Source of the DNA: Clostridia bacterium
GTDB taxonomy: Bacteria; Bacillota; Clostridia; TANB77; RGIG9151
Direction: 5' to 3'
Assembly (NCBI GenBank): GCA_017934955.1
Contig: JAGBIO010000030.1
Span: forward strand, 1-35,438
Length of the DNA stretch: 35,438 bases
Below are positions 1 through 35,438 of this stretch, one piece after another (position 1 is the stretch's first letter; each line of letters opens with the position of its first letter). The position numbers were made by a program, and so were the translations under genes. Below the pieces are notes generated by a model, which saw only the letters and a list, made by a program, of their open reading frames with translations, had not been told where the DNA came from and searched no databases.

Positions 1-11
1 AATAATAAAAA

Positions 12-135
12 AGGCCTCTTTAGAGGCAATTAGAGAAAGAGGTGCGGTTGGCAAACCGCTTCGATGTGTCGACAGACACATGCCGGTAAAAGTCCCTTAT
101 AGGGACAGAGCAAACCGCCGGCTAAGCCGGCGGTT
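12..135. repeat. ladder of five short hairpins
   Basis: Five perfect inverted repeats follow one another: GCCTCT/AGAGGC (14-27), GCGGTT/AACCGC (44-59), ATGTGTC/GACACAT (64-81), GTCCC/GGGAC (92-106) and AACCGCCGGC/GCCGGCGGTT (113-135), each with a 2-5 nt loop. No coding frame of note covers them. They could be a structured RNA, the tail of a transcript entering from the left, or clustered palindromic repeats. The function is not determined. Confidence 0.6.
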
Positions 136-186
136 ATGATTGAAAGTGGAATGTCAATAACCCGGGAAAACAGCATCCTAAAATGT

Positions 187-414
187 GTTACAGTTCAGAA
201 TCAAATTTTTACAAATTTAAGCCGGAACTGTAACTTGAAAAATGTTACAAGCCAGTCTCAAAATTATAGAGAAGGCACAAACAATGTAGGGACACAATTT
301 ATTGTGTCCTAATTCTAAGCGGCTGCTTATTCCGCGGACACAATAAATTGTGTCCCTACAAAGGAATACAGGACATTTCGTACATATAGAAAATTATTAA
401 GTCTGAACTGTAAC
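187..414. repeat. palindromic MITE-like element, word GGACACAAT
   Basis: An outer GTTAC...GTAAC pair (244-248 and 410-414) encloses two 20-bp palindromes at 290-309 and 336-355, each flanked by GTAGG or CCTAC. Directly to the left, 187-234 is another small inverted repeat (GTTACAGTTC/GAACTGTAAC). Both palindromes carry the same word. The element is non-coding and has no transposase. It belongs to the dispersed family also seen at 8313, 11397, 25790 and 31045. Confidence 0.8.
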
Positions 415-443
415 TTGAGGAATAACAAAAATGCCTCTCTCGC

Positions 444-472
444 TTTACATAACTTGAAAAATGGTGTATAAT
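444..472 (+). promoter_or_regulatory. SigA promoter for the Cys-rich secreted protein
   Basis: The -35 box TTTACA (444-449) and -10 box TATAAT (467-472) are separated by 17 bp. The leader that follows has a GAGCA/TGCTC hairpin (498-511) and an AGAAGGAG ribosome site before the ATG at 557. Confidence 0.75.
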
Positions 473-556
473 AATTTAGGGAGGTTATTTTTATTTCGAG
501 CAATAGTGCTCAGTCGGCAAATTATTTTAGACGTAAAAAAAGAAGGAGAAATCAAA

Positions 557-2206
557 ATGAAAAAATTGGTTAGCGTAATCCTTATGGTCCTGCTGTTGGT
601 TTTGACGGCAGCGCTGGCGTATGCTGCGGAGGAATGTTCGCTCTGCGGACGAGTCCATAAGCTGCACGATGGAAAGTGCCCCGAGGCTTGTTCGGTGGAA
701 CATCACGGCAACGAACACCACTACTACGAGTGTCCGGACTTTGACGGATATTGCAGTATCTGCAAGTCGGTAACGGATCACTCCACGAATACGTGTCCGT
801 ATAGTGGGATGAGTTGGCTGGATTCTACCGGAGGTTGGAAAAAAGACAGTTATATTGCCGAAGGACAGAACGCGCGGAAGCCGATTTACTGCAGTTTCTG
901 CGGTCACTATGGATATCACTATGAAAGTGAATGCTGGAGGAACCCAACTCCGGCGACATCGGAGCCTACCGCAACGCCAAAGCCTACCGCGACTCCCTGT
1001 GCACATAAATTTGTACCGGAACTTTTGAAGGAACGCAAGGACACTTCAAAGCGTTCGGCAGAATTGTGCTATATGCAGGTAAAGACGTACGGTTGGATTT
1101 GCGAGCTTTGTGGAGAGAAAGACAGTGAAACGTATGAGACGGAGGAACAGATTGGGCATAATTTTAAGAACTACGTTTGTCAGGAGTGTGGCTATGATGT
1201 AACTCCGGCAACCCCGAAGCCCACCGCGACGCCGAAACCCACCAAAACCCCGAAGCCGACAGCGACGCCTAAGTTTGAATGTGAGCATTTGAACATTCGC
1301 GAAGAGAAAGTCGGGAACGGAGACTATTGGTACAACAACGATAATATTTGCTATACGGCGTATTATCGAACCGTTTGCAGGGATTGCGGCGCAGTGACAA
1401 GTGCGGAAGTGTATCCGAAGAACGAACAGCATGAATATAATAATCGGCATGTTTGTATGAACTGCGGATATGTATCTTCCGCCTATCAGGCTACACCTAC
1501 ACCGAAGCCGACCGCCACGCCTATTCCTACGGAAGCACCTTGCGAGCATCAGCTTGTTTCTCAGAAGGTTGATGAGAAACTTGAGTCTTATGCCCGCAAT
1601 AATGATTTGGTTTGCAGTAACGGAGTGGAAACGTACCATGTGACTTGCGGTCTTTGCGGTGAGTTCTTTAGAGCTTACTACGTACCGGTGCAGAAGCAGC
1701 ATGATTACAATGAGCAGCACGTTTGCCGGAACTGCGGATATGTGCACTCTGCCTATCGGGCTACTGCGGCTCCGAAGCCTACTGCGACTCCGATTCCGAC
1801 GGCGACACCTTGCCAGCACAAGCATACCGTGGACAACTATCTGAGGACAGAAATTCGTGAGACGTATTTCAACGATCCGAATAAGTGTCGTTGCGAAGTT
1901 TTTGTGTATCAAAAAGTTTGTAACGATTGCGGGATGAGATGGGACGAAGAACCGGATGATTCGAATCTTCAGATTAAGAGCGACCATGCCTATGGCGAAA
2001 ACAATGTCTGTATCTACTGCGGAAGTGCAAAGCCCGTAACTCCTGAAGTGACAGCGATTCCCACGGCTACGTCGCCTGTGATGGAACCGACCGCGGTTCC
2101 GAATATCACGTTTGAACGTGTCGAGCAACCGGATTGGTTGACAATCATTGCGATTGTTGTTCTGGTTATCGTTGCTATCATCTTTGTGAAAGTGATGTTC
2201 TTCTAA
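557..2206 (+). CDS. secreted, membrane-anchored Cys-rich zinc-ribbon-like repeat protein
   Basis: This 549-residue protein is not assigned to a named family. The start at 557 is preceded by AGAAGGAG and begins a clear signal peptide (MKKLVSVILMVLLLVLTAAL, then AYA and a predicted cleavage). An upstream in-frame ATG at 461 lies inside the promoter and was rejected. The mature protein has an N-terminal Cys/His-rich region, then four modules, each opening with C-x-H and closing on two CxxC pairs such as VCRDCG and HVCMNCGY. The modules are joined by PTATPKPTATP-type linkers. The last ~25 residues form one transmembrane helix, so the protein should be anchored outside the membrane. The CxxC pairs suggest Zn binding; this is an inference. 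G/C-richer codon use sets it apart from the adjacent AT-rich genes. Its linkers resemble those of the protein at 16544. Confidence 0.8.
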   Translation: MKKLVSVILMVLLLVLTAALAYAAEECSLCGRVHKLHDGKCPEACSVEHHGNEHHYYECPDFDGYCSICKSVTDHSTNTCPYSGMSWLDSTGGWKKDSYIAEGQNARKPIYCSFCGHYGYHYESECWRNPTPATSEPTATPKPTATPCAHKFVPELLKERKDTSKRSAELCYMQVKTYGWICELCGEKDSETYETEEQIGHNFKNYVCQECGYDVTPATPKPTATPKPTKTPKPTATPKFECEHLNIREEKVGNGDYWYNNDNICYTAYYRTVCRDCGAVTSAEVYPKNEQHEYNNRHVCMNCGYVSSAYQATPTPKPTATPIPTEAPCEHQLVSQKVDEKLESYARNNDLVCSNGVETYHVTCGLCGEFFRAYYVPVQKQHDYNEQHVCRNCGYVHSAYRATAAPKPTATPIPTATPCQHKHTVDNYLRTEIRETYFNDPNKCRCEVFVYQKVCNDCGMRWDEEPDDSNLQIKSDHAYGENNVCIYCGSAKPVTPEVTAIPTATSPVMEPTAVPNITFERVEQPDWLTIIAIVVLVIVAIIFVKVMFF

Positions 2207-2213
2207 CCTACCA

Positions 2214-2259
2214 CCCACGCAAAATGCCAAAAAAGCCTTTTGCGTGGGCTTTTCTTTTT
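2214..2259 (+). terminator. Rho-independent terminator
   Basis: The arms CCCACGCAAAA and TTTTGCGTGGG pair around a short loop and are followed by CTTTTCTTTTT, directly after the stop codon at 2206. Confidence 0.85.
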
Positions 2260-2272
2260 AAAACTTTTTCTA

Positions 2273-2299
2273 TTGACGAAACTTTCTTTCTAAGATAAT
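2273..2299 (+). promoter_or_regulatory. SigA-like promoter for the epimerase-pfkA operon
   Basis: The -35 box TTGACG (2273-2278) and -10 box GATAAT (2294-2299) are 15 bp apart, shorter than ideal. They sit between the preceding terminator and the strong AGGAGGAGGTG ribosome site. Confidence 0.55.
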
Positions 2300-2319
2300 A
2301 TCAGGAGGAGGTGAGTCGA

Positions 2320-3180
2320 ATGGTCATTGGAAATGATGCGTTGAAAGTGACATTAAAATCTGCCGGTGCAGAGATGACGAGCATAAATTACCGAGGAATA
2401 GAATATCTATGGAACGGCGATAAAAAATACTGGGGAAGGCATGCTCCGATTTTATTTCCGATTGTCGGAAGATTAAAGGACAATAAAACAGTAATAGAAG
2501 GAAAAGAATACGAAATGAGTCAGCATGGTTTTGCAAGAGATTGTGATTTTCAGTTAAATTTGGCAACATCGACGATGGCTTGTTATCGTTTAAAATATAA
2601 TGAAGAAACGTTGAAGAAATATCCTTATCGTTTTGAATTATCGATTACTTATGAGGTGATGGAAAATTCGGTGAAGGTCACCTATCAAGTAAAAAATAAA
2701 GATGACAAAACGATGTTTTTTAGTATCGGAGGGCATCCTGCCTTTCGTTGGCCGCTTTTAGAGTCGGAAAAATTTGAGGACTATGTGATCGAATTTTCTG
2801 AAAAGGAAACCGCTAATCGGATTTCGGTAGAAGACGGCTATGTCTATGAGACAGAAGATTTGCTTCTGAAAGACGAAGATACGATTTCTCTTTCTAAAAA
2901 AGTATTTGATATCGATACCTTTATTTTTCATCACTTAAATTCGAAATCGGTAACGTTCAAATCGAAAAAATCCGAAAAAGCGGTAATTCTTCATTTTGAG
3001 GGATTCCCGTATTTGGGAATTTGGAGCAGAAAAGACGAAGCGGAGTTTCTTTGCTTAGAGCCGTGGTTCGGAATTGCAGACCGGAAAGAGACTAACGGTA
3101 TTTTTGAAGAAAAGCCGGGAATAAATCGATTGGAACCGAAGGCAAGTTTTGAGTGCAGTTATAAAATTGAACTACAATAA
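2320..3180 (+). CDS. aldose 1-epimerase family protein (LacX-like)
   Basis: This 286-residue protein matches the galactose mutarotase-like family, which interconverts the alpha and beta anomers of sugars in the cytoplasm. Visible family features are the N-terminal GAEMTSI and YLWNGD segments, RHAPILFPIVG near residues 40-50, the candidate catalytic His in SQHGFARD (H69), GGHPAF in the middle, and the C-terminal LCLEPW with the candidate catalytic Glu. The ATG at 2320 sits 6-8 nt after AGGAGGAGG; the in-frame GTG at 2311 lies within that ribosome site, so 2320 is preferred. It heads a three-gene cluster ending in pfkA, consistent with a role in feeding sugars into glycolysis. The exact sugar cannot be read from the sequence. 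Confidence 0.88.
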   Translation: MVIGNDALKVTLKSAGAEMTSINYRGIEYLWNGDKKYWGRHAPILFPIVGRLKDNKTVIEGKEYEMSQHGFARDCDFQLNLATSTMACYRLKYNEETLKKYPYRFELSITYEVMENSVKVTYQVKNKDDKTMFFSIGGHPAFRWPLLESEKFEDYVIEFSEKETANRISVEDGYVYETEDLLLKDEDTISLSKKVFDIDTFIFHHLNSKSVTFKSKKSEKAVILHFEGFPYLGIWSRKDEAEFLCLEPWFGIADRKETNGIFEEKPGINRLEPKASFECSYKIELQ

Positions 3181-3196
3181 AAGGTCGGTGATGACA

Positions 3197-3718
3197 ATGA
3201 AAGCAATCCGAGTGACTTTGTGCGAAGAGCGAACGTTGTTCGGAAATCCTGTCATAAAAACGTCTCGAACGGAAAAAGGTTCCTATAAGAAAGTTTTAAG
3301 AAAATTAAAGCAGGAAGAATATGATGTCATTACTTTGAAAGAATATAATAAGAAGATTGTAGAATATTGCAATGGGCTTGGTATCATACCTGAGGAGGAT
3401 GAAACCTTTTTAATTGAATATTTTACGAAGCTCTTAAAAAAGGCATTTGAGGAAAAAGGTCCCTTAAATTTAGGTGTATGCTTTGCGGTAGAAGATGCCA
3501 AAATAGCGGAAAAGATTATTGAAGAGACTTGCGTTTTTTGTCGAACCCTTTCGGTGCCGGCTTATCCGAGGTGTCGCCGGCTTTCGGAAAAAATTATGAG
3601 ACAAAACGGTTTGAAAATAAATCTTGAAAATAGTCTTGCGAAAATTGAGAAAAAATGCGATAGTATTATTAATGTCAGTAATTTAAAAATTAGTAATCAG
3701 GAGGATGATTTTTCATGA
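3197..3718 (+). CDS. conserved-looking hypothetical protein between epimerase and pfkA
   Basis: I do not recognise this 173-residue protein. The start at 3197 (or 3191, also ATG) follows a modest AGGTCGGTG ribosome site just after the epimerase stop. It is Lys/Glu-rich, with no signal peptide or membrane helix. The C-terminal half holds a Cys cluster, ETCVFCRTLSVPAYPRCRRL. Its TGA overlaps the pfkA ATG (ATGA), so the two genes are probably translationally coupled. A regulatory or structural link to sugar metabolism is conceivable but rests only on gene position. Codon use matches its AT-rich neighbours. Confidence 0.75.
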   Translation: MKAIRVTLCEERTLFGNPVIKTSRTEKGSYKKVLRKLKQEEYDVITLKEYNKKIVEYCNGLGIIPEEDETFLIEYFTKLLKKAFEEKGPLNLGVCFAVEDAKIAEKIIEETCVFCRTLSVPAYPRCRRLSEKIMRQNGLKINLENSLAKIEKKCDSIINVSNLKISNQEDDFS

Positions 3719-4791
3719 GAAAAGTAGCAATATTAACAGGCGGTGGCGATTGCCCGGGATTAAATGCAGTCATCAGAGCAATTACAAAAACAGCAATTAC
3801 AAAATATAATTTGGATGTAATCGGTTATGTGGATGGATACAGAGGGTTTGTGGAAAACAGATGGAGACCGATTACTTTAAACGATGTAGAGGATATTTTA
3901 GATAAAGGCGGTACTATTTTAGGAACTTCCAACAGCGATAATCCGTTTAAGTTCTTAAAAACAAGAGATTCAGAGCCTGTGGATATGTCGGATATTTGTA
4001 TTAAACAAATGAAAGATTTGGGTGTGGACTGTTTATTTGTTGTCGGCGGAGACGGCACATTAACTTCCGGAAGAGATTTCTCAAGAAAAGGATTCCCTGT
4101 TATCGGAGTACCGAAAACAATTGATAACGACTTAAATGCAACTGAAGTAACATTTGGTTTTAATACAGCGGTTACCAATGCGGTAGATGCTATGGACAAG
4201 TTAAAGACAACCGCAGAATCGCATAAGAGAATTATGTTGGTAGAAATTATGGGACGTTATGCCGGATGGTTAACGTTGGAAACCGGTATTGCAGGCGCTG
4301 CGTCAGCAATTTTGCTTCCGGAAATTCCGTATGATTTAGATAAATTGTGTGACTTCTTAAAGGAAAAGACAGAAAATGGTCAGAAATATTGTATGGTAGC
4401 GGTATCGGAAGGTGCGAAACCGAAAAACGGGGAAGTAACAATTAGCAGAATCGTAGGCTACAGTCCGGATTCCGTAAGGCTTGGCGGTGTTTCCAATAAA
4501 TTGGCTCGTGAAATCGAAGAAAAAACAGGAATCGAAACCCGTGCCACGGTTTTAGGTCATATTCAAAGAGGCGGACAAACTTCCGCTTATGACAGAGTAT
4601 TGTCAACAAAATATGGCGTAAAAGCGATGGAACTTGCGATGGAAGGAAACTTCGGAAAGATGGTTGCGATGATAGACGGAAAGGTAAGTTATACAACATT
4701 AGAAGAAGCAGTGGGACAATTAAAGAACGTGCCGGTAGATTGTGATTTGGTTCAAACGGCTAAGAGTATGGGAGTTTATTTCGGAGAGTAG
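3715..4791 (+). CDS. pfkA: 6-phosphofructokinase
   Basis: This 358-residue enzyme phosphorylates fructose 6-phosphate at the committed step of glycolysis. It shows the N-terminal nucleotide loop TGGGDCPGLN (8-17), GGDGT (111-115), PKTIDND (133-139) with the catalytic Asp, and MGRYAGW (179-185). In this family Gly after GGD favours ATP, whereas Asp there marks PPi enzymes. Lys in place of Gly in PKTIDND is shared with PPi enzymes and with the 'group III' PFKs. The combination therefore suggests an ATP-using group III enzyme, though phosphoryl-donor use must be assayed. At 358 residues it is longer than the ~320 of the classical enzyme. The start overlaps the previous stop, and AGGAGG lies just upstream. 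Confidence 0.95.
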   Translation: MRKVAILTGGGDCPGLNAVIRAITKTAITKYNLDVIGYVDGYRGFVENRWRPITLNDVEDILDKGGTILGTSNSDNPFKFLKTRDSEPVDMSDICIKQMKDLGVDCLFVVGGDGTLTSGRDFSRKGFPVIGVPKTIDNDLNATEVTFGFNTAVTNAVDAMDKLKTTAESHKRIMLVEIMGRYAGWLTLETGIAGAASAILLPEIPYDLDKLCDFLKEKTENGQKYCMVAVSEGAKPKNGEVTISRIVGYSPDSVRLGGVSNKLAREIEEKTGIETRATVLGHIQRGGQTSAYDRVLSTKYGVKAMELAMEGNFGKMVAMIDGKVSYTTLEEAVGQLKNVPVDCDLVQTAKSMGVYFGE

Positions 4792-4910
4792 GACAGCATG
4801 AATGCTGTCCGTACAGAAAAGAAGAGGTACGAAGAGAGTGGACAGCATGAATGCTGTCCGTACAGAAAAAAAGAGGTACAAGCAATGTAGGGACCCCATT
4901 TATGGTGTCC
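4791..4910. repeat. three palindromic repeats between pfkA and ruvB
   Basis: Two copies of GGACAGCATGAATGCTGTCC (4791-4810 and 4840-4859), each followed by GTACAG, precede a third palindrome of another word, GGACCCCATTTATGGTGTCC (4891-4910), preceded by GTAG. The first copy starts on the last base of the pfkA stop codon. No other terminator is apparent after pfkA, so these hairpins may stand in for one. Confidence 0.8.
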
Positions 4911-4930
4911 GCTGAATTGGAGAATTCGTT

Positions 4931-5920
4931 ATGAAGGAAGAAGAAAGAATTGTATGTCCCGGCGCGCGTGAAGAAGACGCGGAGGAAAATTCTTTAAGAC
5001 CGAAATGGTTAAAAGAATATACCGGTCAGGATAAAGTAAAGGAAAATTTATTGGTATTTATTGAAGCAGCGAAAATGCGTAATGAAGCGTTAGATCATAT
5101 TTTACTCTATGGTCCTCCGGGATTGGGAAAAACGACGCTTGCGAATATTATTGCGAATGAAGTCGGCGTAAATATTCGAATTACTTCCGGTCCGGCGATT
5201 GAGCGACCGGGGGATTTGGCGGCGATTTTGACGAATTTGTCGGAAGGCGACGTGTTGTTTATCGATGAGATTCATCGGTTAAGCCGAAGTGTAGAGGAAA
5301 TTTTGTATCCGGCATTAGAGGATTTTGCGTTGGATATTATTATCGGAAAAGGTCCTTCTGCGAGATCGATTCGCTTGGATTTGCCGAAGTTCACGTTAAT
5401 TGGGGCTACTACAAAAGCCGGAATGTTAACTTCGCCTTTAAGAGATCGTTTCGGTGTGATTCAACGTTTGGAATTGTATAATCCGGAAGATTTGGCGCAG
5501 ATTGTCAAGCGTTCTTGCAGTATTTTGAAGACGGAAATTGAAGAAGACGCGTTGCTGGAAATTGCATCGCGTTCCCGTGGAACACCGAGAATTGCGAATC
5601 GTTTGTTAAAACGCGTTAGAGATTATGCGTTGGTAAAAGGCGATGGGACAATTACTTTAGAGATTGCAAGAAATGCGTTAGGAAAATTGGAAATCGATGA
5701 ACTTGGATTAGATAATATTGATCGCATTATGCTAAATGCGATTATGAATAATTTTGCCGGTGGTCCTGTCGGGTTAGAGACTTTGGCGGCGTCAATCGGA
5801 GAAGATCCCGATACCATTGAAGATGTGTATGAGCCATATCTATTGCAGTTGGGATTTATTAACCGAACTCCGCGTGGCAGAATGGTGACGCAAGCAGCAA
5901 GAGACCACATGGCGATGTAA
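4931..5920 (+). CDS. ruvB: Holliday junction branch-migration ATPase RuvB
   Basis: This 329-residue AAA+ motor drives branch migration of Holliday junctions with RuvA. Visible motifs are Walker [10 protein letters not shown] (61-69), Walker B DEIH (112-115), sensor 1 GATTKAG (158-164), the arginine-finger region SPLRDRFG (168-175), and the C-terminal winged helix with [11 protein letters not shown]. Length is normal for the family. No ruvA is adjacent; it must lie elsewhere. The ribosome site (TTGGAG) is weak. The gene is followed after 12 bp by the pseudouridine synthase, so the two are probably co-transcribed. Confidence 0.97.
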
Positions 5921-5932
5921 AGAGGGGCAAAG

Positions 5933-6868
5933 ATGGAGAAAGTTATTTTAGAGGGAGTTGCCCAACAGCCGGAAACGGTACGAACTTTTTTGAAAAATCA
6001 ATGGGAGTTATCCGAACGCTTATTAAGAAAATTAAAACTTAATAAGCGTATTTTGTGTAACGGAAAAGAAATCTGGGTGAATGAAATTTTAAATCCGGGA
6101 GATAAAGTACAGGCGGATATTTCTTTTGAGGAAACGAATGACGAGATTTTAGCGGAAGAACAGCCGTTGGAGATTTTATATGAAGATGCCTGTTTGCTGA
6201 TTTTGAATAAGCCTGGAAATATTGTGGTCCATCCGACCTGCCTGCATCCGACCGGAACGCTTGCGAATGGCGTGAAGGCTTACTTAGAAGGAAAAAAGGA
6301 ACATATTTTAACGCGATTTGTGAATAGATTGGATCGAGAGACTTCCGGTGTGATCGTGTTTGCGAAAAATGAATATACGCAGGAAATTTTGGCGAAGCAG
6401 ATGCAGAAGAAGGTGTTTGAAAAGGAATATATCGCCGTTGTAAACGGTGTTATTTCGGAAGATTCCGGAACAATTGATTTCCCGATAAAAAGGGCGCCGG
6501 ATAGTATTATGCTTCGTATGACGGCAACGGACGGAGAAGAAGCGATTACGCATTTTGAAGTAGTGCAACGTTTTTCGAAATATACGGTTCTTCGGTTGCG
6601 TCTTGAAACGGGAAAAACGCATCAAATTCGTGTGCATTGCAAAGCCATCGGGCATCCGATTGTGGGGGATGGGTTATATGGTGAAGAGAAAACGGAGTTG
6701 ATTGGAAGGCAAGCATTACATGCTGAAAAAATTCGCTTTCTTCATCCGATTACAAAGGAGAAATTGGAGATTACGGCGAAATTACCGAAAGATATGGAAG
6801 AATTAATTGCAAGATTGACTTTTGAGGAAAAAATGGACAGCATGAATGCTGTCCGTACAACCACATAG
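5933..6868 (+). CDS. RluA/RluD-family pseudouridine synthase
   Basis: This 311-residue enzyme isomerises uridine to pseudouridine in rRNA or tRNA. An S4-like N-terminal domain (roughly residues 14-65) precedes the catalytic domain, which carries the signature NRLDRETSG (131-139) with the catalytic Asp at 134. RTKTH-like substrate-binding sequence appears as ETGKTHQIRVH. The last 11 residues (MDSMNAVRTTT) and the stop are encoded by a palindromic repeat at 6835-6854, so the natural C-terminus appears replaced or extended by repeat sequence. Which RNA site it modifies cannot be told from this sequence. Confidence 0.92.
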   Translation: MEKVILEGVAQQPETVRTFLKNQWELSERLLRKLKLNKRILCNGKEIWVNEILNPGDKVQADISFEETNDEILAEEQPLEILYEDACLLILNKPGNIVVHPTCLHPTGTLANGVKAYLEGKKEHILTRFVNRLDRETSGVIVFAKNEYTQEILAKQMQKKVFEKEYIAVVNGVISEDSGTIDFPIKRAPDSIMLRMTATDGEEAITHFEVVQRFSKYTVLRLRLETGKTHQIRVHCKAIGHPIVGDGLYGEEKTELIGRQALHAEKIRFLHPITKEKLEITAKLPKDMEELIARLTFEEKMDSMNAVRTTT

Positions 6869-6936
6869 AGAGTAGGGACAGCATTTATGCTGTCCGCACC
6901 ACACCATAGAAGGTAGGGACAGCATTTATGCTGTCC
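6835..6936. repeat. three palindromic repeats at the end of the pseudouridine synthase gene
   Basis: Palindromes lie at 6835-6854 (inside the coding region), 6876-6895 and 6917-6936. All carry the word GGACAGCAT, and the last two are preceded by GTA. They fill the gap before rsmB. Confidence 0.8.
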
Positions 6937-6971
6937 ATTGAATAAGCAGTCAGTAAAATAGGGAGGAATTT

Positions 6972-8306
6972 ATGAATAGCAGAGAAACCGCGTTACAGAT
7001 TTTAATGGAGTTTGAAGAAGGGCATCTTTATTCGAATTTATTGCTGAATAAGGAACTGAAAAAAGGCAATTTCAGTGAAGTGGATAAAACGTTTATTACC
7101 CAGTTGGTGTATGGAGTGATTTCCAACCGAATTTTTTTGGACTTTGTGATTCGGAAGTTTTCGAAAATTCGCTTGAAGAAGATTGCACCTCCTATTTTGA
7201 CAACGCTTCGTATGGGAATTTACCAAATCTACTTTCTAAGCAGAGTGCCGGTTTCGGCGGCTTGTGATGAGTCAGTAAAACTTGCGAGAAAGTATGGCCA
7301 TAATGCGTCTGCGAATTTTGTGAATGCGATTTTAAGAAATGTGGCGAAAACAGAAAAGAGGCGTATTTTGGATGAGATTCCTTCTTTAGATGAACGACTT
7401 TCGGTGGAATATTCCTATCCGCTGTGGTTGATTACGTTGTGGTTAAAGCAGTTTGGTAAGGAGGAGACGGTTCAGCTATTAAAGAAAAATGAAGAGGTGC
7501 CGTATCAGTGTTTGCGGGTAAATACCTTAAAACTTTCGAGAGAGGAATTAAAAGAGCGATTGACGGCAGATGGTGTGGAAGTACAAGAGGGAGTGGTTTC
7601 GGATATTTTATATACGAATACCTCGAAGAATTTATTAAACTCTTCTTATTTTGAGGACGGTTTGCTTACTTTTCAAGATGAGGCGCCGGCGCTGGTGGCG
7701 CATCTGTTGGAGGCGGAAGACGGGGAGGAAATTTTAGATATTTGTGCGGCTCCCGGCGGAAAGACGACGCATATTGCGGAATTGACGAAGGATCAAGCGA
7801 AGATTACGGCGATGGATTTATATGAACATCGTTGCAAGTTGATTGAGGAGCTTGCTGAGCGTTTGGGGATTCATTCGATTACGACTTTGGCGCAAGATGC
7901 TTCGATTTATTGTCCTGAGTATGAAGAAAAATTTGACCGAATTGTGGCGGATGTTCCGTGCAGCGGATTAGGCGTGATTCGAAAGAAGCCGGATATTAAG
8001 CTACGGGTGGAAGAAGGAGATATTGAAAAAATTAATGAAATCCAGAAGGCGATTTTGAGAAATGCAGCGAGATATTTGAAAAAAGGCGGAAGATTGCTTT
8101 ACAGTACTTGTACGAATACCGCTTGTGAAAATGAGGATACCGTTCGTTGGTTTTTAGAAGAGTATAAAGACTTCGAGATTGATACGAAGGAAGAAGTAAT
8201 TCCGGAGAAGTTTCGAAGCGGTTTGGTAAATGGGATGTTGACGTTGTCTCCGACACATCAAGATACCGATGGTTTTTTTATTTGTTCATTTTGTAAAAAA
8301 AGATAA
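6972..8306 (+). CDS. rsmB: 16S rRNA m5C967 methyltransferase RsmB (Sun family)
   Basis: This 444-residue enzyme methylates C5 of a cytosine in 16S rRNA with S-adenosylmethionine. An N-terminal NusB-like RNA-binding domain (about 1-135) is followed by a Rossmann methyltransferase domain. SAM loop: DICAAPGGKTTH (256-267). Motif IV: DVPCSG, with Cys330 thought to aid product release. Motif VI: YSTCT, with the nucleophile Cys380. AGGGAGGA lies 7-8 nt before the ATG. The gene sits downstream of another RNA modification enzyme, with palindromic repeats between them. Confidence 0.95.
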   Translation: MNSRETALQILMEFEEGHLYSNLLLNKELKKGNFSEVDKTFITQLVYGVISNRIFLDFVIRKFSKIRLKKIAPPILTTLRMGIYQIYFLSRVPVSAACDESVKLARKYGHNASANFVNAILRNVAKTEKRRILDEIPSLDERLSVEYSYPLWLITLWLKQFGKEETVQLLKKNEEVPYQCLRVNTLKLSREELKERLTADGVEVQEGVVSDILYTNTSKNLLNSSYFEDGLLTFQDEAPALVAHLLEAEDGEEILDICAAPGGKTTHIAELTKDQAKITAMDLYEHRCKLIEELAERLGIHSITTLAQDASIYCPEYEEKFDRIVADVPCSGLGVIRKKPDIKLRVEEGDIEKINEIQKAILRNAARYLKKGGRLLYSTCTNTACENEDTVRWFLEEYKDFEIDTKEEVIPEKFRSGLVNGMLTLSPTHQDTDGFFICSFCKKR

Positions 8307-8312
8307 AAAATT

Positions 8313-8555
8313 GTTACAATTCAGACTTAAATTTATAGAAATAGCACAAACACTGTAGGGACAGCATTCGCGGACGTAACATCATGAACGAAGTGAATGG
8401 CTTGTACGTCCTGTACAAAGAAACTCCAAGAACGAAGTGATTGGAAAGTTTTGACTGCTATGCTGTCCGCAGAAAAGGCGGAATGAAGGACAGCATGAAT
8501 GCTGTCCCTACAAGGCTTTAGCGAAAATAATAAGTTGTTAAGTTTGAATAGTAAC
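8313..8555. repeat. MITE-like element, word GGACAGCAT, with ~90-bp internal insertion
   Basis: The ends GTTACAATTCAGACTTAA (from 8313) and its near inverse, ending GAATAGTAAC (8555), enclose two palindromes. The left palindrome is split at its centre by ~90 bp starting CGCGGACGTAAC. That insert holds two stem-loops with the same loop, GAACGAAGTGA. An almost identical insert splits the left palindrome of the element at 11397. A solitary palindrome of the same word follows at 8568-8587. Confidence 0.82.
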
Positions 8556-8624
8556 AAAAAATTGTAGGGACAGCATTTATGCTGTCCATTCCATAAATGT
8601 ACTACATAAAAGAAGAAAAAACAG

Positions 8625-8674
8625 GGCATAATGAAACAGTGAAAAAAGTTATTTTTAGGAGGTTTCATTATGCC
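8625..8674 (+). promoter_or_regulatory. 13-bp inverted repeat enclosing the ribosome site and start codon
   Basis: GGCATAATGAAAC (8625-8637) and its exact complement GTTTCATTATGCC (8662-8674) flank the AGGAGG site. The right arm contains the ATG at 8670. In RNA, the start codon would be locked in the stem. It could also be a DNA operator. Confidence 0.65.
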
Positions 8675-10328
8675 TAATTTATTGTCCGGAGAGAAGTCCC
8701 CGTATTTATTGCAGCACGCTGATAATCCGATTGATTGGTTTCCTTGGGGGAAAGAGGCTTTTGCGAAGGCGAAAAAAGAGAATAAATTGATTTTGCTGAG
8801 TATTGGATATTCCACTTGTTATTGGTGTCATAAGATGGCGCGGGAAGTGTTTAGCGACGAGGATACAGCGAAGTATTTAAATGAGCATTTTGTAAGTATT
8901 AAAGTGGATCGTGAAGAGCGTCCTGATGTGGATTTGGTGTATATGGAGGCGGCTTTGTGTATGAGTGAAAATGTGGGTTGGCCGTTAAATATCTTTTTAA
9001 CACCGGATAAAAAACCGTTTTTTACCGGAACGTATTTCCCGATAGAAGATAATGAGGATCAACTTGGCTTTCTTTCTCTGCTAATTCGTTTAAATGAAAG
9101 TTGGGAGAAGAATCCGAATACGATTTTGACGACTTCAGAGACGATTTATACTCATTTAACGAAGAAAAAAAGAAAAAAGGAAGCGTTAAAAGAGAGCGTA
9201 TTAAGCGATGCTTTGTGGTTATTAAAATCTTCTTTTGATAACAGTTTTGGAGGGTTTGGAAACGCACCTAAGTTTCCGTTGGCACAGCAGATTTTTTTCT
9301 TGTTACGCTATTGGTATTTGTATCGGGATGAGTACGCACTTTATATGGTAGAAAAAACGTTGGATCATATATTGCATGGCGAGATACATGACAAAAAAGA
9401 GGGCGGTTTTTATCGGTATGCGACGACAAAAGCGTGGAATGAACCGCATTATGAGAAAATGCTTTATACAAATGTTTTAATGGCGATGGCTTATTTGGAA
9501 GCGTATGAGGTGATTCGGAAGGATAGCTATAAAGCGACGGTAGATGAAGTATTGCATTATATTTTGTCGAAATTATCTTCGAAGGATGGCGCGTTTTATT
9601 CTGCAGAGGATTCCGAAGTAAGCCTAAATAATGAAGTTTTTATCGACAAGAAGATTTCGGTATCTCTAAACGGGCTTGCGATAGCGGCTTTTGCGATGGC
9701 GGGGAAAGCTCTTGATGTTGAGATGTACGTTGATGTTGCAAGAACTGCGTGTGATTTTATGTTGAAACAGTTTTATCGTAACAAAAAATTAACAGCGTCA
9801 TATTATATTGATAAGGCGGTTTATCAAAACGCGTATGCAATCGATTATGCTTATTTTCTTTGGGGATTAATAGAACTTTATCAGGCGACGTATGAAGAGA
9901 AATATTTGACGATTGCGTCGGAATTAAACGAAACTTTCTTAGAGTGCTTTTGGGATTCGGAAAGTTCGGGAATTTTCTATTACAGTAAATTTGACGAACA
10001 GTTGATTATTAACCCAAAAGAGGTTTATGATGGTGCCATTCCGTCGGTAAATTCTATCTCGGCGATGAATTTGATTCGGCTTTCGAGATTGTTAGAGAAA
10101 CCGGAATTGAATCGATTGGCGGGAGAAATTTTTTCACAATTCGGAGCGGAAATGAATCAGTCCCCATCGGACTATTTGTTTATGCTTTGTGCGGTTTTGT
10201 ACGATAAAAGTACGAAAGAGATTATTGTGGCAGAGAAGGAAACGAGTCTCTTGGATAAGTTTAAGATTGAATTTAAACCGTTTACGTTAGAAATTATGAC
10301 AGAGGATGAAAATTCAAAATGGTCGTAA
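8670..10328 (+). CDS. thioredoxin-domain DUF255 protein (YyaL/SPATA20 family)
   Basis: This 552-residue protein has the N-terminal DUF255 thioredoxin-like domain, with [15 protein letters not shown], the C50-Y-W-C53 pair, [11 protein letters not shown], and [15 protein letters not shown] downstream (alpha/alpha)6-type region resembles the N-acylglucosamine epimerase fold, with GGFYRYAT and [10 protein letters not shown]. The family is widespread, and its biochemical role is poorly defined. It is shorter than the ~650-700 residues I expect, mainly in the C-terminal half. The start follows AGGAGG closely and is buried in a 13-bp inverted repeat. It appears monocistronic between repeat-rich gaps. 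Confidence 0.88.
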
Positions 10329-10356
10329 ACTTTAGAAAGAGTTTGACAGCTTGTAG

Positions 10357-10375
10357 GGGCGAGCACTGCTCGCCC
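10357..10375. repeat. single palindrome, word GGGCGAGCA
   Basis: GGGCGAGCACTGCTCGCCC, preceded by TGTAG, lies between the DUF255 gene and the next gene. It shares the GTAGG flank of the family but has a G/C-rich word. Confidence 0.75.
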
Positions 10376-10405
10376 GCTATGTTAACTTAAAAGGAGGAAG
10401 GCAAA

Positions 10406-11365
10406 ATGATTGAAAAATTAATCGGAAAAACACCAATGCTAAAGGTTAACTTTCGACGAAATGGTGTAAAACAGCACATTTTTGCGAAAGCAGAGTGGTT
10501 TAATTTAACCGGCAGTATTAAAGATCGAGCTGCTGTATATATGATAAAAAAAGCAAAAGAAAGAGGGACGTTAAAAGATGGACAGCCGATCATAGAGGCA
10601 ACAAGCGGAAATATGGGTATTTCCATTGCTGCAATCGGGGCGTGTTATCATCATCCTGTACATATTTTTATGCCGGATTGGATGACGGAGGAAAGAAAAA
10701 AGATTCTAATCGGTTATGGTGCTATTTTGCATAATGTCTCTAAAAACGAGGGCGGATTTCGCGGAGCGATAACGATGGCAGATGAATTGGCGAAACAAAT
10801 CGGAGGGTTTCGAACAAGTCAATTCAGTAACGAAGATAACAGTGAGGCACATTATTACGGGACAGGAAGAGAAATTTTAAAAGATTTAGATGGGATAACG
10901 ATTGCCGGTTTTGTTTCGGGAATCGGAACCGGAGGAACGCTGATGGGCGTTGGAAGATGCTTAAAGGAAGCCGATTCTTCGGTAAAAATTTATGCTTTTG
11001 AACCGGATACGTTATCTACCATGATAAATGGCGTTACCGAAGGTGATCATAAAATCGCCGGAATCGGCGACGGATTTGTGCCGGAATTGGTAAAGGAGAG
11101 TTTTATCGATTCGATTGATTTGATTCACGATGAAGATGCTATTCAAATGGCAAAAAAACTTTCTCGTGAGTTGGGGTTGGGAGTCGGTATCTCCGCCGGA
11201 GCCAATTTTTTAGCGGCTTCGAAATTAGCAGAGAAAGGCAATATTGTAACCGTATTTCCGGATGATAATAAAAAGTACCTTTCTACCGATTTGGCAGGCG
11301 AATTAGAGGCAAAAGAAGGCTATCTGTCAAGTGAAATTGAATTACTCGATTATGAGGTGATGTAG
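10406..11365 (+). CDS. PLP-dependent cysteine synthase family protein
   Basis: This 319-residue fold-type II PLP enzyme matches CysK/CysM, which make cysteine from O-acetylserine and sulfide. The PLP lysine is K39 in TGSIKDR. The substrate loop reads SGNMG (67-71) where most family members have SGNTG. The PLP phosphate loop is GTGGT (174-178). The Thr-to-Met change in the substrate loop and the segment FSNEDNSEAHYYGTG differ from typical cysteine synthase, so another beta-replacement substrate is possible. The ribosome site AAGGAGGAAG is strong. No cysteine-biosynthesis partner is adjacent. Confidence 0.85.
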   Translation: MIEKLIGKTPMLKVNFRRNGVKQHIFAKAEWFNLTGSIKDRAAVYMIKKAKERGTLKDGQPIIEATSGNMGISIAAIGACYHHPVHIFMPDWMTEERKKILIGYGAILHNVSKNEGGFRGAITMADELAKQIGGFRTSQFSNEDNSEAHYYGTGREILKDLDGITIAGFVSGIGTGGTLMGVGRCLKEADSSVKIYAFEPDTLSTMINGVTEGDHKIAGIGDGFVPELVKESFIDSIDLIHDEDAIQMAKKLSRELGLGVGISAGANFLAASKLAEKGNIVTVFPDDNKKYLSTDLAGELEAKEGYLSSEIELLDYEVM

Positions 11366-11396
11366 GGGGACGGCGTCCTTGATAAGCCGATTTTTA

Positions 11397-11678
11397 GTTA
11401 CCATTCAGACTTAATGTCATTAAGTTAAGAACTGGACTATTAAACTCTACCGAAATAAAGGCAGAAACGCTGTAGGGACACAATTCGCGGACGTAACACC
11501 ATAAACGAAGTGAATGGTTTGTACCTCCTGTGCAAAGAAACTCCAAGAACGAAGTGATTGGGAAGTTTCGACTGCTATTGTGTCCACGGAATAGGCAGAT
11601 GGTTGAATTAGGACACAATAAATTGTGTCCCTACATGGCTTTAGTGCAAATAATAAATTGTTAAGTATGAATAGTAAC
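11397..11678. repeat. MITE-like element, word GGACACAAT, with the same ~90-bp insertion
   Basis: The ends GTTACCATTCAGACTTAA (11397) and GTAAC (11674-11678) enclose a split palindrome and an intact one. The word here is ACACAAT, not ACAGCAT, yet the insert beginning CGCGGACGTAAC and ending GACTGCT is nearly the same as in the 8313 element. A half palindrome, GTAGGGGGACGGCGTCC, lies just outside, around 11363-11379. Confidence 0.82.
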
Positions 11679-11708
11679 GTTTCTATGTTCACTTTTATTT
11701 ACATAACA

Positions 11709-11737
11709 TTGACATTTCAACAGAAATTTGGTACAAT
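11709..11737 (+). promoter_or_regulatory. SigA promoter for variable protein 1
   Basis: TTGACA (11709-11714) and TACAAT (11732-11737) are spaced by 17 bp, just outside the repeat element. The leader of ~75 nt shares TAACTCT and ATTCCGAACA-ATTTAGGAGG blocks with the leader of the next paralogue. Confidence 0.85.
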
Positions 11738-11820
11738 AATAAGCGAAAATTAAATAGTAACTCTGAGAAACAGATAGTTTCGCTAACCATTATTCCGAAC
11801 AGATTTAGGAGGAAGCAAAA

Positions 11821-12630
11821 ATGAAGGCAACAACTGAGATGGAGCTCAAGGTATCCGGTGGTCGTATTCTTTCGGCAGAGGTGAAAGATGGTATTTGCAG
11901 ACTGCTGATTGAAGTGGTGGAAGAAAAAGTGGAACCGACTCCTGCTGTGAAGGAAACAGAGTGTGTTTCTGTTGCAAAGGAAGACGACGACCTTTTTGTA
12001 TGCATCAAGGCATCGGAATTGAGTCTTATTGACGAGTTCATGCAGCATCGACCGAAGAGCGAGAAAGAGCGGATTCTCAAAGGTCGGCTGAAAGATGTGA
12101 TTCTGAAAAGGATTGATGACTTCTGGCGTCCGAGAATGGATCCGACTCTCGATGAAGCGGAGAATATCTGCTTCAAAGCAGGAAAGGAACCGGCGGTAGG
12201 CAGGTCTTACAACTGGTGGCATGAAAACGCTAAGAAGTATTGTCCCAAGCGTAAAAGCCGTCTCGGAACCAAGTCTCAGTACGTCGCGTTTCTCGGTGTG
12301 TTGATTAAGACACTTGTTGACGAGGGATGGACGGTGGATGAGGCTTGGGATGCGGTGTGCAACGACTCTAAGAAGTTGGGGCATTACAGGAATTCCGAGA
12401 ATGCGAGGTACGATTTCGAACCTACCGGTTCGAGCGCAATTGCGGGTTTCTACGACCTCGTTAATACCTGCAAAATTTTGGCGGAAGATGAAGAAACCGG
12501 CGGGTTCTGGCTTGTGGGTGGTTGCTATTTCAATTTTAGCAGCAACCATCCGCTTGCTGATTTGGGTCATTACATCGACGGCTGTAATTACGACCTCAAC
12601 AATGGCGTTGGTTGGCTTGTGCTTTCTTAA
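11821..12630 (+). CDS. putative DGR target protein 1 (C-type-lectin-like variable C-terminus)
   Basis: This 269-residue protein has no signal peptide. Residues 1-45 are divergent from its tandem paralogue at 12926, residues ~50-225 are almost identical, and residues 237-262 are highly different. The variable patch lies between FWLVGGCY and VGWLVLS at the C-terminus. This is the position and style of variable regions in DGR targets with a C-type lectin fold (compare GGSW...GFR endings). Most codons in the patch end in C or T (AAC, AGC, CAT, TAC, GAC, GGC), as expected if AAY codons were diversified at adenines. The segment LGTKSQYVAFLGVLIKTLVD is the conserved core. AGGAGG precedes the ATG. 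G/C-richer codons than neighbouring housekeeping genes. Family assignment is by pattern, not by a database search. Confidence 0.7.
   Translation: MKATTEMELKVSGGRILSAEVKDGICRLLIEVVEEKVEPTPAVKETECVSVAKEDDDLFVCIKASELSLIDEFMQHRPKSEKERILKGRLKDVILKRIDDFWRPRMDPTLDEAENICFKAGKEPAVGRSYNWWHENAKKYCPKRKSRLGTKSQYVAFLGVLIKTLVDEGWTVDEAWDAVCNDSKKLGHYRNSENARYDFEPTGSSAIAGFYDLVNTCKILAEDEETGGFWLVGGCYFNFSSNHPLADLGHYIDGCNYDLNNGVGWLVLS
12529..12606 (+). other. candidate DGR variable region in protein 1
   Basis: These 26 codons are flanked by GGTTGCTAT and GTTGGTTGGCTTGTGCTTTCT, both identical in the paralogue. Where they can be aligned, substitutions fall at codon positions 1 and 2, with one at position 3 by my hand count. 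Confidence 0.55.
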
Positions 12631-12688
12631 AGTAGCACTGTTCACTGAACACTGCCTTCGAAAAAAGTGCGAGTAAAATCGTGAGAGG

Positions 12689-12724
12689 AGAACTTTGATT
12701 TTTTTCAAGGTTCTTCTTTTTTTT
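12689..12724 (+). terminator. Rho-independent terminator after variable protein 1
   Basis: AGAACTTTGA pairs with TCAAGGTTCT (two G-T pairs) and is followed by a T-rich run. The same structure follows the paralogue at 13781. Confidence 0.8.
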
Positions 12725-12816
12725 GACAAACTTCTTCCTTCTTGAAAGTAATTTCAAGTAAACATTAAATGAAAACATATGTGTTAGTAGGAAGCCGAAT
12801 ACATGTATGTTTTTTA

Positions 12817-12845
12817 TTGCAAAATTATCTAATCTATGGTAGAAT
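12817..12845 (+). promoter_or_regulatory. SigA promoter for variable protein 2
   Basis: TTGCAA (12817-12822) and TAGAAT (12840-12845) are spaced by 17 bp. The leader resembles that of variable protein 1. Confidence 0.75.
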
Positions 12846-12925
12846 AATAGACGACAACTAAATATGTAACTCTAAGGAGCAGTTTGTTCCTTTAACAAAT
12901 TCCGAACAAATTTAGGAGGAAAAAT

Positions 12926-13723
12926 ATGAGTAAGATGGTAAGTATGAAGCTTCCGGCCGGACAGATTAAGAGCCTTAAGATGCTGGATGACGGTACTTAT
13001 GAGGTTATCCTTGAAGTGGCGGAAGAGACAGTGGAAACGATTCCTGCTGTGAAGGAAACAGAGGTTGTTTCTTTTGCAAAGGAAGATGACGACCTTTTTG
13101 TATGCATCAAGGCATCGGAATTGAGTCTTGCTGACGCATTCATGCAGCATCGACCGAAGAGCGAGAACGAGCGGATTCTCAAAGGTCGGCTGAAAGATGT
13201 GATTCTGGAAAGGATTGATGACTTCTGGCGTCCGAGAATGGATCCGACTCTCGATGAAGCAGAGAATATCTGCTTCAAAGCGGGGGAGAAACCGGCGGTA
13301 GGCAGGTCTTACAACTGGTGGCGTGAAAACGCTAAGAAGTATTGTACCAAGCGCAAAAGCCGACTCGGAACCAAGTCTCAGTACGTCGCGTTTCTCGGTG
13401 TGTTGATTAAGACACTTGTTGACGAGGGATGGACGGTGGATGAGGCTTGGAATGCGGTGTGCAACGACTCTAAGAAGTTGGGGCATTACTGGAATTCCGA
13501 GAATACGAAGTACGATTTTGAACCTACCGGTTCGAGAGCAATTGCGGGTTTCTACGACCTCGCCAATACATATAAGATTTTGGCGGATGATGATGTCGGC
13601 AGGTTCTGGCTCGCGGGTGGTTGCTATCATGGTAGCGGCAACAGTCCGCTTGCTGGTTTGGGTCATCTCTACCAGTGTTTTGACTGCCTCAGCAATAGTG
13701 TTGGTTGGCTTGTGCTTTCTTAA
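12926..13723 (+). CDS. putative DGR target protein 2, tandem paralogue
   Basis: This 265-residue protein parallels the gene at 11821 from its leader through its terminator, so the pair arose by tandem duplication. Core residues ~50-225 differ at few positions, mostly through synonymous changes. The N-terminal ~40 residues and the C-terminal patch (residues 235-258, between FWLAGGCY and VGWLVLS) differ strongly. The patch is two codons shorter than in protein 1, which implies an indel or a different template. ATG follows AGGAGGAAAAAT. Known DGR targets act as diversified ligand-binding proteins. No role can be given here, and no export signal is visible. Confidence 0.7.
   Translation: MSKMVSMKLPAGQIKSLKMLDDGTYEVILEVAEETVETIPAVKETEVVSFAKEDDDLFVCIKASELSLADAFMQHRPKSENERILKGRLKDVILERIDDFWRPRMDPTLDEAENICFKAGEKPAVGRSYNWWRENAKKYCTKRKSRLGTKSQYVAFLGVLIKTLVDEGWTVDEAWNAVCNDSKKLGHYWNSENTKYDFEPTGSRAIAGFYDLANTYKILADDDVGRFWLAGGCYHGSGNSPLAGLGHLYQCFDCLSNSVGWLVLS
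13628..13699 (+). other. candidate DGR variable region in protein 2
   Basis: These 24 codons correspond to 12529-12606 in protein 1. Nearly all variable codons end in a pyrimidine (CAT, GGT, AGC, GGC, AAC, TAC, GAC, TGC); one CAG is the exception. Confidence 0.55.
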
Positions 13724-13780
13724 AGTAGCACCGGTCACTGAATACTGCCTTCCCAAATCGCTGAGTAAAATTGCGAGAGG

Positions 13781-13814
13781 AGAACTTTGATTTTTTCAAG
13801 GTTCTTCTTTTTTT
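13781..13814 (+). terminator. Rho-independent terminator after variable protein 2
   Basis: AGAACTTTGA and TCAAGGTTCT form the stem, followed by CTTTTTTT. It is nearly identical to the terminator at 12689. The remaining sequence to 13909 is AT-rich, with nothing recognised. Confidence 0.8.
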
Positions 13815-13909
13815 CAGCAAATAGTTGGAGTAATAAGTGGAATTGCTATGAATGGTTAAAAACAGATAATAATTTTTCTGAGGCAGTTTTTTTACAGCCC
13901 CTTTCGTTG

Positions 13910-14509
13910 TTATCGATATAACTTATGCTCCTCGATATACTTTAAAACTTCCTCGGGAAGTAAGTAATTTATCTTCTTTCCGTTCTTCAAACTCTTTCGA
14001 ATAAAGGTAGAGCTGATGTTGGTGGAAATGTGACAATTTGCGAGTGTGAAAAGTTCCTTTACATTCTTTAATATCGGGTGTTCTGCAAGAATTTTCTCGG
14101 CATTATCGTTTCCGCGAGGATAAACTAAAATTTCGTACCGATTTAAAAGGTATTCATAGCGTTTCCACGTTTCAAACGTTTTTAAGGAATCGCTTCCGAT
14201 AATAAAGCTGAATTGACAGTCGGGATAACGCTTTTGGAAGGCATCTAAGGTTTGATAGGCGTAAAATTGTTCTTCCTGCTGTATTTCAAAATCCGATACT
14301 TCTATTTTTTTATTTTTATTGCAAGCGAGTTTTAACATATTGTAGCGATGTTTTGCCGGAATGATTTCCGGCTTTTTATATTTATCTCCTACCGGCATGA
14401 AGATTATTTTTTCAAATTCCGGATGGTTATTTAAGATTTCCTCTGCAACGGCAAAGTGGAAATTGTGAGGCGGATTGAAGACACCGCCGAAGATTCCGAT
14501 TTTTTTCAT
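13910..14509 (-). CDS. nadD: nicotinate-nucleotide adenylyltransferase
   Basis: This 199-residue enzyme transfers AMP from ATP to nicotinate mononucleotide in NAD synthesis. It shows the nucleotidyltransferase signature GGVFNPPHNFH (8-18), GSDSL (105-109) and ISSTFIR (165-171), the last typical of the ATP phosphate-binding loop. Length is normal. It is transcribed against its neighbours and stands alone; in many Bacillota nadD lies near yqeK and rsfS, which are not here. A weak GGTGA ribosome site precedes the start, and a TATACT candidate -10 lies upstream on the minus strand. Confidence 0.93.
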   Translation of the reverse strand: MKKIGIFGGVFNPPHNFHFAVAEEILNNHPEFEKIIFMPVGDKYKKPEIIPAKHRYNMLKLACNKNKKIEVSDFEIQQEEQFYAYQTLDAFQKRYPDCQFSFIIGSDSLKTFETWKRYEYLLNRYEILVYPRGNDNAEKILAEHPILKNVKELFTLANCHISTNISSTFIRKSLKNGKKINYLLPEEVLKYIEEHKLYR

Positions 14510-14618
14510 AGTAAATCACCGGAAACAAGTATAGCAGAAAATGAAATAAAAGGAAATAGTCGTTTCCTGTTGAATCTGAAAAAATATTGTGCGAAAATGA
14601 AGGTATGGGGGGATTTGT

Positions 14619-15752
14619 ATGAAATTACGAATCGCAGTAATTTGTGTGTTACTTGTAGCAGCGCTTTCTGTAGTTGCTTCGTATCTATATGTCATGAAGG
14701 ATAGGGCGGTTGCGGAAACAGAGAAGGAGACGATTGTTGAAAACTTACCGGAGGAAAAAGAGGAAGTGCCGAAGGTAGAGTTGGTGAAGTATGAAGGTCC
14801 GGTGCATCATATTTTTTTCCATAGCTTGATTGCGTATGATGAACTTGCGTTTGACGGAGACAGCAGGGCGGAAGGGTATAACTATTGGATGACGACGGTT
14901 TCGGAATTTGAGGCGATGCTTCCGGAATTGTTGGATAGAGGATATGTACTATATGATATTGAAGAGTTGGTAGAGATTGATTCGGAAACGGGAGAAATGC
15001 GAAAGAAGGAGATTTACTTACCGGAAGGAAAAAAGCCTTTGGTGCTTTCTGTGGATGATGTGAATTATTATGAATATATGAAAACGGATGGTTTTGCGAC
15101 AAAGTTAGTGTTAGATGAAAACGGCGAAGTGGCGAATGAAATCAAGACACCGGAAGGAGATGTAATTGTTTCAAGGCGTGCAGACGTTATGCCGATTTTG
15201 GATGATTTTGTGAAGGCGCATCCGGAGTTTTCGCATAACGGTGCAAAGGGCATTTTGGCGCTTACCGGTTACCAAGGGGCGCTTGGCTATCGGGTGACGG
15301 ATTTGACGGGGGAAGAACTAAATCTTGCGATTGCGGAAGCGACGAAGGTGGCGAATAAATTAAAGGAAACCGGATGGCGTTTTGCGTGTCACAGTTATAC
15401 CCATAATCAGTATTTTAAGAATTATACTGTTACTATGGCACAATTAAAGCATGATAATGAGAGATGGAAGAAATATATTCAGCCGATTACCGGGGAAACC
15501 AATATTTATATTTCGCCGTTTGGTGTGAGATTCAAGCGGACAGATGAACGTTATCGGTATTTGGTAGAAGAGGGTTTTTCGATTTTCTGTCCGGTACAAA
15601 AAACGCCGGAACTCAGTTTTGAGAAAGATAATGTTATTATGACGAGATTTAATTTGGACGGCTATTCAATGGCGAAACGAAAAGAATATGTGAAGGAGAC
15701 TTATTTTGATGTGGATAAAGTGTATGATTCCAATCGACCGGAATTAAAGTAA
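14619..15752 (+). CDS. membrane-anchored polysaccharide deacetylase-like protein
   Basis: This 377-residue protein has an N-terminal signal anchor (about residues 4-25), an acidic linker, then a NodB-like deacetylase domain. The metal/catalytic pair appears as SVDD (D146, D147), and the metal His pair as HSYTH (H258, H262). Family members remove acetyl groups from peptidoglycan or other surface glycans, so it should act outside the membrane. The catalytic motif LSVDDVNYY lacks the usual Gly after DD, and the spacing between DD and HxxxH is long, so activity is uncertain. GGGGGGA precedes the ATG. Confidence 0.82.
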   Translation: MKLRIAVICVLLVAALSVVASYLYVMKDRAVAETEKETIVENLPEEKEEVPKVELVKYEGPVHHIFFHSLIAYDELAFDGDSRAEGYNYWMTTVSEFEAMLPELLDRGYVLYDIEELVEIDSETGEMRKKEIYLPEGKKPLVLSVDDVNYYEYMKTDGFATKLVLDENGEVANEIKTPEGDVIVSRRADVMPILDDFVKAHPEFSHNGAKGILALTGYQGALGYRVTDLTGEELNLAIAEATKVANKLKETGWRFACHSYTHNQYFKNYTVTMAQLKHDNERWKKYIQPITGETNIYISPFGVRFKRTDERYRYLVEEGFSIFCPVQKTPELSFEKDNVIMTRFNLDGYSMAKRKEYVKETYFDVDKVYDSNRPELK

Positions 15753-15768
15753 TGTGCTATAGAAAAGA

Positions 15769-15822
15769 GGCTGTAAAAAACACCTCGGAAAATTTTATTT
15801 TTCCGAGGTGTTTTTTACAGCC
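15769..15822. terminator. bidirectional terminator between deacetylase and sodC
   Basis: A perfect 22-bp inverted repeat (GGCTGTAAAAAACACCTCGG and its complement) with a short AT loop lies between converging genes. A/T runs on each side give a U-tract in both directions. Confidence 0.9.
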
Positions 15823-15824
15823 GT

Positions 15825-16289
15825 TTAATCCGACAAGATTTTAATAACACCGCATCCGATTCGTTTTCCGGAGTTTCCTGCCGGTTGGGACTGATAATCG
15901 TCCGGACCGGAGTGGATAATAACCGCTTTTCCGATAATATCGAATACGGAAAATTTATTTGTATAAAAACAAATTCGAGAATATCCGTTATTTGAGAAGA
16001 GTACCGGAAAATCTCCGGCATGATTTCCGTGAGGTTGGTTTGTGGGATTATAATGTTCGCCTGCAGATGTAAATGGATTTTCCGGATCGCTGATTTCACA
16101 TTTTCCAATGATGTGAAGATGAAATCCGTGAGGTCCGATTTGAGGAGTGTCAGACGTTTTTTTCTTAAATTCCGGAAGCCCGGTTACTTCCGCACAAACT
16201 TCTACACCGCCGGGAAGATCACGAAAAATTACCTTTCCCTTTAAGTTCGGTGCAAGCGGGCTGCCTGTTATTTTTGCATAAGCCAACAT
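15825..16289 (-). CDS. sodC: Cu/Zn superoxide dismutase family protein
   Basis: This 154-residue protein converts superoxide to peroxide and oxygen. All metal ligands are visible: Cu-binding H57 and H59 in GFHLH, the bridging H79 in GEHYNP, Zn-binding H87, H90 and D93 in HGNHAGD, and H126 in AVIIHSGPDD. C64 and C146 are placed for the family disulfide. The start at 16289 follows GGAGGTAATCA; a longer frame from 16331 lacks that site. There is no signal peptide, unlike most bacterial SodC, so a cytoplasmic location is predicted. The zinc loop between H87 and H90 is very short. Confidence 0.9.
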   Translation of the reverse strand: MLAYAKITGSPLAPNLKGKVIFRDLPGGVEVCAEVTGLPEFKKKTSDTPQIGPHGFHLHIIGKCEISDPENPFTSAGEHYNPTNQPHGNHAGDFPVLFSNNGYSRICFYTNKFSVFDIIGKAVIIHSGPDDYQSQPAGNSGKRIGCGVIKILSD

Positions 16290-16386
16290 ATTGATTACCT
16301 CCAAATTTTTTCTCATAGAATTTGTTCTCATACATATATATAGTATGAAAAGGAATGTAGTTTGGTGCCATGTTAACGTAATTATG

Positions 16387-16415
16387 TTGCATTTTTTAAC
16401 AGGCGGTGGTATAAT
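16387..16415 (+). promoter_or_regulatory. SigA promoter for the coiled-coil repeat protein
   Basis: TTGCAT (16387-16392) and TATAAT (16410-16415) are spaced by 17 bp. Confidence 0.75.
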
Positions 16416-16425
16416 ATAGGTAATG

Positions 16426-16495
16426 AGTGAGTTTAGTGACTTTGTTCAATGTGGAACAAAGGGATGTAAGGCTGTGCTGGGCCGACTCACTTTTT
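16426..16495 (+). promoter_or_regulatory. structured 5' leader (three-way-junction-like), possible attenuator
   Basis: The outer stem AGTGAGT (16426-16432)/ACTCACT (16485-16491) encloses a perfect 8-bp hairpin, CTTTGTTC/GAACAAAG (16440-16461), and a short GGC/GCC hairpin. TTTTT follows directly. The predicted transcript begins within ~10 nt of the outer stem. I could not match it to a known riboswitch. Confidence 0.55.
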
Positions 16496-16543
16496 ATATA
16501 AGTAGGATGTGTAAAAACAAGGACGAGACATAGGAGGTATAAT

Positions 16544-18199
16544 ATGTCTACTACTGAGTATAGAAGGAATCAGGCCCCTCATAATCAGCGTAAGAACGGC
16601 AAGGGAAAGGGCATTCTTGCCTTTTTGCTTGTAATCGTGATGCTGATTTGCATTCTCCTCCTTCTGAGGGGATGCACGCAGGAAGATTACCGTACGGAGT
16701 ATGAGCAGGTGCTTGCGGAGCGTAACGCTCTGCAGGCGCAGCTGGATGCTGCCGGAAGCCCGGAAGAGATGGCTGCGCTTGAAGCGCAGATTGCTTCCCT
16801 CAACGGAACGTTGGGAGAGCTGACGACGAAAGTCGATTCTCTTTCCACGAGAGTGGATGAGATGAACACCAAGCTGGATACTCTGCTGACGCAGAAGGCA
16901 GATGCAGAGACGGCGTTGGAAAATGCCACTTCTCCTGAGGAGATGGTAGCTTGCCAGGCGAAGTTGGATGAAATCCTTGAGGCGATTAGAACCGGATTTA
17001 CCTGTCACTGCACTTGCATGTGTCAGGCGATGACGGTGAGCGCGGACGGATGCCTGCACTGCCCCATTCATTGTCCTGTAGAGGACGATGGATGCCGGCA
17101 GTGCCCGATCCACTGCCCGACTGTAACGCCGACCGCGGAACCGACTGCAACGCCGACCGCTGTGCCGACGAGCAATCCGACGGCAGCCCCGACGAGCAAT
17201 CCCACTTCTGTGCCGACGAAGGCACCGACTTCTGCGCCGACGAAGGCACCGACTTCTGCGCCGACGAAGGCACCGACTTCTGCGCCGACGAAGGCGCCGA
17301 CCGCTGCGCCGACGAAGGCACCGACCGCTGCGCCGACGAAGGTACCGACTCCGGTTCCGACGAAGGCACCGACTCCGGTTCCGACGAAGGCACCGACTCC
17401 GATTCCGACGAAGGCTCCTACGCCGGTTCCGACTACTCCTGTTTATGAGGACGACGAACCCGGTAAGCCGGAGAAGGATGAGTCAAACTATGATGACTCC
17501 AATACCGGTAGTCCTGTGAAGGATGAGTCAAACTATGATGATTCCAATACCGGTAATCCTGTAAAGGATGAGTCAAACTATGATGACTCTAATACCGGTA
17601 ATCCGGTTCGTGACGGGTCGGAGTATGATGATCCGAATACCGGCAAACCGGTAAAGGACGAAGCTTCGTACGACGATACCGATACGGATACGTCAGAAAA
17701 AGATGAATCTTCGTACGACGATACCAATCCGGATACGTCGGAGAAGGACAACTCGGAGTATGATGACTCCGAGCTTCCTGCTCCGGTGACGGAGAACTCC
17801 GTTCCGGTGTCGAAGGAAACTTCGACGCTGGTGATTGTCGTAGAAGATGCCAAGGCTTCTTCCTCTGTGGTAGAAGATGATTCCGTCCCTGCCCCTGTGG
17901 TGGAGAAGGAAAAATCCGCTCCTGTGGCGGAAGCACCTGCTCCTGTGGCGGAAGCACCCGCTCCTGTGGCGGAAGCGCCCGCTACTGTGGCGGAAGCACC
18001 TGCTCCTGTGGTGGAAGCGCCCGCTCCTGTGGCGGAAGCACCTGCTCCTGTGGCGGAAGCACCTGCTCCTGTGGCGGAAGCACCTGCTCCTGTGGCGGAA
18101 GCACCTGCTCCTGTGGTGGAAGCGCCCACTCCTGTGGCGGAGCAGAATGAAGTTGTTTATGACGACTTCGATGAGCCGGCTCCGGTTCCGGTAAATTGA
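16544..18199 (+). CDS. membrane-anchored coiled-coil protein with Cys/His cluster and three tandem-repeat regions
   Basis: This 551-residue protein belongs to no family I know. Residues ~25-46 form a membrane helix ending in RGC. Residues ~47-145 are a heptad-like coiled coil. A Cys/His-rich knot follows (CHCTCMC, HCPIHCP, QCPIHCP). Then come three low-complexity regions: Pro-Thr repeats of APTKAPTS type, seven 15-residue repeats of DESNYDDSNTGNPVK type, and seven-residue EAPAPVA repeats. The architecture suggests a stalk reaching from the membrane through the cell wall. AGGAGGTATAAT precedes the ATG. Codon use is G/C-rich, like the gene at 557, which shares the PTATP linkers. Confidence 0.8.
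   Translation: MSTTEYRRNQAPHNQRKNGKGKGILAFLLVIVMLICILLLLRGCTQEDYRTEYEQVLAERNALQAQLDAAGSPEEMAALEAQIASLNGTLGELTTKVDSLSTRVDEMNTKLDTLLTQKADAETALENATSPEEMVACQAKLDEILEAIRTGFTCHCTCMCQAMTVSADGCLHCPIHCPVEDDGCRQCPIHCPTVTPTAEPTATPTAVPTSNPTAAPTSNPTSVPTKAPTSAPTKAPTSAPTKAPTSAPTKAPTAAPTKAPTAAPTKVPTPVPTKAPTPVPTKAPTPIPTKAPTPVPTTPVYEDDEPGKPEKDESNYDDSNTGSPVKDESNYDDSNTGNPVKDESNYDDSNTGNPVRDGSEYDDPNTGKPVKDEASYDDTDTDTSEKDESSYDDTNPDTSEKDNSEYDDSELPAPVTENSVPVSKETSTLVIVVEDAKASSSVVEDDSVPAPVVEKEKSAPVAEAPAPVAEAPAPVAEAPATVAEAPAPVVEAPAPVAEAPAPVAEAPAPVAEAPAPVAEAPAPVVEAPTPVAEQNEVVYDDFDEPAPVPVN
17120..17440 (+). repeat. tandem repeat encoding Pro-Thr-Lys stalk
   Basis: Repeats of about 12 and 24 bp based on CCGACGAAGGCACCGACT encode PTKAPT units. 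The unit is almost unchanged between copies, so copy number may vary between strains. Confidence 0.85.
17477..17791 (+). repeat. seven 45-bp repeats encoding DESNYDDSNTGNPVK
   Basis: Seven 15-residue units occur; the first three are nearly identical and the later four diverge. Units are very acidic with conserved YDD. Confidence 0.85.
17918..18141 (+). repeat. 21-bp repeats encoding EAPAPVA
   Basis: About ten copies of GCTCCTGTGGCGGAAGCACC-type units encode Ala-Pro-Val-Glu repeats near the C-terminus. Confidence 0.85.
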
Positions 18200-18205
18200 T
18201 TTTTG

Positions 18206-18243
18206 AAAAGAACGCTGTCAGCACACGGCGTTCTTTTCTTTTA
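18206..18243 (+). terminator. Rho-independent terminator
   Basis: AAAAGAACGC and GCGTTCTTTT form the stem, followed by CTTTT, just after the stop at 18199. Confidence 0.8.
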
Positions 18244-18283
18244 AAACAGAAAAAGTAGAAGAATACGAAAAAATTCAACAAGA

Positions 18284-18437
18284 GGGACGTCGAGGACGCC
18301 GTCCCCTACAATGATGGCACAATCATCGTACGGACAGCATTTATGCTGTCCACAGAAAAGGCAGAAAGCCGGACAGCATAAATGCTGTCCGTACAATGGT
18401 TGCACCATCGTTGTAGGACGATACAGTTTGACCTGTA
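18284..18437. repeat. palindromic repeat cluster, mixed words
   Basis: A G/C-rich partial palindrome (18284-18305, GGGACG...CGTCCC, followed by CTAC) is followed by two GGACAGCAT-word palindromes at 18332-18351 and 18371-18390. A terminal CTGTAAC (18433-18439) resembles the element end seen at other loci. Confidence 0.7.
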
Positions 18438-18468
18438 ACGTTTTAGAGGGTTAAAAAGTAAGTTATAA

Positions 18469-18497
18469 TTGACAATTAATGAATTATCATGTAATAT
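18469..18497 (+). promoter_or_regulatory. SigA promoter upstream of a 10-residue ORF
   Basis: TTGACA (18469-18474) and TAATAT (18492-18497) are spaced by 17 bp, ~35 bp before the small ORF at 18534. Confidence 0.6.
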
Positions 18498-18533
18498 GGG
18501 AGCTGAAAAAATCATAATGTAGAGGAGAGCGGA

Positions 18534-18566
18534 ATGAAAAAACTCTGGCATCTGCATAATATTTAA
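18534..18566 (+). CDS. possible 10-residue leader peptide MKKLWHLHNI
   Basis: AGAGGAGAGCGGA precedes an ATG that opens 10 codons and a TAA. A strong promoter lies upstream, and the surface-protein gene starts 102 bp downstream behind its own promoter. It may be a regulatory leader, the remnant of a larger gene, or chance. Only the promoter and ribosome site support it. Confidence 0.3.
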   Translation: MKKLWHLHNI

Positions 18567-18597
18567 ATAAAAGTTTACATAAATTTAGCAAAAACTA

Positions 18598-18626
18598 TTG
18601 CAAAATTACAAATTCTGTGTTATAGT
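18598..18626 (+). promoter_or_regulatory. SigA promoter for the SLH surface protein
   Basis: TTGCAA (18598-18603) and TATAGT (18621-18626) are spaced by 17 bp, about 40 bp before the start codon. AGGAGG lies at 18655-18660. Confidence 0.75.
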
Positions 18627-18668
18627 TATATAGTAATTATGTGAATTTATTATAGGAGGTAACCAAAA

Positions 18669-21600
18669 ATGAGAACTGTAATAAGAAAATTAACTTTAAT
18701 TGTATTAACAGTATCTTTATTATGTGTAACAGCGTTTGCTGCAGATAATACGGCACCGGCGCTGACTATGAGCGAAGAAAGCGGTAGTACTTTAGAAGGA
18801 GGTTCGCCGATTACTTTAACGGTGGAAGATGAAAATAAAGTTTCCGAGTTAACGTATTATTGGAAAGGCGGCTCAGAGACGGTAAAAAATCCGAATACCA
18901 ATAAAGTTACCGTTAATTTAAGAGTAGGAACCCAAGCAGGAAAGTACGTATTTTGCGTAAATGCGGTAGATTCTGAAGGAAACAGCACGGGTGAAAAATC
19001 CTATATTTATTATGTAGCATCTACCGATGAAGAAGCACCGGCGCTGACTATGAGCGAAGAAAGTGGTAGTACTTTGGAAGCAGGATCACTTGTTACCCTA
19101 ACGGTAGAAGATGAAAGTAAAATTTCTGAAGTGAACTATTATTGGAAAGGCGGAACAGAAAAGACAATTACACCGAATACCAATAAGGTTACGGTTAATT
19201 TAAGAGTGGGAACGCAAGCCGGAAAATATATTTTGTATGTAAACGCAGTTGATGCAGAAGGAAATGCTACCGGGGAGAAGGCTTATACTTACTATGTGCC
19301 ATCTACTGATGAGGATGCGCCGGAAATAACCGTTAGTGAAGAGAGCGGAAGTACATTAGCAGGCGGTACGCAAATTGTTGTGAATGTTAGTGATGAAAGT
19401 AAAATTTCGGAAGTGAAATATTATTGGAAAGGGAACAGCGAAAAAACACTGACACCAAATACCAATTCGATGAAATTAACGTTAAGCTTAGGTACTCAAA
19501 GCGGAAAATATGTTTTATATCTCCGAGCAACCGATGCCGAAGGAAATGATACCGGAGAGAAAACATATATATATTATGTAGCAGCAGAAGACGGAGAAGC
19601 ACCGGTTATTACGCTTAACAAGGAAAGCGGAAGCACATTGCCGGGCGGAACAATCATTAATGTAAAAATTGAAGATGAAAGTAAAATTGCGGAAGTTACA
19701 TACAACTGGGCAGGAAATACAGAAAAAGTAATTACGCCGAATACCAATACCGTAAATTTAAATTTAACTTTAGGAACGCAAGGCGGAAAATATATCTTAT
19801 ATGTAACAGCGAAAGATGCAGAAGGAAACAGCACCGAAAAACAAGCTTATACTTTCTATGTAGAGAGTGAAGATAAGGATGCACCGGCGATTACGGTAAC
19901 CCCAAAAGATGGAGCTACGGTAGCCGGAGGAAGTGCCGTTGCGGTAAGAGTAGAAGATGAAAGCAAAATTTCAAAAATTACATACAACTGGGCAGGAAAT
20001 ACAGAAAAAGCAATTACTCCGAATACAAATATTACAACTTTGAATTTGAAGGTAGGAACACAAAGCGGGAAGTATATTTTATACGTAACAGCGGAAGATG
20101 AGAAAGGAAACAGCACCGAAAAACAAGTTTATACATTCTACGTAGAGGGTGAAGATAACGAAGCACCGGTAATTACAGTAACTCCGGAAAACGGAGCTAC
20201 GGTAGCCGGAGGAAGTGCCGTTACAGTAAAAGTAGAAGATGAAAACAAAGTTGCGGAAGTGGCGTATTACTGGGCAGGAAATACAGAAAAAGTAATTACG
20301 CCGAATACGAATATTACAACTTTGAATTTGAAGTTAGGAACACAAGGTGGAAAATACATTTTATATGTAACGGCAAAAGACTCCAAGGGAAACAGTACCG
20401 GAAAACGAACATACACATTTTATGTGGATGCGGAAGATAATGAAGCGCCGGTTATTACAGCAAGTGAAAAAGACGGAAGTATATTACCTGCCGGAGCAAA
20501 AATTGTATTAAAAGCAAGCGATGACGGTAAAATTGCTGAATTGAAATATCAGTGGTCCGGATTGAGTGAAAAGACATTAAATCCGTACACAAACGATGTA
20601 ACCGTTAATTTGGTTTTGGGTACAGAACCGGGAAAATATATCTTAAAAGCATCTGCAAAGGATGATAGCAACAACAGCAACAGTGAAGTATTTACCTTCT
20701 ATGTGGATGGTGATAATGAAGCTCCTACAGTAACCGTAAGCCCTAAGGGTGGAAGTACGGTAGAAGCAGGCGATATTGTCGTAGCAATTCCGGAAGATAA
20801 TGAAGCTTTAAGTAAGATTGAATATTATTGGGATAACAATACACCGCAATCGAAAAATATTTCGGGAACTTACGTAAGAGTAGATATGCCGGCTGTTCCT
20901 GAAAAAGCCGGAGAACACATCTTACATGTAAAAGTAACCGATGCGGCAGGAAATACCACCGATTGGAAAACTTATACATACTATGTAAAAGCCAATGAAA
21001 ACGAATTCCCTACGATTTCGGTTAATCCGGAACACGGAAGCACAATTACACCGGATGACGATGTAAAAGTAACGGTAAAAGACAAAGAAGGATTAGCAGA
21101 AATTGAATATGCCTGGGATAATGATACTCCGGTTGCAAAGGCAATCAGCGGTACAGAAAAAACCTTAACCATGCCAAGTATTCCAAATAAACCGGGAAAA
21201 CATACGTTGCATGTTACGGTAACCGATGAAGATGGAGCTGTTACTGTAAGCGATTTTGATTTCTATGTACCGGAAGAAGACGATGAAGCTCCTACCATTA
21301 CAATGAATCCGGTAAGTAAAACAACAGTAGTTGGTGGTAAGATTATTAAGGCAACCTTAAGAGATAATGTTGAACTTGAAAAAGTAGAATATTACTGGGA
21401 TGACGACGATGCTGAAACAAAACTGTTGAGCGGTGCGTTAAAAACCATTTCATTACCTGCGATTTCTAAGAAACCGGGAACTTATTATATGCACATTAAA
21501 TTAACAGACGCTGCAGGAAATACAACCGGCTGGGAAAAACATATTTATTATGTGGAAGATGATGACGACGGAGATGGAGAAGATCCGGAAGTGTTCGCAG

Positions 21601-22931
21601 ATCCGGATGGCGGAGATGTAGAATACGGCGACAGAATTACCTTATGGGCGGAGGACAAAGACGGTATTGAATATATCGAATATTATTGGGATGATGACGA
21701 TGATGATACAACAATAAAGTATAGCGATGAATTTACCGTAAAAGTACCTTCTGACGAAGGAAAACATTATTTATATGTAAGAGCAATGGATGAAGTAGGA
21801 GATATGTGCGGATGGGAAAGATTTGTTTATAACATTGAAGAAAACAACTATCCGGGCAACCCTGATATTACAGGCGATGTTAATAAGAGAGTAAAAAATG
21901 TAAGAGTAGAAATCAGAAATGCAGACGATAAGATTAAATTCGAACCGGAAGAAGAAATTTTATACTACGTAGATTATTATAACGGAAGTTCTTCTAAGTT
22001 AACGAATGCAAAATTAGTAGTAGATTTACCGACTTATTTAGAGGCTAAAAAAGCAAGTGACGATGGTAAGATTACAACAAAACAAGTAACTTGGTCTCTT
22101 GGCACATTAAAAGCGGGCGAATCCGGGAGAGTATCCTTTAAGGCAGAATATACCAGTGATAAGTACAATGAGAAAATCATTACGGTACCGGCTAAGATTT
22201 ATTCCGGTTCTTCCTTAAAAGACACTTCAACCGTAAGAAACTTGATTTATTGTGATGACGGAACAGGAACAGGATTCCATTCTGCCTACTGTATCGGATA
22301 TCCGGATGGTTCTTTTAGAGCAAACGGTAACATTACAAGAGCAGAACTTGCGCAAATGATTGCGAATATTGAAGGTTTAAGAGGTACTTACAGAGGTCAA
22401 TTTAGCGATGTTCCGAAGGATCACTGGGCGGCTTCTGCCATCCAAGCATGTGTCGATAAAGGGTATGTTTTATCGGTAGGATTTAACAATTTTGCTCCGG
22501 AACGTCCTGCAACAAGAGGCGAATTAGCATATGCAATTGCTGCGGCTTTGGGCGTACAGGACTTAGAACCGATTTTCATTGCTTCCTCTGATTTGGAAAA
22601 CAGTGATTTCAGATGTTCTATGGAACAATTATTAAGACTTGGAATTATGGATGGTTACTCTAACGGAACAGCAAGACCAAATGCAAGTATTACAAGAGCA
22701 GAAGCGGTTACAATTATCAATAACTACTTGTTCCGTGGCGAATTAATTGTTTCCGGTTACGGTTATGGTCATACTTATAATTATGATACAAACTATAATT
22801 ACGGTGGAAACGGCACAGTATTATCCTTTACGGATTTATCTACCGGTCACTGGGCATATGGCCATATCATGGAAGCAACAAACAATCATAAGTATGAAAG
22901 AATTTTGGATGGAAATGAAAGAATGTTATAA
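18669..22931 (+). CDS. large SLH-anchored cell-surface protein with 11 Ig-like repeats
   Basis: This 1420-residue protein has a signal peptide (residues 1-24) ending in TAFA. Eleven beta-rich repeats of roughly 95 residues follow, each opening like APxITxSEESGSTLxGG and closing on YxxYV. A DUF11-like domain follows (about residues 1080-1190). Three SLH-type motifs at the C-terminus (YPDGSFRANGNITRAELA, FAPERPATRGELAYAI and ARPNASITRAEAVTII) should bind secondary wall polymer. Repeats 4-6 are the most alike, which suggests recent expansion or conversion. A final SLH-like fragment (FTDLSTGHWAYGHI) is incomplete. The protein is probably an S-layer or adhesive surface component. It has its own promoter and terminator. 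Confidence 0.88.
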   Translation: MRTVIRKLTLIVLTVSLLCVTAFAADNTAPALTMSEESGSTLEGGSPITLTVEDENKVSELTYYWKGGSETVKNPNTNKVTVNLRVGTQAGKYVFCVNAVDSEGNSTGEKSYIYYVASTDEEAPALTMSEESGSTLEAGSLVTLTVEDESKISEVNYYWKGGTEKTITPNTNKVTVNLRVGTQAGKYILYVNAVDAEGNATGEKAYTYYVPSTDEDAPEITVSEESGSTLAGGTQIVVNVSDESKISEVKYYWKGNSEKTLTPNTNSMKLTLSLGTQSGKYVLYLRATDAEGNDTGEKTYIYYVAAEDGEAPVITLNKESGSTLPGGTIINVKIEDESKIAEVTYNWAGNTEKVITPNTNTVNLNLTLGTQGGKYILYVTAKDAEGNSTEKQAYTFYVESEDKDAPAITVTPKDGATVAGGSAVAVRVEDESKISKITYNWAGNTEKAITPNTNITTLNLKVGTQSGKYILYVTAEDEKGNSTEKQVYTFYVEGEDNEAPVITVTPENGATVAGGSAVTVKVEDENKVAEVAYYWAGNTEKVITPNTNITTLNLKLGTQGGKYILYVTAKDSKGNSTGKRTYTFYVDAEDNEAPVITASEKDGSILPAGAKIVLKASDDGKIAELKYQWSGLSEKTLNPYTNDVTVNLVLGTEPGKYILKASAKDDSNNSNSEVFTFYVDGDNEAPTVTVSPKGGSTVEAGDIVVAIPEDNEALSKIEYYWDNNTPQSKNISGTYVRVDMPAVPEKAGEHILHVKVTDAAGNTTDWKTYTYYVKANENEFPTISVNPEHGSTITPDDDVKVTVKDKEGLAEIEYAWDNDTPVAKAISGTEKTLTMPSIPNKPGKHTLHVTVTDEDGAVTVSDFDFYVPEEDDEAPTITMNPVSKTTVVGGKIIKATLRDNVELEKVEYYWDDDDAETKLLSGALKTISLPAISKKPGTYYMHIKLTDAAGNTTGWEKHIYYVEDDDDGDGEDPEVFADPDGGDVEYGDRITLWAEDKDGIEYIEYYWDDDDDDTTIKYSDEFTVKVPSDEGKHYLYVRAMDEVGDMCGWERFVYNIEENNYPGNPDITGDVNKRVKNVRVEIRNADDKIKFEPEEEILYYVDYYNGSSSKLTNAKLVVDLPTYLEAKKASDDGKITTKQVTWSLGTLKAGESGRVSFKAEYTSDKYNEKIITVPAKIYSGSSLKDTSTVRNLIYCDDGTGTGFHSAYCIGYPDGSFRANGNITRAELAQMIANIEGLRGTYRGQFSDVPKDHWAASAIQACVDKGYVLSVGFNNFAPERPATRGELAYAIAAALGVQDLEPIFIASSDLENSDFRCSMEQLLRLGIMDGYSNGTARPNASITRAEAVTIINNYLFRGELIVSGYGYGHTYNYDTNYNYGGNGTVLSFTDLSTGHWAYGHIMEATNNHKYERILDGNERML

Positions 22932-22978
22932 TGTTTGATGGAAGTTTTAGGACTTTTTGTCCAAAATTCACATAATTA

Positions 22979-23006
22979 AAGGCGATGCCAAAAGGCACCG
23001 CCTTTT
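22979..23006 (+). terminator. Rho-independent terminator
   Basis: AAGGCGATGCC pairs with GGCACCGCCTTTTT after the surface-protein gene. Confidence 0.85.
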
Positions 23007-23023
23007 TGCACCTTTTTAACCGA

Positions 23024-23047
23024 CTTCACATATTATGTTGTGTGAAG
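23024..23047 (+). promoter_or_regulatory. inverted repeat CTTCACA/TGTGAAG
   Basis: A perfect 7-bp inverted repeat with a 10-nt centre lies ~33 bp before the small Cys-rich gene. It could be an operator or a 5' hairpin. Confidence 0.45.
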
Positions 23048-23079
23048 TAATTCACAAATTATTTTGAGGAGTGATTTTA

Positions 23080-23394
23080 ATGGGTTGTTGCGGAGATAAT
23101 GATTTTGATAATAATCGTCATGAACATGATCATGAAGGCGAATGTGCTGCATTCGTTCCGGACGATATAAGAGGTTTGTTAAAGAAGTTGGCTTGTGAAC
23201 AGGTTGTATTGACATTTAAGAATAATTGTAATAAAGAAAGAGTAAAAATCGAGTGTGTTTCGGGAGATTTGTTGGTAGTAAAAGAGGATGGCAATTTCAG
23301 ATTTATTGATATTAAGTGTATTTGTTCCGTTTCTGTACGCTGTGAATCGGTTTTAGAAAGTGTTATCAAACCTTTTGGTAATTGCCATAACTAA
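23080..23394 (+). CDS. small Cys/His-rich hypothetical protein
   Basis: I do not recognise this 104-residue protein. The ATG at 23080 follows TGAGGAGTG; the in-frame GTG at 23071 lies in the ribosome site. Residues 1-23 are rich in Cys, Asp and His (GCCGDN, HEHDHEGEC), then a compact domain contains VKIECVSGDLLVVKEDGNFRFIDIKCICSV. Its pattern of short beta strands resembles Sm-like or DUF2642-type spore-coat domains. That is a guess from pattern alone. The position just before spoIIE is compatible with a sporulation role. A GGGCGG/CCGCCC hairpin follows the stop (23400-23415). Confidence 0.75.
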   Translation: MGCCGDNDFDNNRHEHDHEGECAAFVPDDIRGLLKKLACEQVVLTFKNNCNKERVKIECVSGDLLVVKEDGNFRFIDIKCICSVSVRCESVLESVIKPFGNCHN

Positions 23395-23422
23395 TAAAGG
23401 GGCGGTTTTCCGCCCATACATA

Positions 23423-23499
23423 TTTGTCGAATGAGGAAGAAACTTTATTTGGGCGGATGTCAGATTATGACATCTTTTTTTATGCGGTCAGAATATAGT
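23423..23499 (+). promoter_or_regulatory. spoIIE control region: Spo0A box and 21-bp-spaced promoter
   Basis: TTTGTCGAA (23423-23431) matches the Spo0A box consensus TTTGTCRAA exactly. ATGACA (23467-23472) and TATAGT (23494-23499) are 21 bp apart. Unusual 21-bp spacing is known for the Spo0A-activated, SigA-dependent spoIIE promoter of Bacillus subtilis. Confidence 0.6.
23456..23481 (+). terminator. terminator-like hairpin in the spoIIE upstream region
   Basis: GATGTCA/TGACATC with a 5-nt loop is followed by seven T residues. It may end transcripts coming from the surface and Cys-rich genes. Its right arm overlaps the proposed -35 box of spoIIE. Confidence 0.6.
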
Positions 23500-23540
23500 T
23501 GATTTTACAGGGAGATTTGGACAAGGAGGTTTTTGAAAAA

Positions 23541-25769
23541 ATGCAAATCAAGTTGGGAGATGTTTTGAAGATTGCGGAAACGGTTTTGTTAAGCCGAGTG
23601 ACATTTATCGGGAATTTTATGCCGATTTCGATAGGATTTAATGAAGCAGAGCCGGATAATAGGATGAAAAAGGTGCTATATGTGGTTGCGACTCTTGCTG
23701 TGATGTTGCGTTTTTCGTGGCTTGTGGCGTTGAAGTTTTTATGTTCGGCGATTTTGTTTTGGGTAATTTGCAATTTGGTCGGTTCTTTGAATTTTCCCAA
23801 GAAAAATGTGATATATGTCGGTTTATTTGTTTCGGCGTTTGCGGTAGAGATTATTTGGAATTTGTTTGATACACTTTTGGTATATGATGTCATCATTGCT
23901 TTGATGAAGGGCGTTGCAGTGATGTTTGGCTATCGGATTTTTTCGGTATTGGAATTGCAGGATATTGCGGTAAATGATACGGAGTTTTTATGGAAGGTAT
24001 TCGGAATCGGCATTTTGCTTTTGGGCATGAGTGATTTTAACTTGTTTACTTTGAGTCTCCGAAATGTGATTTGTATCTATTGTATTCTTTCTTTTGCAAA
24101 TGTGGGTGGAATTAAGTATTCTACTGTTGCAGGATTGATTTTAGGAGCTATTATTGAATTTTCTGAGCCCAATATGGGTGTGTCGATTATTTCTTTTGCA
24201 TTAGGCGGATTTTTAGCGGGATTGTTTTATCGAAAAAATAAGCTTTTTATGATTTGGGGGTTCTTATTGGGAAACAGCGTGTTGGCGTATTATATTACGG
24301 GTTATAACTTACTGGTGATGAAGTTTATGGAGATTGCGTTAGCGGGTAGTATTTTTTATGGAGCGACAAGGAAGAAGCTGAATATTCTTCCGGTATTTGA
24401 TTTAACAGACAAGCCGATGCTGATTCCGAGTTTTCAGACGACTGATACGGAAGTGTCGAAGACGCTTGCGGATTCTTCCGAACAATTCGAGAATATTTCT
24501 GATTTTATTTCCGGAATCGAAGTGGAGGAAGATGAAAATGATGATGTATTTGAGAGAATAAAGGAGAAGATCTGTAATTGCTGCGAGAATTTTGAGTGTT
24601 GTTGGGACAGAGAGTATGATAGGACGTCGGATGAAATTTTTACGGTAGTTGAGTCTTTAGAAGAAAATGCAGGACTAACTGCGGAGGAATTTCAGCGTTT
24701 TGTGAATTCAGAGGTTTGCCCAAAAAGGGCAGAGATATTGGATGAAATTACTTTGTGTTATAACGAATATCGGCTGAAGAAAGATTCGATTTCGTTAAAA
24801 GGGTTACAGAATTGTATGGCCAACCAATTAAAAGGATTTTCGCAATATATTTCGGAAATTTCGAATAAAATTTCCGAAAGCAGTGAAAATATTGAGAAGA
24901 GGATACTTCATTCTTTTGAGAAGGAAAATGTGGCTTTGGAGAAAGTGGACGTTCGTGTGGATGATGATTCTTATCGTGTGATGTTGAAGAGTAAAGTACC
25001 TTTTCAAGAGAAGTTTTTGTCATTGTCTAATCGGATTTTGTCGCAGATATTGAATCGGCGAATGGACGTAACTTCTACCAACCGGGAGATTGCTTTTTTT
25101 CAAGAGTGTAACAGATATGTGGTTTTATCGGCGGTTTTGACGCGGAATGCTGACGGAGAGAATATTTTGGGGGACAGTTATAAAATTTTGGATGAGGAAG
25201 ATAATAAATACATTATGGTGTTAAGTGACGGTATGGGAGTAGGGGAGGAAGCCAATAAAATCAGTTCTTCTTTGGTAAACTTGTTTGCAGAGATGGAGCG
25301 AAGCGGATTAAATCCCGGTACCGTTACGAATATGCTTAGTTCTTTTATGCAGTATATTTCCAAAAGTGAGAAGATTATCACGGTAGATGCGATGACAGTC
25401 GATTTGTTAACAGGGGAGTGCGATTTCTTTAAAATCGGAGGTGCGCCTTCTTTTATCATACGCAAGGATTCTATTGATATTGTCTGTTGTGACAGTTTGC
25501 CGCTTGGCATTTTGGATCGCGTCGATTTTTTTGAACAAAAACGGATGCTGGAGCCCGGCGATATCGTGGTAACGGTTTCGGATGGTGTAGTAGATTCTAA
25601 GCGGAATGTGATTAATAAAGAATTTTGGATTTCGGGATTCTTAAAAGAGTTGGAGATGAACGAACCGGAAGTGATTGCAGAGGAACTTTTGGAGAAAACA
25701 ATTGAAAACTACGGCGGAGTGGTGAAGGATGATATTACGATTATTGTGCAAAAGTTGGTGAAGGGCTGA
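23541..25769 (+). CDS. spoIIE: stage II sporulation protein E (PP2C phosphatase)
   Basis: This 742-residue membrane phosphatase dephosphorylates SpoIIAA to activate SigF in the forespore and also helps position the septum. The N-terminal ~250 residues contain multiple membrane helices. A central regulatory region follows, with a Cys-rich stretch CNCCENFECCWD. The C-terminal PP2C/SpoIIE domain carries VLSDGMGVGEEA (about 560-571), DAMTVDLLTG, KIGGAPSFI and VVTVSDGVVDS, which hold the metal-binding Asp residues. It is a little shorter than the Bacillus protein (~827). ATG at 23541 lies 11 nt after AAGGAGG; in-frame TTG starts at 23499 and 23517 are alternatives. The gene marks the host as an endospore former. 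Confidence 0.95.
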   Translation: MQIKLGDVLKIAETVLLSRVTFIGNFMPISIGFNEAEPDNRMKKVLYVVATLAVMLRFSWLVALKFLCSAILFWVICNLVGSLNFPKKNVIYVGLFVSAFAVEIIWNLFDTLLVYDVIIALMKGVAVMFGYRIFSVLELQDIAVNDTEFLWKVFGIGILLLGMSDFNLFTLSLRNVICIYCILSFANVGGIKYSTVAGLILGAIIEFSEPNMGVSIISFALGGFLAGLFYRKNKLFMIWGFLLGNSVLAYYITGYNLLVMKFMEIALAGSIFYGATRKKLNILPVFDLTDKPMLIPSFQTTDTEVSKTLADSSEQFENISDFISGIEVEEDENDDVFERIKEKICNCCENFECCWDREYDRTSDEIFTVVESLEENAGLTAEEFQRFVNSEVCPKRAEILDEITLCYNEYRLKKDSISLKGLQNCMANQLKGFSQYISEISNKISESSENIEKRILHSFEKENVALEKVDVRVDDDSYRVMLKSKVPFQEKFLSLSNRILSQILNRRMDVTSTNREIAFFQECNRYVVLSAVLTRNADGENILGDSYKILDEEDNKYIMVLSDGMGVGEEANKISSSLVNLFAEMERSGLNPGTVTNMLSSFMQYISKSEKIITVDAMTVDLLTGECDFFKIGGAPSFIIRKDSIDIVCCDSLPLGILDRVDFFEQKRMLEPGDIVVTVSDGVVDSKRNVINKEFWISGFLKELEMNEPEVIAEELLEKTIENYGGVVKDDITIIVQKLVKG

Positions 25770-25789
25770 TTTTTCGATGTAAAAATAGG

Positions 25790-25932
25790 TTACAATTCAG
25801 ACTCAAATTTATAGAGAAGGCACAAACAATGTAGGGACAGCATTCATGCTGTCCACAGAAAAGCAGGACAGCATAAATGCTGTCCGTACAAGGCTTTAAC
25901 GAAAATAATAAGTTGTTAAGTCTGATCAGCAA
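25790..25932. repeat. MITE-like element, word GGACAGCAT
   Basis: The left end GTTACAATTCAGACTCAA (25790) and a degraded right end (AAGTCTGATCAGCAAT) enclose palindromes at 25835-25854 and 25866-25885. It has the same plan as the 8313 element but without the internal insertion. It follows spoIIE directly. Confidence 0.8.
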
Positions 25933-25962
25933 TAAAAATAGTAAAAATTTCCTTTGTTTTTC

Positions 25963-26003
25963 TTGCAATTCTCTTTATTTTCTTATACTATAGTTAGTAT
26001 AAG
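25963..26003 (+). promoter_or_regulatory. SigA promoter overlapped by a perfect 9-bp inverted repeat
   Basis: TTGCAA (25963-25968) and TACTAT (25986-25991) are spaced by 17 bp. CTTATACTA (25982-25990), TAGT and TAGTATAAG (25995-26003) form an inverted repeat that covers the -10 box and start site. It is a good operator candidate. Confidence 0.65.
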
Positions 26004-26028
26004 AAAAAAGATGCAGGAGTTGAAGTTT

Positions 26029-26451
26029 GTGGAGAGAATTTTGGGAATTGATTACGGAGACAGCCGGACGGGGATTGCAGTGAGTGATTTGATGGGTTGG
26101 ACGGCACAGGGTGTTGAGACAATTACCTATAAGGGTGATTATAAATTGTTGCTGAAGCGGATTGAGGAACTGATTAAGGAGTATGACATTAAAAAGATTT
26201 TGATTGGCTATCCGAGAAATTTGAATGGTACGGTTGGTCCGAGAGCGACAAAAACAGAGGAATTTATCAAAATATTAATAGACAAATTCAATTTACCTGT
26301 GATAAAATGGGATGAGTGGTTGAGTACAGTTTCTGCACATCGGGATATGAATGAGATGGGTGTGAAGAATCGGAAGAAAAAAGGATTGGTAGATACGATT
26401 GCGGCGGTTCATATTTTACAGAATTATTTGGATTCGCTTGCAATGAAATAA
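26029..26451 (+). CDS. ruvX: RuvX/YqgF-family Holliday junction resolvase-like nuclease
   Basis: This 140-residue RNase H-fold protein carries the N-terminal ERILGIDYGDSRTGIAVSD with its metal-binding Asp, the middle IGYPRNLNGTVGPRA, and the C-terminal KGLVDTIAAVHILQNYL with the second acidic site. The family processes the 5' end of pre-16S rRNA and is called a putative Holliday junction resolvase. I choose the GTG at 26029 because AGGAG ends 9 nt upstream and the protein then starts like other family members; an ATG at 26011 is possible. It precedes yrzB, as in other Bacillota. Confidence 0.92.
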   Translation: MERILGIDYGDSRTGIAVSDLMGWTAQGVETITYKGDYKLLLKRIEELIKEYDIKKILIGYPRNLNGTVGPRATKTEEFIKILIDKFNLPVIKWDEWLSTVSAHRDMNEMGVKNRKKKGLVDTIAAVHILQNYLDSLAMK

Positions 26452-26494
26452 TTTGAAAATTTTGCCGGAAACGGCGTATAAGGGGGATAAAGAT

Positions 26495-26779
26495 ATGAGT
26501 GAAAAAGAATTGGAAAATGAAGAAATGGATGTTGTGGTATTAACGGATGACGAAGGAAACGACGTGGAATTTGAATGGTTGGATACTGTAGAATACAATG
26601 GAAATCAGTATATTGTTGTAATTCCGACCGATGACGATGCAGAGGATGTTGTGATTCTTCGAATGGAAAAGAACGATGAAGAAGAGACTTTTGTCGGTTT
26701 GGAAGATGAAAAAGAAGTAAATGAAGTTTTTGATGTTTTTAAGGAAAAAAACAAAGAAAATTATGAATTTATTGATTAA
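26495..26779 (+). CDS. yrzB: DUF1292 family protein (YrzB-like)
   Basis: This 94-residue acidic protein matches DUF1292: VVLTDDEGNDVEFEWLDTV, YIVVIPTD, and an acidic stretch with VVILRME. The function is unknown in general. AAGGGGGA precedes the ATG. In Bacillus the order ireB(yrzL)-ruvX(yrrK)-yrzB is conserved; here ireB lies downstream, separated by a spore-protein gene. Confidence 0.88.
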   Translation: MSEKELENEEMDVVVLTDDEGNDVEFEWLDTVEYNGNQYIVVIPTDDDAEDVVILRMEKNDEEETFVGLEDEKEVNEVFDVFKEKNKENYEFID

Positions 26780-26783
26780 TTGA

Positions 26784-26813
26784 GAATAAATTACCTCCGA
26801 AATGTGCATATTA
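26784..26813 (+). promoter_or_regulatory. SigG-like promoter for the spore protein gene
   Basis: GAATA (26784-26788) and CATATTA (26807-26813) are spaced by 18 bp and fit the forespore SigG pattern (TGAATA, 17-18 bp, CATACTA) with few mismatches. Confidence 0.6.
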
Positions 26814-26855
26814 ACTTTGTAACATATATATGTATTTTGCAGGAGGTGAGTTTTA

Positions 26856-27050
26856 ATGGCAAACAGAAAGAAATTGGTTCCGGAAGCAAATGCAGCATTG
26901 AACAACTTCAAATACGAAACTGCAAGTGAAATGGGACTTAACTTAAAGAAGGGCTATAATGGTGAAATTACAGCTAAACAAGCTGGTTCCATCGGTGGTG
27001 CTATGGTTAAGAAAATGATCCAGAAGGCACAACAGGATATGGCTAAGTAA
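26856..27050 (+). CDS. alpha/beta-type small acid-soluble spore protein
   Basis: This 64-residue protein belongs to the SASP alpha/beta family, which coats and protects spore DNA. Visible signatures are the N-terminal LVPEANAALNNFKYETASEMG, where the germination protease GPR normally cleaves at ET-AxE, and the C-terminal GGAMVKKMIQKAQ helix. AGGAGGTGAG precedes the ATG. Its likely SigG promoter means it is made late in the forespore, unlike its flanking housekeeping genes. Confidence 0.95.
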   Translation: MANRKKLVPEANAALNNFKYETASEMGLNLKKGYNGEITAKQAGSIGGAMVKKMIQKAQQDMAK

Positions 27051-27055
27051 TATAC

Positions 27056-27071
27056 GGACGCGCTTGCGTCC
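27056..27071. repeat. short palindrome, word GGACGCG
   Basis: GGACGCGCTTGCGTCC lies between the SASP gene and ireB, flanked by TAC and TGTAC. It appears to be a small G/C-rich member of the palindrome family. Confidence 0.6.
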
Positions 27072-27101
27072 TGTACATAAAGTTCATGGGAGCGTGATGA
27101 C

Positions 27102-27362
27102 ATGGATAACAATACGATTTTTATGAATTTGCAGGATTTGCAAAAGAAAGAGAAACATGAAAAAATTAAAAATATTATGAGAGAAGTGTATCAAGCGTTA
27201 AAGGAAAAGGGATATAATCCGATTAATCAACTTTGCGGTTATTTGATTTCTTCCGATCCGACGTACATAACAAATCATAATAATGCAAGAGCTTTGATTA
27301 CGCAAGTAGAGAGGGAAGATATCTTAGAGGCGATTACCGAGGAATATATTGAGTCAATGTAA
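27102..27362 (+). CDS. ireB: IreB/YrzL family regulatory phosphoprotein (UPF0297)
   Basis: This 86-residue protein matches UPF0297: VYQALKEKGYNPINQLCGYLISSDPTYITNHNNARALI is the family core. In Enterococcus IreB is a target of the PASTA Ser/Thr kinase IreK and affects cephalosporin resistance. The GGGAG site precedes the ATG. It is usually upstream of ruvX; here it is downstream of yrzB and the SASP gene. N-terminal Thr (NNTIF) is near where IreB is phosphorylated, but that is not proof of the same site. Confidence 0.9.
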   Translation: MDNNTIFMNLQDLQKKEKHEKIKNIMREVYQALKEKGYNPINQLCGYLISSDPTYITNHNNARALITQVEREDILEAITEEYIESM

Positions 27363-27374
27363 TTGATTTGGCAG

Positions 27375-27403
27375 TTGACGTGCCGTTATTTCTGTGATAA
27401 AAT
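27375..27403 (+). promoter_or_regulatory. SigA promoter for tig
   Basis: TTGACG (27375-27380) and TAAAAT (27398-27403) are spaced by 17 bp, ~38 bp before the start codon. Confidence 0.75.
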
Positions 27404-27440
27404 TAACCGTAAAATGTAAAAATGAAAGGAAGTTTTATGA

Positions 27441-28886
27441 ATGAGTTCAAAAGTAGAAAAATTAGAAGCAAATAAGGTAAAACTTGAGATTACCGTGAGT
27501 GCAGAGGAGTTTAATGCCGCATTGGATAAGGCGTTCCGCCAAAATGCGTCTAAAATTAATATTCCGGGTTTCAGAAAGGGAAAAGCACCACGTAATGTCA
27601 TTGAAAAATATTACGGCGAAGGTATTATGTATGAAGATGCGTTTGATATCGTAGCACAACCTGCTTATGAAGCTGCAATTGATGAACATAAAGTAGTTCC
27701 TGTTGACAGACCTTCTGTTGATATTATTCAAATCGGAAAGGATCAGGATATGATCTTTACGGCAGAAGTTGTCGTAAGACCGGAAGTTACTTTGGGAGAT
27801 TACAAGGGAATTAGCGTTGTAAAGAAAGTACATAGTGTCGGTGAAGCAGAAGTAACCGCAGAATTAAATTCGATGAGAGAAAAGAATTCTCGCTTGGTTA
27901 CGGTAGAAGACAGAGAATTAAGAGACGGAGATATTTCGAATATTGATTTTGAAGGATTCGTTGACGGAGTTGCTTTTGAAGGCGGAAAAGGAGAAGGTTT
28001 CGATTTAACCATCGGCAGCGGTCAATTTATTCCGGGTTTTGAAGAACAATTAATCGGAATGAAGTTAAATGAGACAAGAGAAATTAACGTACAATTCCCG
28101 GACGAATATCATTCTGCTGATTTAGCCGGAAAAATGTCTATGTTCCGCGTTACATTAAATTCGATTAAGTATAAAGAATTGCCGGAATTAGATGACGAAT
28201 TTGCCAAGGATGTAAGTGATTTCGATACATTGGAAGAATTAAAGGCTGATATCGTAAAGAAAATCAGCGATCGTAACGAGAAGAATATGAAACTTCAAGT
28301 AGAAGACGATGCAATTAAAACGGCAGCAAAGAATGCTACTATCGATATTCCGGAAGTTATGATTGAACATGAAATCGATCATGTCGTACAAGAATACAAC
28401 TGGAGACTTCAAATGCAGGGGATGAACCTTGATACTTACTTAAAGATGATGAACATGGATATGCATGCATTAAGAGAGCAATTCAAGCCTGCCGCAGAAG
28501 AGAGAGTAAGAGTTCAGTTGACTCTTGATAAGATTGCGGAAGTTGAGAAGATCGAAGTAACGAAGGAAGATATTGATGCGAAGATTGAAGAAATGGCTGC
28601 AAACTACGGAGAAAAAGCAGATATGTTCCGTAACAGCTTAAAGCCGGAAGATATTAACTATTTCGAAGGTGAATTAAAAGTTCAAAAAATTGCGGAATTC
28701 TTGGTTTCTAATGCGAAAGTAACCGAAGAAGCTTGTGATTGTCATGATCACGAAGAGAAGCCGGCTAAGAAAACAACGAAGAAGACGACAAAGAAAGCTG
28801 CAGAAGAAGTTTTTGAGGAAGTTACTGAAGAAGCTCCAAAGAAGAGAACAAGAAAGACAACAAAGAAAGAAGAGACAGCTGAATAA
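27441..28886 (+). CDS. tig: trigger factor (ribosome-associated chaperone)
   Basis: This 481-residue peptidyl-prolyl isomerase binds nascent chains at the ribosome exit. The ribosome-binding signature GFRKGKAPR is at 43-51. An FKBP-like domain follows (about 150-245), then the helical chaperone domain. The last ~50 residues form a tail not usual for the family: a CDCHDH cluster, then Lys/Thr/Glu-rich PAKKTTKKTTKKAAEE-type sequence. A second ATG at 27437 with better ribosome-site spacing opens an out-of-frame 12-codon ORF overlapping the start. Together with clpP and clpX it forms the common tig-clpP-clpX cluster. Confidence 0.95.
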   Translation: MSSKVEKLEANKVKLEITVSAEEFNAALDKAFRQNASKINIPGFRKGKAPRNVIEKYYGEGIMYEDAFDIVAQPAYEAAIDEHKVVPVDRPSVDIIQIGKDQDMIFTAEVVVRPEVTLGDYKGISVVKKVHSVGEAEVTAELNSMREKNSRLVTVEDRELRDGDISNIDFEGFVDGVAFEGGKGEGFDLTIGSGQFIPGFEEQLIGMKLNETREINVQFPDEYHSADLAGKMSMFRVTLNSIKYKELPELDDEFAKDVSDFDTLEELKADIVKKISDRNEKNMKLQVEDDAIKTAAKNATIDIPEVMIEHEIDHVVQEYNWRLQMQGMNLDTYLKMMNMDMHALREQFKPAAEERVRVQLTLDKIAEVEKIEVTKEDIDAKIEEMAANYGEKADMFRNSLKPEDINYFEGELKVQKIAEFLVSNAKVTEEACDCHDHEEKPAKKTTKKTTKKAAEEVFEEVTEEAPKKRTRKTTKKEETAE

Positions 28887-28892
28887 AATGAA

Positions 28893-28918
28893 AGGCGGGT
28901 TTTTCCCGCCTAATTTTT
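28893..28918 (+). terminator. Rho-independent terminator after tig
   Basis: AGGCGGG and CCCGCCT pair around a T loop and are followed by AATTTTT. Confidence 0.8.
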
Positions 28919-28959
28919 AACGATATAGTACTAATTTTATGATGTTTCTAACTTTGTAG

Positions 28960-29017
28960 GGACACAATTTATTGTGTCCACGTCAGAAATTAGAAGCGGA
29001 CACAATAAATTGTGTCC
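28960..29017. repeat. pair of palindromes, word GGACACAAT
   Basis: Palindromes at 28960-28979 and 28998-29017 are flanked by GTA and CTAC in inverted orientation, forming one larger inverted repeat. The outer GTTAC ends are not evident. Confidence 0.8.
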
Positions 29018-29073
29018 CTACAATGACCTGATATTAAAAGAGATGATAGTGAAAGAACAAAGGAGGAAAAACA

Positions 29074-29658
29074 ATGGATATGAATATGAATTTGGTGCCT
29101 TATGTTGTGGAACAGACCAGCAGAGGCGAGAGATCTTATGATATTTTTTCGAGATTGTTAAAGGAAAGAATCATTTTTATCGGAGATGAAATCAATCAAG
29201 CGACATCCTCTTTGGTAGTTGCGCAGCTTTTATTCTTGGCAGCGGAAGATCCGGATAAGGACATTAACCTTTATATTAACAGCCCCGGAGGATCTGTAAC
29301 TGACGGTTTTGCAATTTTCGATACGATGAATCACATTAAACCGGATGTTTCCACTATCTGCGTAGGAATGGCAGCCAGCATGGGTGCGTTCTTACTTGCG
29401 GCCGGTGCGAAGGGAAAGAGATTTGCACTTCCGAACAGTGAAATTATGATTCACCAACCTTTGGGCGGTGCAAAAGGTCAAGCGACGGATATTCAAATTC
29501 AAGCAGAACAAATTTTGAAAATTAAGGAGAAACTCACAAAAATATTAAGTGAGAGAACCGGTCAGCCGATAGAGAGAGTGAAGGAAGATTGCGAAAGAGA
29601 CCATTATATGTCTGCCGAAGAAGCGAAGGAATACGGCTTGGTAGATGCTATTTTGTAA
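29074..29658 (+). CDS. clpP: ATP-dependent Clp protease proteolytic subunit
   Basis: This 194-residue serine protease forms the tetradecameric chamber of ClpXP and ClpCP. The catalytic triad is visible as S102 in GMAASMGA, H127 in MIHQPLGG and D176 in CERDHYMS. Length is standard. AAAGGAGG precedes the ATG. clpX starts 66 bp downstream, with no terminator between them. Confidence 0.97.
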
Positions 29659-29724
29659 TCGACGAAAACAGAAGAGAAACCTAAAGAATATGACTTCTAA
29701 GGTGATTGAGCGAGGTGTAAAGGA

Positions 29725-31014
29725 ATGCCGAAATATGAAGACAGAAAGCAAATTAAATGTTCCTTTTGCGGAAAGGCGCAAGAGCAGGTAAAAAGACTTG
29801 TTGCCGGTCCGGGCGTTTATATTTGTGATGAATGTGTTGCTCTATGCAACGAAATTATCGGTGAGGAATTTGAAGAGTTTTCCGCAATTCCGGAACTTAG
29901 TGAACTTCCGAAACCAAAAGAAATTTATGATATTTTGAGCCAGTATGTAATCGGACAGGAAAAAGCCAAAAAAGCGTTGGCTGTGGCGGTATATAACCAT
30001 TACAAAAGAATTAACGACGACGAGCCGGGAGATGTGGAACTTCAAAAGAGTAATATCTTAATGATTGGACCGACCGGGTCCGGTAAAACATTTTTAGCAC
30101 AAACTTTGGCAAGAATTTTAAATGTTCCGTTTGCGGTAGCAGATGCGACGACATTAACAGAGGCCGGTTATGTGGGAGAAGATGTGGAAAATATTCTGTT
30201 ACGTTTGATTCAAGCGGCAGATTACGATATTGAGCTTGCACAACGTGGAATTATTTATATCGATGAAATCGATAAAATTACTCGAAAAAGCGAAAATCCT
30301 TCTATTACAAGAGATGTCAGCGGTGAAGGCGTACAGCAGGCATTGCTGAAAATTTTGGAGGGAACGGTAGCTTCGGTACCTCCGCAAGGAGGAAGAAAGC
30401 ATCCGCATCAAGAGTTCCTGCAAATTAATACAAGCAATATCTTGTTTATTTGCGGCGGTGCATTTGACGGAATTGAAAAAATTATTATGGAACGTATCGG
30501 AAAGTATTCCATAGGATTTGGTAACGCGAGCGAAAGCAAGAAGGATTTGGAACTGAGCGAATTATTGGAACAGTTACAACCACAGGATTTGTTAAAATAC
30601 GGCTTAATTCCGGAATTTATCGGGCGTTTGCCGATTGTAGCGAAATTACATCCGTTAGATGAAAAGGCCCTTGTCGATATTTTGACAAAGCCGAAGAATG
30701 CTTTGGTAAAGCAATATGAGAAATTATTGGAATACGATGATGTGTTGGTAGAATTCGGAGAAGGCAGCTTAGAGGCGATTGCACAGAAGGCTTTAGAGAG
30801 AAAGACCGGTGCAAGGGGCTTAAGAGCGATTTTGGAAGAAATTATGTTGGAGAATATGTATGAACTTCCTTCGATGAATAACGTGGAAAAATTGATTATT
30901 ACAAAGGATTGTATCTTAAACGGTGCAAAGCCGGAGTTGGTTTATAACGAAAATCGCGTTCCACTTAGAAAACCGAAGAAAACGGCACAAAAGCCGAATC
31001 AAAGATTAGCCTAA
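29725..31014 (+). CDS. clpX: Clp protease ATP-binding unfoldase ClpX
   Basis: This 429-residue AAA+ unfoldase delivers tagged proteins to ClpP. The N-terminal zinc-binding domain has C12, C15, C34 and C37. Walker A is GPTGSGKT (115-122) and Walker B ends in DEID (180-183). GRKHPHQEF includes the RKH loop. The IGF loop that docks on ClpP is seen in KYSIGFGNA. All key parts are intact. The ribosome site is weak (GCGAGGTG), and the gene is probably co-transcribed with clpP. Confidence 0.97.
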
Positions 31015-31040
31015 AAAGAGCCCGTAAGGGCTCTTTTTGT
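31013..31040 (+). terminator. Rho-independent terminator after clpX
   Basis: AAAAAGAGCCC and GGGCTCTTTTT form an 11-bp stem with a GTAA loop. Confidence 0.9.
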
Positions 31041-31044
31041 TATA

Positions 31045-31288
31045 GTTCATACTCAATGTCATTAAGTTAAGAATTGAATTATTAAACTCTACCTAAATAA
31101 AGGCAGAAACTTGTTGTAGGGACACCATTCATGGTGTCCAAGGAATAGGCAGAATAACATTCATTTCCTCTAAAGAAATATACGTAGAGTTAGGACAGCA
31201 TAAATGCTGTCCCTACAAACAATTAGAAATAAAAAATACCAGGGAAATGAATTAGATAAGTTCTAAACTTTATGACATTGAGTAGAAC
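31045..31288. repeat. MITE-like element with two different palindrome words
   Basis: The ends GTTCATACTCAATGTCAT (31045) and ATGACATTGAGTAGAAC (31272-31288) are inverted. Inside are GGACACCATTCATGGTGTCC (31120-31139) and GGACAGCATAAATGCTGTCC (31193-31212). The left interior matches the element at 11397 over ~70 bp. This full-length copy mixes words. Confidence 0.8.
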
Positions 31289-31323
31289 AGCAATCTCTTT
31301 TTTCAACTTTAACAAAAGATATA

Positions 31324-31352
31324 TTGACTCAAACGAAAATATGGAATAAAAT
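31324..31352 (+). promoter_or_regulatory. SigA promoter for the toxin-antitoxin operon
   Basis: TTGACT (31324-31329) and TAAAAT (31347-31352) are spaced by 17 bp. Confidence 0.65.
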
Positions 31353-31407
31353 GTAATTTAGAAGGACCGGGAAAGAGAAGGAAATTGTTGCATGAAAAAG
31401 AACAAAA

Positions 31408-31518
31408 GTGTAAATCTAAAAATCAAAGATTTTTGATTTACACATGTTGCCCCACGGGCAACAACACTATGGTACTTTCGTTGTTGTATAGGCAAAATCT
31501 TCGATTTTTCCTATACAA
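31408..31518 (+). repeat. three consecutive long hairpins in the antitoxin leader or 5' coding part
   Basis: Hairpin 1 (31408-31443): GTGTAAATC/GATTTACAC plus inner AAAAATC/GATTTTT. Hairpin 2 (31446-31462): GTTGCCC/GGGCAAC. Hairpin 3 (31484-31518): TTGTATAGG/CCTATACAA plus inner AAAATC/GATTTT. They lie between the promoter and the likely antitoxin start. Confidence 0.75.
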
Positions 31519-31609
31519 TAAAAAGATTGAAACAGATGATTTGTTTGCGGAAATAGCGTATAATAGTAGTAGTCGTATTCATGAAATTTTTGATGAAAAG
31601 GTGATTACT

Positions 31610-31891
31610 ATGGATAACAGTGTTTTGACGTGTTTTTTTTCAAAATTGCCGGATTTTTATAAATATGCTCCTAAAGAGATGTTAGAGACTTTTTGTGATG
31701 AGTTTGTTGCTCAATTTACGGATATTTTAAAAAATTATGATGAAGAAAAAATGCTTTGCTTGCTTGATGAATGGTTTGATACAGTTGATATATACAGTAA
31801 TTCTGAACTTACCGAAAGACTTCAGAATATTGATTCAGAAATTGAGAAAGGATTATATTCTGAATGGAATTCGAAGGAACATATCGGTTAA
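31610..31891 (+). CDS. probable antitoxin of a type II toxin-antitoxin pair
   Basis: This 93-residue protein (from ATG 31610, after AAAAGGTGAT) is not matched to a named antitoxin family. It is acidic and mostly helical in appearance, and its end overlaps the toxin gene by 28 bp, a common antitoxin-toxin layout. The same frame stays open back to a TTG at 31385, through the three hairpins, but that N-terminal part (residues ~10-47 of the long form) is encoded by hairpin sequence and does not look like natural protein. An ATG at 31392 in another frame opens MKKNKSVNLKIKDF and stops inside hairpin 1, so an older antitoxin start may have been interrupted. Confidence 0.65.
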   Translation: MDNSVLTCFFSKLPDFYKYAPKEMLETFCDEFVAQFTDILKNYDEEKMLCLLDEWFDTVDIYSNSELTERLQNIDSEIEKGLYSEWNSKEHIG

Positions 31892-32142
31892 TAGAGCATA
31901 AGAGGGCGATAAAGTTTTTGAAAAATCAGTCAGCTGATTTTCAAGAGAGAGTTTTCAAAGCCTATCAAGAAATTTTGGAAAATCCTTTTTCGAATCGAAA
32001 CAGTATTCCGTTAAAAGGAATTGCAAATCGATATAGAAAGAAAATAGGAGATTTTAGAATAATATATGAAGTTAGAAAAAAAGAATTATTGATAGTAATT
32101 GTTGATATTGATTCGAGAGGGCAAGTATATAACCGAGTTTAG
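31864..32142 (+). CDS. RelE/ParE-superfamily toxin
   Basis: This 92-residue protein has the RelE-like pattern: N-terminal helices with RAIKFLKNQSADFQERV, then IPLKGIANRYRKKIGDFRIIYEV and a last strand LLIVIVDIDSRGQVYNRV. Such toxins cut mRNA at the ribosome (RelE) or poison gyrase (ParE). LKG, YR, GDFRIIYEV and the final Arg-rich part are the conserved elements. It has no good ribosome site of its own and is probably coupled to the upstream antitoxin, which it overlaps. Confidence 0.85.
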   Translation: MEFEGTYRLIEHKRAIKFLKNQSADFQERVFKAYQEILENPFSNRNSIPLKGIANRYRKKIGDFRIIYEVRKKELLIVIVDIDSRGQVYNRV

Positions 32143-32146
32143 TAAA

Positions 32147-32195
32147 TAAAAACGGAGAGTTGTTTCTGCTGATATAGAAACAATTCTCCGTTTTA
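32147..32195. terminator. bidirectional terminator between toxin and hflX
   Basis: A long inverted repeat, AAAACGGAGA-TTGTTTC and GAAACAATTCTCCGTTTT, lies between converging genes. Confidence 0.88.
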
Positions 32196-32196
32196 T

Positions 32197-33453
32197 CTAT
32201 ACTAAATATTCACAATACTTCTCTGCATCTTTTCCTTTACATTCTACTGTCATTTTGATGCCGTTTTCTAAATAGGCGACATCATAAACATGGGAATTTT
32301 CTCGAAAATATTGTTCTAAATTTCCTTGGGTAAAAGGAAAGAGAAATTCGCATTTTTTATAGTCTTGAAAAAGCATTTTTTCTATTTTTTCGGTTAATTC
32401 CGGAAGTCCTTTTTTAGACTTGGCGGAGATATAAAGCTCGTTATCGGAAGCCAAGTGATTTTGAATATCCGGTAAGTCGGTTTTGTTATAAACGATAATT
32501 TCCGGAACACTTTCTTCTACGCCGATTTCTTTTAATACTTGGTGCGTGATATCTTTTTGCTCGGTTAAATGCGGATTGGTAATATCGACAACGTGGAGGA
32601 GTAAGTCAGCTTCTTTTACTTCCTCTAAAGTCGAGCGGAAGGCTTTGATGAGGTAGTGCGGCAGATTGCTGACAAAGCCGACGGTATCGATGAGAAGGAA
32701 TTCTTTGTTATTTGGCAGTTTGATTCTTCTGGCGGAAGTTTCTAAGGTGGCGAACAACATATCACGTTCCAACACAAATTTGTTTTCTTGAGCAGAATAG
32801 GTCTCGAGAAAGCTGTTTAAGAGCGTGGATTTTCCCGAATTGGTGTAGCCGACAATGGCGACAATCGGGATTCCGTTTTTGGCTCTTTGCTTTCTTTGAT
32901 TTTGACGGACTGCCACCAGTTCGTTTAATTCTTTATTGCATAGTGCAATTCGCTTTTCGATTTTTCTGCGGTCGAGTTCTAATTTCTTTTCTCCCGAGCC
33001 ACGGTTAACCGTTCCGCCGGTACCTCCGCCGTATTGACGGCTTAAAGAAGCTCGTAAGCCGATTAGGCGTGGCATCATATATTTTAATTGAGCGATTTCT
33101 ACCTGAAGTTTTGCTTCTTTGGTTTGCGCTCTTCTTGAGAAGATTTCTAAAATTAAGTAAGTGCGGTCGATGACCTTGGTATCGAGAATATCTTCTAAAT
33201 TTCGAATTTGAGAAGGGGAGAGTTCGTCATTAAAAATAACGGTATCAATTTGCTTCTCTTTTATGATCTCTGCGATTTCTTCTGCCTTTCCGATTCCGAT
33301 ATAATGTGTCGCATTTTCACTTTCTAAATTTTGTGACATGGTTTGTACAATCTCGATGTCACAAGCGCCCGCAAGATTATTCAGTTCCTCCATCGAATAG
33401 TTAAAATGCGGGTTATTGTTGATATTAACGCCAACGGTAATTGCTTTTTCCAT
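32197..33453 (-). CDS. hflX: ribosome-associated GTPase HflX
   Basis: This 418-residue GTPase binds the 50S subunit and splits stalled or stress-arrested ribosomes. The N-terminal HflX domain contains YIGIGKAEEI and the Gly-rich RQYGGGTGGTVNRGSGEKKLE linker region. The GTPase motifs are G1 GYTNSGKST (202-210), switch I with MLFATLETS, G3 DTVGF (256-260) and G4 NKTD (about 323). AGGAGGTCATT precedes the ATG. The gene is convergent with the toxin gene. The patatin gene is 41 bp upstream on the same strand. Confidence 0.95.
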   Translation of the reverse strand: MEKAITVGVNINNNPHFNYSMEELNNLAGACDIEIVQTMSQNLESENATHYIGIGKAEEIAEIIKEKQIDTVIFNDELSPSQIRNLEDILDTKVIDRTYLILEIFSRRAQTKEAKLQVEIAQLKYMMPRLIGLRASLSRQYGGGTGGTVNRGSGEKKLELDRRKIEKRIALCNKELNELVAVRQNQRKQRAKNGIPIVAIVGYTNSGKSTLLNSFLETYSAQENKFVLERDMLFATLETSARRIKLPNNKEFLLIDTVGFVSNLPHYLIKAFRSTLEEVKEADLLLHVVDITNPHLTEQKDITHQVLKEIGVEESVPEIIVYNKTDLPDIQNHLASDNELYISAKSKKGLPELTEKIEKMLFQDYKKCEFLFPFTQGNLEQYFRENSHVYDVAYLENGIKMTVECKGKDAEKYCEYLV

Positions 33454-33493
33454 AATGACCTCCTAACTTTAGTTTATGTAAAATAGAAACAAA

Positions 33494-34678
33494 TTATTTA
33501 TAAAAGTGCATAAATTCAATCATCGCTTGAATGGTGAGAAATTCATCCTCTAAATACGGTTTTAAATAAGAAAGTGCCTGTGAAAGCGGATTTTCCAAGT
33601 AGAGATCGGTAGCTAAGCACAAGATTAATTCTTTTTCAAAATCGTTTTCCAAAGCCTTTTTCAATTCCGGTAGTTTACTGTTTCGCAAGGCGGTTTTTAT
33701 CCGATTATATTTTTCTTGTGCAAGGGTATGTTTTTCATGCAGTAGTGAAAGAAAATCTTCAAAGGTATATTCCTGATACTTATCAATATCATAAAATTCT
33801 GCCGCAATTTCCAAGCCGTGTATGGTTTGAAGTGAAAAGTATTTTAGTAATTTGTCGAACTCGTGAAGCGGGAAATAATAAATATTCCCTCGTAAATGAT
33901 TGAAAGCACGCATTGTATCTAAATAGCCTAATGCCATATTATTTCGAATTTTTCTTTGCTCAAATTCAAAGGTACCTCCTAAATCTTCGGAAGGGGATAG
34001 GATTTTTAAGTAAATGTTTTTATTCAGCATCTTTTGATGAAATCCGATTCCGGCGATATCGGCCACAATGATGTTTTCATAGCCTTTTTCAACTAACATA
34101 TTGATCGGCGTATTATCGGAAAGTCCGCCGTCTAAATATTCTTCATTACCGATTTTTTGCTTTTTGAAGATGGGAAAGCAGGCACTTGCTAAGATGTAAT
34201 CGATTAATTTGTCCTTCGGAATTTCCTTTTTAAATAAATGAAGCGGTTGCTTTTCTTTTACCGAGTAAGTCGCAAGTCCGAAATCCACAGGGGACTGATA
34301 GAATTCTTCAATATTTAAATTTTCCTCCAGCAATTCCCGAAGCGGTGCATTTTCGATACCGCCTTGTTCCGCGATATTGGTTAGTAAAGCCAATAAGTTG
34401 GAAGGATGAAAGATATTTTTGCTTTCATCTACTTTTCCGGTTAGCTTCATGACATCGTCGATTTTAAGATTGTCATAAAGAGTTTCGAGGGGAGTGAAAT
34501 CTTTCTGTAGCATAAAAGCACCGTTAATGGCACCGATAGAAGTTCCTACAACAGTTGAAATCGGAAGTTTCAGCTTTTTTAGTGCTTTTATGACGCCGAC
34601 TTGGTAAGCACCTTTTGTACCGCCACCGGCTAAAACAAGCCCAAACGTATTTTTATGGAAGAAATTCTTTTTAATCAT
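33494..34678 (-). CDS. patatin-like phospholipase family protein
   Basis: This 394-residue protein is a predicted lipid acyl hydrolase. It has the oxyanion loop GGGTKG (18-23), the nucleophile S47 in GTSIG (45-49), and the catalytic Asp in DGG (183-185). The C-terminal ~200 residues are helical and not diagnostic. I choose the ATG at 34678 because GAGGTGAC lies just upstream; the longer frame from 34849 adds 57 residues of unlikely sequence. No signal peptide is seen, so it is probably cytoplasmic or peripheral. hflX follows after 41 bp, and the two may be co-transcribed. Confidence 0.9.
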   Translation of the reverse strand: MIKKNFFHKNTFGLVLAGGGTKGAYQVGVIKALKKLKLPISTVVGTSIGAINGAFMLQKDFTPLETLYDNLKIDDVMKLTGKVDESKNIFHPSNLLALLTNIAEQGGIENAPLRELLEENLNIEEFYQSPVDFGLATYSVKEKQPLHLFKKEIPKDKLIDYILASACFPIFKKQKIGNEEYLDGGLSDNTPINMLVEKGYENIIVADIAGIGFHQKMLNKNIYLKILSPSEDLGGTFEFEQRKIRNNMALGYLDTMRAFNHLRGNIYYFPLHEFDKLLKYFSLQTIHGLEIAAEFYDIDKYQEYTFEDFLSLLHEKHTLAQEKYNRIKTALRNSKLPELKKALENDFEKELILCLATDLYLENPLSQALSYLKPYLEDEFLTIQAMIEFMHFYK

Positions 34679-34828
34679 ATTGTCACCTCGTAAAGACATT
34701 GTATAGGATTCAAGCGAAAAATGCAAGGTTACAGAATCGAGTATATTTCCTAAAATAACGTCAGAAACCTGTAGAGACGCCATTTTCGTACATACAGAAG
34801 GAAGAGGCATAATGAGGTACGAGGATAT

Positions 34829-34857
34829 TTGACATTTACATAATTTCAAGGTATAAT
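34829..34857 (+). promoter_or_regulatory. consensus SigA promoter for the last gene
   Basis: TTGACA (34829-34834) and TATAAT (34852-34857) are perfect hexamers spaced by 17 bp. The ~75-nt leader contains CCTAC/GTAGG and TGCC/GGCA hairpins and ends in AGGAGG. The rest of 34679-34828 is AT-rich, with a possible degraded palindrome near 34771. Confidence 0.85.
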
Positions 34858-34940
34858 AACTATGTAGCGTATGTGCTCAAACACCTACGAAGAATAGTAG
34901 TAGGGGACGAAAAGACGATGCCAAAGGGCAAGGAGGATGT

Positions 34941-35438
34941 ATGAAGCAGGTTGTTGAACTGAATAACGGTGTTAAGGTGGAGATTTCTTCGGAAACGGGT
35001 ATCAAAGTTACTTCTGTTTCCGGGAAGCAGGTGTGCTTTGACCAGTGCGGCAATTTACTTTCTGAAGAGAAGGCAACGACGGAACAGTCTTCCCGGCTGA
35101 AATATTTCTGCCTGATGGGGAAGGAAGAGCGTGAAGATGTTCGGCAGTGGCTGTCCGACGTAGCTTCTAAAACGAAGAAACAGGCGGACTTCCTGAAGAT
35201 CGTGGGAGAGGCGCTTACGGCTATCGACTACAACTATCGGATTGTGACAATCGAACCGTCGTGGGATGACAGCCAAAGGCTGTTCTATATGAACGGTGAG
35301 AAAGTAGCAAGAGGACTCAGCTGTCGTGAATGGAAAGCCAAGTGCAAGAAATTTGCGCCTGAGTGGGATTCTGACCTTGCTAACCTGTACGAACTCTTCC
35401 TCTGGTACGGGTACCGGATTGCGAAGAGGTTGTGGACT
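34941..35438 (+). CDS. unrecognised protein, N-terminal part only (runs off the window)
   Basis: The first 166 codons are present and the frame is open at the window end. The start at 34941 follows AAGGAGGATGT. Residues ~1-40 look like a small beta-rich segment (VVELNNGVKVEISSETGIKV), followed by a helical region (about 55-85) and an aromatic, Trp-rich region ending EWDSDLANLYELFLWYGYRI. No signal peptide is present. Codon use is G/C-rich, and the gene has a perfect promoter and long leader, like the two DGR-like genes. It may be another target of the same kind, but the decisive C-terminus is outside the window. Confidence 0.7.
   Translation, partial: MKQVVELNNGVKVEISSETGIKVTSVSGKQVCFDQCGNLLSEEKATTEQSSRLKYFCLMGKEEREDVRQWLSDVASKTKKQADFLKIVGEALTAIDYNYRIVTIEPSWDDSQRLFYMNGEKVARGLSCREWKAKCKKFAPEWDSDLANLYELFLWYGYRIAKRLWT

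Follow-up and report, generated by a model that had tools for sequence, protein, structure and literature searches.

Tandem genes with hypervariable C-terminal patches in a Clostridia genome as probable targets of a diversity-generating retroelement

The window, that is, the whole 35,438-nucleotide stretch of DNA analysed here, is contig C18 of a 1.57-Mb genome assembled into 35 contigs at 99.7% completeness. It carries two tandem genes (open reading frames 11821-12630 and 12926-13723), the location of which in the first-pass annotation was confirmed, and the beginning of a third gene of the same family. Both tandem genes are very probably targets of a diversity-generating retroelement (DGR), with an adenine-mutagenised C-terminal patch. 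The parts of the locus are listed below.

11821-12630, forward strand: putative target gene 1, 269 amino acids, assigned to a DGR variable-protein family from order-wide homologues and an AlphaFold model
12523-12606, forward strand: variable region (VR) of gene 1, a 28-codon patch with NNY pattern that surrounds an invariant Pro-Leu-Ala (PLA) motif
12607-12647, forward strand: conserved VR 3' end (VGWLVLS) of gene 1, with a GTGCT-loop-AGCAC hairpin (12618-12637) and CACTG direct repeats (element 12632-12647)
12671-12722, forward strand: terminator-like stem and T run behind gene 1, repeated behind gene 2 (repeat family D15; by eye)
12926-13723, forward strand: putative target gene 2, 265 amino acids, tandem paralogue of gene 1
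13622-13699, forward strand: 26-codon VR patch of gene 2
13700-13740, forward strand: conserved VR 3' end, hairpin and CACTG element (element 13725-13740) of gene 2
13763-13814, forward strand: terminator-like stem and T run behind gene 2 (repeat family D15; by eye)
34941-35438, forward strand: 5' part of a third family gene (B-type), truncated before its VR by the contig end

Between codon 50 and the patch, the two genes share 153 of 184 codons, in keeping with the near identity first described for this part; the differences had been called mostly synonymous, but 21 are non-synonymous and 10 synonymous. The patch is now delimited at 28 and 26 codons instead of 26 and 24. Within it, 13 of 30 aligned codons are changed, with a non-synonymous to synonymous ratio of 13:0, compared with 31 of 184 codons upstream (p=0.002; this and the other patch p values assume independent codons or comparisons, which is only roughly true). 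The one-codon indels noted earlier lie one on either side of the PLA motif, and the last seven codons are indeed the same in both genes. A bias of the patch changes towards codon positions 1 and 2 had also been reported, and it is real, although the counts of about 11 and one did not stand: with the best gap placement, positions 1-2 account for 19 changes and position 3 for 2 (20 and 3 with the MAFFT gap placement as given), against 19 and 17 upstream (Fisher p=0.004). The third base differs in 2 of the 13 changed patch codons. That nearly all variable codons end in C or T also holds across four close paralogues, whose variable columns contain 83 such codons out of 87 vs 379 out of 797 upstream (p=2e-20). 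Among these paralogues, the third base is retained in 74 of 96 comparisons with a change at position 1 or 2, compared with 47% when third bases are shuffled, and none of 5000 shuffles reached the observed level; for the window pair taken alone, retention is 11/13 (p=0.004). The patch pattern corresponds to the AAY-to-NNY signature that adenine mutagenesis leaves.

In the genome as a whole, eleven genes or fragments of the family were counted, three of them truncated at contig ends, and two of the fragments might be parts of one gene. Those other than the tandem pair of the window are located as follows.

C13:13336 and C13:14479: tandem family genes
C23:33996 and C23:34955: tandem family genes
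C23:79582: single family gene
C23:9051: single family gene
C11 end, C32 start and window end (34941): family fragments

The diversified patch is common to this whole paralogue set and extends beyond the window pair. In the eight genes that carry the 3' element, 157 of 168 patch codons (93%) end in C or T, and in C23:79582 and C23:9051, both without the element, the figure is 15/21 each. In a tree built without the patch, the members of each tandem pair are sister genes, and patch divergence would therefore have come after duplication. The tandem duplications would have arisen in the own lineage of this genome, followed by divergence centred on the patch, although gene conversion of the flanks may also account for the sister pairs. 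Adjoining C23:79582 lies a gene for a 378-aa Flg_new (Listeria-Bacteroides repeat) protein (L005:2628-3761, reverse strand), the C-terminus of which has a lectin-like look with a serine/glycine/asparagine-rich patch, and which is possibly a further surface binder.

No significant match to Pfam or NCBIfam was found for the window proteins, and none to Pfam for the truncated third gene (34941-35438); the family is previously unnamed. Of 385 sampled genomes of the order, 63 contain homologues, and three relatives of the same order have a complete DGR consisting of a family target, Avd, reverse transcriptase (RT) and adenine-rich template. The first of these cassettes, L130 (CAMXOP010000027.1, from an uncultured Clostridiaceae MAG; same locus as L210), includes a template repeat (TR) reading GGNYNNNGNNYPLADVNSVNNPNNEYNNSMGWIVL, which differs from the target patch by 11 mismatches over 127 bases, 10 of them on template adenines. 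Its target is akin to the A-type genes of the window, and the patch of gene 1 aligns codon for codon to its template repeat except for one inserted codon. In L207, which the tree places with the B-type genes of C23, two targets flank a single Avd-RT-TR, with 15/16 and 12/13 mismatches on template adenines, and in the single cassette of L208 the corresponding value is 12/14. The Avd and RT of the cassettes exceed Pfam cut-offs, and the L130 Avd resembles NCBIfam DivGenRetAVD, marginally under the cut-off. As a positive control, FGE-type cassettes from other parts of the order yielded canonical TR/VR pairs in the same scan. Template-target adenine mutagenesis in these three relatives is evident at the level of sequence. 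Since the homologues are targets of complete DGRs, the window proteins are homologues of DGR targets identified by sequence, and the proposal of the first-pass annotation that the genes are putative DGR targets is strongly supported. The order is rich in DGRs generally, with DGR-RT profile matches in 193 of the 385 genomes, and its FGE-type targets (L094-L107) show clean changes limited to template adenines.

Behind the patch, a conserved 3' element is found. With one mismatch allowed, GTAGCACNGNNCACTG occurs eight times in the genome, always directly behind family genes, vs zero occurrences of a reversed control pattern, and the element also trails the VRs of L130, L207, L101 and others. Of 27 element-bearing genes, 17 have an exact GTGCT-loop-AGCAC hairpin, compared with none in shuffles, and the stop codon is frequently located inside the loop; in L130 and L207, TR/VR identity stops at the 5' arm of the hairpin. 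The case for the hairpin rests on conservation, because folding of the region as single-stranded DNA was not significantly better than that of shuffles (free-energy z-scores). The mean share of C/T-ending patch codons is 92% in genes with the element vs 75% in those without (p=1e-5, kinship ignored). The hairpin and the CACTG repeats, situated immediately downstream of the patch, probably label the gene as a recipient.

An AlphaFold2 model of window gene 1, made with 22 relatives, reached a pLDDT of 81.7. Among PDB structures, Foldseek ranked the Thermus aquaticus DGR variable protein (5vf4) first, a weak match (E 0.009, prob 0.91; TM 0.22-0.29, 13% identity), followed by the FGE-fold enzymes EgtB/OvoA, with Treponema denticola TvpA at rank 8; the second viral fold match is a phage protein named sulfatase-modifying-factor-like. 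A PDB search by sequence gave no match, the Thermus protein included, and sequence profiles gave no C-type-lectin/FGE-like or Ig-like match for the variable domain. The fold matches are weak yet consistent with a lectin/FGE-like fold, and the proteins probably adopt a C-type-lectin/formylglycine-generating-enzyme-like fold displaying about 20 variable residues for putative binding. By eye, no secretion or lipoprotein signal is evident.

Together, these observations suggest a process in which an error-prone DGR reverse transcriptase, with Avd, would copy an adenine-rich template RNA, and the cDNA would take the place of the C-terminal patch of the target gene. AAY codons of the template would turn into NNY codons with no change to the third base or the flanks, the hairpin and CACTG repeats serving as the probable recipient mark. 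The same process is likely to have made the window patches, acting after the tandem duplications. Counterpoints to a DGR origin are provided by the one-codon indels in the patch, which would be unexpected from a single template, by the third-base differences in two of the 13 changed codons of the pair, and by the weakness of the fold match (E 0.009, TM 0.29-0.42).

The components of such a diversifier are missing from the data. In the 35-contig, 99.7%-complete assembly, no DGR RT was found with RVT_1 and an order-specific DGR-RT profile, no Avd with a bAvd search, and no template copy, the reconstructed template peptide having matched target genes only. An RT elsewhere had been proposed to serve the pair, which is unproven; a genome lacking both RT and template had also been named as speaking against a DGR, and neither was found in the assembly. 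Either the diversifier has escaped assembly or it has been lost. A technical cause of the gap is possible because three contig ends lie inside family genes, and for the same reason the assembly appears to have been broken by the family itself. A loss of the RT-Avd-TR cassette, which would leave orphaned targets with patches frozen from past mutagenesis, shares the DGR origin and differs on present activity. It is a credible reading, though not the favoured one. It is supported by the absence of RT and Avd in all three genomes of the family, including the two closest relatives, G001 (same genus) and G002 (same family), in both of which neither was found; an RVT_1 match in G001 (L076, G001:C1 3-3362) was set aside as a 1119-aa endonuclease-RT frame of eukaryotic LINE-like character in a bacterial MAG, probably contamination as judged by eye. 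Moreover, a DGR-RT-profile match (E<=1e-30; own tally) is lacking in 28 of the order's 63 target-bearing genomes, G038 holds a cassette in decay, and T. denticola isolates with targets but without RT or TR have been published (PMC4891356). However, the eight element-bearing genes keep a sharp signature and an intact 3' element, unlike the targets of G001 and G002, which have no 3' element and only 63 of 105 patch codons ending in C or T, as expected were the mutator long gone, whereas the targets of the genome studied here look fresh; in addition, the assembly is incomplete exactly at family genes. On balance, an RT and template on unassembled or unbinned DNA of the strain are considered somewhat more likely than a recent loss.

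Other explanations depart further from DGR targets resident in a cellular genome. If the genes were prophage or plasmid genes encoding phage receptor-binding proteins, the many phage-borne DGRs (PMC8144416) would offer a parallel, but the neighbours in the window are chromosomal housekeeping genes by sequence, and no relative was found in IMG/VR (profile), 50,697 phage records or 72,556 plasmids, so this reading is highly improbable. Likewise, the 21-base conserved 3' end had no match in IMG/VR and the window proteins none in PHROGs; 25 viral matches to a VR-core pattern in IMG/VR were attributed to chance by context and profile search. Slightly less probable still are ordinary paralogues whose binding patch diverged by positive selection with no retroelement involved. 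The exclusively non-synonymous patch changes and an assembly without a retroelement would fit such selection, which, acting on amino acids, leaves unexplained the conserved third base of variable columns, the near absence of A/G-ending codons and the common 3' element; moreover, complete DGRs surround homologous genes. With DGR targets as the preferred reading, the roughly ten scattered, predicted hypervariable binding proteins could even depend wholly in trans on a DGR off their own chromosome, for example on a shared mobile element, or represent a fixed receptor repertoire after mutator loss, which is considered unlikely.

Scattered targets with a C-terminal VR and a lectin/FGE-like fold (here predicted, from weak matches) recall the TvpA-type DGR of T. 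denticola (PMC4891356; 2y3c), in which two to seven scattered targets per genome are described (PMC4891356). Those targets are of FGE-sulfatase type and often lipoproteins, whereas the window family is without a Pfam match, reaches up to eleven copies and lacks a lipoprotein signal by eye. Many targets in a single cellular genome are also known from Thiohalocapsa PB-PSB1, with 15 targets and nine DGR loci, where in-trans diversification of incomplete loci was proposed (PMC10907252); several targets there have NTPase or conflict-system domains, while no such domain was found here and no RT is in the assembly. As in BPP-1, whose retrohoming needs its hairpin, an inverted repeat immediately follows the VR, located where TR/VR homology ends or past that point (PMC3240598). 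The phage hairpins, however, combine GC-rich stems of 7-10 bp with a GRNA tetraloop (PMC3240598), in contrast with the shorter, 5-bp GTGCT/AGCAC stem, 6-10 nt loop and CACTG direct repeats of the present family, in which TR/VR homology ends at the 5' arm. The Thermus aquaticus variable protein (5vf4) is the closest PDB fold, with no sequence homology by search.

The DGR target repertoire would gain one unannotated protein family, of which one small, gut-type Clostridia genome can carry about eleven members in an assembly without an RT. Metagenomic DGR surveys by their own account miss remote targets because only RT-adjacent DNA is inspected (PMC8144416). Such remote targets may be traced without an RT by means of the NNY signature of the patch together with the 3' element, two simple markers that separate live-looking from eroded targets.

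Elsewhere in the window, a short intergenic palindrome, (GTA)GGGACAGCATNNATGCTGTCC, occurs in more than ten copies, for example at 336-375, 4791-4879, 6835-6956, 8488-8527, 18305-18417, 25816-25905, 28941-28997 and 31101-31232. Paired variants that keep the palindrome were observed (GGACACAAT..ATTGTGTCC and GGACACCAT..ATGGTGTCC), and an Rfam scan of the window, palindrome included, gave no match. A low-complexity protein is encoded at 16544-18199, with 24-nt and 21-nt tandem repeats (TKAPTxAP, VAEAPAP). The frame at 18669-22931 contains six repeat units of 282 nt and encodes a surface-type protein of 1420 aa, at the C-terminus of which S-layer-homology-like motifs were seen by eye.
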